From Fuerstiella sp. (lineage in GTDB: Bacteria > Planctomycetota > Planctomycetia > Planctomycetales > Planctomycetaceae): a stretch of DNA of 64,000 nt. Below the pieces are notes generated by a model. That model was given only the letters and a program-made list of their open reading frames with translations, was not told the DNA's origin and ran no database searches. The stretch's first letter is position 1, and the number at the start of each line of letters is the position of its first letter. Where the stretch lies: NCBI GenBank assembly GCA_022447225.1, contig JAKVAZ010000001.1, positions 248,001 through 312,000 of the forward strand, given 5' to 3'. Shown here one piece after another: positions 1 to 64,000 of this stretch. A program made the translations under genes and the position numbers.

Positions 1-205
1 ACAACGCGAGAGTTCAGGGGGGGCAACCGACGCAACATCACTGTTTCGTGTTGGTGCCAAAGTACGGCACCCGCAATACGGACGCGGTACAATTGTCAGT
101 GCCACCGGCGGGACCAGTCGATCGACTGTGACAGTCCATTTTGAATCCAGTGATCTCCAGCAAACATTTGTCACCGGCAGATGCCCGCTGCAGCCGATTG
201 GCTGA
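1..205 (+). CDS. UvrD/PcrA-type DNA helicase, C-terminal end (partial)
   Basis: Only the last 67 codons are in the window; the reading frame is open from base 2 and stops with TGA at 203-205. The visible tail contains VGAKVRHPQYGRGTIVSATG followed by a beta-rich stretch ending in CPLQPIG. This is the typical Tudor-like C-terminal domain of PcrA/UvrD superfamily 1 helicases, where a 'V-x-H-P-x-F/Y-G-x-G-x-V' motif precedes the end of the protein and contributes to RNA polymerase or DNA contacts. Helicase motifs are outside the window, so UvrD, PcrA and Rep-like proteins cannot be told apart. It converges with the ZnuA-like gene on the other strand, 79 bases away. Confidence 0.7.
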   Translation, partial: QRESSGGATDATSLFRVGAKVRHPQYGRGTIVSATGGTSRSTVTVHFESSDLQQTFVTGRCPLQPIG

Positions 206-284
206 GACTGAACCATTGGATGCCGTGTTGTAATGTCGAATGACGGTCAGGCTGGACGCCCCGGAAGGAAACCGACGCCCCACA

Positions 285-1448
285 TCAGGCACCTTCGGGG
301 CGGGACCCCCATTCGACACAATTCCGAACAGAATTTTGTCCGTCCTGCAGGGAAACAGCCCTGATGATTGCAGTCAGATTCTGATTCATTCGCTGAATCA
401 GTGTCTGCTGACCATCTGCATGTTCGCACAGATCGACAAGCACAACCGGCACCAGGCTTTGTCCGTTCAGGTCATCGCGCAGTGTCGCAAGTGTGGATCG
501 CAAAAATACGACTGTTGGCTCGTACTCAGCAATCGCTGTTTGAATTGACGCATGATCTTCGTCTGACAAAAGCCCTGTCGACGGAAGATGAATGTATTTC
601 AAATTCCAGCCCAGTCGTTTCGTCAAATACTGATAAACCGGCGCATCACCAACAACGGTGACAGCAGTATCCGAAGTCACAGTTGCCAATTCCTCCAGTC
701 GATCATCCAGTCGTCGAAAATCTTCAGCGAGTCTGTCGGCGACCTTACGAATGTTTGCTTGGGAGTCCGGAAGGACGCTCAGCAGTACGTCGCTGGTCTG
801 GTACAACTGTGATGTTGCCAGTTGTGGGTCGAGCCAGGTGGCCCACACCACACCCGGGTGAGAATGATCTCCGTCCGGACCGTGTTGATGAATCACGGCA
901 TCGGGAATCCGCACAAATTGATCGTAAAAACCCTGAGATGTATCGATCAGCCGAGATCGAGGAACAGTCACTCGCTGCAGCCACGGTTCATAGTCGGCTC
1001 CGCTGATGAGAATTCTGGTTGCCTGCTGCATCCTGCGTACAGCATCGGAATCCGGTTTCCAGTCCGGTGACGTGGTGCTGCGACTGACCACAAGTTCAAC
1101 ATCCGCCGCGTCACCCGCCATTTCCTCTGCCATGGCCAGCAGAGGATAACTGGTCACGGCAATCTTAACCCTCCGGGAAACAGTGTCTTCCTGATGTTCG
1201 ACTGTCTGATCACATCCGAGAAACAACCAAGTTATGACGAACAGGAGGGTGACCGGATTCGCGAAAGGTTGCCAGCCGGAGAGTGTGGTCGCGATGGGGT
1301 TTCGAAAGTCTTTCCGTACGAAACCACAGGGATTCCGGGATAATCCGGATTCCTCCGCCCGCCGTACGGCCGATGTGGTGAAATCCGCGTACAGTTGCAC
1401 CTGCCTACGCACGATGTTGCGCCAAAAGTTCTGCGATCTGTACGGCAT
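285..1448 (-). CDS. ZnuA-like metal ABC transporter substrate-binding lipoprotein (divergent)
   Basis: The protein has a hydrophobic N-terminal segment ending in a lipobox (WLFLGC), so it is probably a membrane-anchored lipoprotein. It then shows the cluster A-I (ZnuA/TroA) solute-binding fold: 'SGADYEPWL', 'WLDPQLATSQLY', and a His-rich loop (HQHGPDGDHSHPG) typical of zinc binders. The canonical histidine ligands are not at their usual places: the 'PH-x-Y-x-P' site reads SPDWKP and the 'PHxWLDP' site reads WATWLDP. Metal specificity is therefore open. No permease or ATPase gene lies nearby. The start is uncertain: ATG at 1448 overlaps asd by 44 bases, GTG codons at 1412 or 1400 would reduce this, and an ATG-type start at 1502 is also open. 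The gene directly follows asd and may be coupled to it. Confidence 0.65.
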   Translation of the reverse strand: MPYRSQNFWRNIVRRQVQLYADFTTSAVRRAEESGLSRNPCGFVRKDFRNPIATTLSGWQPFANPVTLLFVITWLFLGCDQTVEHQEDTVSRRVKIAVTSYPLLAMAEEMAGDAADVELVVSRSTTSPDWKPDSDAVRRMQQATRILISGADYEPWLQRVTVPRSRLIDTSQGFYDQFVRIPDAVIHQHGPDGDHSHPGVVWATWLDPQLATSQLYQTSDVLLSVLPDSQANIRKVADRLAEDFRRLDDRLEELATVTSDTAVTVVGDAPVYQYLTKRLGWNLKYIHLPSTGLLSDEDHASIQTAIAEYEPTVVFLRSTLATLRDDLNGQSLVPVVLVDLCEHADGQQTLIQRMNQNLTAIIRAVSLQDGQNSVRNCVEWGSRPEGA

Positions 1449-2412
1449 TCGTTGCGGCTCCCTTTCTGAGATTGTCCGACACACACCAGAACGCCAAACC
1501 ATTTGGATGGGACAAGTCCCGCCGGATTCGACCTACAAACACATCGTCACTGCCGCTGCAGGCTGAAGGGAGAGGATACTGACCGCTGGAGACGTCATCG
1601 ATGACCGTCACTCCAGGAGTTGCGGCAAACAGTTTCCTTGCTTCATCAACACTCACCGGGCGTTTGGTTTCGACAAGGATGCTTTCACTGTGACAGTTCA
1701 TGACAGGAACCCGCACACAGGTGGGGCAGACCTGCAGTGACTCATCCCCAAAAATCTTACGGGTTTCATATACCATTTTTAGTTCTTCACTGGTGTAGCC
1801 TGCTTCCTTTTCGCTCCCAATCTGGGGAATCGCGTTGAAGGCAATCGGGTGTGAAAACACCTGGTACTCATAGTCTTTGCCGTCCAGTGCCGCCTGGGTT
1901 CCTTCGGTCAGATCTGTTGTTCCCTGGAGTCCTGCACCACTGGTGGCCTGGTAGGTACTGACGATTACCCGATCAATTCCGGTTGCGTCATACAGCGGTT
2001 TCATTGCCAGGACCATTTGAGTCGTGGAACAGTTAGGACTGGCGATGATTCCCCGGGCGTCAAGTGCTGCCTGTGGATTGATTTCCGGCACGACCAGTGC
2101 GACTTCCGGATCCATTCGCCAGTATCCGGATTCATCAATGACTTTCGCGCCGGCCTCAACAGCGGACGGCAGGAATTCCGCAGCTGTCTCATCGGGCGTA
2201 CTCGCAATGACCAGATCAACATCGGCAAAACTGTCGTGAGTCAGTTGTTCGATAATGATCTCCTGCCCGGCAATACGGATCTTACGGCCTGCACTTCGAG
2301 CGGATGCCAGCAATCGATATTTCTTTGCCGGAAATGATCGTTGTTCCAGCAACTCCAGGATGATGCTGCCGACTGCTCCGGTGGCTCCAATAACTGCAAC
2401 AGTGTCGAACAC
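1405..2412 (-). CDS. asd: Aspartate-semialdehyde dehydrogenase
   Basis: This 335-residue protein fits the usual length for Asd (EC 1.2.1.11), which reduces aspartyl-4-phosphate to aspartate semialdehyde with NADPH for lysine, threonine, methionine and diaminopimelate synthesis in the cytoplasm. The N-terminus has the dinucleotide-binding loop VIGATGAVGSIILE (residues 8-21). The catalytic cysteine lies in SPNCSTTQ (Cys128). The substrate-binding region RVPVMNCHSES is present, although the usual Gly-His-Ser is Cys-His-Ser here. The C-terminus ends in the conserved NLRKGAATNAVQIAELL helix. It is the first gene of a possible two-gene unit with the ZnuA-like lipoprotein downstream. Confidence 0.95.
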   Translation of the reverse strand: MFDTVAVIGATGAVGSIILELLEQRSFPAKKYRLLASARSAGRKIRIAGQEIIIEQLTHDSFADVDLVIASTPDETAAEFLPSAVEAGAKVIDESGYWRMDPEVALVVPEINPQAALDARGIIASPNCSTTQMVLAMKPLYDATGIDRVIVSTYQATSGAGLQGTTDLTEGTQAALDGKDYEYQVFSHPIAFNAIPQIGSEKEAGYTSEELKMVYETRKIFGDESLQVCPTCVRVPVMNCHSESILVETKRPVSVDEARKLFAATPGVTVIDDVSSGQYPLPSACSGSDDVFVGRIRRDLSHPNGLAFWCVSDNLRKGAATNAVQIAELLAQHRA

Positions 2413-2568
2413 GTTGATTCCTCATTCATTTGTTGGGGTGAGCCGCGTTCCGTGGCGGTGTCAGCAGTGAATTGTGCGGCCACACAGCTGACATAATTTT
2501 TCCTGTACACGTCCAAAATAGCGGCTGTTGGCAAACTGCAGAATCCGCAATTTGCGATTCCGCAGCAT

Positions 2569-3174
2569 TCACTGCGATTCGTCATACAGTTTATGCTCTG
2601 TGAGAAAGACCTCGACAGACCGAGGCGTAAGAAATCGCAGTCCTCGTCCGTCTCGTACACGATTTCGCAGATCTGTTCCTGAGATGTCCGTTCCCGGCAT
2701 CGAAAGCAGGCGGATTCGTGACGTATCCAGCTCTCCGGTCAGTCTCTGGATCCCGTCGGGTTCCGGCAGCGTGTGCCCAGGGCGATTGACGGCCAATACC
2801 ATGGACAACTGCAGAATTCTGTCGGGTTTATGCCATGTTGGAAAATCTTTGAGTGAATCTGCACCCATCAGAAAGAACAGTTTCGAGTTTTGCACTTCCT
2901 GCCCGATTTCTTCAAGCGTATCAAACGTGAATGACGGCCCTGACCGTCGAATTTCTCGTCGATCCACTGTGAACTCGGGGTAACCGGAAACGGCCAGTTT
3001 CACCATGTCAGCTCTTGCGTGACCGTCGGAGATCCCGGTAGTTTTGTGAGGCGGATTTCCTGCCGGTACGAAGCGGACTTCGTCGAGCGCCAGTTCCTGT
3101 CGGCAGGTTTCTGCCAGCATCAGGTGACCGTAATGAATCGGATCAAATGTTCCGCCGAAGATCCCAATTTTCAT
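2569..3174 (-). CDS. nadD: Nicotinate-nucleotide adenylyltransferase
   Basis: NadD joins nicotinate mononucleotide and ATP to give deamido-NAD in NAD biosynthesis. The start at 3174 was chosen because the protein then begins MKIGIFGGTFDPIHYGHL, the classic N-terminus with the (H/T)xGH nucleotidyltransferase motif. An upstream ATG at 3243 in the same frame would add 23 unconserved residues. Further signs are the phosphate-handling loop FFLMGADSLKDFPTWH and the ISGTDLRNRVRDG motif (usually ISSTxxR) near the C-terminus. The length of 201 residues is typical. It lies upstream of asd on the same strand, with 156 bases between, and is divergent from uvrB. Confidence 0.93.
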   Translation of the reverse strand: MKIGIFGGTFDPIHYGHLMLAETCRQELALDEVRFVPAGNPPHKTTGISDGHARADMVKLAVSGYPEFTVDRREIRRSGPSFTFDTLEEIGQEVQNSKLFFLMGADSLKDFPTWHKPDRILQLSMVLAVNRPGHTLPEPDGIQRLTGELDTSRIRLLSMPGTDISGTDLRNRVRDGRGLRFLTPRSVEVFLTEHKLYDESQ

Positions 3175-3365
3175 AAAATTGTCCGATATGCTGTCAGGCT
3201 CAGGGTGAACTGTGACCATCCCGGCGGCCTTCAGCCGGAACACAACCCAATGTAGGATAAGCCCGCGGCATCCATGACGTTGACTGATGCGGGCATTGTT
3301 CGCTTTTGCTGGAGCTACGTTAGTCGCAATGAGGTACTTTCACCATTCCTGGAATTTTATCCCAA

Positions 3366-5432
3366 ATGCCTGAGGCCGACGACCAACGTTTCGAACTGTC
3401 CAGTGAATTTGCTCCGGCCGGCGACCAGCCAAAAGCCATCGAAAGCCTGGTGCGCGGAATTCGGAACGGCCGAAAAACCCAGGTGCTGCTGGGTGTAACC
3501 GGTTCCGGTAAAACGTTCACAATGGCGAATGTCATCCAGCAGTTGCAGAAGCCTACGCTGGTCCTGTCTCACAACAAGACTCTGGCCGCGCAACTGTACT
3601 CGGAATTTCGTGAATTCTTTCCGAACAATGCGGTTACTTATTTCGTCAGCTACTACGACTATTATCAGCCGGAAGCCTACATCCCGCAGCGCGACATCTA
3701 CATCGAAAAAGACGCTTCAATCAACGAAGAAATTGACCGTTTAAGGTTGCTGGCCACGAGTGCACTGGTCAGCCGCAAAGACGTGATTGTGGTGTCAACC
3801 GTAAGCTGCATTTACGGGCTGGGCTCACCTAAAGATTATCTGAATATGATGATTCCACTGCATGTGGGCCAGCAGGTTGACCGTGACGCTTTGCTGTTGA
3901 AACTCATCGATATCCAGTACGACCGCAACGACTATGATCCCGGACGGGCAAAATTTCGAGTCCGCGGTGACGTGATTGAAGTGTGGCCGGCGTATGAAGA
4001 GTTTGCCTGCCGGATTGAGTTATGGGGTGATGAAGTTGAGAAACTGAGCATGATCGACCCGGTCAGCGGACGGGAATCGCAGTCACTCAGGGACCTGTAC
4101 ATCTACCCGGCCAAACACTTTGTCCTGCCTCGCGAACGCATCGACTCCGCCCTGGAGGAGATTGAGAAGGAACTCAACGAGTCGCTGGAACAGTTCCGCC
4201 GGGAAGGCCGGCTGCTGGAGGCTCAGCGTCTGGCGGCTCGCACGCGTTATGATATGGAACTCATGAAAGAAACAGGTTTTTGTCCTGGGATCGAAAATTA
4301 CAGCCGGGCCCTGGCAGGTCGCAAACCCGGCGAACCACCGTATACGCTGTATGACTTCTTCCCCGATGACTTTCTGATGTTTGTGGACGAATCACATTCA
4401 ACGATTCCTCAGATTCGGGCGATGCATGCCGGTGACAATGCCCGCAAAACGACTCTGGTGGAACATGGGTTCCGGATCCCCATGGCCAAAGACAACCGAC
4501 CGCTGCAGTTTGATGAATGGGACGCCCGTCGAAATGACCTTGTCCTGGTATCAGCCACCCCGGCCGACTGGGAACTTGAACAAACAGACGGTGAAGTTGT
4601 TGAACAGGTCATTCGCCCCACCGGGTTGGTCGATCCTGTCATTCGAGTCGAACCGGCGCGTGGACAGGTGCCTCATTTGCTGGACGCTATTCGCACGCGA
4701 TCGGAATCCGGTGAACGCGTGCTGGTAACGACACTCACGAAACGGCTTGCCGAGGATCTGGCTGGTTACATGACGGAACAACGGATTCGTTGTGCCTGGC
4801 TGCACTCTGAATTGGGTGCCCTGGAACGTGTGGAAGTCCTGAGAGGACTGCGGGAAGGCAGGTACGAAGCAGTCGTGGGTGTCAATCTTCTGCGCGAAGG
4901 GCTCGATTTGCCGGAGGTTTCACTGGTCGCGATTCTCGACGCCGATAAGGAAGGATTTCTCCGAAGCGAAACCAGCCTGATTCAAACGATTGGCCGGTCA
5001 GCCAGAAACGTGAATGCGGAAGTGATTCTGTACGCAGACAGAGTTACGGACAGCATGCAGCGCGCAATCGACGAAACAAATCGACGTCGCGTCATCCAGG
5101 AGGCATACAACGAAGCACACGGCATCACACCGGAGACAATTCAAAAAGCCATCCGCCGGGGCATTGAAGACGAAATCGCAGCAAGGAAAGTGGAACGAGA
5201 ATCAGCCGGCATATCAACGGAAGAGCAGTTTGTCACAGAGGAATTCATTCGCGAGCTGGAAACTGAAATGTTGACCGCTGCGGAACAGCTGGATTTTGAA
5301 CGAGCGGCCAGGCTGCGAGATCGAATTCACGAATTGAAAGGAAAAACGGGTCAGCCGCTGCCGGAAGAATCGTCCTCACCGGGCTTTGCCAGAAAAGGAA
5401 ACCGCCGAGGCAAAAAGCGTCGCTCACGGTAA
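3366..5432 (+). CDS. uvrB: UvrABC excision nuclease subunit B
   Basis: UvrB is the damage-verifying ATPase of nucleotide excision repair; it receives damaged DNA from UvrA and positions UvrC for incision. The 688-residue length is typical. Visible elements are the Walker A loop GVTGSGKT (43-50), the beta-hairpin region with YFVSYYDYYQPEAYIP, the DESH Walker B motif, helicase motif VI QTIGRSARN, and a C-terminal UVR domain (EAEMLTAAEQLDFERAA-like segment) that contacts UvrC. The C-terminus has a short basic tail (KGNRRGKKRRSR). It stands alone between the divergent nadD and a 668-base gene-free stretch; no SOS box is evident by eye. Confidence 0.97.
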   Translation: MPEADDQRFELSSEFAPAGDQPKAIESLVRGIRNGRKTQVLLGVTGSGKTFTMANVIQQLQKPTLVLSHNKTLAAQLYSEFREFFPNNAVTYFVSYYDYYQPEAYIPQRDIYIEKDASINEEIDRLRLLATSALVSRKDVIVVSTVSCIYGLGSPKDYLNMMIPLHVGQQVDRDALLLKLIDIQYDRNDYDPGRAKFRVRGDVIEVWPAYEEFACRIELWGDEVEKLSMIDPVSGRESQSLRDLYIYPAKHFVLPRERIDSALEEIEKELNESLEQFRREGRLLEAQRLAARTRYDMELMKETGFCPGIENYSRALAGRKPGEPPYTLYDFFPDDFLMFVDESHSTIPQIRAMHAGDNARKTTLVEHGFRIPMAKDNRPLQFDEWDARRNDLVLVSATPADWELEQTDGEVVEQVIRPTGLVDPVIRVEPARGQVPHLLDAIRTRSESGERVLVTTLTKRLAEDLAGYMTEQRIRCAWLHSELGALERVEVLRGLREGRYEAVVGVNLLREGLDLPEVSLVAILDADKEGFLRSETSLIQTIGRSARNVNAEVILYADRVTDSMQRAIDETNRRRVIQEAYNEAHGITPETIQKAIRRGIEDEIAARKVERESAGISTEEQFVTEEFIRELETEMLTAAEQLDFERAARLRDRIHELKGKTGQPLPEESSSPGFARKGNRRGKKRRSR

Positions 5433-6100
5433 ACATCGATTGATTCCGGGTACCGATCGGACTCTTCAACCGGTCAGTGCCGGACGAGCTCTCAGTGTTT
5501 TCCAAACTGGCAGTGAGTGTACCACCAGAGTGTGATGTGAGACGACGGATCTGCGGGAATCGTGCAAATGGCTCTTCCCAACTTCACCAATCCACGTCAC
5601 TGGAACATGGGTGCTGGTGAAATTGAATCTGACGCTTCGCATCCCGTCACGATGCAGTGCCCTCGTGGAAACGTCACATGACGGGTCACCGAATGCAACA
5701 GGATTGCTGTGCAGAGTCTTTCCCGGAAATCCGCCGATGATGAAACCAAATTCGCAACGAAAACAGAAAAGAACAGCTGATGGCTGCTGTCGATATCAAT
5801 CTGCCAAATACTCTGAGGAGTATTCGCGTAATCTTTTTATAGACCCTGTTCCACCGTTTTCGTCAGTACCAGTTCTGTTCTCAGTAAATCGGCGGACCGT
5901 ACAGAGAAACTCCGACAACCGGAATTCGTCAGTATCGCGACAAATGCATGTCCGATTCCTGTGAATCCAGTGATCGCGCGAACAATTTGATTGCTGAACC
6001 GCTCCCCGAATTTTATTTTGTCTGTGCCGACATGACCACTTCCCTTTTCCGTATTCGGTGAAACGACCATAGTAACTGGCTCAGAATTGGTTCTTTCCAC
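5433..6100. other. Gene-free stretch between uvrB and the octaheme cytochrome
   Basis: The 668 bases contain only short open frames with no recognisable motif; the longest (about 117 codons on the plus strand from 5611) has an erratic composition unlike the flanking proteins. No terminator, tRNA or repeat is clear. Promoter elements for the cytochrome gene presumably lie in the right half but cannot be named. Confidence 0.4.
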
Positions 6101-8143
6101 ATGCCGGACAGACATATGACCGATGGTAATCACCAGAGGACGCAGGATAATCAATTTGAATTACCTCAGCGTCATGGCCGGTGGTCGCCGATTATTGGCC
6201 TGATCCTGGTGACCGGACTCGCTGTTTTGGTGATCGTTGGTCTGTTCGATACGGGGCCGCCGGAACGTACCAGCAGCATGCCCAAACGCAAACCCGGCAG
6301 GCCCGAACACACGAGCAGTGCCGGGTCGAGAAAACTGGTATTTCACAATCAATCCCAACCGTCCGCTGCGCCGCACACTATACCACATATCAATGTCTGG
6401 TGGGACGACATTCCAGCTCGTCTGAGGGAGGCCACGGACCAGCCGGGGAACATGTCCAGCAATATCCACCCCGGGGACTATATCGGTCCGGAAGCGTGCC
6501 GCGAGTGTCACCAGAAGAACTACGACAGCTGGTCGCATCACCCACATCGCTGGATGAACGCGATGGCCGATAAGTCGACCGTTGTTGGTGACTTCTCCGG
6601 CAGCAGCATTTCTTATCTGGGCGGGGAGGTCACGTTTTTTGAGGAGAATGACGAGTATCGAATGCGGCTCGAACGAGAAGAAACACGTACCTATGCCATT
6701 CATGAAACAATTGGCTCACGTTTCTTCCAGTACTATATCGGTACGCAGATCGACGGGCCTGAACCTGAAGATCAGCCGCACGATCCCGGACAGCTCGACC
6801 ACGTTTTGCCGTTAGGCTTCTGGATCGAGCCCCAGGAATGGGTGCCGGTGGTTCACATCCTTGACGAATTGCCGGACGGCCAACGGATCGACCCTTTCGA
6901 TGAGACAAGCTACCAGAGCAACTTCTCGCACTACGCTGCTGCCTGTGATCGATGTCACACCACCAGCCCCCTGGGTGATGTGCTGTCGAGTAATGCAAAC
7001 CAGCTGGCCCGCGCGGTACCTGGCAACATTCAGTGGGAGGTCGCGAATTATTTGGCGGAAGAACGATCTCACTGGTTGCCGCCCCGACACAAATCACTGT
7101 CTGACATTCAGGCGATTGGGCTACTCAATTCCCTTGATGCTATCCCGGCATCTGAGCATGCGGTCACACTGGGAATCAGTTGTGAATCGTGCCATTTGGG
7201 CTGCCGCGAGCATGCTGAGGACCCGAAAATTCTACCCGCGTTCTTCCCGCACAGTCCACACCTGCGTTCCGGATCCGTGCACGAACCGACCGACCTCGGG
7301 CGTACGCACGACAACCTCAACTGGGCCTGCGGCCGATGCCATTCCGGCAGCCGTCCCCAGTTTGCCGGTGGCATGTCTACCTGGAACTCGACGGAATACT
7401 CCGACGCCATGCGGGGCAGTTGCTACAGTCAGCTGAAGTGCATCGACTGCCATAATCCGCATCAGGCGATTGGTCAGAAGTGGTCGTCGACACCCACAAA
7501 AGACGATGGGAGCTGCGTCCGTTGCCATCAGCAATATGCGTCGGAAGAAGCACAAACTGCGCACTCCCACCATCAGCCGGGCAGCGAGGGGAGTCGTTGC
7601 ATGAACTGCCACATGCCCCGAATCAACGAGGGCATGCAGGACGTTGTTCGCACACACACGATTTTCTCGCCGACGAACGCTGACATGATCCACAGCAATA
7701 ATTCAAATGCGTGCAATCAGTGTCACACAGACAAGTCGATCAGCTGGACAGTTGACTATTTAGAGAAATGGTTTGGCTCAAAATTTGACGACAGCAGACT
7801 GCAGAATCAGTATGCCAATCCTGAACAGGCGGCGGCATTAGGCTGGTTACAGAGCGAGAACGAAGCGGTTCGTTTGGTAGCTGCGGATGCTCTGTTCCGC
7901 ACGAAATCCGAATGGCACCAGGACACCACCATTCAGGAAGCGTTGATTAACGCCCTGGACGATCCGTATTTGCTGAACCGTCAATTCGCGCGTCGTGGAT
8001 TCGAAGACACACTGGGCGTTAAGCTGCTGGACTATGGTTACCGTTTCTATATGACGCCGAAGGAACGCGAAAAGCCAATGGTCGCACTGCGTAAGGCGCT
8101 CCGGGCCGCGTTTGCAGAACCGACGCTCAAAAATGATGAATGA
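6101..8143 (+). CDS. Membrane-anchored octaheme c-type cytochrome
   Basis: This 680-residue protein has one N-terminal membrane segment (about residues 29-48, IIGLILVTGLAVLVIVGLF) without a clear cleavage site, so it is probably anchored with its body outside the cytoplasmic membrane. It contains eight CXXCH heme-attachment motifs in order: CRECH (near 132), CDRCH, CESCH, CGRCH, CIDCH, CVRCH, CMNCH and CNQCH (near 540). The arrangement recalls cytochrome c554/NrfA-related multiheme proteins and the doubled-CXXCH families. After the last heme, the C-terminal ~120 residues look like HEAT-type helical repeats (ENEAVRLVAADALF, DDPYLLNRQFARRGF). No partner redox gene is adjacent. The electron donor, the acceptor and any enzymatic activity are unknown. 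Confidence 0.8.
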   Translation: MPDRHMTDGNHQRTQDNQFELPQRHGRWSPIIGLILVTGLAVLVIVGLFDTGPPERTSSMPKRKPGRPEHTSSAGSRKLVFHNQSQPSAAPHTIPHINVWWDDIPARLREATDQPGNMSSNIHPGDYIGPEACRECHQKNYDSWSHHPHRWMNAMADKSTVVGDFSGSSISYLGGEVTFFEENDEYRMRLEREETRTYAIHETIGSRFFQYYIGTQIDGPEPEDQPHDPGQLDHVLPLGFWIEPQEWVPVVHILDELPDGQRIDPFDETSYQSNFSHYAAACDRCHTTSPLGDVLSSNANQLARAVPGNIQWEVANYLAEERSHWLPPRHKSLSDIQAIGLLNSLDAIPASEHAVTLGISCESCHLGCREHAEDPKILPAFFPHSPHLRSGSVHEPTDLGRTHDNLNWACGRCHSGSRPQFAGGMSTWNSTEYSDAMRGSCYSQLKCIDCHNPHQAIGQKWSSTPTKDDGSCVRCHQQYASEEAQTAHSHHQPGSEGSRCMNCHMPRINEGMQDVVRTHTIFSPTNADMIHSNNSNACNQCHTDKSISWTVDYLEKWFGSKFDDSRLQNQYANPEQAAALGWLQSENEAVRLVAADALFRTKSEWHQDTTIQEALINALDDPYLLNRQFARRGFEDTLGVKLLDYGYRFYMTPKEREKPMVALRKALRAAFAEPTLKNDE

Positions 8144-8162
8144 ATGAAAACCTGAACGGCAT

Positions 8163-8188
8163 GTCATTGCCGGCCAAGGGGCAATGAC
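8163..8188 (+). terminator. 9-bp perfect hairpin after the octaheme cytochrome gene
   Basis: GTCATTGCC (8163-8171) and GGCAATGAC (8180-8188) form a perfect 9-bp stem with an 8-base loop, 20 bases after the stop codon. No continuous T-run follows, only a T-rich stretch about 20 bases further on. It may be a weak intrinsic terminator or a 3'-end stabilising hairpin. Confidence 0.45.
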
Positions 8189-8290
8189 CCGTGACGGTGT
8201 TTGTTCTGTCCGAATCAGCGAGTCGCACTCACTGCAGTCGTCGGCAATAACAGCCTCGCTGCAATCACAATTTAAACGCCAGGTGAAACC

Positions 8291-9106
8291 ATGAAGACAC
8301 AGGCACTCAAACGTTTTCGAGCTAAACTCGCCGGTGATGATCCGGTATACGGGCTTTGGGTGACGCTGGAATCAGCCACGTTGACAGAGATTGCTGTTGC
8401 GATTGGCCTGGACTGGGTTGTGATTGACGCTGAGCACGGTCATCTTGACTGGAGAGACATCAACGAACACATTCGTGCAGGACTTCGAAGCGACACGGTC
8501 GTGCTGGTGCGTCTGGCCGAACGAAATACGGCCCTTGCCAAACGAGCCCTGGATATCGGAGCCGATGGAGTCGTCATTCCCTGGATCGAAACGGTTGATC
8601 AGCTTGAGCAGGCCATCAGTGACTGCCGGTACCCGCTGCAGGGTCGGCGGGGGATTGGTGGCGAACGAGCGACTGCCTGGGGTCAGTGCCTTTCAGAACA
8701 CACAGCTGAAGCGAATGAGCACGTGCTGGTCGTGCCGTTGATTGAGAGCGTTTCTGCGATTCCACATGTTGAAAACATGTGCAGACTGGATGGAATTGAC
8801 GTGTTCTTTTTCGGTCCGGCAGATTTCTCTGCGACCGCCGGATTTCGTGGACAGTGGGAAGGCCCGGGAGTGGCTGAACAGATTCTGGATCTCAAGGATA
8901 CCATCACCGCATCCGGCAAACATTGTGGACTGATGACGACGAGCACTGCAGATCAGATGTCTCGAGTGGAACACGGGTTTCGCATGCTGGGCCTTGGTTC
9001 TGATACCGGACTGGTCCTGCGCAGCCTGCATCAGGCGCTTGAAGTTGCCGGTCGGGATCGCCTGCTGGCACCCAGCATCGATCCGTCTGATGGACGACCA
9101 TTGTAA
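8291..9106 (+). CDS. HpcH/HpaI family aldolase
   Basis: The 271-residue protein belongs to the class II HpcH/HpaI aldolase/citrate lyase beta family, metal-dependent TIM barrels that cleave or form 2-keto-acid aldols such as 4-hydroxy-2-oxoheptanedioate or 2-keto-3-deoxy-L-rhamnonate. Signature segments are WVVIDAEHGHLD, VLVRLAERN, GADGVVIPWIETVDQ, GRRGIGGERATAW, VVPLIESVSAI (metal-ligand Glu) and FFFGPADFSATAG (metal-ligand Asp). The start MKTQALKRFRAKLAGDDPVYGLWV is typical of the family. No other sugar-acid or aromatic catabolic gene is adjacent, so the natural substrate cannot be assigned. Confidence 0.88.
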   Translation: MKTQALKRFRAKLAGDDPVYGLWVTLESATLTEIAVAIGLDWVVIDAEHGHLDWRDINEHIRAGLRSDTVVLVRLAERNTALAKRALDIGADGVVIPWIETVDQLEQAISDCRYPLQGRRGIGGERATAWGQCLSEHTAEANEHVLVVPLIESVSAIPHVENMCRLDGIDVFFFGPADFSATAGFRGQWEGPGVAEQILDLKDTITASGKHCGLMTTSTADQMSRVEHGFRMLGLGSDTGLVLRSLHQALEVAGRDRLLAPSIDPSDGRPL

Positions 9107-9258
9107 CCGGTGCTCAATGGCTCCAGCGAATCCAGTGCCGCTTTGATTCACACAGATCCATGTGAACGGGAATGTGATTGTCTTTGACACGATCGGTATC
9201 TTGATACCGTCCGAATGATGTTCTGCCACGGAATCATTTCAGGCAGAACACACCAACA

Positions 9259-9597
9259 ATGTCCGGCGACCTTCAGTTAGAATACTTCTCCGCATCACGA
9301 TCGTGTTTGGCAAATCAACGTTTGCCCACAGACTATCAGTTTATACGGTTTCCGGGTTTCTTAGTTCAGGCGAAAGGAAATGGTGTGGTGGAAGCATTCG
9401 TGATGATTGATGACAAGCACGTTCCAGTCAGCAGAATCGTGTGGATCTCTGATGTCCCTCACTTCTGCGGCAGCGAAGATTGCACGGCTGAGGGACGATA
9501 CGAAGTCAGTATTGAAGCAGACGATTCGTTGTTCGGCAGCCGGGAAGAACGTGATGCAGCGCTTGAAGCTTTGGAACAATGGCAATTCCGCAGCTAA
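9259..9597 (+). CDS. Small hypothetical protein
   Basis: A 112-residue open frame begins with ATG and has a balanced, protein-like composition, ending in a charged helix (SREERDAALEALEQW). No domain, signal peptide or membrane segment is recognised. A CxxxxC pair occurs in PHFCGSEDCTA, but one pair is not enough to call a metal site. It stands alone 152 bases after the aldolase gene and converges with the pseudogene at 9646. It may be real; a chance open frame cannot be excluded. Confidence 0.45.
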   Translation: MSGDLQLEYFSASRSCLANQRLPTDYQFIRFPGFLVQAKGNGVVEAFVMIDDKHVPVSRIVWISDVPHFCGSEDCTAEGRYEVSIEADDSLFGSREERDAALEALEQWQFRS

Positions 9598-9645
9598 CGC
9601 CGTGTTTAACATCTCGCAGCGACTCGATCGTGCTTTCGTGGTCCA

Positions 9646-10247
9646 CTACGCAGCTTTGTTCGGTCGTCTTTTGCGGTTTGCTGTCCCGTCGGAACGGCCT
9701 CCACGGAGCCGTTCAGCAATCAGTGTGTGTGTCGCGTCGATAAACACTTGCATCTCCTGTTGATCGTATCTGTTTAGACAGATGCAGACTTTGTGGCCAC
9801 TGCGATGGCTCTGAACCTGCCATACGTCATCGACTGCAGATAAATCAGGCTGTTTCGAGTCTGCACCCAGAGAGGTTCGGAGAAAATTTTCGACATCTTT
9901 CCAGTAAGTCGGGCGAACCTCAAAGAACAATCGATGCCCGTCTTTCCCGTATGACGGGTACACGAGCAAACGGGAATCTTTTCCGGCTTTCTTCAGCACC
10001 GTGCTGATCCCGCGACTGATGCGGACATGATCTGCCTGCCTCGTGTCGTTCTCTGCGACAAGGATGAGAGTTCGGGCGGTAACCCTGTCCGCTTCAGAAA
10101 GAAAACGGCGGAGAGTTCCCCGGCCATGTGCAGAGGCCGAATCTTTTTCTCGAAATGCAGTAGACTGTCATCTGCATGATCGGCCCGCACCAGCGACAGT
10201 GAAACACGTACGGTCAGCAGAAATACGAAGCAACATCGAATCAACAA
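9646..10247 (-). pseudogene. Decayed chimera: PSCyt1-like N-terminus and alpha/beta-hydrolase C-terminus
   Basis: Reading leftward from a TTG at 10247, a signal-peptide-like start (LIRCCFVFLLTVRVSLSLVRA) is followed by HFEKKIRPL. That is the standard opening of planctomycete cytochrome (PSCyt1) proteins just before their CxxCH, but the heme motif never arrives. Around 10110-10160 a different frame takes over. It reads RTLILVAENDTRQADHV, then KDSRLLVYPSYGKDGHRLFF and WKDVENFLR, which fits the C-terminal Asp and His region of dienelactone-hydrolase-like alpha/beta hydrolases. The nucleophile half of a hydrolase is absent and a TGA closes the hydrolase frame upstream. A further ~75 unrecognised residues follow to 9646. 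This looks like the residue of a deletion that joined two genes out of frame. Confidence 0.55.
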
Positions 10248-10361
10248 GCTTCAGTTCCCCTCACGTCTGTCAGCACTTCGAACGTCGGTCGATATGCAGT
10301 CACAGCGTACCCCGCTGTCCGGGCCTGTCCAGAGAGGAAACGGCATCCCGTATTCCTGACA

Positions 10362-10412
10362 ATTGATCAGCCGGAAGTCGCGGACATAATCAGATCATTC
10401 GGGCTGATCAAT
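10362..10412. repeat. 11-bp perfect inverted repeat with 29-bp spacer
   Basis: ATTGATCAGCC (10362-10372) and GGCTGATCAAT (10402-10412) are perfect inverted copies around a 29-base spacer, 57 bases beyond the stop of the DUF1501 gene. It could act as a long-loop transcript 3' hairpin, a protein-binding site or a relic of a small mobile element. No target-site duplication was seen. Confidence 0.5.
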
Positions 10413-10468
10413 GGCACGAGACGACCGCATCAGAACCGGGATGGCTGACGCATCACAAACACAACAAT

Positions 10469-11908
10469 TCAATGCAAAACGTTGTGGATGACTTCGCCAC
10501 TGAGGTTAGTCAGACGGACGTCGAGGCCGCGATGGTTGACCGTGAGTCGTTCGTGATTCAGACCGAACATGTGCAGCAGTGTCGCCTGGAAGTCGTTGAC
10601 GTGAACAGGGTTCTCAACGGGAGCCCAGCCGATTTCGTCAGTGATGCCGTGCACGGTTCCACCCTTTGCACCTCCTCCTGCCATCCACATACTGAACGTA
10701 TGCGGATGATGGTCTCGACCATCATTACCCTGGCCTAACGGTGTACGACCAAATTCGCTGCCCCATACCACGAGCGTATCGTCCAGCATGCCTCGTGTTT
10801 TGAGGTCTCTCAATAACGCGGCAATGGGTTGATCCGCCATCGTGCAGTTCCATGCCAGATCGTGCTTGAGATTTCTGTGTTGGTCCCAGGATGCGTGAAC
10901 AAGATTTACAAAACGGACTCCTCGTTCGACCATGCGTCGAGCCAGCAGACAGTTCCGTGAAAAGCGATCGTATGTATTGCCACTTTGCATATCGGCAGTG
11001 GGGCGCGGAGTCGAACGACCAACGCCATACGCATCCAGTGTAGGCTGCGTTTCACCTGACAGGTCCGTCAGTTCAGGTGCAGCAGCCTGCATTCGAAACG
11101 CGAGTTCGTATTGCGCGATGCGACTGGCGATCTCCGGGTCCGGATTCGATTCCAGACGAAAACCATTGAGTTGCCGGAGTGTATCCAGAGTTCTTCGCTG
11201 GCTGGTTTCGCTGACACCGGCAGGATTTGACAGATACAGGACCGGATCACCTGTGTCTCGAAACTGAACACCCTGATATGCGGACGGCAGAAAACCGCTG
11301 GACCAGTTTGAAGACCCGCCGCTGGCACCTCGACCTGCGGTCAGAACGACGTAGCCCGGAAGATTTTCAGATGCATTGCCCAGACCGTACATCAGCCAGG
11401 AACCAATTGTCGGACGCCCCAGTTCGGCCTTTCCGCAACTCAACAGCAGCTGTCCCGGATGATGGTTGAACTGCTCGCCGTGCATGGTACGAATCAGGGC
11501 AATCTCGTCAGCACACGCCCCGATACCGGGGATCATGTCAGAGTACTCAATACCGCATTCTCCTCGCGGTCGGAATCGAGCCGGGGATCCCCTCAGGACA
11601 GCCTTGTCTTTCTTGATGAATGCAAATTCCACGTCATTCAACAGCGAGTCCGGCATGCGTTTTCCGTTACGACTGTTAAGGAGTGGTTTGGGATCGAACA
11701 GATCCACATGGCTTGGACCGCCTGCCATATAAATGAAGATGCAGGCTTTGGCTCTGGCCGGAAAATGTGTTTTGAGAGGCGCGGTGGTACTACGACTGCC
11801 TCGGGCGTCTGTACTCAGCAACGAAGACAAAGCAACTCCGCCAAGACCGCTGGCAGAAGTCGTAAGGAAGTCCCGTCGAACGCGATGGATGCCAGTTTCG
11901 TTAAACAT
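10469..11908 (-). CDS. DUF1501 family protein (Tat-exported, sulfatase-like fold)
   Basis: The chosen ATG at 11908 gives about 479 residues and places a twin-arginine signal (VRRDFLTTSASGLGGVALSSLL) near the N-terminus; in-frame starts at 11992 and 12052 would add a long, uncharged leader. Family signatures are CIFIYMAGGPSHVDLFDPKP, EQFNHHPGQLLLSCG, SWDQHRNLKHDL, VWGSEFGRTPLGQGNDGRDHHP and FSMWMAGGGAKGGTVHG. DUF1501 proteins have an alkaline-phosphatase/sulfatase-like fold, and in planctomycetes they almost always sit next to a DUF1549/DUF1553 gene, as here (176 bases upstream). The pair is presumably co-transcribed and exported. Its biochemical role is unproven; breakdown of sulfated or other polysaccharides is often suggested. 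Confidence 0.9.
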   Translation of the reverse strand: MFNETGIHRVRRDFLTTSASGLGGVALSSLLSTDARGSRSTTAPLKTHFPARAKACIFIYMAGGPSHVDLFDPKPLLNSRNGKRMPDSLLNDVEFAFIKKDKAVLRGSPARFRPRGECGIEYSDMIPGIGACADEIALIRTMHGEQFNHHPGQLLLSCGKAELGRPTIGSWLMYGLGNASENLPGYVVLTAGRGASGGSSNWSSGFLPSAYQGVQFRDTGDPVLYLSNPAGVSETSQRRTLDTLRQLNGFRLESNPDPEIASRIAQYELAFRMQAAAPELTDLSGETQPTLDAYGVGRSTPRPTADMQSGNTYDRFSRNCLLARRMVERGVRFVNLVHASWDQHRNLKHDLAWNCTMADQPIAALLRDLKTRGMLDDTLVVWGSEFGRTPLGQGNDGRDHHPHTFSMWMAGGGAKGGTVHGITDEIGWAPVENPVHVNDFQATLLHMFGLNHERLTVNHRGLDVRLTNLSGEVIHNVLH

Positions 11909-12084
11909 GGTGTTTGAGGAAGACACGGGTGCAGGGTGATTTGGTAGTGTGTGTTGGGGGCCGATGCCACGCAGTGCGGGACTCGGGTTCATCGAATTTG
12001 ATTGTGGTGACCATACCGGCCGCTGTACCTGCGTCAGATGAGATCTGTCCACTCATCAGATCCTGCAGGTTGGCCGCCGGTTTT

Positions 12085-14583
12085 TCATTCCCGAGTGACA
12101 AATTCATCCAGGTTCAGCACAGTTCGAGCTGCAACCGTCCATGCTGCCGTTTCATAATCTTCAATCGGATCAGCAGAGTATTCTGCGACAAGTTGTTTTG
12201 CATCATCCGGGTTGTTGCGGAACCAGATGCGTTCCGAATGCAGCAATTGCAGCAGTGCGTCGATCTCGCGAGTTTCAGGAGTCCGGGTCAGGCAGCATTT
12301 TGCGAGAAAATTCAGCCGGCTTTCATCACCAGCCTGCATTTGTGCCAAAGTTCGCCCAAAGGCCTGTGCACATTCCACGAAGACAGGGTCGTTCAGTGTT
12401 GCGAGCGCCTGCAGGGGGGTATTTGAACGAGTTCTCATTGCCTGACAAACGTTGCTTTCAGGACCATCGAACATCAACAGAGTGGGATACGGATTTGTAC
12501 GTTTGAAGTGAATATAGATCCCGCGGCGATACCGTTGTGGCTTCTCAGAAAGCTTCCATCGCGTTTTATACTTGTAGGCCAGATCACTGACGGCGGCGGG
12601 CATCCTCGGGTGGACAGTGGGACCTCCGATTTCACGATGAAGCAGGCCACAGGCATCCAGAAACAGGTCACGTACAATCTCTGATTCAACTCGAAATCGC
12701 GACTGACGTGCGAACAGCGGATTGTCTGTTCCTAATGCCTGCTGCTGATTCGGATTCCTGGATGCGACCACACGAGACGACTGCCGGTAAGTGGCTGAGT
12801 GAACAATCGTGCGAATGATGTGCTTTCGATTCCAGCCGGATTCCATGAATTCAACGGCCAGCCAGTCCAGCAGTTTTGGATGGGTAGGCGGTTCACCCTG
12901 AGTGCCGAAATCGTCCATCGAGGACACAATCCCGCGACCGAACAGATGCGCCCAGATATGGTTCACTGCAACACGGGCCGTCAGTGGATTCTGTCTGTCG
13001 GTGATCCATTGTGCCAGGTCCAGCCGATCCGGCGATTGACCACGCGGTCTGAATGGCGACAAAAATTCCGGAGGTCGGGCGGGGACTTCCTCACCCTTTT
13101 GCCTGAAGTCACCTCGAACCAGAACATGAGTGGGCCGTCGATTTTCGGTCGCCTCCGTGAGCGTCATGATACCAGGCTTCGGCAAATGTCGTCGCTGAAC
13201 CCCCAACTGTTTGAGTTCTTTCTTGGTATCGTCCGCTCGTTCCCGCAGCGACATCCAGAACGCTGCCACCACTTCCGCATTGTTCTCCGGTTGACGCAGT
13301 GCATCGGAGACTGCCTGGCTGACGTTTAGCAGACTGAAATCCGGACCTGTTTCGCTTGAGTTAGCCTCTTGCCATGTGAGGAAAGACTCGTATGCCAGCA
13401 TTTCCCTAAGCAGCTGTTTACGAGCATCGAGTTGTTTTTTTTGTGCATCCAGATCGGCCTTTGCTCGTTCATATCGCTCCTGTTCAGCCGGAGTCCCCTC
13501 AATTTCGGCGTCATTGGCCTGGATGTTGTTAAAGAAGGCATACAGTGAATAATAGTCTGACTGGGAAAACGGATCGTATTTGTGTGAATGGCACTGACTG
13601 CAGCCAAATGTAATTCCGAGCATTGACGTGCTGGTCGTATTGACGCGATCGACCATTTCGCGATTGCGATAGTCTTCTTTGTTGATGCCGGATTCGTTGT
13701 TCTTGATATTCATACGATGCAACCCGGTGGCCACGTACTGCTCAGGAGTAGGATCTTCAAACAGGTCTCCTGCGAGTTGATCAGTCAAAAATTGATCGAC
13801 AGGCTGGTTACGATTAAAAGACCGGACAACCCAGTCGCGAAAACGCCATGCGTTCGGGCGGACGTCATCTCGTTCGTAGCCAAATGTGTCAGCGTAGCGG
13901 GCGAGGTCCAGCCAGTGTCGTCCCCATCGTTCTCCGAAATGCTCAGACTCCAGTAACTCGTCGACGATTTCGGAGTATCCGGTGTCATTGTTTTCAAATG
14001 CGAGGACGGATTCCATCGGCGGCAGCAGTCCCGTGAGATCCAGATACAGACGACGAATCAGTTTCGCTCTGCCGGCTGATGGAGCGGGCATCAGGCCAAT
14101 CGCATTCAAACGCGCCTGCACGAACTGATCGACGGGATTGTGTACCAAATCCGGATAATCAACTTCCGGAGGAGATGCGCGTTGCGGCTTGGTAAAAGCC
14201 CAATGAGGAGCAAATTCTGCACCGCCGGCGATCCATTCTGTCAGCATCCGGATTTCTCCGGACGACAATGCAGCGCCTTCGGGTGGCATCCGAATTGATT
14301 CGTCGTGTGACGACACGCGGTGAATGAGTGCACTGGACTCAGGTTTGCCGGGCACGATGGCGACATCTCCCGATTCAGTTTTAGCCGTCGCCAGAGTTCG
14401 GTCATGAAATGCCAGACCGGCTTCTTGATCAGCCGGCCCGTGACAGGCAAAACAGCGTTTGGCCAGGATTGGCTGGATATCATGCGAGAAACTGATATCG
14501 GCTGCGTGCGTGCAAACGACGTTGAGAATCAAAACAGACAGGATGCAGACACGAAACTGCAATGAGTGATGAATCGGCATCAT
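12085..14583 (-). CDS. PSCyt1/DUF1549/DUF1553 planctomycete cytochrome protein
   Basis: The 832-residue protein begins with a Sec-type signal peptide (FRVCILSVLILNVVCTHAA). Next comes a PSCyt1 domain with SHDIQPILAKRCFACHG (heme motif CFACH) and RMPPEGAALSSGEIRMLTEW. The DUF1549 (PSCyt2) domain follows, with NPVDQFVQARLNAIGL, RRLYLDLTGLLP, GERWGRHWLDLARYADT, and a second CXXCH in FGCSQCHSHKYDP. The C-terminal DUF1553 (PSD1) domain contains NPLTARVAVNHIWAHLFGRG and ATLNDPVFVECAQAFG. A coiled-coil-like stretch lies between the last two domains near residues 365-400. It should be a periplasmic diheme protein that works with the DUF1501 protein encoded next in the same operon. Two adjacent ATG codons (14583, 14580) are equally good starts. 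Confidence 0.92.
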   Translation of the reverse strand: MMPIHHSLQFRVCILSVLILNVVCTHAADISFSHDIQPILAKRCFACHGPADQEAGLAFHDRTLATAKTESGDVAIVPGKPESSALIHRVSSHDESIRMPPEGAALSSGEIRMLTEWIAGGAEFAPHWAFTKPQRASPPEVDYPDLVHNPVDQFVQARLNAIGLMPAPSAGRAKLIRRLYLDLTGLLPPMESVLAFENNDTGYSEIVDELLESEHFGERWGRHWLDLARYADTFGYERDDVRPNAWRFRDWVVRSFNRNQPVDQFLTDQLAGDLFEDPTPEQYVATGLHRMNIKNNESGINKEDYRNREMVDRVNTTSTSMLGITFGCSQCHSHKYDPFSQSDYYSLYAFFNNIQANDAEIEGTPAEQERYERAKADLDAQKKQLDARKQLLREMLAYESFLTWQEANSSETGPDFSLLNVSQAVSDALRQPENNAEVVAAFWMSLRERADDTKKELKQLGVQRRHLPKPGIMTLTEATENRRPTHVLVRGDFRQKGEEVPARPPEFLSPFRPRGQSPDRLDLAQWITDRQNPLTARVAVNHIWAHLFGRGIVSSMDDFGTQGEPPTHPKLLDWLAVEFMESGWNRKHIIRTIVHSATYRQSSRVVASRNPNQQQALGTDNPLFARQSRFRVESEIVRDLFLDACGLLHREIGGPTVHPRMPAAVSDLAYKYKTRWKLSEKPQRYRRGIYIHFKRTNPYPTLLMFDGPESNVCQAMRTRSNTPLQALATLNDPVFVECAQAFGRTLAQMQAGDESRLNFLAKCCLTRTPETREIDALLQLLHSERIWFRNNPDDAKQLVAEYSADPIEDYETAAWTVAARTVLNLDEFVTRE

Positions 14584-14908
14584 TCTGCCTGGCGGGTGCT
14601 TTGAATCGATATGTGAGCGTTCGGGAGCCCTGTTTCTGAACTTCAGTGTATCGCGTTTGTGGATGCAATGCCAATTGTTAGTGCTTTGTTGTTATGGCGA
14701 TCCACCGTAGCCTGGAGGCCGGAGAATTTGTAATTTCACCGTAATTACTCTGCGCCCGAATATATCGAATCACTATTTTTTCCCTCATGCCCAAATCTTG
14801 TCCCAGGCAGAATCTGCTTCGGCTTGGCTGGGGCTGTCTGACTGCTAAAGTGCGTGCCGGTCACTGAATGATGAAGAGATGTTTCCCCTTCGAAACAGAA
14901 GATCCCTC
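14584..14908. other. Divergent intergenic region
   Basis: These 325 bases separate the minus-strand DUF1553 operon from the plus-strand VOC gene and must carry promoters in both directions. The part from about 14725 to 14800 is clearly AT-rich compared with its surroundings. No specific -35/-10 pair can be defended, and no gene is seen. Confidence 0.4.
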
Positions 14909-15292
14909 ATGAAAATCGAGCACACTGCATTCAATGTTGAAGAACCGGTCCTGATGGCTCGCTGGTATGTTGACAACCTTGGAATGAAAGTGGTACGCCG
15001 TAGTGTGGACGCACCGTATGCACATTTTCTGACTGATGACAGCGGTACTGTTATGATAGAAATTTACGGAAATCGTGATTCGCCGCTGCCGGATTATCAT
15101 CAAATGCCGCCTGCCCAGCTTCACCTGGCATTTGTATCAAACGACATTTCTGGCGACACCGCCCGGCTTCGAACCGCCGGCGCAACCGTCTTCGCGGATC
15201 TTCACAATATCGGCGAAGACACGGCCGCCATGCTGCGCGATCCGTGGGGACTCCCGATCCAGCTTGTGCAGCGTGTCACACCGATGATATGA
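14909..15292 (+). CDS. VOC/glyoxalase-fold protein
   Basis: With the ATG at 14909 the protein starts MKIEHTAFNVEEPVLMARWY, the usual opening of the vicinal oxygen chelate (glyoxalase/bleomycin resistance) fold. An upstream in-frame ATG at 14879 would add ten basic residues. The paired beta-alpha-beta modules end in TAAMLRDPWGLPIQLVQR, matching the family's 'DPdG..iel' strand. Putative metal ligands are His6, Glu near residue 51 (VMIEIYG), His71 (LHLAFV) and a C-terminal residue, but Gln replaces the usual final Glu. The substrate is unknown. It is a stand-alone small cytoplasmic protein. Confidence 0.82.
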   Translation: MKIEHTAFNVEEPVLMARWYVDNLGMKVVRRSVDAPYAHFLTDDSGTVMIEIYGNRDSPLPDYHQMPPAQLHLAFVSNDISGDTARLRTAGATVFADLHNIGEDTAAMLRDPWGLPIQLVQRVTPMI

Positions 15293-15491
15293 ATTCACGG
15301 CATACATCTGACACTGCAAAAATTTTCTGTATTCTTCTGATAAGACGATGGAATCAGGTCAGAACGGGTGCCGGTTTACTGATGTCGGCAACTCGATTCG
15401 GTTTCGTTTGGTGTTCCTCGTGGCACATTTTGTGTCAGGCTATTATGCTCAACGTTGTGTTGTCCTCCCGAGTTTTTCAGCCAGTTTTCCG

Positions 15492-16373
15492 ATGTCTACA
15501 GACGCCAACTGCCTTCCCGGCATGATGCTTCACGCTCAGCAATATCTTGCACGTGTCGAAAACGTGCGCGAACTGGCACGTGATACCTGGGCCGTGCAGA
15601 TACGTCAGCCGGAACTGGCTCAGCGAATCACCCCGGGGCAGTTCTTTATGATTCGTCCGGAATCCGGCAGTGATCCGCTGCTGGGTCGGCCGTTCGCACT
15701 GTACGACACTTATTCGGATGATGACGGTCGACCCGTCGGAGTTGAATTCGGGTATGTGGTCGTCGGCAAACTGACTTCAATAATGAGCAACTGGCAGCCT
15801 GGCACCAGGGTCGTCCTGTGGGGACCACTGGGAAACGGATTCCCCGTGCCGACTTCCAGACGTCTGCTGTGTGTCGCCGGAGGGATCGGGCAGACACCTT
15901 TTCTGGCTGTGGCCAGAGAAGCTCTGGGGCTGCAAACATACGGTCATCCGGTGCGGACAATGATGCGGAAGCCGGATAATGTGACGCTGTGCTACGGCGT
16001 GAGGTCTGCTGACTATGCCGCCGGCCTGGATGACTTCAGTCAACCTGGACTTACGGTTCAGGTGGCCACTGACGACGGAACATTCGGACACCACGGTCTC
16101 GTGACGGATCTGCTTAAGGAACAATTTACTTTGGGAACATCTGAAGTACATGTCTATTGCTGTGGTCCGGAACCTATGATGAAAGCTGTTGGCGACATTT
16201 GCCTGGCTGCGAATGTTCCCTGCTGGTTATCACTGGAAACTCCCATGGCCTGTGGTTTTGGAGCCTGCTTCAGCTGTGTGACCAAAGTCAAACTCGGCGA
16301 AGGAGAATGGGACTACCGTCGAACCTGTATCGAAGGTCCCGTATTTCCTGCTGAACAGATCATTCTCTCGTGA
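15492..16373 (+). CDS. pyrK: PyrK-like dihydroorotate dehydrogenase electron-transfer subunit
   Basis: PyrK proteins carry FAD and a [2Fe-2S] cluster and pass electrons from dihydroorotate dehydrogenase type 1B to NAD. The 293-residue protein has a ferredoxin-reductase-like FAD domain ([21 protein letters not shown]), then an NAD-binding domain ([30 protein letters not shown]), and a C-terminal cysteine cluster CGFGACFSC...C ([15 protein letters not shown], then YRRTC), which is the PyrK iron-sulfur arrangement. The start at 15492 was chosen from domain alignment; an ATG at 15348 would add 48 unconserved residues. No pyrD lies within the window, so the partner is encoded elsewhere, or this is a PyrK-like oxidoreductase with another partner. 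Confidence 0.85.
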
Positions 16374-16504
16374 TGTGATCGACCGGAGTTCCACACTCTC
16401 CTGGTGCACCTCGCTGGCGATCTCGTAAGTCTGCATTAGAATTCCGTCATGGTGCGGGTCAGGTGACACGTACTTTTACGACGGCCTCTGACAAAGGAAA
16501 AACC

Positions 16505-16855
16505 ATGGTCAGTCAGGTTGACTGGAGCTACCACCGGAAGGGCTGAACTTCCTGTACTCGTGCGCAGGAGTTTCTTGCGACTCAGAATATTACTATCGCG
16601 ACACAGATCGACGCGAAGAAGGAACGCTATGGTGCCGACGATGCAATTGTCCTGCTGAAAGGCATGACGAAAATGTTCGTCGCCAAAGGCAGGAAGGTTA
16701 CCGAGGTTGACCTCACAAAAGATCGTCCCTCCGATGACACACTGGCCGGGATGATGCTTGGTCCAACCGGTAATTTGCGTGCACCCACACTAAGAGCCGG
16801 CAAAACGATATTAATCGGCTTCAATGCGGATGCGTATGAATCCGTATTGAGCTGA
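16505..16855 (+). CDS. ArsC-family selenoprotein with UxxC motif (in-frame TGA = Sec14)
   Basis: A single frame runs from ATG 16505 to TGA 16853-16855, interrupted only by TGA at 16544-16546 (codon 14). Before the TGA it reads VDWSYHRKG, and after it TSCTRAQEFLATQNIT. The TGA thus falls exactly where thioredoxin-fold ArsC/Spx-type proteins have the first cysteine of CxxC, giving UTSC. The later part (KGMTKMFVAKGRKVTEVDL, GPTGNLRAPTLRAGKTILIG) is intact and ends with the normal cis-Pro region. I recall a planctomycete 'ArsC family (seleno)protein' of this length and pattern. A ribosome-binding site (AAAGGA) sits 7 bases before the ATG. A hairpin fitting a bacterial SECIS lies at 16563-16579. 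Expected function: selenol-based thiol redox chemistry; substrate unknown. An ordinary caller would report only the stub starting at 16664. Confidence 0.85.
16563..16579 (+). promoter_or_regulatory. Candidate bacterial SECIS hairpin
   Basis: CGCAGG (16563-16568) pairs with CTTGCG (16574-16579), with one G-U pair, around the five-base loop AGTTT. The loop starts 22 bases after the TGA and has G as its second base. Both points fit the known bacterial SECIS pattern: a loop about 16-37 bases downstream with a G in its first two positions. A competing hairpin (16547-16554 with 16565-16571) is possible. Confidence 0.6.
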
Positions 16856-17088
16856 ATTTGCTGTGTTGTACGGATGCCTTCAATGGTGGACGTCTCACCA
16901 GTCGGCAAGGGGTACTGTGTGGACCAGTTGTCGAACCATGATTGGGCGGACTTGTCTGGATTTTGCTGTTCTGGATTCTGAGACGGATGAGTGAGCGACG
17001 GTATTGTACATGAAGCGATAACGGCCTCCACTTTTATCAGTCAGTAACCGACGTAACTGCCATAACGCTCAATCGATCAGCCGACATC

Positions 17089-17880
17089 ATGAAAATTGCA
17101 CGTTTTGATACTGACGGACAGGTTCATCACGGAATTGTCGAAGAGGATGTGATTACTCAGATTGAAGGTGACGTATTCGGAGATTTTTTTCTGACCGAAA
17201 TGACTCACTCTTTGCAGGCAGTGAAACTACTGGCACCGGTAGTGCCGTCGCAAATGTTTGGCCCCGGCGTCAATTTTGAGGCTCACCTCGAAATGGCTTC
17301 AGTGATCACCGGCAACACACAGATGCTGCCGACTCCTGAACCATGGCTTAAAGCGATCAATTCCCTTTCGAGTCCCGGCGCGGCCATTGTCATTCCGTAC
17401 GACTCTAAAGCCGGTGTGGAATACGAGGGTGAGTGCGTTGCAATCATCGGTGCCACAACACGCCGGGTCGATCCGGATGAAGCGTGGAACAGAATCCTGG
17501 GCTATACCTGTGGAAACGATATTTCCGAACGCGACTGGCAGGTCAACGACTCTTCAACGTGGCGAGGTAAAGGCGCCGACAGTTTCGGTCCCATCGGTCC
17601 CTGGATTGAAACAGACTTCGACCCCCGCGGCGGCGGCGATATGATTGTTCGCATCGATGGCAATGAAGTGGATCGCGTGACCACAGCCGACATGTACTAC
17701 GACTTTGGCGAAGTCATCAGCTTCATCAGTCAGCATGTCACACTGAAGCCGGGCGATGCCATCTGGTCCGGAACAGCAGGGCACCCGGAAACGTTGCAGG
17801 CCGGACAGGTTGTTGAGGTTGAGGTTACCGGCATTGGAGTACTTTCCAATCCGGTTGTGGCCGAACCGTATTCCGGTTAA
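17089..17880 (+). CDS. Fumarylacetoacetate hydrolase family protein
   Basis: The 263-residue protein has the FAH C-terminal fold. Metal-site segments are VEYEGECVAIIG (the E-x-E pattern), then GYTCGNDISERDWQ, KGADSFGPIGPWIET, and GDAIWSGTAGHPETLQAGQVVEVEVTGIG near the C-terminus. An N-terminal beta domain (MKIARFDTDGQVHHGIVEED) matches the 2-hydroxyhepta-2,4-diene-1,7-dioate isomerase / ureidoglycolate lyase-like subgroup. Members cleave C-C bonds in 2-keto or 1,3-diketo acids, or decarboxylate oxaloacetate, with Mg2+ or Mn2+. No pathway neighbours are present to fix the substrate. Confidence 0.88.
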   Translation: MKIARFDTDGQVHHGIVEEDVITQIEGDVFGDFFLTEMTHSLQAVKLLAPVVPSQMFGPGVNFEAHLEMASVITGNTQMLPTPEPWLKAINSLSSPGAAIVIPYDSKAGVEYEGECVAIIGATTRRVDPDEAWNRILGYTCGNDISERDWQVNDSSTWRGKGADSFGPIGPWIETDFDPRGGGDMIVRIDGNEVDRVTTADMYYDFGEVISFISQHVTLKPGDAIWSGTAGHPETLQAGQVVEVEVTGIGVLSNPVVAEPYSG

Positions 17881-18211
17881 CCGCAGGATCAATGCCTGCT
17901 CGTCGGGTGTGATCTGAACGTCAACGCCTGTGACCGCGGGAATCTGTATGAACTGTCCCCCTTGGTTTCGGAATGAATATCAGGAGAGTTCAGGCAGACG
18001 GTGTCACTGTCAGCGGTGACCTGTTCCTCAAAGAGTTTAGTGATGGCGAAATCTGCCGTGCTCATCCGGGTGGCACCCCACGTATTGTCTTCCGATGGTA
18101 TCGTCCGCTGAACGACTGGATGGAGGGTCCATTAAAAGATGCATTTGGGCGGGCAGCGAAATGGTCAGGTAATTCCCGACTTCGAACACCACCAGGTGAT
18201 TTCACTGTTCG
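17881..18211. other. Convergent intergenic region
   Basis: These 331 bases lie between the converging FAH and GDP-fucose synthase genes. A 96-codon plus-strand frame (17973-18263) runs into the end of the fucose synthase gene, has no recognised motif and is probably not a gene. No T-tailed terminator was found. Confidence 0.4.
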
Positions 18212-19171
18212 TCATGCTGATCGCAGCGACTGCTGGCTCAGTTCATTAAGGAATGCTGCATAGGCGCTGGTGATTCCATCGCGCAGACCGATTTTCGGGG
18301 ACCAGCCAGTGCTTTGAATGAGTCGAACATCCGAAAGCTTGCGGGGAGTACCGTCAGGTTTCGTTGTGTCAGTTGTGATGCTGCCGCGATAGCCAACGAT
18401 TTCTGCAACCAGCTCGGCAAGCTGTCGAATCGATATCTCCTGTCCGGTACCGATATTAACCAGATCGGGGGGATCGTTCAGTGACAAGAGGTGCAGAATC
18501 CCAGCTGCAATATCCGTGACGTGCAGGAATTCTCGCAAGGGTTTGCCGCTTCCCCAAATTGTGACCGAAGACGCACCGGTTTCCTTTGCCTGGTGAAATC
18601 TGCGAATCATTGCCGGCAGAACGTGACTGTTTTCAGGATGATAGTTGTCTCCGGGACCGTACAGATTCGTAGGCATCGCCGAGTGATACGTGACTCCGTA
18701 CTGCTCACGATAAAATTGACACATTTTCAGGCCCGCGATTTTGGCAATGGCGTAGGCTTCGTTCGTTGGTTCCAGTGCAGATGTGAGTAATGCTGTTTCG
18801 GGAATTGGCTGCGGCGCAATTCGAGGATAAACACAAGTGCTGCCGAGGAACAAAAATCGCTGTGTTCCACATTTCCAGGCCGCATGGATCGCATTTGTGG
18901 CCATCGCGACGTTTTGATAAATGAACTCCGCCGGTGCCGTGCTGTTCGCATGGATGCCACCAACACGGGACGCAGCGAAAATCACGATTTGCGGCTTGTT
19001 CTGCCGGAAAAAATCGTTGGTGTCCGACTGACAAATCAGATCAAGTTCCGAATGTGTAGCAACAATCGGATTTGTAAATCCGTCGGCTTTCAGCTGTCTC
19101 ACTACGGCTGAACCGACCATGCCCTGATGACCGGCAACGTAAATCCGCGATTGTTTTAATATCCGCGACAT
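18212..19171 (-). CDS. fcl: GDP-L-fucose synthase
   Basis: The enzyme (also called WcaG) epimerises and reduces GDP-4-keto-6-deoxy-mannose to GDP-L-fucose with NADPH. It is a 319-residue extended short-chain dehydrogenase. Visible elements are the NADP loop [16 protein letters not shown], the catalytic Ser in FLGSTCVYP, the YAIAK motif (Tyr-x-x-x-Lys), [28 protein letters not shown], and [21 protein letters not shown], all typical of Fcl. The partner GDP-mannose 4,6-dehydratase (gmd) is not in the window. It lies 490 bases downstream of the methyltransferase on the same strand, at the edge of the glycan island. Confidence 0.92.
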
Positions 19172-19661
19172 TGGAAAATGGCCTCATCGGTGAACAACTC
19201 CGTCTGTCCGGAAATCATGTCGATCCGATTGCCTGAACGACGTCGAATTCAGCAGCGTTTCCCGTTTATGCCTGTCCAGGAGACATTGCAGATCACGATC
19301 GATGACTGAAGTTCCGGATTTGGACGCAATTGCACAATGCTTGGCAAAGATTTTCCGGGAAATTGTCGTACCAAACTTACAGTCAGATCACTCAGTATTT
19401 TCTCATACAGACCTGGTAAGGTCTACTGAGAATCTGACCACGCAGGAATACGGTATATCCCGCATCATGGTGTTTCCGTTGAAAGGATCCACCGTTCGTT
19501 TTTATGTACGTATCCCGGTGACTTGCTGTATCCGGGATACGGCCGGCTGATCAGTTGTGGCAGGGGACAGTCAGCCGGTGTACTCAGTAACTGTTACAGA
19601 CGTTGTCGACGCCTGCATTCGCAGCGGGCCTGGTCACGGGCGATCTTCCATGCAGAACGGT
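19172..19661. other. Gene-poor stretch upstream of fcl
   Basis: The 490 bases hold one 82-codon plus-strand frame (19302-19550) with no recognisable motif and a cysteine-rich odd tail. No other gene, repeat or terminator stands out. The fcl promoter is presumably here, but no element can be named. Confidence 0.4.
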
Positions 19662-20618
19662 TCAGGCTGCACGCGATCTGATTTGTGATTCGCTGCAGTG
19701 ATCAACCAGACGTTCGACAAATGCCCGGGCATGCAGATGTTCCTGGGCATAGGACGAAACTTTACGCACACGATCAATTATGTATCTGGACCGAAGGTGA
19801 TATGGCAGGAAATCGGTTCTGCGAAGATCCTGCAGTGTCCGTTGAGCATTCATCGGATCCGTCTTCAAAATGACACCGGACGTTTTCCGGAACAGCATCT
19901 GAAGGTTTGGGTCCTGATCATCGCCGAACCGCCCGTGAAGTCCGAATCCGCTACCCGCCCCACACTGCTGCAGTGTCGCAGGTACGAAATTGTGAATATG
20001 AGCATAATGAAAAAGTCGACGTCGCGAAGCAAACGGAGCCTGCAGATTGGGGCATTCAATATACAACAGGCCGCTTGGCTTTAGCAGTCTGGCAATGTGT
20101 CGCAGTGATTTTAACGGAGAACGAAGATGCTCAATCACATGAACCAGAAGAACAGCATCGAATTGCGGAGTCGCAGGCAGGTCATCCAGACTGCAGGTGT
20201 TAACACGAGCCTGCAGGCGTTCACGTGAATACGTGAGGAATTCTCCACCCGGATCGATCCCTTCTGCTCTGAAGCCTGCCTGCTCAAAGACTTTGACAGT
20301 ACAGCCGATTCCCGCACCGATTTCGAGGACCTTGCCACCTGCGGGTATCGCGGACGAAATTTGCCGGCAGATTCGTTCACCATTCAGCCAGGCACGCATC
20401 ACGCGCCGGGGCCCCGGAGTTTTTTCTCCGTTGTATTCCTGCCGATACGAACCGGAGTAGAACCTCGCCAGGTCACTGTCAGACGGAACGGTGGCGTGTC
20501 TGACCAGACCACAATTTGTGCAGATCACGGTATCCAGTGGGCGATTGTTGCGGTCGCAATCCGCGATCCGATCGAACGTGTTTTGATTACACAGGTCGCA
20601 TGGGGTTTCAGTCTTCAT
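19662..20618 (-). CDS. SAM-dependent methyltransferase with N-terminal zinc-ribbon-like motif
   Basis: The 318-residue protein begins with two CxxC pairs (CDLCNQNTF and ICTNCGLVRH), a small metal-binding module common in sugar C- or O-methyltransferases and in glycan-cluster methyltransferases. The Rossmann-type methyltransferase core follows: KVLEIGAGIGCTVKVFEQAG (motif I, SAM binding), EGIDPGGEF, FDAVLLVHVIEHLRSPLKSL and LKPSGLLYIECPN. The C-terminal ~90 residues are unassigned. It lies 35 bases downstream of the ABC exporter gene, in the same direction as the legionaminic acid operon, so it may modify the same glycan. The methylated substrate is unknown. Confidence 0.82.
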   Translation of the reverse strand: MKTETPCDLCNQNTFDRIADCDRNNRPLDTVICTNCGLVRHATVPSDSDLARFYSGSYRQEYNGEKTPGPRRVMRAWLNGERICRQISSAIPAGGKVLEIGAGIGCTVKVFEQAGFRAEGIDPGGEFLTYSRERLQARVNTCSLDDLPATPQFDAVLLVHVIEHLRSPLKSLRHIARLLKPSGLLYIECPNLQAPFASRRRLFHYAHIHNFVPATLQQCGAGSGFGLHGRFGDDQDPNLQMLFRKTSGVILKTDPMNAQRTLQDLRRTDFLPYHLRSRYIIDRVRKVSSYAQEHLHARAFVERLVDHCSESQIRSRAA

Positions 20619-20653
20619 CGCGCGTCCATGTCTTCACAGCTGAATGGCCGGTT

Positions 20654-22648
20654 TTATGCCGCTTCGCGAACGGTGGAGTCCGGCCGGGCCAGTCGGGAAT
20701 ACTCAGGGCAACTCTGAAAGAGTTCTTCGTGTGTTCCGTTTGCAATGATCTGCCCGCGATTCATCACAATGACCCGATCGATCATATTCAGAAAAGACTG
20801 ACTGATCACATGGGTGACGACGAACACCGTTCGGTTCTCGGAGTACTGTTTGAGGGCATTGTAGATCAGAACTTCACTTTCAGCGTCAATCGCTGATGTA
20901 GCCTCGTCAAGAATCAGAATCGACGGGGAACGCACGAACGCTCGTGCCAGCGCCAGACGCTGGCGCTGGCCACCTGAAAGTTTTTGTCCCCTGGCTCCTG
21001 CGAGGGTATGCATCCCCTCCGGAAGCAGAGAGATAAAATCCTCGGCGTGCGCTCTGCGAATTGCATCCTCAATCACAGACGGGTCCGCATCCGGGTTACC
21101 GTAACGAACATTGTCATAAATCGATTCATCGAACAGGATTGTATCCTGGGTCACAATGCCAATTTGTCGTCTTAGATCCCGCAGACTGATTTCGCGTATA
21201 TCAAGTCCATCGATACAGACCCGACCTTCGGTGGGATCGACAAGTCTTGGCAGCAGGCTCAACAGGGTGGATTTACCACATCCATTGCTGCCGACCACTG
21301 CAACAACTTCTCCATACGGAATCTCCAGATTGACGTTTTGCAGTGAATGCGAATCATCCGTCCCTTCAGTACCGACACCGCGATAACGGAAATACACATG
21401 CTCAAAGGAAATGCTTTTCGAATGTGACGGCAGCTGGACAGGAGACGGAGTATCCGGAATGGCTGTTTGCTGACCGGCAACCTCAAAAATTCGGTCGGCG
21501 GCGGCCAGAGATCGTTTAATCTGCGGGAATATGGCGGACAGTTTACGAACAGGGTCGAGGACTCCGGCAAGGAGTACGTAAAGTGTAATCAGTTGTGGAG
21601 CATCAAGTGCGGTCGACGCCAGTTTGACACCAAGAATCTGGTCCGTGTTGTTGAGAACCATGTACGCCCCGGGCAGGAGTACAGCCGTGAAGGCCAGGAT
21701 CGCCAGCAGTTCTGTCACGGGACGAATCAGTGCGCTGATTCTCACTACACGCATTGAGTTGTCAAAGTATTCGCGATTTGCCGTTCCCAGCTGACGTTCA
21801 TGATGGGACTTGCCGTCGTATGCCACGACCACCCGTGTTGAGTCAAACGTTTCGGTAAGATGCTGATAGATGCCGGTCATTGTTTGCAAGGTGTCGCGCG
21901 CTGCACTGCGGAGAATCCGGCCGGAGCGATAGAAAAGCACACCAATCAGCGGCATCACAAGAAGAGAGACGATTGTCAGTCGCCAGTTGAGGATCATTGC
22001 TGCTGCTATGCATCCAACAATTTTGAGGGGTTCACGTACGAGATGGATACAGAATAATCGCAGCCCGTGACTGAGCTCGGTGATGTCGTTAGTCAGCCGG
22101 GAAGTCAGAGTGGCTGTTCCGAGCGCGTTAAGAGACTGGTAATCAAGATCCAGTGCATTTCCGAACGCCGCTGCCCGGATGTCATTGGCAGTGGAGTAAA
22201 CCACCGAGCCGACCAGCAAATCCTGGACATAGGTGGCACAGCCCTTGAGTGTGATTGCGAGCACCAGGGCCACCATAATAGCCAGCATGGTCCTGTACCG
22301 ATCCTGTGGAATCCATGGCAGTACAGAATCCTTTAACCGCTGCTGAAACCATTTATCGTGTGCGGCGTCATTAAGTTTTCGCTGTAGTCGCGCACGTTCC
22401 GCCAGCTGATCTTCATCAAGACTGGCCAGTGATTTGGTGTATTTATTGATTTCCCCGGTCAGCTGGACAATTCTATCATCCACTGATGAATGCAGGCTTT
22501 TGTCACCAAACAATATCTTGATGGCCGGAAGTGTCGCAGACAGATTGGTCGACCAAAGCAGCGAAACCATCATTGCGCAGACAATGGACAATCCCAGCCG
22601 CCTGCGATACGGCCATATGAACCTTCCGATCAGATGAAGCTGTTGCAT
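20654..22648 (-). CDS. ABC exporter, MsbA-type (permease-ATPase fusion)
   Basis: The protein combines a six-helix type I exporter domain (roughly residues 1-385; LGLSIVCAMMVSLLWSTNL, YRTMLAIMVALVLAITL, LLAILAFTAVLLPGAYMVL) with an ATPase domain. The latter has Walker A GSNGCGKSTLL, Q-loop IVTQDTILFDES, signature LSGGQRQRLALARAF, Walker B SILILDEATSAID and the switch histidine in VVTHVIS. Half-transporters of this type flip lipid A, lipid-linked glycans or other lipids. The periplasmic side has a long charged insertion (about residues 65-110). The ATG at 22648 was chosen; a GTG at 22726 would add 26 residues. It follows legC by 266 bases and probably exports a lipid-linked product of the island. 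Confidence 0.88.
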   Translation of the reverse strand: MQQLHLIGRFIWPYRRRLGLSIVCAMMVSLLWSTNLSATLPAIKILFGDKSLHSSVDDRIVQLTGEINKYTKSLASLDEDQLAERARLQRKLNDAAHDKWFQQRLKDSVLPWIPQDRYRTMLAIMVALVLAITLKGCATYVQDLLVGSVVYSTANDIRAAAFGNALDLDYQSLNALGTATLTSRLTNDITELSHGLRLFCIHLVREPLKIVGCIAAAMILNWRLTIVSLLVMPLIGVLFYRSGRILRSAARDTLQTMTGIYQHLTETFDSTRVVVAYDGKSHHERQLGTANREYFDNSMRVVRISALIRPVTELLAILAFTAVLLPGAYMVLNNTDQILGVKLASTALDAPQLITLYVLLAGVLDPVRKLSAIFPQIKRSLAAADRIFEVAGQQTAIPDTPSPVQLPSHSKSISFEHVYFRYRGVGTEGTDDSHSLQNVNLEIPYGEVVAVVGSNGCGKSTLLSLLPRLVDPTEGRVCIDGLDIREISLRDLRRQIGIVTQDTILFDESIYDNVRYGNPDADPSVIEDAIRRAHAEDFISLLPEGMHTLAGARGQKLSGGQRQRLALARAFVRSPSILILDEATSAIDAESEVLIYNALKQYSENRTVFVVTHVISQSFLNMIDRVIVMNRGQIIANGTHEELFQSCPEYSRLARPDSTVREAA

Positions 22649-22914
22649 AGATTTAAAAAACTGGGGCGAACAGCGGACAACTGCCTTCGTAACTGCACGT
22701 CCCGCAGACACCAAGGTTTTCAGCACCAGGGTTTTCAGCGTTGCGCAACCGGTTACACACGGACTCGACTATTGCAGAACCAGCCGTCTGCCACAAGATG
22801 AGATTCGTGCAGGGTCTTCAGGATGGCGTCTCAAGGACCTGTTGCGGTGAGACTTCTGTCGGGATCGAACGGTCGACTTGGGCTTTGTCGGAGGGCGCGG
22901 GGCCTGATCGGTTG

Positions 22915-24129
22915 TTAACTGACGCCCGCCTGACGTTCCAGAATTGACATGACGGTCGCGCACACACGATCCTGGTCACTGCTCGTCAGGGATGCTGATG
23001 ACGGGAAGCTGAGTGCATTCTCAGCAATCCTGTCGGCAGCACCCGTCAGTACGTTTTGGCAGTCTGCGTATGGGCGGTTACGGTGCATCGGTCGCCACAG
23101 TCGTCTGGACTGGATTTGGTGATCGTGCAAATGTGTTCGGAGATCTTTCGCCGTGAATTCCGGGTTACCCGGATCAATGAAAGCGGTTGACAGCCAGCAG
23201 GTTGAAAGTGCCTGGACGGACTCAGTGTGCCATTGCCAGCCGGGGATGTTCAGTGCGGACCGATAGGTCGAAGCAATTGACCGCTTCTTCGCAATAACCG
23301 AATCGATACATTCCAGCTGGGCGGCACCGATTGCCGCCGCCACGTTGGACATGCGGTAATTATAGCCCGTTTCTTCGTGTTCATACTCAACGGGATCCGA
23401 GCGAGCCTGCGTGGTCAGGTACCTCGCTCGATCCGCAATCGCTGCCTGGTTTGTCACAATCATCCCCCCGGCACCGGCTGTGATTGTTTTGTTCCCGTTG
23501 AAGCTGAAGCATGTGACGTCACCGAAGCCACCAATTTTTCGGTTGTAATACTCCGCACCCAGTGATTCAGCGGCATCTTCAATGATGGCCAGGTCGAATT
23601 TTCGGGCGATTGCTGTTAAATCGTTTAATTCTGCGGGATGCCCCAGAATATGCACCGGCATGATGGCCCGAACTCGACGTCCGGTCACCCGGTTTCGCAG
23701 TGAGCCACTGGACACTGTACATTGTCTGGTCAGAAAATTGTGGACCAGTGCCGGGTCCATTTGCCAGTAAGTGGGTTCTGCATCGATCAGAACCGGACAG
23801 GCTCCTGTGTATTGAATGGCATTGACGGACGCAATAAATGTCAGCGTTGATACCAGGACCTCGTCCTCGGGTTCGATTCCCACAGCAAGTAGCGCTGTAT
23901 GCAGCGCGGACGTTCCATTGATGGTTGCGACAGCATGGGATGTGTCTGTGTAGCGGGCGATGTCCGATTCAAACCTGTCGACGAACGGACCCGCTGATGA
24001 GACCCAGCCTGTATCCAGACATTCACGGACATATTCCCATTCTTTGCCGTGAAGGTATGGTTCGCTGAGCGGAATAAAGGGGCCGGTTGCGGAGACCACG
24101 TCTTTCGCAGTATTAGATTGAATAGGCAT
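22915..24129 (-). CDS. legC: LegC-type aminotransferase
   Basis: LegC is a PLP-dependent sugar aminotransferase of the DegT/DnrJ/EryC1/StrS family. In legionaminic acid synthesis it converts the 4-keto-6-deoxy sugar nucleotide made by LegB to the 4-amino sugar. Seen here are the family opening IPLSEPYLHGKEWEYVRECL, GWVSSAGPFVDRFE, IEDAAESLGAEY (PLP-ring Asp), and CFSFNGNKTITAGAGGM, with the Schiff-base lysine in GNK. The GNKTIT form and the length of about 404 residues are typical of LegC. The ATG at 24129 overlaps legB by 17 bases; an ATG at 24156 is the alternative. The overlap indicates translational coupling within the legionaminic acid operon. Confidence 0.9.
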   Translation of the reverse strand: MPIQSNTAKDVVSATGPFIPLSEPYLHGKEWEYVRECLDTGWVSSAGPFVDRFESDIARYTDTSHAVATINGTSALHTALLAVGIEPEDEVLVSTLTFIASVNAIQYTGACPVLIDAEPTYWQMDPALVHNFLTRQCTVSSGSLRNRVTGRRVRAIMPVHILGHPAELNDLTAIARKFDLAIIEDAAESLGAEYYNRKIGGFGDVTCFSFNGNKTITAGAGGMIVTNQAAIADRARYLTTQARSDPVEYEHEETGYNYRMSNVAAAIGAAQLECIDSVIAKKRSIASTYRSALNIPGWQWHTESVQALSTCWLSTAFIDPGNPEFTAKDLRTHLHDHQIQSRRLWRPMHRNRPYADCQNVLTGAADRIAENALSFPSSASLTSSDQDRVCATVMSILERQAGVS

Positions 24130-25102
24130 CGTGTCGGTATCTGGAAAGGTTTTCACGGAACCAGTCGATCGTTAGCTCCAGTCCTTCTTCCAGTGTGAAT
24201 AGTGGTTGCCAGCCAATCAGTTCTTTTGCAAGTGTGTTGTCGGCAAGCAGGCGTTCGACTTCACTTTTTTCAGGCCGAATCCGCTGGGCATCGCATTCAA
24301 TACTGATCCGGCGGCCAACAATCCGCACGATCGTTTCGGCAAGATCACCAATACTGATTTCTCTTCCGGACCCGATGTTTACCGTGCGTCCGACGGTTTC
24401 GGGCGATTCAGCTGCGCGGATGAAACCGTGGACCGTGTTGGCCACATAGTTGAGGTCTCGTGTGGGTGTCAGGCTGCCAAGTCGGATGGTTTTAGTGTCT
24501 GGCTGCAGACATTGTGTGATGATAGTGGGCAGGACGGCCCGAGTGGACTGTCGCGGTCCGAAGGTATTGAACGGTCGGACCGTGGTGACAGGCGTATCAA
24601 ATGAGCGGTAGTAAGATTCGGCCAGTTTGTCAGCACCGATCTTACTGGCCGAATAAGGTGACTGTCCCTGCAGCGAATGCGTTTCCGAGATCGGTACTTC
24701 CAACGCGGTACCGTAAACTTCACTGGTGGAAGTGTGAATCACGCGTTGAGTGTTGAGCGTTCGGGCGGCTTCGAGAACGTTGAGTGTGCCGGCAACATTT
24801 GTCTGGATGTAGGACGCCGGCGCGACGTACGAGTAAGGAATGGCAATGAGTGCGGCCAGATGGAAGACGGTATCGCATCCTTTCATTGCGTCCAGGACGG
24901 CCCCGGCATCTCTGACATCACGCGCAACAACGTCCATCTGTGGTCGCAGAGAAGACTCATTTAGCCAGCCCGCACTTCCGCCGGAATTGTAGTGCACCAT
25001 TGCACGAACCCGGGCACCGGATTCGGTGAGCCGTTCCGCCAGATGGCTGCCGATGAATCCACCGGCTCCGGTAACAAGGACCGTCTTTCCTGTCCAGTTC
25101 AT
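24113..25102 (-). CDS. legB: LegB-type NAD-dependent sugar nucleotide 4,6-dehydratase
   Basis: This 329-residue extended short-chain dehydrogenase removes water from a (GDP/UDP)-N-acetylglucosamine to give the 4-keto-6-deoxy intermediate, the first committed step of legionaminic acid synthesis. The NAD loop is VTGAGGFIGSHLAERL. The active site shows STSEVYG (Thr/Ser-Asp/Glu region) and YSASKIGADK (Tyr-x-x-x-Lys). RPFNTFGPRQSTRAVLPTII is characteristic of LegB and related dehydratases. The ATG at 25102 overlaps the stop codon of the preceding nucleotidyltransferase gene as ATGA, which supports this start over the GTG at 25111. Confidence 0.9.
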   Translation of the reverse strand: MNWTGKTVLVTGAGGFIGSHLAERLTESGARVRAMVHYNSGGSAGWLNESSLRPQMDVVARDVRDAGAVLDAMKGCDTVFHLAALIAIPYSYVAPASYIQTNVAGTLNVLEAARTLNTQRVIHTSTSEVYGTALEVPISETHSLQGQSPYSASKIGADKLAESYYRSFDTPVTTVRPFNTFGPRQSTRAVLPTIITQCLQPDTKTIRLGSLTPTRDLNYVANTVHGFIRAAESPETVGRTVNIGSGREISIGDLAETIVRIVGRRISIECDAQRIRPEKSEVERLLADNTLAKELIGWQPLFTLEEGLELTIDWFRENLSRYRHDAYSI

Positions 25103-26157
25103 GCGGCCCACCGTTGTTGTGTGGCATCCTCCTGCGCCTGTCGGAAGTCGTCATGCTGACCAATATCCAGCCAGTATTCCGTAATCGGAAATCCAACAAC
25201 TGTCTCGTCAGCCTGCAACAGGGCGTCGATGAGGTCCGTCATATCGTAACGACCGCTCTTTGGTATGTAGCGACAAGCGAATGGCTCAAGTTTGTAGATT
25301 CCTGCATTGACCTGAAAATGGAACCTTGGTTTTTCCCGCAGGCTGTGAACGACGCCGTCTGTGGATTCGACGACACCGTATGGAACCTGAACGTCGTACT
25401 GTCTTACCGCAACTGTCAGTGCCGCCTTGTGTTCCTGATGAAACCTTGAAAGCGAACCAAAATCAACATGGGTGAGAATATCGCCATTAATAACCAGCAG
25501 TGGTTCGTCGATATGGTTCAGCAGTCGCAGAGCACCGGCGGTTCCCATCGGAATTTCCTCTGTGACGTAATTGATATCAACGCCAAACTGATGTCCGTCA
25601 CCAAAATGACCGGTGATCTTTTCCGGCAGGTAGTGAGTCGTGACATGGATTCGACTGATGCCGGCCCGCTGGAGATTTTCGATCGTACGCTGCATCAGCG
25701 GTTTGCCTCCAATCTGCAGCATGGGTTTGGGAGTGCTGTCCGTCAGTGGTCTGAGCCTTGTGCCGAATCCTCCCGCCATAATTACGGCCTGCATGGGCAG
25801 TTGGTCTGTCACAAATCCGGTTGCCTGTGCCAGGTCGGCCACAGTACCGTCGTCGTTCAACAGCGGAAGGTGGCGAATTCCCCTGTTCCGCATGATCCAC
25901 TGTTGTTTCTCGGCGGGGGTGTCTGCCGGTGCCGTGATTGAGGGTTGTTCATTGGGCGGCATTTCCTGCAGGGTCGTGCTGAGATCGAATCCTGCCAGTA
26001 TCCCGCGTCGCAGATCCCCGTCGGTGATTGTGCGCAGGAAGACCCCGGCCGAATCAACCAGCAAAGCGATACCGATTCCACCGCGATCGATAAGGCTCAT
26101 GATTTCCCGGAACGAGTAATCATCTGTAGCACACAGCGTTTTGATGTCGTTACTCAT
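25099..26157 (-). CDS. ptmE: PtmE-like nucleotidyltransferase with N-terminal CBS pair
   Basis: Two CBS motifs (about residues 5-115, IALLVDSAGVFLRTITDGDLRRGIL and GIRHLPLLNDDG) precede a sugar-nucleotidyltransferase domain with AVIMAGGFGTRLRPLTDSTPKP, the signature loop for nucleotide transfer to sugar-1-phosphates. It continues with EEIPMGTAGALRLL, LVINGDILTHVDF and a closing YWLDIGQHDDFRQA. This CBS-plus-transferase layout is that of Campylobacter PtmE, the glucosamine-1-phosphate guanylyltransferase that feeds the GDP-linked legionaminic acid route. Its position between legH and legB supports that role. Start and stop codons overlap both neighbours (8 bases and ATGA). Specificity for GTP is inferred from architecture and context only. 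Confidence 0.82.
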   Translation of the reverse strand: MSNDIKTLCATDDYSFREIMSLIDRGGIGIALLVDSAGVFLRTITDGDLRRGILAGFDLSTTLQEMPPNEQPSITAPADTPAEKQQWIMRNRGIRHLPLLNDDGTVADLAQATGFVTDQLPMQAVIMAGGFGTRLRPLTDSTPKPMLQIGGKPLMQRTIENLQRAGISRIHVTTHYLPEKITGHFGDGHQFGVDINYVTEEIPMGTAGALRLLNHIDEPLLVINGDILTHVDFGSLSRFHQEHKAALTVAVRQYDVQVPYGVVESTDGVVHSLREKPRFHFQVNAGIYKLEPFACRYIPKSGRYDMTDLIDALLQADETVVGFPITEYWLDIGQHDDFRQAQEDATQQRWAA

Positions 26158-26809
26158 GAATCTGTTTTTTTATCCGACGAGCGGGAACACCGACAAAGAC
26201 CGAATCGTCAGGGACATCTGTGACCACGACAGCTCCGGCTCCAATGACAGCACGACTGCCGATTGTCAGATTCTCCAATACAGTGGCTCCTATGCCAATA
26301 TGGGTTTCGGGACCGACGTGGACACCGCCGCCAACGCAGGCCTGTGGTGCGATATGGGTATGTTCTCCTACGATGCAGTCGTGTTCGACGACTGCTGCAG
26401 TATTGATGATGACATTTCGGTGAATGACGGCGTCCGTATTGACGACACATCGTGCCAGCAACTGGCAGCCTGCGGCAACTTTTGCCGATGAAGAACATTC
26501 AGACGACGGATGATGAACAGTCCACGGCCGCAGACCGGTACCGGACGCCTGATTAAAAAGTGATTTTCTGAGTTGAAATTTTCGCACTCCGCCAATTGCG
26601 ATAACAAACGAATCACATTTACCGGTATTGACAAGACCCTGAAGCAGGTCATCGCCACCCGGTACAGCAACTCCTCCGACTTTCCGGTTCCACAACGAAC
26701 GATCATTATCCAGCACTCCACACAATTCGGGTGGATCAGCTGCTGCACTGATCGCTTCGATCAGCACTCTGGCCTGTGCGCCTCCTCCGATGATGATTAC
26801 ACGACTCAT
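26150..26809 (-). CDS. legH: NeuD/PglD/LegH-type sugar acetyltransferase
   Basis: The 219-residue protein has an N-terminal Rossmann-like PglD_N domain (VIIIGGGAQARVLIEAIS) followed by a left-handed beta-helix of hexapeptide repeats (CVVNTDAVIHRNVIINTAA, GPETHIGIGATVLENLTIG, GAGAVVVTDVPDDSVFVGVP). His in VVEHDCIVGEH corresponds to the catalytic base region. Such enzymes transfer acetyl from acetyl-CoA to a 4-amino-4,6-dideoxy sugar nucleotide, the LegH step after LegC. Position inside the operon, overlapping the PtmE-like gene by 8 bases, supports this. Confidence 0.88.
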   Translation of the reverse strand: MSRVIIIGGGAQARVLIEAISAAADPPELCGVLDNDRSLWNRKVGGVAVPGGDDLLQGLVNTGKCDSFVIAIGGVRKFQLRKSLFNQASGTGLRPWTVHHPSSECSSSAKVAAGCQLLARCVVNTDAVIHRNVIINTAAVVEHDCIVGEHTHIAPQACVGGGVHVGPETHIGIGATVLENLTIGSRAVIGAGAVVVTDVPDDSVFVGVPARRIKKQIHE

Positions 26810-26812
26810 TGA

Positions 26813-27994
26813 TTACGCCGCCGCATTTCCTGATGCTGCAGCGGGCAGATCATGGAAACGCTTCAGTTTTAATGCGTCGTCCATTTCGACACTGGCCAGA
26901 CGTGCTGCGATGATTTCTCCTGCGTTGCCACTCCCGTAGATGTTTTGAGCCCGTTCCGAACGCAATTTAAAGTCCGGTGAACGCGCTTTGGCGATGCCGT
27001 CAAGGATCTCCTGACGCACACAATCAACATCAATGACATTTTCTGATCGTGGACGTCCGGACTGGCGTGGACCGATATTCACGACAGGAAGTCCGAACAT
27101 TGCAGCCTCGATGATTCCGCTGGATGAATTTCCGACCATCACACACGCGTCACGCATCAGACTGAAATATTTCTGCGTGCCAAAGTTGCTGATCAGACGC
27201 ACATTGGCATGTTCCTGTTCGAATCGTTCCAGTTGTTCTGAGATCACCGACTGTCCGGGGTCTGCATTCGGACGAGTGATCACGATCGGAAGGGTCAGTT
27301 CTGACAGGACAGAAACCAAAATTTCGACTTGATGTAACGTGTCCTGCTGCTGGAGAGTGACCGGATGGTAAGTCACAATCAGTGGATTCTGACACGGATC
27401 AATATCCAGCTCTGCAGCTAGTTTTTCGCGACTGATCAGTCTGATTAGTTTCAGATTGTCGATCGCGGGCGCTCCGGAGATCGTTACCCGCCACGGTTCT
27501 TCACCCAGCTGGATGATTCGATTCGCGTGCTCGTGCGTTGATGCAAAATGTAAATGGCTGTACTTGGTAATTGAATGTCGAAAAGCATCGTCGATCGCGC
27601 CGTGTGTTACCTCGCCACCGTGGATATGAGCGATCGGAATTCCCATAGGTACAGCTGCAAGTGCTGCCGCCAGCATTTCAAAGCGATCACCCAGAAGCAG
27701 TATGATGTCCGGATTGAGACGTTCCCAGGTATCAGCAAAACCAATGGTTCCAAGGCCAATTGATTTTGCTGTTCCTACCGGGTGATCACTTCCCAGCAGC
27801 ATGTCCACTGTCTCGGTGACACTGAAACCATCACTGCGGATTTCGTCAATCGTACGTCCGTCCCGACGGCACAGATGCGCACCCGACACTACCAGACTCA
27901 GATTCAGTCGAGGATCCTGGAGTATCCGCGTCAACACCGGACGGTAGATGCCCCAGTCAGACCGTCCAACCGTCACTGCGGTCACCGACCTCAT
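26813..27994 (-). CDS. legG: Hydrolysing sugar-nucleotide 2-epimerase (NeuC/LegG)
   Basis: LegG/NeuC enzymes invert C2 of the diacetamido sugar and release the nucleotide, giving free 2,4-diacetamido-2,4,6-trideoxymannose. This 393-residue GT-B-fold protein shows TVGRSDWGIYRPVL, LLGDRFEMLAAALAAVPMGIPIAHIHGGEVTHGAIDDAFRHSITK, VTYHPVTLQQQ, and MVGNSSSGIIEAAMFGLPVVNIGPRQSGR (shown here only as landmarks). The GDRFE and HIHGGE motifs carry the catalytic acidic residues of the family. It overlaps legI as ATGA and precedes legH by three bases. NeuC for sialic acid is the main alternative, but the legB/legC neighbours favour LegG. Confidence 0.9.
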   Translation of the reverse strand: MRSVTAVTVGRSDWGIYRPVLTRILQDPRLNLSLVVSGAHLCRRDGRTIDEIRSDGFSVTETVDMLLGSDHPVGTAKSIGLGTIGFADTWERLNPDIILLLGDRFEMLAAALAAVPMGIPIAHIHGGEVTHGAIDDAFRHSITKYSHLHFASTHEHANRIIQLGEEPWRVTISGAPAIDNLKLIRLISREKLAAELDIDPCQNPLIVTYHPVTLQQQDTLHQVEILVSVLSELTLPIVITRPNADPGQSVISEQLERFEQEHANVRLISNFGTQKYFSLMRDACVMVGNSSSGIIEAAMFGLPVVNIGPRQSGRPRSENVIDVDCVRQEILDGIAKARSPDFKLRSERAQNIYGSGNAGEIIAARLASVEMDDALKLKRFHDLPAAASGNAAA

Positions 27995-29052
27995 GCGACG
28001 TCTTCCATTCTGAGAACATGTCCGGCGGGCAGCGTGGATCTGGTGCTGCGGTCCAGAATGTAAGGTTTCATCGCCGGAGGCAGGCCGGTTCCAGGACGCT
28101 TAACGGCAATCAGGTCGGGGGTGAGTGTTGTGCCTGCCGGAATCTCTGCGATTGTGACAAGACTCTTTCTGGCGGCACGTGCCGTTTCCTGTTCTGCCGC
28201 AGTCGGCTGCTTGATGCCTGTTCCCAGAGCGGATTCGACCGTTCGAATACTTTTTATCAGCTGTGTGAGTTCGTTCGGTTCCAGAGATGCTTTGTGATCC
28301 GGTCCGGGTAGTGATCGGTCCAGTGTAAAATGTTTTTCCAGGACGCAGGCACCGAGTGCCACTGCAGCCGGACCGACATCGATCCCCATGGTGTGATCCG
28401 AATATCCGACCGGTCGTCCAAATGCCGCACGCATGGTTGCCATGGCTCGCAGGTTGACTTCCGAAGGATCGGCCGGATAGTTACTGACACAGTGCAGCAG
28501 TACGAATTGTGAATTGCCGGCAGATTCGATGGCTCCCACTGCTTCTTCAACTTCTCCAAGACTGCACATTCCCGTTGAAACAACCATCGGTCGTTCCATG
28601 TCGGCCACGTACCGCAGAAAGGGAAGGTTGGTCATTTCCCCCGATGGCAGCTTAAAAACTTTGACATCCAGTTCCATCAAAAGATCGGCACTGAGCTCAT
28701 CAAAGGGAGTTGACATGAACAGAATTTCGCGCTCTCGACAACGGTTTACCAGGGTGACATGCGCAGCGTCCGAAAGTTCCAGCTGTGTCAGCATCTCCAG
28801 CTGAGACTGCTGCTTACCCAGATTCCGCTGTTGATAGGCAGCCTGCGCCGCATCTTTCACCGCAATTCGTGATGCACTGAATGTCTGAAATTTGACGGCA
28901 TCTGCACCGGCATTTGCTGCTGCGTCGATTAATTTCAGTGCGCGGTCAACGCTTCCATTGTGGTTGACTCCTGCTTCGGCGATTACAAAACACGGATGTC
29001 CGGCGCCGACGGTTCTGTCATCTATTGTGATCGTGTCAGTGTGTGATGCCAT
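27991..29052 (-). CDS. legI: N,N'-diacetyllegionaminate synthase (NeuB/LegI family)
   Basis: The enzyme condenses phosphoenolpyruvate with the hexosamine freed by LegG to give the nine-carbon acid. The ATG at 29052 gives a 353-residue protein; the longer open frame to 29268 runs back into neuA/legF and is not conserved. A TIM barrel (FVIAEAGVNHNGSVDRALKL, DAVKFQTF, PSGEMTNLPFLRYV, GYSDHTMGIDVGPAAVALGA, EKHFTLDRSLPGPDHKASLE) is followed by a C-terminal SAF (antifreeze-like) domain (RKSLVTIAEIPAGTTLTPDL, LPAGHVLRMEDV). Both domains are needed for activity in NeuB. It is the second gene of the operon, 43 bases after legF. Confidence 0.93.
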   Translation of the reverse strand: MASHTDTITIDDRTVGAGHPCFVIAEAGVNHNGSVDRALKLIDAAANAGADAVKFQTFSASRIAVKDAAQAAYQQRNLGKQQSQLEMLTQLELSDAAHVTLVNRCREREILFMSTPFDELSADLLMELDVKVFKLPSGEMTNLPFLRYVADMERPMVVSTGMCSLGEVEEAVGAIESAGNSQFVLLHCVSNYPADPSEVNLRAMATMRAAFGRPVGYSDHTMGIDVGPAAVALGACVLEKHFTLDRSLPGPDHKASLEPNELTQLIKSIRTVESALGTGIKQPTAAEQETARAARKSLVTIAEIPAGTTLTPDLIAVKRPGTGLPPAMKPYILDRSTRSTLPAGHVLRMEDVA

Positions 29053-29095
29053 GCTGAACTTCCCTGAACCAGGCAGTCGGGTTCTGTTTTTGCCG

Positions 29096-29818
29096 CTAAG
29101 CCGCGCGCCGGTTGTCCTGTGTCGCCTGATGTGACAGCAAAACTTCAGCCAGCTGCAGGTCCAGTTCGGAATCGATATCGATTGATCGTTCGTACGGTAT
29201 TTCGATTGCGCTGGCTCTACTGTCAAAAATTGAGTCATACCGGAACAGAGGGTCCCGGCGTGCTGCATAGGCTACGGCAGTCAACTGGTAAACTGTTGGA
29301 GCATCCTGACGACGGACGACATGGCCGGCTGGCCGAATTGCCAGTTCCGCTGCGTCGTCATCAGCGATCGTGATCATGTTGAAATACGGATTACAGTCGG
29401 TTTTTGTTGCTGTGAGCACGATGTCGGCAGTTCCGCCAGTCAGCGCATCCACCGTTCGATCAATGTCAGACGGGATACGCAGCGGACAGGTGGGTGGCAC
29501 ACTGACGAACACTTCGATGCGCTGCTGTTCCAGCAACTCCATCTGTTCGATCGCATGTCGCCAGGCCTGCCGTTCGGGCACTGTGTCAGTAGCCAGGTGA
29601 GCCGGACGAAGAAACGGCACTTCCGCACCAAATTTTTCTGCAACCGCGGCAATCTCAGAATCGTCCGTCGACACGACGATCCTATCGAGGCTGCGGCTGG
29701 CCAGAGCTGCTTCGATGGAGTGCGCGATCAGGGGTTTACCACCCAGAAGTCGCAGGTTCTTATTAGGGAGACCTTTGGAACCACCGCGAGCAAACACAAA
29801 TCCAAGTGTGTTTGGCAT
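29096..29818 (-). CDS. legF: CMP-nonulosonate cytidylyltransferase (NeuA/LegF family)
   Basis: LegF activates legionaminic acid with CTP to CMP-legionaminic acid, the donor for glycosyltransferases. The 240-residue protein starts with FVFARGGSKGLPNKNLRLLG, the nucleotide-binding P-loop-like signature of CMP-sugar synthetases. It continues with IVVSTDDSEIAAVAEKFGAE, FLRPAHLATD (CTP recognition) and VFVSVPPTCPLRIPSDIDRT. It is the first gene of the minus-strand operon, so the promoter should lie in the 638-base gap to its right. CMP-Neu5Ac synthetase (NeuA) is the alternative; the operon content favours legionaminic acid. Confidence 0.9.
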   Translation of the reverse strand: MPNTLGFVFARGGSKGLPNKNLRLLGGKPLIAHSIEAALASRSLDRIVVSTDDSEIAAVAEKFGAEVPFLRPAHLATDTVPERQAWRHAIEQMELLEQQRIEVFVSVPPTCPLRIPSDIDRTVDALTGGTADIVLTATKTDCNPYFNMITIADDDAAELAIRPAGHVVRRQDAPTVYQLTAVAYAARRDPLFRYDSIFDSRASAIEIPYERSIDIDSELDLQLAEVLLSHQATQDNRRAA

Positions 29819-30456
29819 ATATCAGAACACTTCGAAACCAGACAGGGGACTCCATTCCACAGTGCAGTGGCTAGGTAATGCATTTGAGACATTGAGTCAA
29901 GATTGAACGTCAACAGGTGTTTTAAATCTGTTTTTCTGATTCCGATTTGCTGCTGACTGGGCAGACCGGCCTGTACTCACACAATTGTAAAAATTGACTT
30001 CGTACAGTCCGGTGACGAAGTCAGCGAGAATATCAAACATCGGTCGGGTAGAGACTGCATTCTTCAAATTGTTATGTTGCTGAATGATCGGCAGGAATCG
30101 CTGCTGCGGAAGAAATGTGCTTCCGGACAGGTGGATTCTGTCTGCTATTCCCATTTCACTCTTGGTCATTTAGTGTTGTCCTTACCGATCAGTTCCGCTA
30201 TCAGCCACGTTTGCTGTTTTCGCGAACGCGTGATTTGTGACGAAACTTTCTATATTTCAATACAAGTGAAGTGTGGCTGATTTCATCTGTTGAACTGTAC
30301 TGATCTGACGTTTATCTGCGGCTGACAAGGTCGGAACGAGGCAGGATGCCGATGTGTGCACTCTTCAGACAGATACCGGATTCAGTTTACGCCCAGTCCA
30401 CCGCCACACCCTTGAGTGATGGCGCAGGTCGCTGACCGCAGAGGAAGCTAACGGCA
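29819..30456. other. Divergent promoter region of the legionaminic operon and sulfotransferase
   Basis: These 638 bases separate the divergent legF operon and the sulfotransferase gene, and hold only unconvincing short frames (the longest about 90 codons on the minus strand). A TTGACT on the minus strand near 29895 lacks a good -10 box at the proper distance. The segment 30230-30300 is relatively AT-rich. No hairpin or repeat stands out. Confidence 0.4.
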
Positions 30457-31119
30457 ATGATCGTTTCGTTTGACAAAAAATTCCTGTTTTGCCACCTGCT
30501 GCGTACTGGCGGGACGAGCATCAAGAGAGCATTGAAACCGTATTCGTCCCAGCCGGAACGCTTCATGGAAAATCGGATTCTGAGAGCTCTTGGAATTCGG
30601 ATCAATCACTGGACGGCCTACGAGCGGAAGTGGTTTCGTGGCCACACCTCAGCCGGGATTGCTAAATGCAACATGCCGTCAGACGTTTGGTCTGATCTGT
30701 TTCGGTTCACGATTGTCCGTAACCCGTTTGACCGGATGGTCTCTTTGTATCACCATCTGCCGCGTCACAAATCAGGCCGTGGCGTTCGCGATCTGACATT
30801 TCATGAGTTTGTCAATACGTGGAGCAGACGCCCGGAATTTCAGCAGAAACCGTTGATTACGGATGAGAACGGAAAGTTACTAGTGGATTTTGTGGGTCAC
30901 TTCGAGTCGTTGCGGGAGGACTTCCGTTACATCTGCCAGAAGATTGGCCTTGAAGCGGATCTGGAGCACGCCAACGCGTCCCCTCGACAGCGGGATTATC
31001 GTGACTACTACACCCCGGAACTGATCAGTGTGGTTCAGGAAGTGTTTTCTGACGATTTGGAATCATTTGGATACCAGTTCTCGGTACCTGAATCAGACGG
31101 GCGACTGAACGCAGCGTAA
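30457..31119 (+). CDS. Sulfotransferase family 2 protein (copy 1)
   Basis: The 220-residue protein resembles the Sulfotransfer_2 (HNK-1/carbohydrate sulfotransferase) family, which moves sulfate from PAPS to sugar hydroxyls. The 5'-phosphosulfate-binding region FLFCHLLRTGGTSIKRAL stands near residue 10, and the 3'-phosphate site is FTIVRNPFDRMVSLYHHL near residue 85. Lys-Thr of the usual 'PKTAGTS' motif reads LRTGGTS here, so the 'K' is replaced by Arg. It is clearly paralogous to the gene at 37798: both share ENR-L-GI-NH and KWFRGH/KRFRGH blocks. No signal peptide is seen, so sulfation would be cytoplasmic. Acceptor probably an island glycan. Confidence 0.82.
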   Translation: MIVSFDKKFLFCHLLRTGGTSIKRALKPYSSQPERFMENRILRALGIRINHWTAYERKWFRGHTSAGIAKCNMPSDVWSDLFRFTIVRNPFDRMVSLYHHLPRHKSGRGVRDLTFHEFVNTWSRRPEFQQKPLITDENGKLLVDFVGHFESLREDFRYICQKIGLEADLEHANASPRQRDYRDYYTPELISVVQEVFSDDLESFGYQFSVPESDGRLNAA

Positions 31120-31188
31120 ACAAAACAGTGAATGCGTCGGAAAAGGATTCGGTCAGTTTGCGCAGACTCCGGCAGCGTATCACCTGAC

Positions 31189-32607
31189 TCAGAATGAATG
31201 TTCCAGGGTAAATGCGGATTCCTTTTGCATTGACGACAGAATGAACAGGCCTCCATAGCTGCAAAACAGTGAGACGTAACCGAATGAATCCCCGAGAATT
31301 GCGTCGCTGTTTTCAAAAATCTCATTCAGTGGCAGGCAGCTTGGCAAATCTTCCACGTTTTCGTAATCCAGAACGCTTTCATGGAACTGGCTGTTGCTTT
31401 CGCAATAGAGTCGAAAAATCAGCGTGAGTGGTCCATCCGGCCGACCGTAGATTTCAGAGTATTCGGTAAGGTAAATTTTTGATCTGAGTCGAGCGGAAAC
31501 AGTTGCCCAGTGGAACCGTTTCGGGGGTCGCTTCTCGTGAATGATTCCCAGTGAACATTCGAACGGCAGCAGATTGTTGTTCAGTTCGCCACTGATCGCT
31601 GTCACGATTCGAGCCGGCAGTTCTCCGTCCTGTCGCGCGAATGCAAGGCAGTCATTGTCCGTTTCAGTCATACTGATGAAGGTGCCGGTTTCAAAGTCTG
31701 TTTGCTGATCGCCGAGTGTCCATGTGTACTTTCCCTGAGTGAATTTTGGATAGACAACCACTTCACACTTTGTCCTGTCAATGATCTCAGCAGGGATCTT
31801 CATGTATGCGGGTTTTTCGGCCTTCAGAGTGTTGGTGGAATGCGCTGTGTAGTCGAAATTGCTGTGCGTGACCTGTACGTGTCCGGTCGGCGAATGGCGC
31901 CACACAATCAGCAGCCTGGTGAACGATGAATGGTTGTTGAAGTGGATCGTTGCCCAGCCATCCTCACCATCAAGAAATTTCTTGTATCCCGGGCAGCGTT
32001 CTTCCAGGTCAAAGCGCAGTGTTGCATAGGGCGGAATCACATCGATCGGACAGTGTCTTTCCAGGTTTTCTCCGCGCCGGCTGGTGATGATGATTCTGCC
32101 GGTCTGTTTTTCCACAGGCAAATGTCCGTTGTGGAATACAGCAAGATTCTCGATATCTGCGGCGCTCCGCAGTGTCCAGCAGCTTTCGCGTCCGGTGGTC
32201 AGACTGTTTCCGTCTTCCAGTTCCGTCAGAGAATGATTCCGGCCGTATGAGTGAACCATTGATACTGATGTCTGGGTTTCGTAGATCGCCATGACGGCCG
32301 CGTAGGGAATCCGCAGGTTTTTGTTCCCAAACGCCTCGATCTCAACAGATCCCTCTTCGATCTCATCAACACCAAAATTGAGCACGTTTTGGTCTTCAAA
32401 ATACCTTACGTGTCTGTTGACCAGTTTTCCTTCCATGTCCCGGAGGGAAAACATCAGGCCGATCTCAAGTGAGTTCTTGAAGTCCCAGTAGTTTGAAACG
32501 GTGACTGTAGTTCTGATGCCCGGAGGTTTGTAAAAGATCGCCGACGACCTGAAGATATTTCCAAAGTCTGCTCGGTAGTTCCTGTCCTGATCGATGACAG
32601 ATCCCAT
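31189..32607 (-). CDS. Unrecognised 472-residue protein of the glycan island
   Basis: The protein has no signal peptide, no membrane segment and no motif that I recognise. The sequence is beta-rich and acidic-to-neutral, with alternating hydrophobic strands (TTVTVSNYWDF, GWATIHFNNHSSFTRLLIVW, GPLTLIFRLYCESN) that suggest several immunoglobulin- or jelly-roll-like sandwich domains. Composition and codon use resemble the neighbours, and the frame is long and clean, so it is surely a gene. It lies convergent to the sulfotransferase (69 bases between the stops) and is flanked by MBOAT and sulfotransferase genes. That suggests a role in binding or building the glycan, but this is inference only. 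Confidence 0.75.
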   Translation of the reverse strand: MGSVIDQDRNYRADFGNIFRSSAIFYKPPGIRTTVTVSNYWDFKNSLEIGLMFSLRDMEGKLVNRHVRYFEDQNVLNFGVDEIEEGSVEIEAFGNKNLRIPYAAVMAIYETQTSVSMVHSYGRNHSLTELEDGNSLTTGRESCWTLRSAADIENLAVFHNGHLPVEKQTGRIIITSRRGENLERHCPIDVIPPYATLRFDLEERCPGYKKFLDGEDGWATIHFNNHSSFTRLLIVWRHSPTGHVQVTHSNFDYTAHSTNTLKAEKPAYMKIPAEIIDRTKCEVVVYPKFTQGKYTWTLGDQQTDFETGTFISMTETDNDCLAFARQDGELPARIVTAISGELNNNLLPFECSLGIIHEKRPPKRFHWATVSARLRSKIYLTEYSEIYGRPDGPLTLIFRLYCESNSQFHESVLDYENVEDLPSCLPLNEIFENSDAILGDSFGYVSLFCSYGGLFILSSMQKESAFTLEHSF

Positions 32608-33017
32608 GGATACGTCCCTGTTCTGTCTGAGAATAAGAGTTCTGATCAGTTGACGGAAATTAATTTCTACCGCATGTGTTGAAGCGCTGTGTGAGGCCGT
32701 CTACCACAACGAATGAGTCCGATTCGCCGGCTTCTTAGCCAAATCGGACATCTGCTTCAAGATCTGACCTGTCAGACCCTGGTCCGTTGTCTGCATGGCG
32801 TACTAATCCGGTTTTGTCCCGTGAAACTTGATCTTGATCCAAAAAACGGACTGGATGTACGCTCACTCTGTGCCGTTGTTCTTTCATCGTGTCTGTCGGT
32901 GCACAGCGCAATTCCGGTTCCGTGCCGATGGCCGCAGGTCTGGTTGATTCGGGTCGCCCTGAGGTCAGTAACTGATTCTTCGGCAGTGTCTCGCTTTCGG
33001 GCAGCAGGACCCTGAAC
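32608..33017. other. Divergent intergenic region
   Basis: These 410 bases lie between the divergent 472-residue protein and the first MBOAT gene. A 100-codon plus-strand frame (32713-33015) has no recognisable features. Promoters for both directions are expected, but no element is clear. Confidence 0.4.
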
Positions 33018-34457
33018 ATGCTCTTCAACTCCCTTGAGTTTGCGGTTTTCCTGCCGATCGTTCTGACGTTGTTCTGGTGGCGGCCGATCCGCTGCGACCT
33101 GAAACGACAGAATGTGTTCGTGAGCGCAGCAAGTTATCTGTTCTACGGATGGTGGGACTATCGTTTTCTGACCCTCATTCTGTTCAGCACACTGGTTGAC
33201 TATCTGGTCGGGAGGGAACTTGGGAAGACAAATGTTCCCGGACGCCGAAAGGCACTTCTATGGACCAGCATCGTGGTTAATCTGGGTTTCCTGGGTTTTT
33301 TCAAATACTGCAATTTTTTCGCCGATTCGTTCGTCAGTGCATTCACGTTTTTTGGGGCTCAAATCAGCAGCTCGTCACTGAGTATCGTTTTGCCGGTCGG
33401 AATCAGTTTCTATACACTGCAGACGCTGAGCTATACGATCGATGTCTATCGCCGTCGCCTGGGACCCACACATGACTTCTTTGCATTTGCGGCGTTTGTC
33501 AGCTTCTTTCCTCAGCTTGTAGCCGGTCCAGTTGAACGTGCCACGAACCTGTTACCCCAGTTCACACGCTCTCGCATCTTCGACTACACCACGGCAACCG
33601 ACGGCCTGCGCCAGATTCTTTGGGGAATGTTCACCAAGGTCGTGATTGCTGACAACTGTGCTGCCTGCGCAAATGCGGTGTTCAACAATTCCGAATCGTA
33701 CGGCGGAACAACACTGATCGCCGGCGTCATTTTTTTCAGTTTTCAGGTGTACGGTGACTTCTCGGGGTATTCCAATATTGCGATCGGAACGGCGAAACTG
33801 TTTGGTTTTGACCTGATGCGGAACTTTGCATACCCGTACTTCTCTCGTGACATTGCTGAATTTTGGCGTCGGTGGCACATCTCACTGTCTACCTGGTTCC
33901 GCGACTACCTTTACATACCGCTGGGCGGGAGTCGCAGAGGCTCCTGGGTGAGTGTCAGAAACGTATTTGTGGTCTTCCTGGTAAGCGGACTGTGGCATGG
34001 AGCCAACTGGACGTTTGTCGTCTGGGGAGCACTCAATGCCGTTTTCTTCCTCCCGCTGCTGTTGCTCAAACGAAACAGAAACTATACCGATACAGTGGCA
34101 TCAGGCAGATCGGTCCCGTCGTGGCGCGAACTGAGTGCGATGGCTACCACGTTCAGCCTCACGACATTTGCGTGGATCTTTTTTCGCGCTGAGTCGGTTG
34201 GTCACGCGGCGGGTTATATTCGGAATATATTTTCAGCGTCACTGTTTGCATGGCCTGAAGTGTTTCCGGCAGACGTTGTGTGCCTGGTTGCCCTGTTTGT
34301 GGCGACTGAATGGCACGGTCGACACCAGTCATATGCAATTGCCGGTTTTGGTATTCGCTGGCCAAGGGTTGCTCGCTGGGCCCTGTACTACGGTATCTGC
34401 ATCGCTATTGTGGCCATTGGTGGCGAGCAGCAGGACTTCATCTATTTTCAGTTCTGA
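33018..34457 (+). CDS. MBOAT family O-acyltransferase (copy 1)
   Basis: The 479-residue, multi-spanning membrane protein is of the AlgI/PatA/DltB-like MBOAT family, which passes acyl (often acetyl) groups across the membrane onto extracellular or periplasmic glycans. Hallmarks are LFNSLEFAVFLPIVLTLFWW, SYLFYGWWDYRFLTLIL, LPVGISFYTLQTLSYTIDVYR, FVSFFPQLVAGPVERA, and the core EFWRRWHISLSTWFRDYLYIP. The predicted catalytic histidine is in LVSGLWHGANWTFVVWG. The protein ends in FIYFQF, as does the second MBOAT at 43125. The likely acyl-transfer partner is one of the SGNH-type proteins encoded at 38676 or 41953. Confidence 0.93.
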   Translation: MLFNSLEFAVFLPIVLTLFWWRPIRCDLKRQNVFVSAASYLFYGWWDYRFLTLILFSTLVDYLVGRELGKTNVPGRRKALLWTSIVVNLGFLGFFKYCNFFADSFVSAFTFFGAQISSSSLSIVLPVGISFYTLQTLSYTIDVYRRRLGPTHDFFAFAAFVSFFPQLVAGPVERATNLLPQFTRSRIFDYTTATDGLRQILWGMFTKVVIADNCAACANAVFNNSESYGGTTLIAGVIFFSFQVYGDFSGYSNIAIGTAKLFGFDLMRNFAYPYFSRDIAEFWRRWHISLSTWFRDYLYIPLGGSRRGSWVSVRNVFVVFLVSGLWHGANWTFVVWGALNAVFFLPLLLLKRNRNYTDTVASGRSVPSWRELSAMATTFSLTTFAWIFFRAESVGHAAGYIRNIFSASLFAWPEVFPADVVCLVALFVATEWHGRHQSYAIAGFGIRWPRVARWALYYGICIAIVAIGGEQQDFIYFQF

Positions 34458-34921
34458 ACCGTTGGAACCGGCTACCGACGAAGAATGCATATTCGAGCTC
34501 GGAGCCACATTGGCCGGACTGAGCACAGAGTACTCAGACAATGTTGGAATTGACTGAATCTCAACATGTCGGGATAAGCATGCCCTTTCCACTCACCACG
34601 TACTCCGGTGGATCTCTTCGGTTTGGCGGGTTCTGGCGGACCCGGTTCGGCATCGTCAGGCGACCTGTCTCAAGTCATTGAACGTGAAACGACGGGACTG
34701 TTGCCGGCTGACTGTCATTCGAAGTCTCAGTGCCTGAAGCCTTCCTTCCGCCATCTGTGACTGTTTTGAAACGCCTCTTGATTGAATTGCTGTGCGCTTC
34801 ATAAGCTTTATGGAGGGGAAAGCGACCGGCGGGAACTCTGTTCGGGGCCACCGGATGCAGCGATCACTTCTCAACAGTGTGTTTCACTCCCTATACGCAT
34901 AAATTGAATCGAATTTTTGCA
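34458..34921. other. Intergenic region upstream of hisF2
   Basis: The 464 bases contain no convincing gene. They should hold the promoter of the hisF2-hisH2-amidotransferase run. Directly before hisF2 lies an AT-rich stretch (about 34885-34920), with no clear ribosome-binding site. Confidence 0.4.
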
Positions 34922-35770
34922 ATGAGCACCGTACGCGTCATACCGCGTTTGGACATCAAGGGTCCGAATCTGGTCAAAGGGATTCACCTGGAGGGCCTGC
35001 GTGTTCTTGGACGGCCCGAAGAATTTGCACGATTTTACTACGATCACGGAGCAGATGAGCTGATTTACCAGGATGTGGTCGCCAGTCTCTATGAGAGAAA
35101 CAGTCTGCACGAGGTCGTCTCACTCACGGTAAAAGATATCTTTATCCCGCTGACTGTGGGCGGGGGGATACGTTCGCTTGATGACATTTCCGCTGTCCTC
35201 GCGGCCGGTGCTGATAAGGTCGCCATTAACACTGCCGCGATCCAAAATCCGGATTTGATCAGCAAGGCCGCGATGCGATTCGGTTCTTCAACAATTGTTG
35301 TGGCCATTGAGAGTATTCGTCAGCCGGATGGAACCTACAAAGCCTATACGGATAATGGTCGCGAATACACTGGTGTGGATTCTGTTGAGTGGGCTCGACG
35401 GGTGGAAACTCTTGGCGCAGGAGAGATTCTGGCAACATCTGTGGACTGTGACGGAACAGGAGAAGGATACGACCACGAATTGACGAAGTTGATCGCAGAT
35501 TCGGTTTCGATTCCGGTGATCGCTCACGGTGGCCCTGGTGAGTCAGGGCAGGTGTCGGAAGTCATTCAGTCGACAGGTGTTGATGCCGTTGCCGTTGCAA
35601 GTCTGCTGCATTATGACGTCCTCCGACACATGTCGAGGACCGGCGATCTATCCAGTGAAGGGAACACGGAATTCCTTCGCAGTGGTCGCAATGTGAGTCG
35701 AATCCAGGCCACCGGACTGCCGGATCTGAAACGAAATCTGGCTGACATCGGTATCAATGTACGTCAATAA
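34922..35770 (+). CDS. HisF-like cyclase subunit for sugar amidotransferase (HisF2)
   Basis: The TIM-barrel protein of about 282 residues is a HisF homologue (RVIPRLDIKGPNLVKGIHLEG with the first catalytic Asp; IPLTVGGGIRSLDDI; LATSVDCDGTGEGYDHEL with the second Asp; IPVIAHGGPGESGQV). Lys in the usual 'DVKDGRVVKG' is altered to 'IKGPNLVKG', as in the HisF copies of surface-polysaccharide loci. Its neighbours HisH2 and a WbpG/PseA-type enzyme indicate that it channels ammonia for acetamidino formation rather than for histidine synthesis. The ATG at 34922 gives the standard HisF N-terminus; an ATG at 34877 would add 15 residues. It is followed by hisH2 after 11 bases. Confidence 0.88.
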   Translation: MSTVRVIPRLDIKGPNLVKGIHLEGLRVLGRPEEFARFYYDHGADELIYQDVVASLYERNSLHEVVSLTVKDIFIPLTVGGGIRSLDDISAVLAAGADKVAINTAAIQNPDLISKAAMRFGSSTIVVAIESIRQPDGTYKAYTDNGREYTGVDSVEWARRVETLGAGEILATSVDCDGTGEGYDHELTKLIADSVSIPVIAHGGPGESGQVSEVIQSTGVDAVAVASLLHYDVLRHMSRTGDLSSEGNTEFLRSGRNVSRIQATGLPDLKRNLADIGINVRQ

Positions 35771-35781
35771 GTGATCCCACC

Positions 35782-36429
35782 ATGGCTTTGCCCCGAGTCC
35801 AGATCATCGATTACCGGCTGGGTAATCTCTTCAGTATTCAGCAGGCGTGTCGGTATGTGGGGCTGGACGCTTTCGTCTCAGCTTCTGCGGAACAGCTGGA
35901 AACCGTAGACGGTATCATTTTGCCGGGGGTTGGCGCTTTCGGGAACGCAATGCAAAGCCTCAACGATTTGCAGTTGACTGAGCCCCTCAGGCAGGTGGCA
36001 AAAGCCGGCAAACCCCTGTTGGGGATCTGTCTGGGAATGCAGTTGCTGTTCGAATCAAGCGAAGAATTCGGTGAACATCAGGGGCTGGGGCTTATATCCG
36101 GCAGAATCAGCCGGATTCCGGATCAGATCCTGAATCGCAAACAGTATCGAGTCCCGAATGTTGGCTGGAGCCGCATCATATTTGAGGGGCATGTACAGCA
36201 GGAAACATTCCTTAGCGGCATTTCTGACAAGGAATTTATGTATTTCGTGCACTCTTACTGTGCACAGTCGGTTCAGGAGTCTGACCGATTGACGATGACC
36301 GAATACGGTGAGTTTCGGTATTGCTCTGCTGTACTGCACGGCAGTATCCTTGGCTGTCAGTTTCATCCGGAAAAAAGCGCACGGGCGGGATTGCAGCTCT
36401 ACGAAAACTGGGCCTGCTCGCTTCGTTGA
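35782..36429 (+). CDS. HisH-like glutamine amidotransferase subunit (HisH2)
   Basis: The 215-residue class I glutamine amidotransferase is of the HisH type: it releases ammonia from glutamine for its HisF partner. The start VQIIDYRLGNLFSIQQAC is typical of HisH. The nucleophile Cys is in LLGICLGMQLLFESSEE, the oxyanion strand is GIILPGVGAFG, and the His-Glu pair is in CQFHPEKSARAGLQ. All three catalytic residues are present, so the enzyme should be active. It sits between hisF2 and the amidotransferase gene, as in Pseudomonas wbpG-hisH2-hisF2 and Campylobacter surface-glycan loci. Confidence 0.9.
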   Translation: MALPRVQIIDYRLGNLFSIQQACRYVGLDAFVSASAEQLETVDGIILPGVGAFGNAMQSLNDLQLTEPLRQVAKAGKPLLGICLGMQLLFESSEEFGEHQGLGLISGRISRIPDQILNRKQYRVPNVGWSRIIFEGHVQQETFLSGISDKEFMYFVHSYCAQSVQESDRLTMTEYGEFRYCSAVLHGSILGCQFHPEKSARAGLQLYENWACSLR

Positions 36430-36476
36430 GGTTTTCTTTGCGCTCAACAGACGGCCGCCAAAGAAAGGAATCTTTG

Positions 36477-37730
36477 ATGCCGCAGACAAATGAGACCTTC
36501 TACGGCCTTCCGTCCGAGGTTAGGTTTTGCCGACGTTGTGTGATGTCCAATCAGCGTCCGGCTTCTGCTGTCGAGTTCCGACACACAATTGACTCAAAGA
36601 AAACCACTCTGGCATTCGACAGGGAAAGTGTCTGCGACGCCTGTCGTGTTACAGAACATAAAGAACAAATTGACTGGCGGCAGCGGGAAGAAGAACTACA
36701 GCAACTGCTGGACAAATACCGCAGCAAAGACGGTAGCTATGACTGCATCGTTCCCGGGAGCGGCGGAAAGGACAGTGCCTTCCAGGCCCATGTCCTCAAA
36801 TACAAATACGGTATGAACCCACTCACGGTTACCTGGCCGCCAATTCTGTATACCGAGTACGGATACGAAAACTGGAAGAACTGGCTGGACGTCGGAGGGT
36901 TCGACAACATTTCATTCACCCGAAACGGGCGGGTGATGAAACTGCTGACGAAGTTGTCGATTGAAAACCTGTTTCACCCGTTCCAGACATTCATTCTTGG
37001 GCAAAAAAATCTCGGACCAAAACTGGCAGCGCGACTCGGTATTCCGCTGGTCTTTTACGGTGAGAATGAAGCCGAATACGGCAATCCGATCGCTGACACT
37101 GCGACCAGCCTTCGGAGTCGATCCTACCACACGTTTCAGAACCTGAACGACATCTATCTTGGTGGATTGTCAATCAGCCGGCTGATAGAGCAATACGATA
37201 TTTCGCTGAGCGATCTGATGTGTTTTCTGCCGGCTCAGGCGGAAGAACTCAGTCGTACGGACGTGCAGGTGCACTACCTGGGTTACTATCTGAAATGGAC
37301 ACCTCAGGAAGTCTACTACTATGCCGTTGAGAATACCGGATTCAAGGCGCGACCGTTTCGTACGCAGGGTACCTACAGCAAGTACAACAGCATTGATGAC
37401 AAAATTGATGACCTGCATTACTACACCACGTATATAAAATTTGGCATTGGTCGCACCACTTACGATGCTTCGCAGGAAATACGTAACGCGCATGTCACCC
37501 GCGACGAAGGAATTGCTCTGGTTAATCGCTTCGAAGGTGAATTTCCGGATCGCTACTTTGAGGAAGTCATGGATTACATTGGAATTCGTCCCGAAGAGTT
37601 CCATGCAATGACCGACCGATTTCGATCGCCACATCTGTGGGGGCAGAACTCATCAGGCGACTGGAAGCTAAGACATACGGTTGGAGGCACCGGACTGGAT
37701 GACACGCAGCAGGGCGTGAAAGCTGCGTAA
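36477..37730 (+). CDS. N-acetyl sugar amidotransferase (WbpG/PseA family)
   Basis: This PP-loop ATPase-type enzyme converts an N-acetyl group on a sugar or nonulosonic acid to an acetamidino group, using ammonia from HisH/HisF. The SGGKDS motif (PGSGGKDSAFQAHVL) is the ATP-pyrophosphatase loop. Two CxxC pairs (FCRRCVMSNQRP and VCDACR) form the zinc-binding N-terminus typical of WbpG, PseA and LfnA. Later landmarks are NPLTVTWPP and YGENEAEYGNP. The ATG at 36477 follows an AAAGGAA ribosome-binding site by nine bases; a longer frame from 36321 overlaps hisH2 and is rejected. With the legionaminic operon next door, Leg5Am7Ac-type sugars are the expected product. Confidence 0.9.
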   Translation: MPQTNETFYGLPSEVRFCRRCVMSNQRPASAVEFRHTIDSKKTTLAFDRESVCDACRVTEHKEQIDWRQREEELQQLLDKYRSKDGSYDCIVPGSGGKDSAFQAHVLKYKYGMNPLTVTWPPILYTEYGYENWKNWLDVGGFDNISFTRNGRVMKLLTKLSIENLFHPFQTFILGQKNLGPKLAARLGIPLVFYGENEAEYGNPIADTATSLRSRSYHTFQNLNDIYLGGLSISRLIEQYDISLSDLMCFLPAQAEELSRTDVQVHYLGYYLKWTPQEVYYYAVENTGFKARPFRTQGTYSKYNSIDDKIDDLHYYTTYIKFGIGRTTYDASQEIRNAHVTRDEGIALVNRFEGEFPDRYFEEVMDYIGIRPEEFHAMTDRFRSPHLWGQNSSGDWKLRHTVGGTGLDDTQQGVKAA

Positions 37731-37749
37731 CAGCAGACACCTGCCCAAA

Positions 37750-37775
37750 TGTCGGCATTTGGTGCAATGCCGACA
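37750..37775 (+). terminator. 10-bp perfect hairpin after the amidotransferase gene
   Basis: TGTCGGCATT (37750-37759) and AATGCCGACA (37766-37775) make a perfect 10-bp stem with a six-base loop, 20 bases after the stop codon and 23 bases before the next gene. No T-run follows, so it may terminate inefficiently, protect the 3' end, or modulate the downstream sulfotransferase. Confidence 0.5.
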
Positions 37776-37797
37776 CAACCGCCAGGACTGAATAGTC

Positions 37798-38487
37798 ATG
37801 CTCATCTCTCACGACAGGCAGTTTTTATTTATCCATGTCCCAAAGACTGCTGGAACCAGCGTCACGAACTGTCTGAGTCAATATGCGAATCGGCCGGACA
37901 CGATGTGGGAAAATCGGCTGCTGGCAGGGGTTGGCATCCATGTCAATCATATTGGACCGTGGCGTCGTAAGCGGTTCCGCGGACACTGCAGCGCAGCCGT
38001 CATTCAGCGAAACCTGCCAGCTGATGTTTTTCATAAACTGTTCAAATTCTCTTTTGTACGTAATCCGTGGGATTTGCTGGTTTCGCTGTACAATTTTATT
38101 CCTGCTCGTCCCAATCACAGATACCAAAAGAGGGTCGCGGATATGTCGTTTCCGCGATTTGTCGACGAATGGACGACTCGGCAGGAGATCCTTCAGGCAC
38201 CGCGGATTTGCGATCGCTATGGCAATAACCTGATGGATTTCGTTGGATACTTTGAGAATTTATCACAGGACTTTGCCACCGTCTGCAACCGCATCGGTGT
38301 TGCTCCGTCACTTCCGAAGGACAATCGTTCAAAACATTCTGACTATCGGGGATTCTATACCGATGATCTGAAGGAACTGGTGGCTGAGCGTCTCGCACGC
38401 GATATCGAATTTTTTGGTTACGACTTTGACGGGTGTTCAGCAGAGCGACGTCAGCAACTGCAACTGTCCGGGAAACTTGCTGCATAG
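37798..38487 (+). CDS. Sulfotransferase family 2 protein (copy 2)
   Basis: The 229-residue protein has the standard PAPS-binding motif HVPKTAGTSVTNCL (5' site, with the catalytic-site Lys) and FSFVRNPWDLLVSLYNFI (3' site). The middle blocks MWENRLLAGVGIHVNHIG and RFRGHCSAAVIQRNLPADVF align with the first copy at 30457. The C-terminal part contains DFVGYFENLSQDFATVCNRIG, the typical closing region of carbohydrate sulfotransferases in bacteria. Unlike copy 1, the PKTAGTS motif is intact. It lies 67 bases after the amidotransferase gene and is probably co-transcribed with the glycan-modification genes; sulfation of the amidinated glycan is a reasonable inference. Confidence 0.88.
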   Translation: MLISHDRQFLFIHVPKTAGTSVTNCLSQYANRPDTMWENRLLAGVGIHVNHIGPWRRKRFRGHCSAAVIQRNLPADVFHKLFKFSFVRNPWDLLVSLYNFIPARPNHRYQKRVADMSFPRFVDEWTTRQEILQAPRICDRYGNNLMDFVGYFENLSQDFATVCNRIGVAPSLPKDNRSKHSDYRGFYTDDLKELVAERLARDIEFFGYDFDGCSAERRQQLQLSGKLAA

Positions 38488-38675
38488 TACGTCACTGAAA
38501 TTCGATGATCGATTCGAAGAATTGTATGAGCTGTTGATTACCTGAGTAAAAGCGTGTCTTCGTTGTATCAAGTACCGCAAATCCACTGGCGCATAATCAT
38601 TCAGCGAATTCCTGACAGAACCCCGGCCAGTTTAGGCATTCCGTTGCGGTGGCGAATGCTGAAGGTGTCCAGGCG

Positions 38676-39641
38676 ATGAATGACGAGATTCAACAGTTTC
38701 GAAAACGAGTTCTGCAGTTTGTGTTAGTGCCATTCCTGCCGTTTTTGCTTTGGCTGCCGTTTGGTTTGTATTTTGGACCTGGACTGCTGGAACGTGCAAA
38801 AGGCCCCAGTGCACAGACACAAACAGATCATTCGTTCAGCAACGCGGCGTCGCGCGAATACGATTTGTTATTTCTTGGAAACTCCAGGATCTATCGTGGC
38901 GTCAATCCTGATCGTTTCTCTATTCCAACTTACAACTTCGCCTGTGACAACGACACCTACAATCAGATGTACCACAAGCTGAAGTGGCTTCGTGACCGGA
39001 ACAAAAAATTTCAGTATCTGGCGATTGGAGTGGATTACTTTCAGTTTGAGTTTATTTCTTACTATCGAAACCACCTCTACGGATCCTATCTGGGTGAAGC
39101 TTATCTGGCCGATTACGAGCCACGTCCCTTTGCCGAGACCAAGTTGCGATTTAAAAAATATATTCGATCGTTGAATCCCAAGTATCTGTTCATGCCGGAT
39201 AATGGTCGAACGTTTCTCCGTGACAACGGACAGTACATCAAACCCGGAGTTGCCAGTCCGTCTGACAGAACAGACCGCACGACGGTGCGACTGCCGATTC
39301 AGGTCGAGTATTTCGAACGGATGCTGGCCGACTGTCGCGAACACGGGACTCCGGTGTTTTTGTGCATGCTCCCCATACGTGTGGAAGAAATGAACGCGTA
39401 CAGGGATGGTGACATCGAAGAGTTCATGGAGTTCATTCACGAATACACCAGTGATGAAGTTATCCTCGTCGACTATTCATTTGACGACCAGTACGTGATG
39501 GCGGATTACACTGATATTACCCACCTGAATGAAGCAGCTGCAGACCGACTGTCAACTCAGTTGAATGACTCAATGACGGTCCTCTTAAACCAGCTTGAGT
39601 CCCGGTCACGAATCGCAGCTGAATCTCCTGTCGTCAGATAG
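38676..39641 (+). CDS. SGNH-like membrane-anchored protein (MBOAT partner, AlgJ-like)
   Basis: One N-terminal membrane segment (VLQFVLVPFLPFLLWLPFGLYF, described here as residues ~12-33) is followed by an extracytoplasmic domain. That domain opens with DLLFLGNSRIYRGVNP, where GNSR replaces the usual GDS serine block, and has a closing block DITHLNEAAADRLSTQL, where Asp-x-x-His would be the catalytic pair. Such proteins deliver or hydrolyse the acyl group handed over by MBOAT enzymes during O-acetylation. The ATG at 38676 was preferred to a GTG at 38649. Sequence similarity to AlgJ is by architecture only. It precedes the GT-B-like gene by 33 bases. Confidence 0.65.
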   Translation: MNDEIQQFRKRVLQFVLVPFLPFLLWLPFGLYFGPGLLERAKGPSAQTQTDHSFSNAASREYDLLFLGNSRIYRGVNPDRFSIPTYNFACDNDTYNQMYHKLKWLRDRNKKFQYLAIGVDYFQFEFISYYRNHLYGSYLGEAYLADYEPRPFAETKLRFKKYIRSLNPKYLFMPDNGRTFLRDNGQYIKPGVASPSDRTDRTTVRLPIQVEYFERMLADCREHGTPVFLCMLPIRVEEMNAYRDGDIEEFMEFIHEYTSDEVILVDYSFDDQYVMADYTDITHLNEAAADRLSTQLNDSMTVLLNQLESRSRIAAESPVVR

Positions 39642-39674
39642 CAAACTCTACTCCTGAATCCCGAATCGGGATCT

Positions 39675-41186
39675 ATGCGTTTCCGTGTTCCACGGAGTGA
39701 AACCTTGAGAGACCCACTCACGACTCTGCAGCAAAGTTCGGCGAACAGGCCGCCACAACAGCAGGTCATTGTCCATGCGGCCTACCCACTGTGGCGTAAG
39801 CACCTGCTCCTCACCGTCGCACGCGCAAAGCAGCTTCAGGATGACGGAGACAACGTTGTAGTGACTTACTGCAACAGTCGTTCGGGTACCTGTGCTGTTA
39901 ACTATGCCGGCAGTCCGCTTGCGTGTTTGGTGTGCAAAACGCGGGCACGGAAGACGGCAGAAGCAGCGGGACTGCAGACAGTTCCTCTGGACACCCCGGT
40001 CACTCGCGAAGACGCAAAACATCCACTGACTCTTCAGGATCGTCGAGAACTTGCTGAAGGAGTTCAAAGTGGGGTCACGACGACATTTCGTACCATGAAT
40101 GGTGAGGTTTCGCGAAGATCTTTGATCGGATCGATTCGAAGACGTTACTACAAAACCGCACAGGGGCTGTTGCGATCCATGGATGCCCTGGTGCGAGATG
40201 TGACTCCGGACCGGATTGAAGTGTTCAACGGACGTCATGCCTGTTCGCGATTTTGTCTGATTGCTGCTCGACGGTTTGGCATTGCTTTCAATACCCTGGA
40301 AGTAACGACAGCGCAAAAACCAATTATTTTTCAGGGCCACACTGCGCATGACCGCAAGGCAATTCAGCAACGCGTCCGTCGACAGCCGGCCGATTATCGT
40401 GTCGCAGAAAAATTTTACGGGGGGCGACGGCGTCCACAAATTAACAAATATGCCAGAAAACACGCCGTGGAATTTAGGCCACCCGACGCTGCCGACTTCC
40501 AAAAGAAGATTGGAATATTCCTGAGCAGTCAGGATGAATTTGAATCACTTGGCAAAGAATGGGTTTCTCCGTTTCTTGATTACGCACCCATCGTGGAACG
40601 TGCGTGCCGTGAGAATCCTGATTATCTGTTTTGCATTCGATTCCATCCGAATCAGGCGGACATTGCTGCAGACGTTGTCGAACCATTTCGCAACGTTGCC
40701 GAGTTGCCAAATGTCCGAATCTATGAACCAACAGATACAGCAAACACATACACGTTGATGCAGTGGAGCGATCAGGTTGTCACGTTTGGATCTTCAGTCA
40801 CCATCGAAGCCTGCTGGATGAACAAGCCTGCAATTATGCTTGGACCATCACTTTACGATGATCTTGAAATCTCCCACAACCCGGCAAGTGTTGATGAATT
40901 TCTGGAGTTGCTTCGGAAGGACCTGCCTGTTGGAAGCCGGGAAAATGCGGCACGATTCGCTTATTTCGAGCAGTATGACCAGGACGAACTGCGCTACATC
41001 CGATACACCGGAAAGACCATGGTGGCGCAGGGAATTAAGATTCGTTATCCGCTGCTGAGTCAAATCATGCGAACGAGTGATGATGTCCTGTGTCGTGCCG
41101 TTAAACTCTGGACGCGGGTGTTGCTCCGACTGGGACATTCGGCCGCAGAAGGAAAAACACAGGGAGTGAACTGCGATGCCGCTTAG
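39675..41186 (+). CDS. Putative GT-B-type glycosyltransferase
   Basis: The 503-residue cytoplasmic protein has an N-terminal Rossmann-like half (QQVIVHAAYPLWRKHLLLTV) and a C-terminal half with a polysaccharide-synthase flavour: CIRFHPNQADIAADVVEPF, VRIYEPTDTANTYTLMQWS, VVTFGSSVTIEACWMNKPAIM. The last segment matches the donor-binding region seen in capsule-type (Capsule_synth/KpsS-like) and CMP-sugar-using transferases. The N-terminus has four cysteines within residues 65-88 that might bind a metal. It lies inside the island between the SGNH protein and the hydrolase. It is the best local candidate for the transferase of CMP-legionaminic acid, but donor and acceptor are not proven. Confidence 0.6.
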   Translation: MRFRVPRSETLRDPLTTLQQSSANRPPQQQVIVHAAYPLWRKHLLLTVARAKQLQDDGDNVVVTYCNSRSGTCAVNYAGSPLACLVCKTRARKTAEAAGLQTVPLDTPVTREDAKHPLTLQDRRELAEGVQSGVTTTFRTMNGEVSRRSLIGSIRRRYYKTAQGLLRSMDALVRDVTPDRIEVFNGRHACSRFCLIAARRFGIAFNTLEVTTAQKPIIFQGHTAHDRKAIQQRVRRQPADYRVAEKFYGGRRRPQINKYARKHAVEFRPPDAADFQKKIGIFLSSQDEFESLGKEWVSPFLDYAPIVERACRENPDYLFCIRFHPNQADIAADVVEPFRNVAELPNVRIYEPTDTANTYTLMQWSDQVVTFGSSVTIEACWMNKPAIMLGPSLYDDLEISHNPASVDEFLELLRKDLPVGSRENAARFAYFEQYDQDELRYIRYTGKTMVAQGIKIRYPLLSQIMRTSDDVLCRAVKLWTRVLLRLGHSAAEGKTQGVNCDAA

Positions 41187-41222
41187 TGGCAGGCCGCGCG
41201 CAGGCGGCAGCAGTAATCCTCG

Positions 41223-41801
41223 TTATAGAATCTGCTCGATCAGCGTATACAGTCGACCTTGGTCTTTTAGTTTTCGAGCCACTTTGTGACCGGCCTTTGG
41301 GATCACGGTCTTGCGAATGTTTTTTTGATTTGGAATCAAATCGAGATGTGCAACTTCCTGGCGACCGTCACCACTGATGAAGTGATATTCAGTCGTGTCA
41401 TTGAACTGTAGCTGGCGATATTTCCATTCGCTGATGGCATTGGCAAATTTTCGATAACGGTTGTCGAACGGTACGACATCCGGATGAATTGAATATTGAA
41501 CCGCGAATGCGATTACTTTCTCAACGGGATAATCCGCTGCAAACATCGCGGCATGAAATGCTCCCATACTGTTGCCGATGGTGATGACCGGTCGATCATT
41601 CAGATAACTTCGGATTTGGGGAATATCCAGACTGTTGTACCAGGACCGATTCGTATCTTTGACAAACAGGACATTGAATTCCTGTTCAGTCAGCCGAAAA
41701 AACTCTGTCTTCTGAATTGCTCCCATTCCATCGCCGATCCCAGCGAACGACACGATCGTTTGCGGCTTTTGTTTGTCGTGGAATTCGATTTCCGTTGCCA
41801 C
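41223..41801 (-). CDS. Small alpha/beta-hydrolase-fold protein
   Basis: The 192-residue protein shows the nucleophile elbow TIGNSMGAFHAAMFA (Gly-x-Ser-x-Gly, Ser78), an oxyanion-like segment IVSFAGIGDGMG, an acid candidate in HFISGDGRQE, and a late histidine in PKAGHKVARKL. Nucleophile, acid and base are thus in the right order for an esterase/thioesterase, yet the protein is shorter than usual (no lid domain). No signal peptide is present. It converges with the GT-B-like gene and may act on acyl groups of the glycan precursor; this is inference from context. Confidence 0.65.
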   Translation of the reverse strand: MATEIEFHDKQKPQTIVSFAGIGDGMGAIQKTEFFRLTEQEFNVLFVKDTNRSWYNSLDIPQIRSYLNDRPVITIGNSMGAFHAAMFAADYPVEKVIAFAVQYSIHPDVVPFDNRYRKFANAISEWKYRQLQFNDTTEYHFISGDGRQEVAHLDLIPNQKNIRKTVIPKAGHKVARKLKDQGRLYTLIEQIL

Positions 41802-41952
41802 GAGATTCCCGTAAGCATATTGACATTGTTATGACCACGTGTCCGGCAGTTATTCGACTCCGGCGAGTGTCGTTCCGACGAAGATTAACGCGAGGAGGGG
41901 CGGACGGCCAGATCGTATGCATCGGCAGGCCCCGTTCGCTGCCATCACTGAA

Positions 41953-43107
41953 TTAGAGACGCCGGTTTGGCGTTTTCACGGCAATCCGTGTTTCCGAGAC
42001 CATGGACGCCAGTTCACTCGCGGCTACCAAACTGCCTCGGGCGTTGAAATGTGTCACGCCACCGATAAACAACTGTTCAGATTCCACCTGATGCGATCCG
42101 GACGGTGTCTTTTCAATGAAGGCCGGAGTGAGGGACCGAAAAGGAATACTCAAACGGCTGCAGATTTTTTCGAGACGGCAATCAGGGTGAGCCGGGTCGA
42201 GTTCCAGGTGTTCCGTATTTTCCGACACGAGGGTCCTAAAAAAATCAGGATAAACCTGATAGGCCGATGGCAGGCCCGCCAACATCAGATCGGCTCCCTG
42301 CTCGTGGCATTCGTCGCGAAATGCTTTTAGGATTTCAGCCGTCAGTTTCCAGGCGCGTTGGTACGTCTCCGGCTCCTGTCGGGCATAAACCAGATGACGT
42401 CCTCGTTCCACGCCCGACTGAGAATGAAACAACTGCTTGATGGTATTGGACTTCATTTTTTGCCAGGTATAGAAACGGCTCACGCGATTCAGGAAGTTTG
42501 ACACTCGTACTCGCCCGCGGGATTGGGGAATCTGTACAAGCCGGCCGTCATCACTCAGTTCATACTGGATGATGGGATTGGTACTGAGCTCCTTGCTGTT
42601 GTCCCGTACATCAGTTGCGTTACCAAATGCGACAATGACAATATCGGGTTTCAGATCTCTGACCAGGTGTCGATACAAAGCCAGCTCCTGGCCGGTTCCT
42701 GAACCGTGCATTCCGAAGTTCAGCACTTCCCATTTCTGAAAGTCACCAGCTTTTTCGTTCAACAATTTCTGTAACCGGAAGCAGAACGTTTGTTCTTCGG
42801 GCAGCGCCATCGATGCGGTGTATGAGTCGCCGAGAACAGCCACTCGGCGAACATTCGGCATTTTATTAACGGTCAGATGCTGACCGCGAAATCCCACCTG
42901 GTTTGTCTGCAGCAGAACGGGAGCATCTGCCTCGTAATTGTAGATGTATTCATTGAGATTGGGTTCAAACCGGCGGCCAATCAGCGGGTCTCGCTGTGAT
43001 ACGTCATGTGCGATACGTGCTAATAAACGTGTTGCTACTTCACAGGTCAGCAGCATCAGGGCAACGGTGACCATCGTTACGGCGGTTTTGGATACCCATT
43101 TTGGCAC
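41953..43107 (-). CDS. Membrane-anchored SGNH/GDSL hydrolase-like protein
   Basis: After an N-terminal membrane segment (VTMVTVALMLLTCEVATRLL) the protein has the SGNH blocks: RRVAVLGDSYTASMALP (block I serine), EVLNFGMHGSGTGQEL (block II glycine), DIVIVAFGNATDVRDNS (block III asparagine), and GVTHFNARGSLVAASELA (block V; Thr-His rather than the usual Asp-x-x-His). At 384 residues it is longer than simple GDSL esterases and resembles the acetyl-transfer partners of MBOAT proteins. It is encoded 17 bases downstream of the second MBOAT gene on the same strand, which supports a two-gene O-acylation unit. Confidence 0.85.
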   Translation of the reverse strand: MPKWVSKTAVTMVTVALMLLTCEVATRLLARIAHDVSQRDPLIGRRFEPNLNEYIYNYEADAPVLLQTNQVGFRGQHLTVNKMPNVRRVAVLGDSYTASMALPEEQTFCFRLQKLLNEKAGDFQKWEVLNFGMHGSGTGQELALYRHLVRDLKPDIVIVAFGNATDVRDNSKELSTNPIIQYELSDDGRLVQIPQSRGRVRVSNFLNRVSRFYTWQKMKSNTIKQLFHSQSGVERGRHLVYARQEPETYQRAWKLTAEILKAFRDECHEQGADLMLAGLPSAYQVYPDFFRTLVSENTEHLELDPAHPDCRLEKICSRLSIPFRSLTPAFIEKTPSGSHQVESEQLFIGGVTHFNARGSLVAASELASMVSETRIAVKTPNRRL

Positions 43108-43124
43108 TGGACCCGGTCCCCGTA

Positions 43125-44582
43125 TTAGAACTGGAAGTAGATGAACGGACTTTGAGGCGTCTTGTCAGCATGCTCCACGATCAGCCATAAGACGAGCGTG
43201 TAGGCGGGCCAGCGAAGAGGTGTCGGCCAGTGTCCGATTTCCAGAGGAAAGGGATGATGACGATGGGCCCATTCGACGAGTACGAACACCAGCAACATAT
43301 TGAGTGTGTAGAACAGCGGGCCTCTGGATGAGTATTCAATCCATAACGGATTCCAGTGAGTCAATGTTGTGATGCTGAACACCATCTTTTTCCAGATCAT
43401 CAGAGCGTCACTGATGGTTTCTGCTCGAAACAACACCCAGCTCAGACAGACAACACAGAATGTCAGCAGCATCCGTACCAGACCTGACAATGAGGGCAAC
43501 AGGTGTTCCTGAAGTCGTTTTCCGTGGAGAGTTCCGATGTTTGCCGAGTTTTCGGTAATGAGCGCGGTGCCGTGCAGGGCTCCCCAGCCCAGAAATCTCC
43601 AGGCTGCTCCGTGCCATAAGCCACTGATCAGGAACGTCAGGAGTAGATTGCGGTTTCGTATCAGACCGGATCCCTGGTTCCCTCCCAGTGGAATGTAAAC
43701 GTAATCGCGGAACCACGTGGAAAGTGAAATGTGCCATCGTTGCCAGAATTCCCGCATACTTCGTGAGAAATAGGGATATGCAAAGTTCTGCATTAAATGA
43801 ATTCCGAACAGTCGTGCGGTACCGATAGCGATGTCTGAATAGGCACTAAAGTCACAATAAATTTGAAACGCGAAAAGCAAAGTTGCCAGTACAAGTTCCG
43901 GCCCGGTTGCATCAGCCGGACTGACGTAGGCAGCCGTAACGAAGACAGCAACAGAATCTGCGATGACGATTTTTTTGAAAAAACCGCACAGAATCTGCCG
44001 AACTCCGCCGGCTGATTCTTCCCTGGACACACTGCGAGCCTTCCGGAGCTGCGGCAGCAGGTGACTGGCGCGTTCGATTGGTCCGGCAACAAGCTGAGGA
44101 AAAAATGAGACGAATGCCAGATAGTCAATCAGGTTGTCAGCCGGCTTCAGCCGGCGTCGATAGATATCCAGCGTGTAGCTCATTGTCTGAAAAGTATAAA
44201 AACTGATCCCAACCGGCAGGATGATTTCAATCGTTCCGCCGGACATGTTCATGCCGAACAGTTGTCCGAGTTCCCGAAAGCTCTCGGTGAAAAAATTCAG
44301 GTACTTGAAGACTCCCAGAAGGCCAAGGTTGCATGCGATACTGAACGCCAGCAGACACTTTCTGGAGCGCAAATTTTTCTGTCGGTGAAGCATTGCCCCG
44401 GTGGTGTAGTCAACCAGGCTAGAAACAAGCATCAGCAGACAGAATCGATAGTCCCACCAGCCGTAAAATACGTAGCTGGCTACAAGCAGCAGAACGTTCT
44501 GAAGCCCGTACGTCGGCATCAGCCGATACGCAAGCAGAACGAGCGGCAGGAATGCAAGATAGGTGAAGCTTGTGAAGTGCAT
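43125..44582 (-). CDS. MBOAT family O-acyltransferase (copy 2)
   Basis: The 485-residue multi-spanning protein shows the same family landmarks as copy 1: SYVFYGWWDYRFCLLMLVSS, LPVGISFYTFQTMSYTLDIY, FVSFFPQLVAGPIERASHLL, REFWQRWHISLSTWFRDYVY, and FLISGLWHGAAWRFLGWGAL with the conserved histidine. It ends in FIYFQF, identical to copy 1. Identity looks high along the membrane core, so the two genes are paralogues that may acylate different positions or different glycans. The gene heads a short operon with the SGNH protein at 41953. Confidence 0.93.
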   Translation of the reverse strand: MHFTSFTYLAFLPLVLLAYRLMPTYGLQNVLLLVASYVFYGWWDYRFCLLMLVSSLVDYTTGAMLHRQKNLRSRKCLLAFSIACNLGLLGVFKYLNFFTESFRELGQLFGMNMSGGTIEIILPVGISFYTFQTMSYTLDIYRRRLKPADNLIDYLAFVSFFPQLVAGPIERASHLLPQLRKARSVSREESAGGVRQILCGFFKKIVIADSVAVFVTAAYVSPADATGPELVLATLLFAFQIYCDFSAYSDIAIGTARLFGIHLMQNFAYPYFSRSMREFWQRWHISLSTWFRDYVYIPLGGNQGSGLIRNRNLLLTFLISGLWHGAAWRFLGWGALHGTALITENSANIGTLHGKRLQEHLLPSLSGLVRMLLTFCVVCLSWVLFRAETISDALMIWKKMVFSITTLTHWNPLWIEYSSRGPLFYTLNMLLVFVLVEWAHRHHPFPLEIGHWPTPLRWPAYTLVLWLIVEHADKTPQSPFIYFQF

Positions 44583-45122
44583 CCTGGAAGTTCGGACATC
44601 CCCCCCGAACCCCGAATATATGAGACGACAAACGCCTTCGTTCTAGATCGGCTGGAATCAGCACACGGTTGATTTTGCTGTGATTTTTCGGGGGATTTGC
44701 ATGCTTCGCTTGGCTTGCAGCTCTCAGCAGGCCGGTCAGGGTAATTTGGGAAAGTACGTGACGGCAGAATCTGCCAGTACGCTGTTTGCGAACAAATACA
44801 ACAGGCAAGCATTGCTGTCACTGCTGACCATTGAAGTTCTGTCAAATGCATTCATTGAATCAGACGGTACGACATGTCTGAGTCTGCGGGAAGCAGTGTG
44901 ATGACGAGTTCCAGATATGGCCTGTTGCTGCCGGCCATATGACTGCATTAATTTAAAATTGCCACCGGTACACCTTGTACTCGTGTTTTCAGCAGACGGG
45001 CACCCATTGGGGTGATATTGACACCTGACCGTGTACTGCGGTACGGTTGCTGCAGCACACGGAACACGGTTTCGGCGGTAACGTGATCACGGCAGATGAC
45101 AAACTTATGAAGGAGTCCACGG
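44583..45122. other. Intergenic region with a hairpin at 44915-44940
   Basis: The 540 bases between the divergent MBOAT and DUF4254 genes contain a 73-codon plus-strand frame (44680-44901) without known motifs. It is followed at 44915-44922 / 44933-44940 by a perfect 8-bp stem (ATATGGCC / GGCCATAT) with a 10-base loop. A short expressed gene with its own terminator is possible but unsupported. Confidence 0.4.
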
Positions 45123-45698
45123 ATGGATGTCACGGCGATTCTGGAACTCCACAGTGAACTGACAGAATGCTGGCATGCTTCAGAACCGGTGACCAGCGGT
45201 GATGGGTTTCTGAACATCGTAAGTCGGAACCATCTGGAAAATTTCAATTTGTGGCACGAAGAAGACATTGCTCGCTGCGATCATCTGGGTGATGAGCGTA
45301 TTCGGCTGGCGAAACGTGCGATTGATGCTCACAACCAGCGCAGAAATGACCTCATTGAGGAGATGGATCGTCGAATCGTGGTCATGCTGAAGCCTCCCGA
45401 ATCCGGTTGTCCGTTTAATTCGGAAACACCCGGAATGATGATCGACCGTCTGTCGATTTTGGCGCTTAAAAGATACCACATGCAGGAAGAGGTCGACCGT
45501 TCGGATGCAGCCGAAGAGCATCGCGAAAAATGCCGGACCAGACTGGACGTCATTCTGCGTCAAATTACGGATCTGAGTACGGCTCTGACGGACCTGCTGT
45601 GCGAAATTCAGGATGGCAAACGCAGTTTTCGAGTCTATTTCCAATTCAAAATGTACAACGACACGGAAACGAATCCGGAGCTGCGTCGGGCGGGTTGA
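45123..45698 (+). CDS. DUF4254 domain-containing protein
   Basis: The 191-residue, highly charged helical protein matches DUF4254, a family of unknown function found mainly in Planctomycetes, Bacteroidetes and related bacteria. Landmarks are FNLWHEEDIARCDHLGDERIRLAKRAID, IDAHNQRRNDLIEEMD, NSETPGMMIDRLSILALKRYHM, FQFKMYNDTETNPELR. The conserved WxxED and NxxRN-type blocks suggest an all-helical bundle. It precedes the GT9 glycosyltransferase by 39 bases on the same strand; such pairing suggests an accessory role in lipopolysaccharide or glycan assembly, but no activity is known. Confidence 0.85.
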   Translation: MDVTAILELHSELTECWHASEPVTSGDGFLNIVSRNHLENFNLWHEEDIARCDHLGDERIRLAKRAIDAHNQRRNDLIEEMDRRIVVMLKPPESGCPFNSETPGMMIDRLSILALKRYHMQEEVDRSDAAEEHREKCRTRLDVILRQITDLSTALTDLLCEIQDGKRSFRVYFQFKMYNDTETNPELRRAG

Positions 45699-45737
45699 TC
45701 GATTCGCCGGTCCGCTGATGGAAACGGAGCAGGGCGA

Positions 45738-46712
45738 ATGCAGATTCTCATTATCAAGCCGAGTTCGCTTGGCGACATCATCTGCTCGCTGCCGGTTGCG
45801 CAGTCAATCCGGGATCAAATGCCCGAGGCTGTGATTTCATGGGTTGTTAAGACACAGTTCCGGGAGATTGTGCAGCGCTGTCCTACTGTCAACGGCGAAG
45901 TGATCGAATTCGATCGTCGCTCCGGAATTGGAGGCCTGCATGAATTTTGGAAGACGATTCGTACTCTGCGGGATCGTCGTTTCGATGCGGCGTTCGATTT
46001 TCAGGGGCTACTGCGAAGCGGTCTGATGCTACGGTCAGCCAACTGTCCACTCAAAGTGGGAAGTCCGGATGCACGGGAGCTGAGCCGGCTTGCCTGTGAC
46101 AAAATTGTTTCGCTGCCGGATGGTGGTAGAAATACACATGCGATTGAGCGGTTACTGCAGTTTCTTCCGTCGATCGGACTTGATGCTTCGCTGCGGTCCC
46201 CCGTCGTGATTAACGGTGATTCAGTGGACACCATTGATCATCGCCTGAGTCGTACCGCACCGATCGTCATGATTCCCAACAGTCGAGGACCGCATAAAGA
46301 ATGGCCCGGGTTTCCCGAACTCACAACCGCCCTTCTGGAAGCACGGCCCGATGTCACAGTTGCCTGGGACAGTCATCTCGCCTGGGAGGACCCGGTGACG
46401 AATAATCCGGATCGCTTCATCAATCTGACGACACGAACATCGCTGCTCCAAATGGTGGATCTGCTGCAAAGAGCACGTGTCGTGATCGCAAATGACAGTG
46501 GACCGCTTCATATTGCTGCAGCACTTGGCAGGCCCACTCTGGGACTGTTTGGACCAACGTCGCCGGACCGTTTCGGCCCGTATCCCCTGTCTGCGGACAG
46601 AAACAATGCGCTGGTTTCATCCAGTCACCGGATGACGGGTCTCTCGGTAGAAAGAGTTCTCCGCTGCGTTCAGGAGATACTCGACAGAGATTCTTTTGCC
46701 TCGGTGGCGTGA
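45738..46712 (+). CDS. Glycosyltransferase family 9 (heptosyltransferase-like)
   Basis: The 324-residue GT-B protein belongs to GT9, which includes ADP-heptose:LPS heptosyltransferases. Seen are the N-terminal MQILIIKPSSLGDIICSLPV (classic 'SLGD' acceptor-side motif with Asp), FDAAFDFQGLLRSGLM, VMIPNSRGPHKEWPGFPELT, and the donor-side VVIANDSGPLHIAAALGRPTLGLFG, then TSPDRFGPY. It is presumably a peripheral enzyme at the cytoplasmic membrane that adds heptose or a related sugar to an LPS core. It is probably co-transcribed with the DUF4254 gene upstream. The exact donor sugar cannot be told from sequence alone. Confidence 0.9.
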   Translation: MQILIIKPSSLGDIICSLPVAQSIRDQMPEAVISWVVKTQFREIVQRCPTVNGEVIEFDRRSGIGGLHEFWKTIRTLRDRRFDAAFDFQGLLRSGLMLRSANCPLKVGSPDARELSRLACDKIVSLPDGGRNTHAIERLLQFLPSIGLDASLRSPVVINGDSVDTIDHRLSRTAPIVMIPNSRGPHKEWPGFPELTTALLEARPDVTVAWDSHLAWEDPVTNNPDRFINLTTRTSLLQMVDLLQRARVVIANDSGPLHIAAALGRPTLGLFGPTSPDRFGPYPLSADRNNALVSSSHRMTGLSVERVLRCVQEILDRDSFASVA

Positions 46713-47114
46713 GGTTGCTTTATCCGGCAGAGCACGTCGTACCGGTGAATTTGAACGGCATCATCAATGCCGGCGGGTTTCGTCACGGCTTCGAATTGTA
46801 TGCGGTTTCACTGTATGAGTGCCCGCGCCGGGTCGGATCTTGAAGTGATCGACGGGTTACACGCCGGTGAGGATGTGTATCTGAAAATCCGGATTCGTCT
46901 GCTGCGTGACGGATCAGCGCTGGATCAGTAGGCACAACTCAGTCAGCCGCAGTATGACATCGAGCACTTGATCGACAGGTACACGCCTGTCCCGAGCTTC
47001 GGGAATTCATCCGGCATGTGACGATCGCTGATATCCTCAAAATCGCACAGTGAGCGCGCCAATGTTTCCGGATGTGGTGTTCATATCGGCCGGTCCGGAG
47101 AGCCCCGGTTCCGG
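46713..47114. other. Intergenic stretch with possible gene debris
   Basis: These 402 bases separate the convergent GT9 and DUF1501 genes. A 38-codon plus-strand frame at 46815-46931 reads SDLEVIDGLHAGEDVYLK, which recalls the '.V..GL..GE.V' end of membrane-fusion (HlyD/RND adaptor) proteins. It could be the last trace of such a gene, but it is too short to call. No clear terminator. Confidence 0.3.
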
Positions 47115-48563
47115 TCATGCAACAGCTTCGTGCACAACGCGGCGTGCCTGAACGCCTGAGAGTCGCTGGTCGAGTCCTTCGTGAAAATAGGTCAGATGCT
47201 CGTGATCCATTCCAAGCAAATGCAGGATCGTGGCGTGAAAATCTGAGACATGCACGCGGTTCTCAACCGCCGTAAAACCGACTTCGTCCGTGGCACCGAT
47301 CGCCTGGCCACCCTTCACGCCGCCGCCTGCCAGCCACATTGTGAATCCGTAGTGATTGTGATCCCGTCCTGGTTTTCCGGTTCCTTCGCTGGTCGGTGTT
47401 CGCCCGAATTCACCACCCCAGATGAACAGCGTGTCGTCCCACATGCCGCGACGTTTGATATCCGACATCAGTGCGGCGATCGGCTGATCGATCTCTTCGC
47501 TGTGCCGACCGTGGTTGTCAATCACATCATCATGAGCATCCCACGAATCCGCTCCCCCGCCCGAGTAGAGCTGCACGAAACGAACACCGCGCTCCAGCAG
47601 GCGACGTGTCAACAGACACTGACGTCCGAAATATTCAGTTTCTTTGCGATCAAGCCCGTAAAGTTTCTGTGTCTCAGCCGTTTCCGACGTGACATCGATT
47701 GCCTCTGCCGCTCCCTGCTGCATTCGAAAGGCGAGTTCATAGGACGAGATTCGTGCCGCAAGTTCCGACTGAGCCCCGCGATTGTCCAGATGGCGCCGAT
47801 TCAGTCGGTTCAGCAGATCGAGACCGCGTTTCTGCGATTCATCGGTGATTCCTTCAGGTGCATCCAGATTCAGTATCGGTGCACCCTGGCTTCGGAACAG
47901 GGTTCCCTGGAGTGCTGCCGGCATAAACCCGGATGTCCACGCCGCTGCTCCGCCGCGTGGACCGCCACGATGATCCGTCATGACCACGTAGCTGGGTAGA
48001 TTTTCAGTCAGACGGCCGAGTCCATAGTTGACCCAGGACCCCAGGCTGGGTCGTCCCGTAAAGATGCTTCCACTGTTCATCTGCAGAATACCCGGGCTGT
48101 GTGTGGGTGTGTCAGCATGCATCGAGCGAATCACGCAAAGATCATCCACATGTCTGGCCACATTTTTGAACAGGTTGCTGATCTCCAGACCGCTGTCACC
48201 GTGTTTTCTGAATGAAAAATGAGAAGGAGTGAGCTTGCCAATGGGGCGGCCATTCGAACCAATCTGCACACTGCGGTGATATTCTTTCCCTTCGTACTTT
48301 TTTAACGCCGGCTTGTGATCAAAGGTATCGACCTGACTGGGTCCTCCGTTTAGGAAAAAGAAGACAACCTGTTTCGCCTTTGCCGTGAAGTGCGGCATAG
48401 CGATCCGGGATTTTAACGGGCTGGTATTATCTGCCAGCAATCCTTCGGAAGTGAGCATCTCGATCATTGGAATGGCGGCGAAGCCACCACCCCACTGCCA
48501 GAGACATTCACGTCGCGTTCGGTGACAGCGCGGCTGATTCGCCAGATATCGTGAAACTGTCAT
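47115..48563 (-). CDS. DUF1501 family protein (second pair)
   Basis: This 482-residue protein has a Tat-like signal region (TRRECLWQWGGGFAAIPMIEML) and the DUF1501 landmarks VVFFFLNGGPSQVDTFDHKP, TPTHSPGILQMNSGS, SWDAHDDVIDNHGRHSEEID, IWGGEFGRTPTSEGTGKPGR, and FTMWLAGGGVKGGQAIG. Compared with the first pair (10469) the signal sequence is atypical: only one of the two arginine-pair contexts fits the RRxFL consensus, with Glu-Cys after the pair. Export is expected. It is 35 bases downstream of the DUF1549/DUF1553 gene and surely co-transcribed. The function is unproven; a sulfatase-like fold is expected. Confidence 0.9.
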   Translation of the reverse strand: MTVSRYLANQPRCHRTRRECLWQWGGGFAAIPMIEMLTSEGLLADNTSPLKSRIAMPHFTAKAKQVVFFFLNGGPSQVDTFDHKPALKKYEGKEYHRSVQIGSNGRPIGKLTPSHFSFRKHGDSGLEISNLFKNVARHVDDLCVIRSMHADTPTHSPGILQMNSGSIFTGRPSLGSWVNYGLGRLTENLPSYVVMTDHRGGPRGGAAAWTSGFMPAALQGTLFRSQGAPILNLDAPEGITDESQKRGLDLLNRLNRRHLDNRGAQSELAARISSYELAFRMQQGAAEAIDVTSETAETQKLYGLDRKETEYFGRQCLLTRRLLERGVRFVQLYSGGGADSWDAHDDVIDNHGRHSEEIDQPIAALMSDIKRRGMWDDTLFIWGGEFGRTPTSEGTGKPGRDHNHYGFTMWLAGGGVKGGQAIGATDEVGFTAVENRVHVSDFHATILHLLGMDHEHLTYFHEGLDQRLSGVQARRVVHEAVA

Positions 48564-48598
48564 CAGATGCTCTTTTCGTTCTCGCGCTGTGCTGCTGT

Positions 48599-51229
48599 TC
48601 AGTCCGTATATACGAATTCATTCAGATTGAATATGACACGGCACATCTGTGCCAGCGACTGCGTCGCTGCTTCCTGTTTGGCCTGGCTGTCCTGAGACAC
48701 ATCACCGGCTGCCAGTCGGCTTTGAGTCTCCAGCTCAACAAACTCTGTGAACGCTGCAATTTCGTCGGGTGCTGGTGAACGGTTGAGAGCAAGACGGTAG
48801 GCAAGCTTGATCTGCTGCGGTAAGTCGCTGCCTGCTTCATCCTGGAGTCTCGTTGCAAAATGTGCAGACTGACGAACAGTGAATTCACCATTCAAAAGTT
48901 CCAGGGCCTGTGGAGCCACTGTGGTCACGCTGCGGCGAGCTGCACTTTGTGTCGTATCACAAAAATCCAGTGTTTCCAGAAACGGAATAACAAGGCTGCG
49001 TTTGAGGTACGCATAAACCGTTCGACGTGAGGCTTCGCGTTCATCAAACGGTTTCCAGACTCTTGTCGGATCATAGCCGCTGCGCAGAGCCGCGTCGGGG
49101 ATTTTCGGATACATACACGGGCCGTACAGCTGTCGATTGAGCTGTCCGCTGACTGCCAGTATGGAGTCACGGATGGCTTCTGCTTCCAGACGCCTGCGGG
49201 GGAAATACGAAAGTAACAGATTGTCCGGGTCCCGGTCAGCAATCGTCGGTCCGGGTTGTTTGCTCATCCGGTATGTACTGCTGGTCATGATCAACATATG
49301 AAGATTCTTCAATGACCAGTTTGCTTCGTGAACAAACCAGTCCGCCAGCCAGTCAAGCAGTTGCGGGTGAGTTGGTTTTGTCCCGCGATTGCCAAAGTCG
49401 TTTGGCGAACGGACCAGCCCTGCTCCGAAGTGAGACTGCCAGATTCTGTTAACAATCACGCGCGACGTCAGTGGGTTATCGTCATTCGTAATCCAGCGGG
49501 CCAGTGCGATTCGTCTGCGAGTGGTGAATTCATCCGGCGGCTCAAATTCCGGCTGTTCCGTATTCATCTGTCCCACCACGGCCTGTGGAACTGCAGGGGA
49601 AACCACCTCTCCTGGCTGGTCAGGACTGCCACGTTTTAACAGATGGGTCTCCGGAGGAGATGTTGACGGTTCATGAAAGAAATATGCGGCCGGATACTCG
49701 AATCTTGCCTGCAATTCACTGATTTCCTCCAGTATGGATGCCACCTCATCCACGGCTTCCTCAGTCAAATATTTGCTGGTCAGCTCGCGATCGATGAACG
49801 CATCATCAACTTCCTGTTCGATCTGATCGGCGAGTCCTGTCAGTAATTTGCGGTGAGCATCGGTACGCTCCCCCTCGGGGACACTCAGCGCAGCAATCGC
49901 ATCGGCCGGCAGCTTTGTTTTATCGGTCTGGATGATTCCGGTTAGCAACGGCAACCGCAGTTCACGAACGTGTTCCCGCAATTCTGCAACATGCTGATCA
50001 GCCGCGTTTTTTTCCTTCAGTCTGCTCCAGGGAACGGCTGGTCGAGTCAGTTCAGTCCGGCGATTCTTTTCACGTGCCAGTGGATCGAAAATCGCAACCA
50101 TGCTGTAATAGTCACGGCTGGAAAGTGGATCAAATTTGTGGTCATGGCAGCGGGCACAGCCCAGTGTCAGGCCCAGAAAAGCCTGCGAAGTGGTTCTGAC
50201 CAGGTCATCCAGTTCGTTGAACCGTTCGGCGACGACTTCGCTGGGCTGGACAGACGCCCCCCGCTCAGCATCCCACGGTCCGACTCGAAGGAATCCGGTG
50301 GCAATGATGGTTTCCGGGGACGCATCGGACAGTTCATCGCCAGCAAGCTGTTCCAGCACGAAGCGGTTATACGGCTTATCGTCATTGAATGCACGAATCA
50401 CATAGTCTCGATACTTCCAGGCAAGCGGCTTATCGCCATCCACTTCATATCCGTTGCTGTCCGCATAGCGAGCCACGTCGAGCCAGTGTCGTCCCCACCG
50501 TTCACCGTAGTGTTCGCTGTCCAGCAACGAGTTCAACAGTGCCAGATAGGCTGCTTCGCTGTCGATTTCATTTTCCGTCTGAAACCGGGCAAGCTGTTCC
50601 AGTGTCAGGGGAAGACCGGTCAGATCGAATGCGACTCGACGGGCAAGTGAAGCAGCGTCCGCAGCCTGAGCCGGCTCAACATTCGCACTCTCCATTCGGG
50701 CCAGCACAAACGCGTCGACCGGGTTGCTCAGCCACGCCGAATTTTTGACAGTCGGAATTGCGGGACGGTTAACCGGCCGGAAAGACCAGATTTCCTGACT
50801 GATGCTTTCCACGGGATCGGCTTCTTCCGGCCAGACGGCACCTGCGTCAATCCAGTTGCGAATCAACTCCACTTCACTGTCGCTGAGTCGCGGTCCTTCA
50901 TCCGGTGGTGGCATGACACGACCTTCAGAGTCCCCTGTCGACACCATCTGCAGCAGCAGGCTGTCCACAGCCTTTCCCGGCAGAATAGCACTGCTGCTTT
51001 CTCCATCGCTTAGTGCATGACGTTTTTGATCCAGCCGCAGTCCGCCTTCCTGCACATCCCGGCCATGGCACTGGTAACAGTACTTTCGAAACAAAGGCTG
51101 AATGTGCCGGACAAAACTGACCTCGATTGAATTCGATTGAGGTTCGGTCGTCTGACCAAACAACGGACCGGTCCACAGGCCAGTGATCACCAGGACAGCA
51201 TATGTCAAGTTGAGTCGAACCGGGAGCAT
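48599..51229 (-). CDS. PSCyt1/DUF1549/DUF1553 planctomycete cytochrome protein (second pair)
   Basis: The 876-residue protein starts with a signal peptide (LPVRLNLTYAVLVITGLW; ATG 51229 chosen over 51244). Domain order is PSCyt1 with VRHIQPLFRKYCYQCHG (heme CYQCH), DUF1549 with NPVDAFVLARMESANVEP, GERWGRHWLDVARYADS and the second heme motif LGCARCHDHKFDPLSSRDYY, then a helical linker (about residues 400-520), and DUF1553 with NPLTSRVIVNRIWQSHFGAG, LLDWLADWFVHEANWSLKNL and PQALELLNGEFTVRQSAHF. It should be a periplasmic diheme protein. The gene order, cytochrome first and DUF1501 second, repeats that at 10.5-14.6 kb. Confidence 0.92.
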   Translation of the reverse strand: MLPVRLNLTYAVLVITGLWTGPLFGQTTEPQSNSIEVSFVRHIQPLFRKYCYQCHGRDVQEGGLRLDQKRHALSDGESSSAILPGKAVDSLLLQMVSTGDSEGRVMPPPDEGPRLSDSEVELIRNWIDAGAVWPEEADPVESISQEIWSFRPVNRPAIPTVKNSAWLSNPVDAFVLARMESANVEPAQAADAASLARRVAFDLTGLPLTLEQLARFQTENEIDSEAAYLALLNSLLDSEHYGERWGRHWLDVARYADSNGYEVDGDKPLAWKYRDYVIRAFNDDKPYNRFVLEQLAGDELSDASPETIIATGFLRVGPWDAERGASVQPSEVVAERFNELDDLVRTTSQAFLGLTLGCARCHDHKFDPLSSRDYYSMVAIFDPLAREKNRRTELTRPAVPWSRLKEKNAADQHVAELREHVRELRLPLLTGIIQTDKTKLPADAIAALSVPEGERTDAHRKLLTGLADQIEQEVDDAFIDRELTSKYLTEEAVDEVASILEEISELQARFEYPAAYFFHEPSTSPPETHLLKRGSPDQPGEVVSPAVPQAVVGQMNTEQPEFEPPDEFTTRRRIALARWITNDDNPLTSRVIVNRIWQSHFGAGLVRSPNDFGNRGTKPTHPQLLDWLADWFVHEANWSLKNLHMLIMTSSTYRMSKQPGPTIADRDPDNLLLSYFPRRRLEAEAIRDSILAVSGQLNRQLYGPCMYPKIPDAALRSGYDPTRVWKPFDEREASRRTVYAYLKRSLVIPFLETLDFCDTTQSAARRSVTTVAPQALELLNGEFTVRQSAHFATRLQDEAGSDLPQQIKLAYRLALNRSPAPDEIAAFTEFVELETQSRLAAGDVSQDSQAKQEAATQSLAQMCRVIFNLNEFVYTD

Positions 51230-51856
51230 AATTTTACCTGTCAAGTGTATCGACCACCCATCATACCCAAATCAGGCAGCAAACTCACGTGTCGGGCCGC
51301 CGCAGAGCCGCTGAATCAACGACATCAGGCGTGGACTGTTGATGACACGAAATTTTGTTGCAGTCGATTAAGCATACTGCAGTGCGCACGGGCAGGCCAA
51401 TGCCCTCTCACCCGCACTCACATGCGCTGTGAACGATTGTACGGGCGGTCCATCAGATCCCTCCAGACAATTCGCTAAGCGGCCACCGAAGCCATCCGGC
51501 CTGGTCCTGCAGCTGACTCCGGGTTTCGCGGCAACGATGTTGCGGTAACCAGCCAGCTCTCCTGATCAACGCGACGCTGGAGGTGCACGGCGATGCTGTA
51601 TTACCCTGCTGTTGCGCTGTTGGCAACGTGGACATTACTCCGACGACAACGGCTGTGCCCTGTTATGTTCGCGGTCACAAAGGTCGGGGTTTTATGATGG
51701 CGGTCGATCGCGAATCCTGTCGGCAGCAGAGTCGTTTCGGCGTTCCGGGTGTACAGCAGTTTCGAAAGTTCCCGTGCCGGTGATTGATAAGAAATCGGTA
51801 AGGCGGGTATCAGCACAGCATAAGACAGAAGTCTCAGCAACTGCAGGCGGGAACAT
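51230..51856. other. Gene-free stretch upstream of the second cytochrome pair
   Basis: The 627 bases contain several short frames on both strands (none above about 175 codons) with arginine/serine-rich, low-information translations typical of chance reading of GC-rich DNA. The left part should hold the promoter of the DUF1553-DUF1501 operon. No repeats or hairpins stand out. Confidence 0.4.
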
Positions 51857-54529
51857 TTACACTCGTGAAAACGGCCAGTGCAAACTAAAGTCGATTCGCC
51901 GCAGTGCTACATCCAGTACCAACAGTCCCATGGCCGTTGTCAGCAGCCATGGCCACAAAGCCGTTGGTCGTGTAACACGGCGACTATCACCGACGAACGC
52001 AGCTTCAGTCGATGGATTGTATGTACCTCCGGAATGTCGGGCGATGTTCTTTAACAGTGATTCATTGGTGGGGCGAATGCGAAGTTCGTCACTGTATCCC
52101 ACGGTAAGTCCTCTCGATTGCCGATATACGACCTGATCATGTTTCTTCACCGCCATTTCCATGTGATACGCACCTGACGGTCCGGTTGGGAATGTTGTGG
52201 CATACCGTCCCGGGGCGTCCTGTGGCAGCACCAAACGACTCCTGTGCAGCAGTGGATCGATGATCGTGAGTTCAACCTGGGCGTCATTCACGAAACGGCC
52301 GATGTCGTCCGTCGCGTCCAGTGTCAAACGGACATCCCGACCTCGGCGCTCAATTTCCACTGCGATCCCGCGATCATCACCTTTGCGCATTACCTGGCGA
52401 ACGACCTGCGTCCAAAATTTGGAAAATCCAGGCCATGTGACCCATTCGGCGGCCCAGCGGTTCTTGGCGTCAGATGTAAACGCAGCCGACATGCCAAGAC
52501 CATAACGCCACCACGACAGAAGCGGGTCACGGGTTTCTGTTGCCAAAATCACTTCACTTGTGGGTTTAGGGCGAGTGACTACATAGCCGAGCAAAAATGG
52601 AGCAGCGTCCATGTCGAGATCCTTCAATGCATGTGTCGCTCTAATCACCAGGGGCAGAAACGGCTGTTCGTCAATAGCCGATTTTCCGGCTGTAACCGTT
52701 TCTTTTGCGAAAATCTGAGGGACCTGTTCGGGATCTGCAGTGAAATAGTACCGCCCTTTTCCGATTCGGGCGATTGCTTCCAGCAGCTGCGTATCCGCAC
52801 CGTCACCAACAGCGACCGTTGAAAGAGTGATCCTGGCAGAAACCATCGTCTGCGCAATTCCTTCAAAATCACCGGGAGATGAAACACCATCTGTCAGCAG
52901 AATGACGTGCTTAAGTTTGGCGGAAGTTGACTGGAGCATTTCATACGCCGTCTCCATGGCCGGATGCATGGAGGTTCCGCCACCCGCATTGATCCGTGCA
53001 ATGTTGCGGTCAATGGTGCTTTTCGCGGACGCGGACTGCATTTTGCTGATGACAAACGTTTCGCCATCGAATGCCAGTACTGCCACCTGGTCGCGAAGAC
53101 CCAGGAGTTCCACAGCACTGCGTGCCGCTGACTTTGCCATTTCGATTTTCTCACCGCTCATCGATCCTGATTTGTCGATCGACAGCACCATTGCCAGCGA
53201 CGGTTTCTCTTTTTCTTTCTCGAAATCGCTGCGTACAGGAAGGATCTCTTCGATGGTACTCTTGTAGTATCCGCCCAGTCCAAACGACTGTTCGCCTCCG
53301 AGCATGATAAAACCACCGCCGAGTTCCTGAACAAATGTGCGGACGATCTGCATTTGTTTTTGAGTCAGTGATGTTGCCGGTACATTTGACAGGATTAGTA
53401 ATTCGTAATTTTGAAGATCGGACAATGAATCCGGCATTCCCTGTGGCGGCCGGACATCGGTCCGAATGCCTTCATCTTCCAGTCCGTAAGCGAGCTCACG
53501 AATGAGATTTGGATCGCTTTCGATGATCAGTATGCGGGGGTTTCCGGCAGCGTATACGAGGCCGAAATCACTGTTGTTGTCCAGTAGTGTGTCCTGTCCA
53601 AGTTCCGAAATCCGCACTGTGAAGTCGGCCAGCCGCTCCCGGTCCACTGACTGCCGGAACCGGAAAGAATTTTCACCCGCTTTAATGGATCTTCGTTCAC
53701 TCACAACTTTGTGGTCGGCCTGGTAGACCTCAATCAGGCCTTCATCGTCGTGATTGGAATGAATGATTACCTCCACAAAAAACGGTTCGCCCTGTCGAAC
53801 TTCGGCCGGAACACGGACTTCAGACACCAGGACTTCCTGTTCACGGCGTGTCGGCAGCGGATAGACGTCAATTGGAATACCGCATTGAATTGACGCGGAC
53901 ACAGCATCGCCAAGAGTCTGGTTGCCTTCGCTGAGCAAGACGAGTTTGGGTACGTATCCAGGCGGTATGTGTGCGGCCGCGGCTTCTATCGCGGCAGCAA
54001 TGTTGGTGCCGGCGTTCGGCGATACCTGCTTTGGGGGAACCGCCAAAGCCTTCACGGCAGGCCGAGCGGAATCGTCCTTCTGAATTCTGTGATCATGACT
54101 GTCTGCAACGGGTGCCCCGCTGTTTTTTGAACGGGTCAATGCCGTCGAAGGAACGGCTGATGTGACCTGCGGTCGAAACTCCCTGACGACGTCCGGGATT
54201 TCTGTGAACTCCAGAAATCCGACTCGATGACTTCCCTGATGCTGCAGCGCTTCGTCAAGTTTTGTCTCGACTGTGGACGCAGCTTCTTTACCTATGCTGA
54301 GACTGCGATCAATTATGAACAGAACATATTGGCGCTGAGTTTCGAGCAGCAATGTGAGTCCGGCGAGAGAAAGGACAATCAGCAGGACGATGAGGCTGCG
54401 AACCACCGTCGATACGATACGCTGTTTCTTCGGAAAGCTGCTGAGACCGTGGACAAAGATGGCCACCAGTATCGGCAGACAAACTACCAGAAGCGCGAGT
54501 GCCCAGGGTCGTATGAGTTCAAGGCTCAA
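51857..54529 (-). CDS. VWA-domain membrane protein with glutamine-amidotransferase-like segment
   Basis: The 890-residue protein begins with two membrane helices (ALALLVVCLPILVAIFVHGL and VVRSLIVLLIVLSLAGLTLL). A first VWA-like half follows with VLFIIDRSLSIGKEAA (DxSxS). Then comes a class I amidotransferase-like Rossmann segment (PRILIIESDPNLIRELAYGL, GGGFIMLGGEQSFGLGG) and a complete VWA domain with the MIDAS motif LSIDKSGSMSGEKI. It ends with a membrane helix (LWPWLLTTAMGLLVLDVAL). It starts with TTG, overlapping the stop codon of the preceding gene (TTGA), so translation is coupled. It is the last gene of the MoxR-DUF58-VWA-VWA operon and probably assembles or is activated with the MoxR ATPase at the membrane. 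Confidence 0.88.
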   Translation of the reverse strand: MSLELIRPWALALLVVCLPILVAIFVHGLSSFPKKQRIVSTVVRSLIVLLIVLSLAGLTLLLETQRQYVLFIIDRSLSIGKEAASTVETKLDEALQHQGSHRVGFLEFTEIPDVVREFRPQVTSAVPSTALTRSKNSGAPVADSHDHRIQKDDSARPAVKALAVPPKQVSPNAGTNIAAAIEAAAAHIPPGYVPKLVLLSEGNQTLGDAVSASIQCGIPIDVYPLPTRREQEVLVSEVRVPAEVRQGEPFFVEVIIHSNHDDEGLIEVYQADHKVVSERRSIKAGENSFRFRQSVDRERLADFTVRISELGQDTLLDNNSDFGLVYAAGNPRILIIESDPNLIRELAYGLEDEGIRTDVRPPQGMPDSLSDLQNYELLILSNVPATSLTQKQMQIVRTFVQELGGGFIMLGGEQSFGLGGYYKSTIEEILPVRSDFEKEKEKPSLAMVLSIDKSGSMSGEKIEMAKSAARSAVELLGLRDQVAVLAFDGETFVISKMQSASAKSTIDRNIARINAGGGTSMHPAMETAYEMLQSTSAKLKHVILLTDGVSSPGDFEGIAQTMVSARITLSTVAVGDGADTQLLEAIARIGKGRYYFTADPEQVPQIFAKETVTAGKSAIDEQPFLPLVIRATHALKDLDMDAAPFLLGYVVTRPKPTSEVILATETRDPLLSWWRYGLGMSAAFTSDAKNRWAAEWVTWPGFSKFWTQVVRQVMRKGDDRGIAVEIERRGRDVRLTLDATDDIGRFVNDAQVELTIIDPLLHRSRLVLPQDAPGRYATTFPTGPSGAYHMEMAVKKHDQVVYRQSRGLTVGYSDELRIRPTNESLLKNIARHSGGTYNPSTEAAFVGDSRRVTRPTALWPWLLTTAMGLLVLDVALRRIDFSLHWPFSRV

Positions 54530-56568
54530 TCGGTGAACCTCCGATTATACAGGAACCATTCCGTCAGCGCCAGCGCACCAGCCAGTGCCGCCAGATAGAA
54601 CCACACAGGTCGTGTCAGCCCGCCGACAGCGATTGTCCCGTTGTGATTGACAGCCTTCAAATGTTCAGCCGGTCGCAGGTCGGATTCGCGCGCATTCGAC
54701 AGATTGACTGCAACGGTTTTCAGCAGTATATCTTTGGCCCGAGGACTGTTCCCTGCTGCACCGGCTGTGTTGGTCGGTGGCGCCACTATTCTGTACAGTC
54801 CGGCTTTATTCAGGGGGCCAATGACGGTTTCGAGATTCGAGGACTCTGTGTCGGCCCTGCGTGCCGGTGTCGCGGCGATCGCTGTTCGATCTCCGTCCGG
54901 ATCAATCAGTTCCAGTTGACGTTTCGGATGTCCGGCCGGTTCACCAGTTGTGGCCTTCTGTATTGAGACGCGTGTCACGTCACCGGTGGCCGGTGTCTGA
55001 GTCAACTCACCGCTGGTTCCGGTGAACCAGCTCAAAGCATTACTAACCATGATCGGAAACGCTGTACGAAATGCCAGATCACTTTGTTCCAGATTTGTGG
55101 TCAGCAGCAGACAACGACCACTGTCTCGATGCAATTCCACATAGACCGGGTCACCCAAGTCAGTACCTGCCAGCAGATGGCTCGAGCCCACAGCCGTAAC
55201 TTTGCGTGCCTGAGGCATCAGTACGTTGTCCAGACGCACATGTCTCATCAGTGCAGAGGCTGTGTCCTGTCTGGTAATAATTGGATCGGTCAGTGATTCT
55301 CCCAGTGTCCACAGATCTGTGCTTTGTACAGGGTCAATGACAAGCACATCACCCGAAGGGACATTCGACGGAGTCAGTTGATGCAGTACGAGGAGTGTGT
55401 TCTGAGGCCACTCGGCGGGGAGTTTCTTAGCGACTTCGATCTCCACCAGCGGGCTGGCTTCGAAGACTTTCTGCAGAAACAGGTTTCCCGGAGATACAAT
55501 CAGCACCTTCTGTACCTTACGGTTAGGAAGAAGTGCCCGGGCTCTGTCATCGATTGATATACCGTTGAGCGATCGTGTCGGCATCGTCGGTTTACCTTGC
55601 ATTGATCGGCCGGATTTTCTGATTTCTGTCAGTCGGCCGGACAACAGGCCGCCTTCCAGCGATGTTTTTTGGATTGACCGTGTCCAAAGTTCGTTCGGTT
55701 TCAGATTTAGGGGCAGAATGTCGACCGGTAATCCATCCAGTTCCAGTTCCAGTCGACACTCGATTGCGACATCTGATGAATTTCGGACCTGTGACAGAAT
55801 TTCGTAACCAAGCGGATCACTGATACTCCGGCGAACCTGAAACTGTGTAATGCCGATGTTCGAAGCATCCGTTGCGAAAAGATGGAATTGAATCTCCGGT
55901 TTGCTGTGAACAGCAGTCCGTCGGAACCTGTGCGAATCTTCTTCGGTGTTCTTCGTGTCGAACACCTCTGTTTCAGGGGCTGCAGTACATCCGTCGGTCA
56001 GCACAATAATCCGGCCGCGCGGATGTTCACCAGTGAGCTGAATCGCCAAATCAACGGCAGGTTTCAGTTCTGTGGGGCCGGTCAGTGGAACCAGCCGGTC
56101 AAGCGCCCGGTGCAGCGTCGGCAGATGACGGCACATACCGACCAGAACTTCCGGTCTGACTCCTGCTGTTACGATGGCCATTTCATCGTACGCACGGAGT
56201 CCGTTCACTCTGTTGCGGGCATCGCTGAGAGCAGCTGCAAACCGGGTCGGTTTGACGTCAGCAGCGTGCATACTGGCCGATCGATCGATGACCAAAACCT
56301 GGCGTCGTGGTTCCGTCTGTTGCCAGGGCAGATCGGGGTCTGCCACTGCCAGGGCCAGCAGCAGCAGCAGCAGCAGCTGTAGCAGCAGTGACAGCAGATG
56401 TCGGAAAGACTGCCACAGGGACCGCGGCGGCTTTTCTTCGTAAATCTGTTTCCAGAACAGGTTGGTGGACACAGGGATACGGCGCAACCGTACCTTAAGG
56501 AAGTACAGTGCAATGATCGGCACCGCAAATACCAGCCAAAACAAAGCTGCTGAAACACCAGTTGACAA
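54526..56568 (-). CDS. BatA/VWA-domain membrane protein
   Basis: The 680-residue protein opens with the BatA N-terminal motif: a membrane helix (AALFWLVFAVPIIALYFL) then KVRLRRIPVSTNLFWKQ, followed by a second helix (LLSLLLQLLLLLLLALAVAD). The VWA domain has the MIDAS start VIDRSASMHAADVKPTR and TGPTELKPAVDLA and VLTDGCTAAPETE. The C-terminal part is a beta-rich extracytoplasmic region closing with a helix (FYLAALAGALALTEWFLY). BatA-type proteins work with MoxR ATPases and DUF58 proteins, often in stress tolerance or metal insertion; the exact role here is unknown. It is preceded by a 118-base gap with a strong hairpin and overlaps the next VWA gene. Confidence 0.88.
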   Translation of the reverse strand: MSTGVSAALFWLVFAVPIIALYFLKVRLRRIPVSTNLFWKQIYEEKPPRSLWQSFRHLLSLLLQLLLLLLLALAVADPDLPWQQTEPRRQVLVIDRSASMHAADVKPTRFAAALSDARNRVNGLRAYDEMAIVTAGVRPEVLVGMCRHLPTLHRALDRLVPLTGPTELKPAVDLAIQLTGEHPRGRIIVLTDGCTAAPETEVFDTKNTEEDSHRFRRTAVHSKPEIQFHLFATDASNIGITQFQVRRSISDPLGYEILSQVRNSSDVAIECRLELELDGLPVDILPLNLKPNELWTRSIQKTSLEGGLLSGRLTEIRKSGRSMQGKPTMPTRSLNGISIDDRARALLPNRKVQKVLIVSPGNLFLQKVFEASPLVEIEVAKKLPAEWPQNTLLVLHQLTPSNVPSGDVLVIDPVQSTDLWTLGESLTDPIITRQDTASALMRHVRLDNVLMPQARKVTAVGSSHLLAGTDLGDPVYVELHRDSGRCLLLTTNLEQSDLAFRTAFPIMVSNALSWFTGTSGELTQTPATGDVTRVSIQKATTGEPAGHPKRQLELIDPDGDRTAIAATPARRADTESSNLETVIGPLNKAGLYRIVAPPTNTAGAAGNSPRAKDILLKTVAVNLSNARESDLRPAEHLKAVNHNGTIAVGGLTRPVWFYLAALAGALALTEWFLYNRRFTD

Positions 56569-56625
56569 GGTGGTGAGACTTCTTTCTTCAGTAAATGTAT
56601 TCAGATTGCATCAGATGTTAGGGAG

Positions 56626-56654
56626 CACCCGGCGAGGCGTTGCCTCACCGGGTG
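56626..56654 (-). promoter_or_regulatory. 13-bp hairpin inside the MoxR operon
   Basis: CACCCGGCGAGGC (56626-56638) faces GCCTCACCGGGTG (56642-56654) across a three-base loop. The stem is 13 bp with a single C-A mismatch. It lies between DUF58 and the first VWA gene, 32 bases after the DUF58 stop. Without a T-run it is more likely a processing or stability hairpin or an attenuator than a full terminator. Confidence 0.5.
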
Positions 56655-56686
56655 TATCAGTACGCGGTGTCTGAAAATCAGTTGCG

Positions 56687-57583
56687 TTAGATCCTCAATT
56701 CTCTGTTGACATGCGGCGTTCCTGATTCTCGCATCATGTGCATGACAAGATCGTCAAACTTCACCGTACTGGGTGACTGTGTGCAGCCAAGGTTGTAGTT
56801 GCGACAGTAGTTCCGTACGGAGCGCTGATGATCATCAAACAATTGCTTGTATGCCCGTGCATTGCGTTCTGTCACTGTAACTTTGCGCAACGATTCATTT
56901 TCCACGTCATACAGTTCGACATCTCCAAGTAGTTCCGGATTGGCTTCCATCGTACCGTGCAGCTGAAGAACATGACCATCGAACCTGCGGTATCGCAGCT
57001 GGTCCAGTCCGGATTGAAATCCGGATTCGTCAAACAGATCACTCACCACGACCGCGAGTCCTGCACGACGCGTGCGATGGAGCAGTCCCTGTACGGAACG
57101 ACTCAGTGCCGTGTCGGAGTTACTGAACTGCTGTGCTTCCAGGAAACGCATCAGCGGAACAATTCCTGCTTTTCCACGGGTCAGCGGAAACTCACTGATA
57201 ATGTCTTCACTGAATGTCAGTACTGTGATTCGATCCAGATCAGCCAGGGCGATATATGCAAGGGCTGCTACCAGTTGCCGTGCCAGGTTGAACTTGGATG
57301 GTTCACCAAAGCTCATACTGCGTGAACAGTCCAGCATAAAAAAGACCTGCAGGTCCTGTTCTTCCTGAAATCGTTTCAACAGGAGGTCGCCATGTCGGGC
57401 ATAGACATTCCAGTCCAGATATCGAAAGTCATCGCCTGGTGTATATTCTCGGTGACCGGAAAATTCGATTCCGGAACCGGGCTGGGTGGTACGACGCTGA
57501 GCCAGCAGGGATCCACGGAATACCCGCTTCGAGACAATGGACAGATATTCCAGTCGAGTCAGAAAATCGGAAGGGAAAAGCAT
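56687..57583 (-). CDS. DUF58 domain-containing protein
   Basis: The 298-residue soluble protein carries the DUF58 signature GSGIEFSGHREYTPGDDFRYLDWNVYARHGDLLLKRF (landmark; the core being YTPGDDFRYLDW) followed by a VWA-like domain with MIDAS-type FMLDCSRSMSFGEPSK. DUF58 proteins are encoded with MoxR ATPases and VWA proteins in many bacteria and are thought to be part of a chaperone-like assembly at the membrane. The protein lacks membrane segments. It lies 46 bases downstream of the moxR gene on the same strand, and ends before the operon hairpin. Confidence 0.93.
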   Translation of the reverse strand: MLFPSDFLTRLEYLSIVSKRVFRGSLLAQRRTTQPGSGIEFSGHREYTPGDDFRYLDWNVYARHGDLLLKRFQEEQDLQVFFMLDCSRSMSFGEPSKFNLARQLVAALAYIALADLDRITVLTFSEDIISEFPLTRGKAGIVPLMRFLEAQQFSNSDTALSRSVQGLLHRTRRAGLAVVVSDLFDESGFQSGLDQLRYRRFDGHVLQLHGTMEANPELLGDVELYDVENESLRKVTVTERNARAYKQLFDDHQRSVRNYCRNYNLGCTQSPSTVKFDDLVMHMMRESGTPHVNRELRI

Positions 57584-57629
57584 CGGCGGAACTCAATCTG
57601 AACTGCAACAAACAGTTTCCGACAGGAAA

Positions 57630-58652
57630 TCAGGCTGTGAGTGACGCAGTGACCGGAGCGTCTTTCGGGGTATCTGCTATAATCTGACTCAGCACACTGT
57701 CGGTATCGATGCCTTCTGCCTGACCTTCAAAATTCAGGATCATTCGGTGGCGCAGGACGGGTACTGCGATTTCCTGCAGATCTTCCCTGGCAACATGATA
57801 GCGACCGTCCAGGATGGCTTTGATTTTTGCACCCAGAATCATTGCCTGCAGGCCTCGAGGACTGGCGCCGTAGCGCACGAACTGTTTAGTCGCGTCTGCT
57901 GCCATTTCGTGACCGGGATGTGTTGCAAGCACCAGCGCGATGCCATACCGGCGCACTTCGTTGGCAACCGGAATCTGCTGTGACAGTGCTGACATTTCGA
58001 CAATGCGATCACCGGTTACGACTGGTGCCGCATGGAAGCTGTTGGCCTCCGTCGTGCGATCCAGAATTGTTTCCAGGTCCGCAGCAGTAGGAAATGGAAC
58101 CTGCAGTTTGCAGAAGAAACGGTCCAGCTGAGCTTCCGGCAGCGGATAGGTGCCTTCCATTTCGAGAGGGTTTTGAGTGGCCATCACGAAGAACGGCTCC
58201 GTCAAAACGTGTGTCGTTCCGGCAATCGTGACGGAATGTTCCTGCATCGATTCCAGCAGAGCAGACTGCGTTCTGGGAGTCGCGCGATTGATTTCATCAG
58301 CCAGCAGGATGTTGGCAAACAACGGTCCTTTCTGAAACTCAAATACTCTTCCACCATCGGGCGTTTCCATTACCACATTGGTGCCAATCAAATCTGCCGG
58401 CATCAGATCCGGTGTGAACTGAATACGCTGGAACTGCAGATCGAGTGCATTTGCGAGGGTACGCACGGTCAGCGTTTTACCCAGACCTGGCACACCTTCC
58501 AGCAGAACGTGTCCACCGGCGATCAGAGCCGTCAGTGTGTCATCGAGGATTTGCTGCTGTCCAACAATGACTTTTGATATTTCTGACCGCAATCGGTCGA
58601 AGTCTGTGCGAAAATCATCGAGCTTTTGTTTGAGATCGTCACTCACACTCAT
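57630..58652 (-). CDS. MoxR family AAA+ ATPase
   Basis: The 340-residue ATPase shows LLEGVPGLGKTLTVRTLANAL (Walker A GVPGLGKT), NILLADEINRATPRTQSALL (Walker B and MoxR-type DEINR), MQEHSVTIAG, FVMATQNPLEMEGTYPLPEAQ and LDRFFCKLQVPFP, all classical for MoxR (AAA_3). Sensor 2 follows with GASPRGLQAMI. MoxR proteins act as chaperone-like motors that load cofactors or assemble complexes together with VWA-domain proteins. It is the first gene of a four-gene minus-strand operon (MoxR, DUF58, VWA, VWA); the promoter should lie in the 444 bases to its right. Confidence 0.95.
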   Translation of the reverse strand: MSVSDDLKQKLDDFRTDFDRLRSEISKVIVGQQQILDDTLTALIAGGHVLLEGVPGLGKTLTVRTLANALDLQFQRIQFTPDLMPADLIGTNVVMETPDGGRVFEFQKGPLFANILLADEINRATPRTQSALLESMQEHSVTIAGTTHVLTEPFFVMATQNPLEMEGTYPLPEAQLDRFFCKLQVPFPTAADLETILDRTTEANSFHAAPVVTGDRIVEMSALSQQIPVANEVRRYGIALVLATHPGHEMAADATKQFVRYGASPRGLQAMILGAKIKAILDGRYHVAREDLQEIAVPVLRHRMILNFEGQAEGIDTDSVLSQIIADTPKDAPVTASLTA

Positions 58653-59096
58653 CAGCAGCGACTCCTGCGGGATTCTGACACGATTCGTACAGCCGATGCC
58701 GCGGAATCTCAGCGATCCTGGCCACTGTTTGAGGCTGATGCAATGATTCTTGGACCCGCTGATCGCTTTGTCCAGTGATCACCCCTGTGACGAGAGACTG
58801 TTCGGAGACAACGGGATGCTCCTGAATGCCTGAACATCATTGCAGAGACTTTCGAAGTGATAACAAACTGACCTCACCGGGTGGCTCTGCAACACCGGAA
58901 ATTCACAGGAATGAAATTGTTGACAGGCTTTCCTGCAGCACCGGTGGTTGCGGTCCGGGAGTGACACGAACCAATGGCGTTGCATCGATAGGCTGCACGC
59001 AGTCTCCGTTCCAGGTCTCAAACAGGATTTATCACGTTGTTGTGGGTTGCCATCAACAGGTTACCGACAAAGTGTGTCGGGATCTGTATTACTCTG
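58653..59096. other. Intergenic region between moxR and a restriction-enzyme relic
   Basis: The 444 bases hold no recognisable gene; short frames of about 80-105 codons are cysteine- and arginine-rich and unconvincing. Promoters for the MoxR operon (minus) and perhaps for the former gene on the plus strand are expected here. Confidence 0.4.
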
Positions 59097-59650
59097 ATGA
59101 CTACGTCCGAAGTCTCTGGTGCCGAACTGTTACCGAATCCTGATTACGGAATTGAATACTTACTGCGGAAGTTTGATCAGATTTCTGCTCGTGGGTTCGT
59201 GCTAACGCGACGCTTTGGTCACAACGGCGCCGGATATAAGCCCGAAGCACTGCCGGGACTCGTCGAAAACCACGGGCCGATGAAATTGCAGCGAGCGGGT
59301 GGTGCGAACACGCTGCTGTTACTGGATGAGGCTGATGCAATTGGTTACTGGCGGTACGCTGTTCTTACTCATCGATTGAGTGAAAAACATAGTCAGGTCG
59401 TCTTTGCGGGACGCGGACGTGCGCGGTCGCCCTGAATCCGAAGAATTCCGGTACCGATCATTGGTATGGTGTCGCCAGCCAGCAATTGACCGACTGCTTC
59501 GGCTGATGGATGAAGCAGATATTGTCGTTGAACTTCTTATGCACATCGACAGTATCGGTCGTGTCCGCAACCACGGCACAGCATGTCGGACGCGTAAGGA
59601 TCCGTATCCGCAATCCTTACAATGTTTGCTGGGATTTGAGACCAAAATCC
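59097..59650 (+). pseudogene. Frameshifted relic resembling MvaI/BcnI-type restriction endonuclease
   Basis: One frame from ATG 59097 reads DYGIEYLLRKFDQISARGFVL, then TRRFGHNGAGYKPEALPGLVEN. This fits the N-terminal pattern of the MvaI/BcnI family (a 'G-x-G-x-T-L-E-x-L-L-G-I-x-E-N' block). At about 59390-59430 the frame must change by one to continue with ESEEFRYRSLVW and MDEADIVVELLMHID, GRVRNHGTACRTRK, which fits the family's C-terminal 'RNHGTxFRI' block. The central part is shorter than in intact enzymes and the LK catalytic strand is not clear. No methyltransferase gene is nearby. The best explanation is an inactivated, partly deleted restriction gene; a divergent unknown protein is the alternative. 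Confidence 0.45.
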
Positions 59651-59668
59651 GTCCGGTGTTGATGCGTA

Positions 59669-61486
59669 TCAGTACTCACAATTCAGGCCAAACCGGAATG
59701 TGTTCTGATAAAAATGGCCGCGTTTCACCCTAACGGTCGGAAACAGCCCTGCCCGCGGATTTGACGCCCAGTTAATTGAGCCCTGCGGCTCCGCGACTTC
59801 GCCGATCCACAGAAACGACCAGCCCAGTTGCAGGCTTGAGTGCTCAAGGCACTTGATATCCCGAAGAACAGGAACTCGGTTGAACAGCGGCAGTTGAGCG
59901 GTGATGTTCTGCTCGAACATGGGTGACAAGTGCATTCCGCCATCCCTGTCCTGGAACGCATTCTCAGTCAGGCTGCCATTCGTGACAGTTGTGTCGAACA
60001 TGTCCTGCAGGATCGTTGGATCCAGCTCATCAACAGTTGATGTGTCCCCAATATTGTCGCCCTGCAGCCGAATGCGTTCTTCATTAAACAGGGCTCCGGC
60101 ACGTGTTGAGCCCCAAATCCTGGCGCCACCGGTCTTTGCGATATCATAACTAAAGCCGAATTCGGGACCTCCAAGCTTAGTCTCGACCTGACTGTACGCA
60201 AAAGACCTTATCAGCATCTGGGGATACGGGTTGAGCCGAGTGAATGATATGTCTCCACCCGTTCCTGTTCCCGTTCCATCTCCTGTTCCCGTTCCATCTC
60301 CTGTTCCCGTTCCATCTCCTGTTCCCGTTCCAGCACCTGTTCCCGTTCCAGCACCTGTTCCGGTGCCGGATTGTTCCCCAAGTTCATCGATCAGAAAATC
60401 GCCATCGTTGTCTATCAGATCAATCTGGCCGATGCTCAGTGTCTGGTCATATTCGAGCCCTGAAGAGACTCCATTGAAGTGAAATCCTTCTTTGATTTGC
60501 ATGAACCGTCCACCGAACAGTCCGCGGAACTGAATATTACCTTGCCGGAACATTGGAGCGGTTTCGAAGTGTACACCCGCACCAAAGGTTTCCACACTGT
60601 GACGCACGATGAAATCGAGGTCGAAAAACTGGTTCACTCCTTCAAGAAGCACGCCGTTCTGTAATGGAAGGTCGGGAAGAACCAGAAGAGTGCGTTCAAG
60701 GATATCGCTTGCACTGCCCCGAGGGTCAAATTCTTCCTCCGGATCAAACTCGCCGCCGGTCCGAAGGATTTCGTTATCAAGGATCCTTGTTTCGACAATT
60801 TCTCGGTCAGAAGTATTTCGCAGATTGGTCAGGGGGATCGGCCCCATGATTCCACCTGTTGCCTCTAAGAACAGCGCATCGATTTCATCGATCGACCTGC
60901 GGGCAGCTTCCACAACCTTACGACGATCAAATACGGCGACCTTGTTGGGAGTAAACATTCCGTTCACGCCGATTCGCCATCCTTCAGGACTTGAAACAAT
61001 TGTGCTTAAACGTAAGCCGTCTGTTTGTACTCTGGGCACCTGGCCCATTTGTAGTGGATAGCCTATTGCAGCTACGACTGCTTCAACATCTGTGCTACCG
61101 AAATTATCCAGCTGGATCGTGGTGATTGCGTTGGGGTCTCCAACAAACCCACCGAAGTCCCGAACCGTACTCCGCAGCCATTCCACCTGCACGTCGAACT
61201 TATATTTGCCGCGCCGCTCAAAGTGGCTGATAGTGTCGCGAAACCACAGGCCATCGGAATTGACGTGTTGTTCCATCCTGTTTTCAAACGGTGACATGCG
61301 CGGGTATGACTGAAACGCCGGCGGCATTCCCTGATAGTCAATTGCCGAATATCCATTTGTTCCGGTATTGAACGCCGGATACCCGCTGTTGGGGACGCCG
61401 GAGATCACCTGCGCAACGCCGCTGGCTGACATAATGATTGCCAGCATTAACGGCAAAACGCTTTTCAGACGGTGCCAAATCCGCAT
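59669..61486 (-). CDS. BBP7 family outer-membrane beta-barrel protein
   Basis: The ATG at 61486 gives a signal peptide (RIWHRLKSVLPLMLAIIMSASG) and about 605 residues; the open frame continues to 61573. The amphipathic strand-rich sequence, ending in FGLNCEY with a C-terminal aromatic, and the segments FDVQVEWLRSTV, EFGFSYDIAKTGGARIWGS and LQLGWSFLWIGEVAEP match the planctomycete BBP7 outer-membrane barrel family. A calcium-loop-like motif DNDGDFLIDE precedes a low-complexity linker of about 38 residues made of GTGTGA/GTGTGD units. That linker is encoded by an 18-bp tandem repeat. Expected place: outer membrane; ligand unknown. It converges with the restriction relic on the other strand. Confidence 0.8.
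   Translation of the reverse strand: MRIWHRLKSVLPLMLAIIMSASGVAQVISGVPNSGYPAFNTGTNGYSAIDYQGMPPAFQSYPRMSPFENRMEQHVNSDGLWFRDTISHFERRGKYKFDVQVEWLRSTVRDFGGFVGDPNAITTIQLDNFGSTDVEAVVAAIGYPLQMGQVPRVQTDGLRLSTIVSSPEGWRIGVNGMFTPNKVAVFDRRKVVEAARRSIDEIDALFLEATGGIMGPIPLTNLRNTSDREIVETRILDNEILRTGGEFDPEEEFDPRGSASDILERTLLVLPDLPLQNGVLLEGVNQFFDLDFIVRHSVETFGAGVHFETAPMFRQGNIQFRGLFGGRFMQIKEGFHFNGVSSGLEYDQTLSIGQIDLIDNDGDFLIDELGEQSGTGTGAGTGTGAGTGTGDGTGTGDGTGTGDGTGTGTGGDISFTRLNPYPQMLIRSFAYSQVETKLGGPEFGFSYDIAKTGGARIWGSTRAGALFNEERIRLQGDNIGDTSTVDELDPTILQDMFDTTVTNGSLTENAFQDRDGGMHLSPMFEQNITAQLPLFNRVPVLRDIKCLEHSSLQLGWSFLWIGEVAEPQGSINWASNPRAGLFPTVRVKRGHFYQNTFRFGLNCEY
60264..60371. repeat. 18-bp tandem repeat, six copies, inside the BBP7 gene
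   Basis: On the plus strand three copies of CCTGTTCCCGTTCCATCT are followed by two ending in CAGCA and one diverged copy. The unit length is a multiple of three, so copy-number changes would keep the BBP7 frame and only alter the number of Gly-Thr-Gly-Thr-Gly-Asp/Ala units. Confidence 0.85.
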
Positions 61487-62064
61487 TGATCTACCCTTCA
61501 CAAGCCACAGTTTCTTCTGGCTCTTACCGTGATGCGCCGCCTCTGCCGACACGGAACGGAAGTCCGAGCGCATTGATACGGTCTGGTGGGTAGTATCGGT
61601 CAGGGAATTTGTGGAACTGTAGGGATTGTTTTGGTCGTGATGTTTTTTCCGTTAATGACGGTCTGCACTCTCTGTTGAATGCCACTCAGCTGCGGGTGTT
61701 TGTTTGCGGGGGACATCACGACTCCGATGTCCCACTACTCTGATTGTCATGCATTCCGGCAGTTTCTGCCGTGTCGACTGTTTTGATGATTTCTTGTGAC
61801 ACGAGTATATGAGGATCTGCACATTACGGTGAATTGTCCGCATGAATCAAATCGGTTGTCTATGTTCAGACGTGGCGCCGGTACAGCCCTTTATGCCTCA
61901 CGGTATGAATCAACCGGGCAGGCGTGCTTTGTGGACACAGGACACCGACCTGGTTGATTGAAATACCGGAGCAGCGCAAACCGTGTCGTATTTGGCAACG
62001 GGCGGCCGTATTTTCTTCAGCAGAGAGGCAGAGAGTCAGTCGAAAGTTGTGACATGTAGGCTGT
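61487..62064. other. Intergenic stretch between BBP7 and UxaA-family genes
   Basis: The 578 bases contain no recognisable gene. The right end borders the hairpin that follows the dehydratase gene; the left end should hold the BBP7 promoter. Sequence around 61620-61660 is T-rich on the plus strand, but no promoter pair can be defended. Confidence 0.4.
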
Positions 62065-62089
62065 CCTGTATTGTGTTGCTGAATACAGG
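62065..62089 (-). terminator. 8-bp perfect hairpin directly after the dehydratase stop codon
   Basis: CCTGTATT (62065-62072) pairs perfectly with AATACAGG (62082-62089), loop nine bases; on the minus strand the stem begins with the first base after the TAG stop. No T-run follows, so the terminator role is tentative. Confidence 0.45.
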
Positions 62090-63631
62090 CTAGAAAACAG
62101 GCCCCGGCAGCCAGGGACAGAATTCGTCGTCGCCGATTCCCTGTGATTCACTCAATGTTCGTTTTCCACTGGCCGTAGCGATGATTCGTTCAAAGATCTG
62201 CTTACCCACATCCTGGACAGACATTCCGTGCAGAATCGTGCCCGCATCAAGATCCATGTCGTCTGACATGCGCTGATACATCGGTGTGTTTGTTGCAACC
62301 TTGATTGTGGGTGATGGTTTGCAGCCAAAACAACTGCCGCGTCCGGTAGTAAAAACCACCACCTGTGCACCGCCGGCGACTTTACCTGTCACGGAGGCCG
62401 GATCAAATCCGGGACTGTCCATAATCACAAAACCGCGTTCTGTTACCGGCTCTGCGTAGCGGTACACGGCACGCAGTGGTGATGTCCCGGCTTTAGCGAT
62501 GGCTCCGAGCGATTTTTCATAAATCGTCGTCAGTCCCCCTTTCTTGTTACCGACAGAGGGATTGTTGTCGATCGTCACTCCATTGCGTTGCGCGTAGTCT
62601 TCCCACCAGTGAATTCGTGCCAGCAGCTGTTCGCCCACTTCCCGGCTGACAGCCCTCCGGGTCATCAGGTGTTCGGCTCCGTACATCTCCGGTGTTTCAG
62701 AAATAATCGCAGTTCCGCCGCAAGCCACCAGCATGTCTGCTGCGACCCCCACGGCCGGATTGGCGGTGATGCCGCTGTTTCCGTCACTGCCACCACATTC
62801 CAGGGCGACTTTCAGTTCAGAGACCGGAATTGGCTGCCGGGTCACATCGTTAGCCATCGGCAGTAGGTCACGTAAAACTCCGGTCGCCCGATCGACGGTT
62901 CTGCGGATGCCGCCAATCTCCTGGATATTCATCACCATCGGGCCAGGCTCGTCCGCCACAGGTCCCGAACCACCCAGCTGGACAAGTCCATGCTGTTGCT
63001 GCAGATAATCGGCCTGGGCAGTTTCACAGCCGAGTCCCAGTACCAGACTGGCAGCAACATTTGGATGTTTGGCAAATCCTGCCAGAGTTCGATTGAGCTG
63101 GTGATGATCGGAATCACCGAATGCCATCGCACAACCCGCTTTATGAACCAGTGGCACAATTCCATCGATGTTGGGATAATCGGCCAGATCTGTCTGAGCA
63201 AGCTCTTGGGCTACATACCGGGCTGTCGTCGCAGAGCAGTTCACCGTGCTGACGATTGCCAGATAGTTGCGAGTGCCGCATCGGCCATCATGACGTCGGT
63301 AGCCTTGAAATGTGCGTGGCTCAGCTGCCGGGAGTTCACGAACTTCGGTTCCAAACTCGAACTCCAAACCGGGTTTGGTTGCCTGTACGTTGTGGACGTG
63401 GATCCAGTCTCCGGCTGCGATGGGTTCAGACGCATAACCGATTTTTTGACCGAATTTGACAATCGGTTCTCCCTGGGGGATTTCGTCAATCGCGATTTTA
63501 TGGCCGGCCGGAATATCGGCGACAGCCGAAACGCGACATTCTCCCGTGGAGACATTGGAACCGGCCTGCAGCGACACAGTTACCACGGCAGTGTTGTCAG
63601 CAGCATGCAGACGGAGAATGGAATCAGTCAC
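62090..63631 (-). CDS. UxaA family altronate/galactarate-type dehydratase
   Basis: The 513-residue protein has an N-terminal SAF-like domain (ILRLHAADNTAVVTVSLQAG, ADIPAGHKIAIDEI) and the large UxaA/GarD core: GYRRHDGRCGTRNYLAIVST, VHKAGCAMAFGDSDHHQ, LVLGLGCETAQ, ALECGGSDGNSGITANPAVG, SETPEMYGAEHLM, NKKGGLTTIYEKSLG, and TTGRGSCFGCKPSPTIKVATN. Such iron-dependent enzymes dehydrate sugar acids (altronate, galactarate, arabinonate-type) to 2-keto-3-deoxy acids. Several conserved cysteines and histidines for the metal centre are present. It is not next to other sugar-acid genes. D-altronate versus galactarate cannot be decided from sequence by eye. Confidence 0.9.
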   Translation of the reverse strand: MTDSILRLHAADNTAVVTVSLQAGSNVSTGECRVSAVADIPAGHKIAIDEIPQGEPIVKFGQKIGYASEPIAAGDWIHVHNVQATKPGLEFEFGTEVRELPAAEPRTFQGYRRHDGRCGTRNYLAIVSTVNCSATTARYVAQELAQTDLADYPNIDGIVPLVHKAGCAMAFGDSDHHQLNRTLAGFAKHPNVAASLVLGLGCETAQADYLQQQHGLVQLGGSGPVADEPGPMVMNIQEIGGIRRTVDRATGVLRDLLPMANDVTRQPIPVSELKVALECGGSDGNSGITANPAVGVAADMLVACGGTAIISETPEMYGAEHLMTRRAVSREVGEQLLARIHWWEDYAQRNGVTIDNNPSVGNKKGGLTTIYEKSLGAIAKAGTSPLRAVYRYAEPVTERGFVIMDSPGFDPASVTGKVAGGAQVVVFTTGRGSCFGCKPSPTIKVATNTPMYQRMSDDMDLDAGTILHGMSVQDVGKQIFERIIATASGKRTLSESQGIGDDEFCPWLPGPVF

Positions 63632-64000
63632 GGCTTCAGCTTTCGTAAGGGAGCCACATTTAAAACAAGCCGGTTACAGCCGGTCCAAAAAAGGCTCAGT
63701 CCACAATGATCGTCTCCGATTTTGATTCATCACAAAAGGCTCCCGATGTGCAGAATGTTTGTTTCTTTCGGATGCGAGATGTCGTCAGTGTATTTTGTCT
63801 GTTTTTTCTGTTACCTGGCCACTTCGGGTCAGCGCAGGGAGCAATCGAGGCGTTCGGTGGCGAAAGGAGTTGACAGCGGGCTTCGTGAGGGACATTCGTT
63901 CGCAACGGTCTCTTATTGTGTGCAGTTTCCGGACGGGAGTCCGGTATCAGTAGTACTTTTTGGGCATTGATATGGCGTGTGTCTGCGGAGACACACTTCC
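63632..64000. other. Right-hand end of the window without a supported gene
   Basis: The last 369 bases hold only short frames (up to about 90 codons) with cysteine-rich, motif-free translations. The promoter of the dehydratase gene should lie between 63632 and about 63750. Nothing else is recognised. Confidence 0.4.

Follow-up and report, generated by a model that had tools for sequence, protein, structure and literature searches.

Is the TGA at 16544-16546 the end of a short reading frame, or is it a sense codon within a longer gene? The question arises in a stretch of 64,000 nucleotides (hereafter the window) from the genome of a Fuerstiella-like marine planctomycete, and the evidence gathered below leads us to conclude that this TGA very probably serves, as judged from sequence comparison, to insert selenocysteine (Sec) at the active site of a small protein with a thioredoxin fold.

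The reading frame and its family

Under the standard code, the list of open reading frames contains only 16664-16855 at this place, encoding 63 amino acids. Reading through the TGA gives a gene at 16505-16855 (forward strand), whose translation, MVSQVDWSYHRKG-U-TSCTRAQEFLATQ...GPTGNLRAPTLRAGKTILIGFNADAYESVLS, comprises 116 amino acids including one Sec. Between the ATG at 16505 and the terminal TGA at 16853-16855, the TGA at 16544 (codon 14) is the single in-frame stop; the first-pass annotation had claimed this and had expected a gene caller to report only the last 63 codons, and both statements agree with what we found. The same annotation had placed a ribosome-binding site before the ATG, which is confirmed by a Shine-Dalgarno-like AAAGGA at 16493-16498 (forward strand), 6 nt 5' of the ATG and kept in the copy of a genome of the same genus (G100). 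Codon 14 forms the first position of a UTSC redox motif (16544-16555, forward strand), which is closed by Cys17 (16553-16555), the second and putatively resolving cysteine, invariant in the alignment of 59 sequences (A1). Elsewhere in the window, 26 candidates for an in-frame TGA adjoining a Cys codon were found; by eye, only the gene at 16505-16855 looked protein-like, and the remaining candidates are taken as chance.

Comparison with the copy in G100, which keeps the TGA, revealed 28 synonymous and 13 nonsynonymous codon differences in codons 28-116 (10/5/32 by codon position), and three synonymous and no nonsynonymous differences in codons 15-27. Since these changes are mostly synonymous and in third positions, the part 3' of the TGA is, by this pattern of substitution, translated and constrained. 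Codons 1-13 differ more (2 synonymous, 5 nonsynonymous) and show no synonymous excess in this short part alone; W7, Y9 and R11, which lie 5' of the TGA, are invariant across the family.

The encoded protein matches the NCBIfam model NF041106, "ArsC family (seleno)protein", over its full length (model positions 1-107 of 107; 139.6 bits, E 5e-41, cut-off 85) and Pfam ArsC (PF03960). As the [U/C]xxC signature of NF041106 demands, position 14 is always U or C, Cys17 is invariant, and the motif reads UTSC here; with a score far above the cut-off, the UxxC motif and the occurrence of both Sec and Cys forms, no essential difference from this family can be seen. This kind of protein is already known: a table of 2006 includes ArsC-like selenoproteins (PMC1794560), a UxxC "arsenate reductase 2" was described from ocean metagenomes in 2008 (PMC2398784), and a selenoproteome review of 2026 lists NF041106 as "arsenate reductase-like protein" with the motif UxxC (PMC13188914). 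The window gene is therefore a further member of an already catalogued selenoprotein family. By its description, arsenate reductase 2 of the Global Ocean Sampling selenoproteome (cd03032, PMC2398784) resembles the window protein in its UxxC motif, ArsC-type domain and marine origin. Among the papers searched, none deals with Fuerstiella together with selenocysteine.

Selenocysteine and cysteine at codon 14

The first-pass annotation had noticed that the TGA lies exactly where the first redox cysteine belongs and proposed an alignment of codon 14 with homologs, expecting Cys or Sec. The NF041106-type family occurs in 61 of the 170 genomes examined from the order, and in the 61 fully read gene copies, the window gene included, the aligned codon is TGA (31 copies) or TGC/TGT (30 copies) and nothing else. 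A 62nd copy with a disturbed start was excluded from these counts; it is a second family copy in genome G002 (locus L075, contig C29, match near 2938-3285), possibly a degraded paralog with a disturbed N-terminal frame. The closest named relative is a protein of 84% identity from a Fuerstiella sp. metagenome-assembled genome (MAG). Elsewhere, too, the Sec form dominates, with 75 Sec and 5 Cys forms at 80 named loci; as these were obtained as best matches to a Sec protein, the sample is uneven. The record titles of these loci include Planctomycetota, Acidobacteriota, Gemmatimonadota, Melainabacteria, Rokubacteria, Methylomirabilota, Zixibacteria and Myxococcota; such MAG titles can be wrong, as that reading "Klebsiella" probably is. 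On a tree of 83 proteins, 10 changes between Sec and Cys are required, at least 7 of them forced by well-supported branches; the protein is short, many forks are unresolved, and the changes are counted irrespective of direction.

The check for selA, selB, selC (tRNA-Sec) and selD proposed earlier found all four in the source genome (5.43 Mb, 97% complete). The tRNA-Sec (70.8 bits) scores above the Rfam cut-off, carries the anticodon UCA and is called tRNA-SeC tca by ARAGORN, and the profile scores are 347.7 bits for selB, 508.3 bits for selA and 227.2 bits for selD. The genes for SelB, SelA and a SelD-containing protein of 752 amino acids adjoin each other on the contig of the window, beginning about 45 kb past its end. 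In the latter protein (L084, contig C1 of the same genome, 8042-10300, forward strand), encoded directly after selB and selA, the SelD domain lies in the C-terminal half, and the N-terminal half looks by eye like a domain of the NADH-dehydrogenase/FAD type. Across the order, selA scored above the cut-off in all 31 genomes with TGA vs 8 of the 29 genomes with Cys (Fisher p 5e-10, kinship not corrected for). The eight genomes in which selA is present and only the Cys form was found (G058, G076, G078, G081, G083, G107, G108, and G158) are natural cases in which the Sec machinery persists alongside a Cys form.

The hairpin downstream of the TGA

The SECIS-like hairpin that had been proposed 3' of the TGA was located at 16563-16579 (forward strand), CGCAGGA-GUU-UCUUGCG, with a stem of 7 bp and a GUU apical loop at 16570-16572. 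It begins 16 nt after the TGA, with a distance of 23 nt from the UGA to the loop; if the U of UGA is numbered 1, nucleotides 20-26 pair with 30-36 and 27-29 form the loop. This geometry agrees in loop, stem, G position and spacing with the rules quoted for bacterial SECIS elements, i.e., a loop of 3-9 nt, a stem of 4-16 bp, a G at loop position 1 or 2 and a distance of 16-37 nt from the UGA (PMC13188914). The energy, -7.1 kcal/mol for the bare helix and -8.4 kcal/mol for a 21-nt segment with flanks, is at the edge of the published limit of <= -7.5 kcal/mol. When the window sequence 3' of the TGA was folded by itself, the hairpin did not reach significance (z -0.5 to -1.3), and a scan of the window at Rfam gathering thresholds gave no match, where Rfam may hold no bacterial SECIS model. 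The hairpin is thus supported by comparison with relatives and not by single-sequence folding.

This comparison is consistent in several respects. Folding was better than in synonymous shuffles, for which codons were drawn according to their pooled frequencies in these genes, at p<=0.05 in 19 of 31 Sec copies vs none of 30 Cys copies, counts that are not independent because the copies are related. A hairpin energy of <=-6 was reached by 42 of 50 Sec copies vs 4 of 33 Cys copies. At +8, within the stem, Glu is encoded by GAG in 27 of 27 cases, whereas GAG makes up 42% of the Glu codons elsewhere in these genes. In a set of 31 distinct sequences from several phyla, picked from one Leu-codon class, two pairs vary on both sides (G-C to U-A, A-U, C-G; A-U to G-C), and the covariation score exceeds all 500 shuffles as well as all slid registers. 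In lineages with other Leu codons at +10, the hairpin takes a second register, whose loop is the tetraloop AGUU. Several Sec copies from other lineages lack a GUU/AGUU hairpin in a simple scan (L127, L134 and L174, and also L096, L105 and L106), so that not every Sec copy has the element in this form; these copies may use another form of SECIS. After UxxC, they have another sequence in common, e.g., KRADSFLEG.

Could the TGA be anything other than a Sec codon? A frame broken under the standard code is what a nonsense mutation or an assembly artefact in a Cys gene would produce, yet 31 copies within the order, like the majority of members from several phyla, have TGA in this very position, it is shared among independently assembled genomes, and third-position changes dominate 3' of it, which leaves a pseudogene or sequencing error with next to no probability. 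That translation stops at codon 13 and restarts at ATG 16664, which does start a standard open reading frame, to give a separate protein of 63 amino acids is highly improbable as well: codons 14-53, with the redox helix, lie 5' of that ATG and are conserved as protein, and the thioredoxin core of the shorter product would be without its first half. Insertion of another residue by general recoding or suppression would account for the open frame only; as the gene's own terminal stop is TGA, the aligned residue is otherwise Cys only, tRNA-Sec and SelA/B/D are present and the hairpin is conserved, we regard this explanation as scarcely credible. The claim of a selenoprotein is instead supported by a codon 14 that is Sec or Cys only, by tRNA-Sec with SelA, SelB and SelD, and by the established family NF041106; at the level of sequence, these comparisons establish a Sec codon, the machinery for it and a conserved hairpin, and insertion of Sec is nearly certain to the extent that sequence data can show it.

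Fold and probable role of the protein

An AlphaFold2 model based on 59 window and locus sequences (pLDDT 93.5, pTM 0.85) predicts with high confidence a thioredoxin core whose nearest neighbors are Spx/ArsC-related proteins. Spx structures are the best matches in the PDB (E 1.5e-4, TM 0.54, rmsd 6-7 A), in agreement with the profile search, where most of the best matches are Spx; small glutaredoxin-like proteins reach a TM of up to 0.75 over their own length. Beside U/C14 and C17, the residues W7, Y9, R11, G62, G86, G89, R92, P94 and G105 are invariant in alignment A1 (59 sequences), P94 probably being the cis-proline. In the model, Sec14 is placed just before helix 15-26 and Cys17 in the first turn of this helix, positions that would fit a selenol/thiol redox pair. 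Clustering of the gene neighborhoods of about 60 loci revealed no widely recurring partner, only small clusters confined to close relatives, so that gene context names no substrate. The upstream neighbor in the window (15348-16373, forward strand) encodes dihydroorotate dehydrogenase B iron-sulfur and NAD-binding domains and the downstream one (17089-17880, forward strand) a fumarylacetoacetate hydrolase family protein; neither recurs beside the relatives.

As to function, the label "ArsC family" given by the first-pass annotation stands as a statement of membership (NF041106, Pfam ArsC), while its reading as an arsenate reductase is weakened. A true arsenate reductase with Sec in place of the catalytic Cys would accord with the Pfam ArsC match and the name "arsenate reductase-like" (PMC13188914). 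The selenoprotein form of ArsC-type arsenate reductases shares with the window protein the ArsC superfamily and Sec at the catalytic position, but the motif reported for it is UxxS (PMC1088965), and arsenate reductases of the CxxS/UxxS type have no resolving Cys at the fourth position, whereas the window protein has UTSC with an invariant Cys17. The best profile and fold matches are, moreover, mostly Spx and not proven arsenate reductases, and a lack of conserved neighbors means that there is no arsenic operon; arsenate reduction as the function is not supported, and we consider it improbable. An Spx-like redox-switch regulator binding RNA polymerase would agree with the best matches, and the Spx/MgsR regulators (TIGR01617) have in common with the window protein the thioredoxin core and an N-terminal CxxC, which in Spx aligns at the same place. 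They have Cys instead of Sec, and the middle region of the window protein differs in the model, being predicted as one helix and a beta-hairpin; the TM-score is only about 0.54 with an rmsd of 6-7 A, and the score on the Spx/MgsR model is 28.7 bits, far below the cut-off of 75.05, which makes such a regulator unlikely. Rather improbable, too, is the proposal that NF041106 proteins are Spx-related, selenium-based redox switches that target transcription or a single specific partner, and not general oxidoreductases; if it were true, gene control in Planctomycetota would depend on selenocysteine.

Taking all of this together, we have strong confidence that the product of the gene, likely a thiol/selenol oxidoreductase in redox maintenance, is a small stand-alone selenoprotein from the ArsC/Spx branch of the thioredoxin fold, with SECIS-directed Sec14. 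In the mechanism that we propose, SelB carrying Sec-tRNA(UCA) would bind the hairpin at 16563-16579 inside the coding sequence, in consequence of which TGA 16544 would be read as Sec, and translation would end at TGA 16853. The attack would come from the selenolate of Sec14, where helix 1 begins; Cys17 would supply the resolving thiol, and the selenenylsulfide formed between the two would presumably be re-reduced by a cellular thiol system.

Since gene callers cut such genes short, the confirmed frame corrects the annotation of this locus. The family offers a clean comparative system, with repeated Sec/Cys exchange within one order and a SECIS hairpin mostly missing from the Cys copies, which could be used to examine the advantage that selenium confers on proteins that are otherwise alike.
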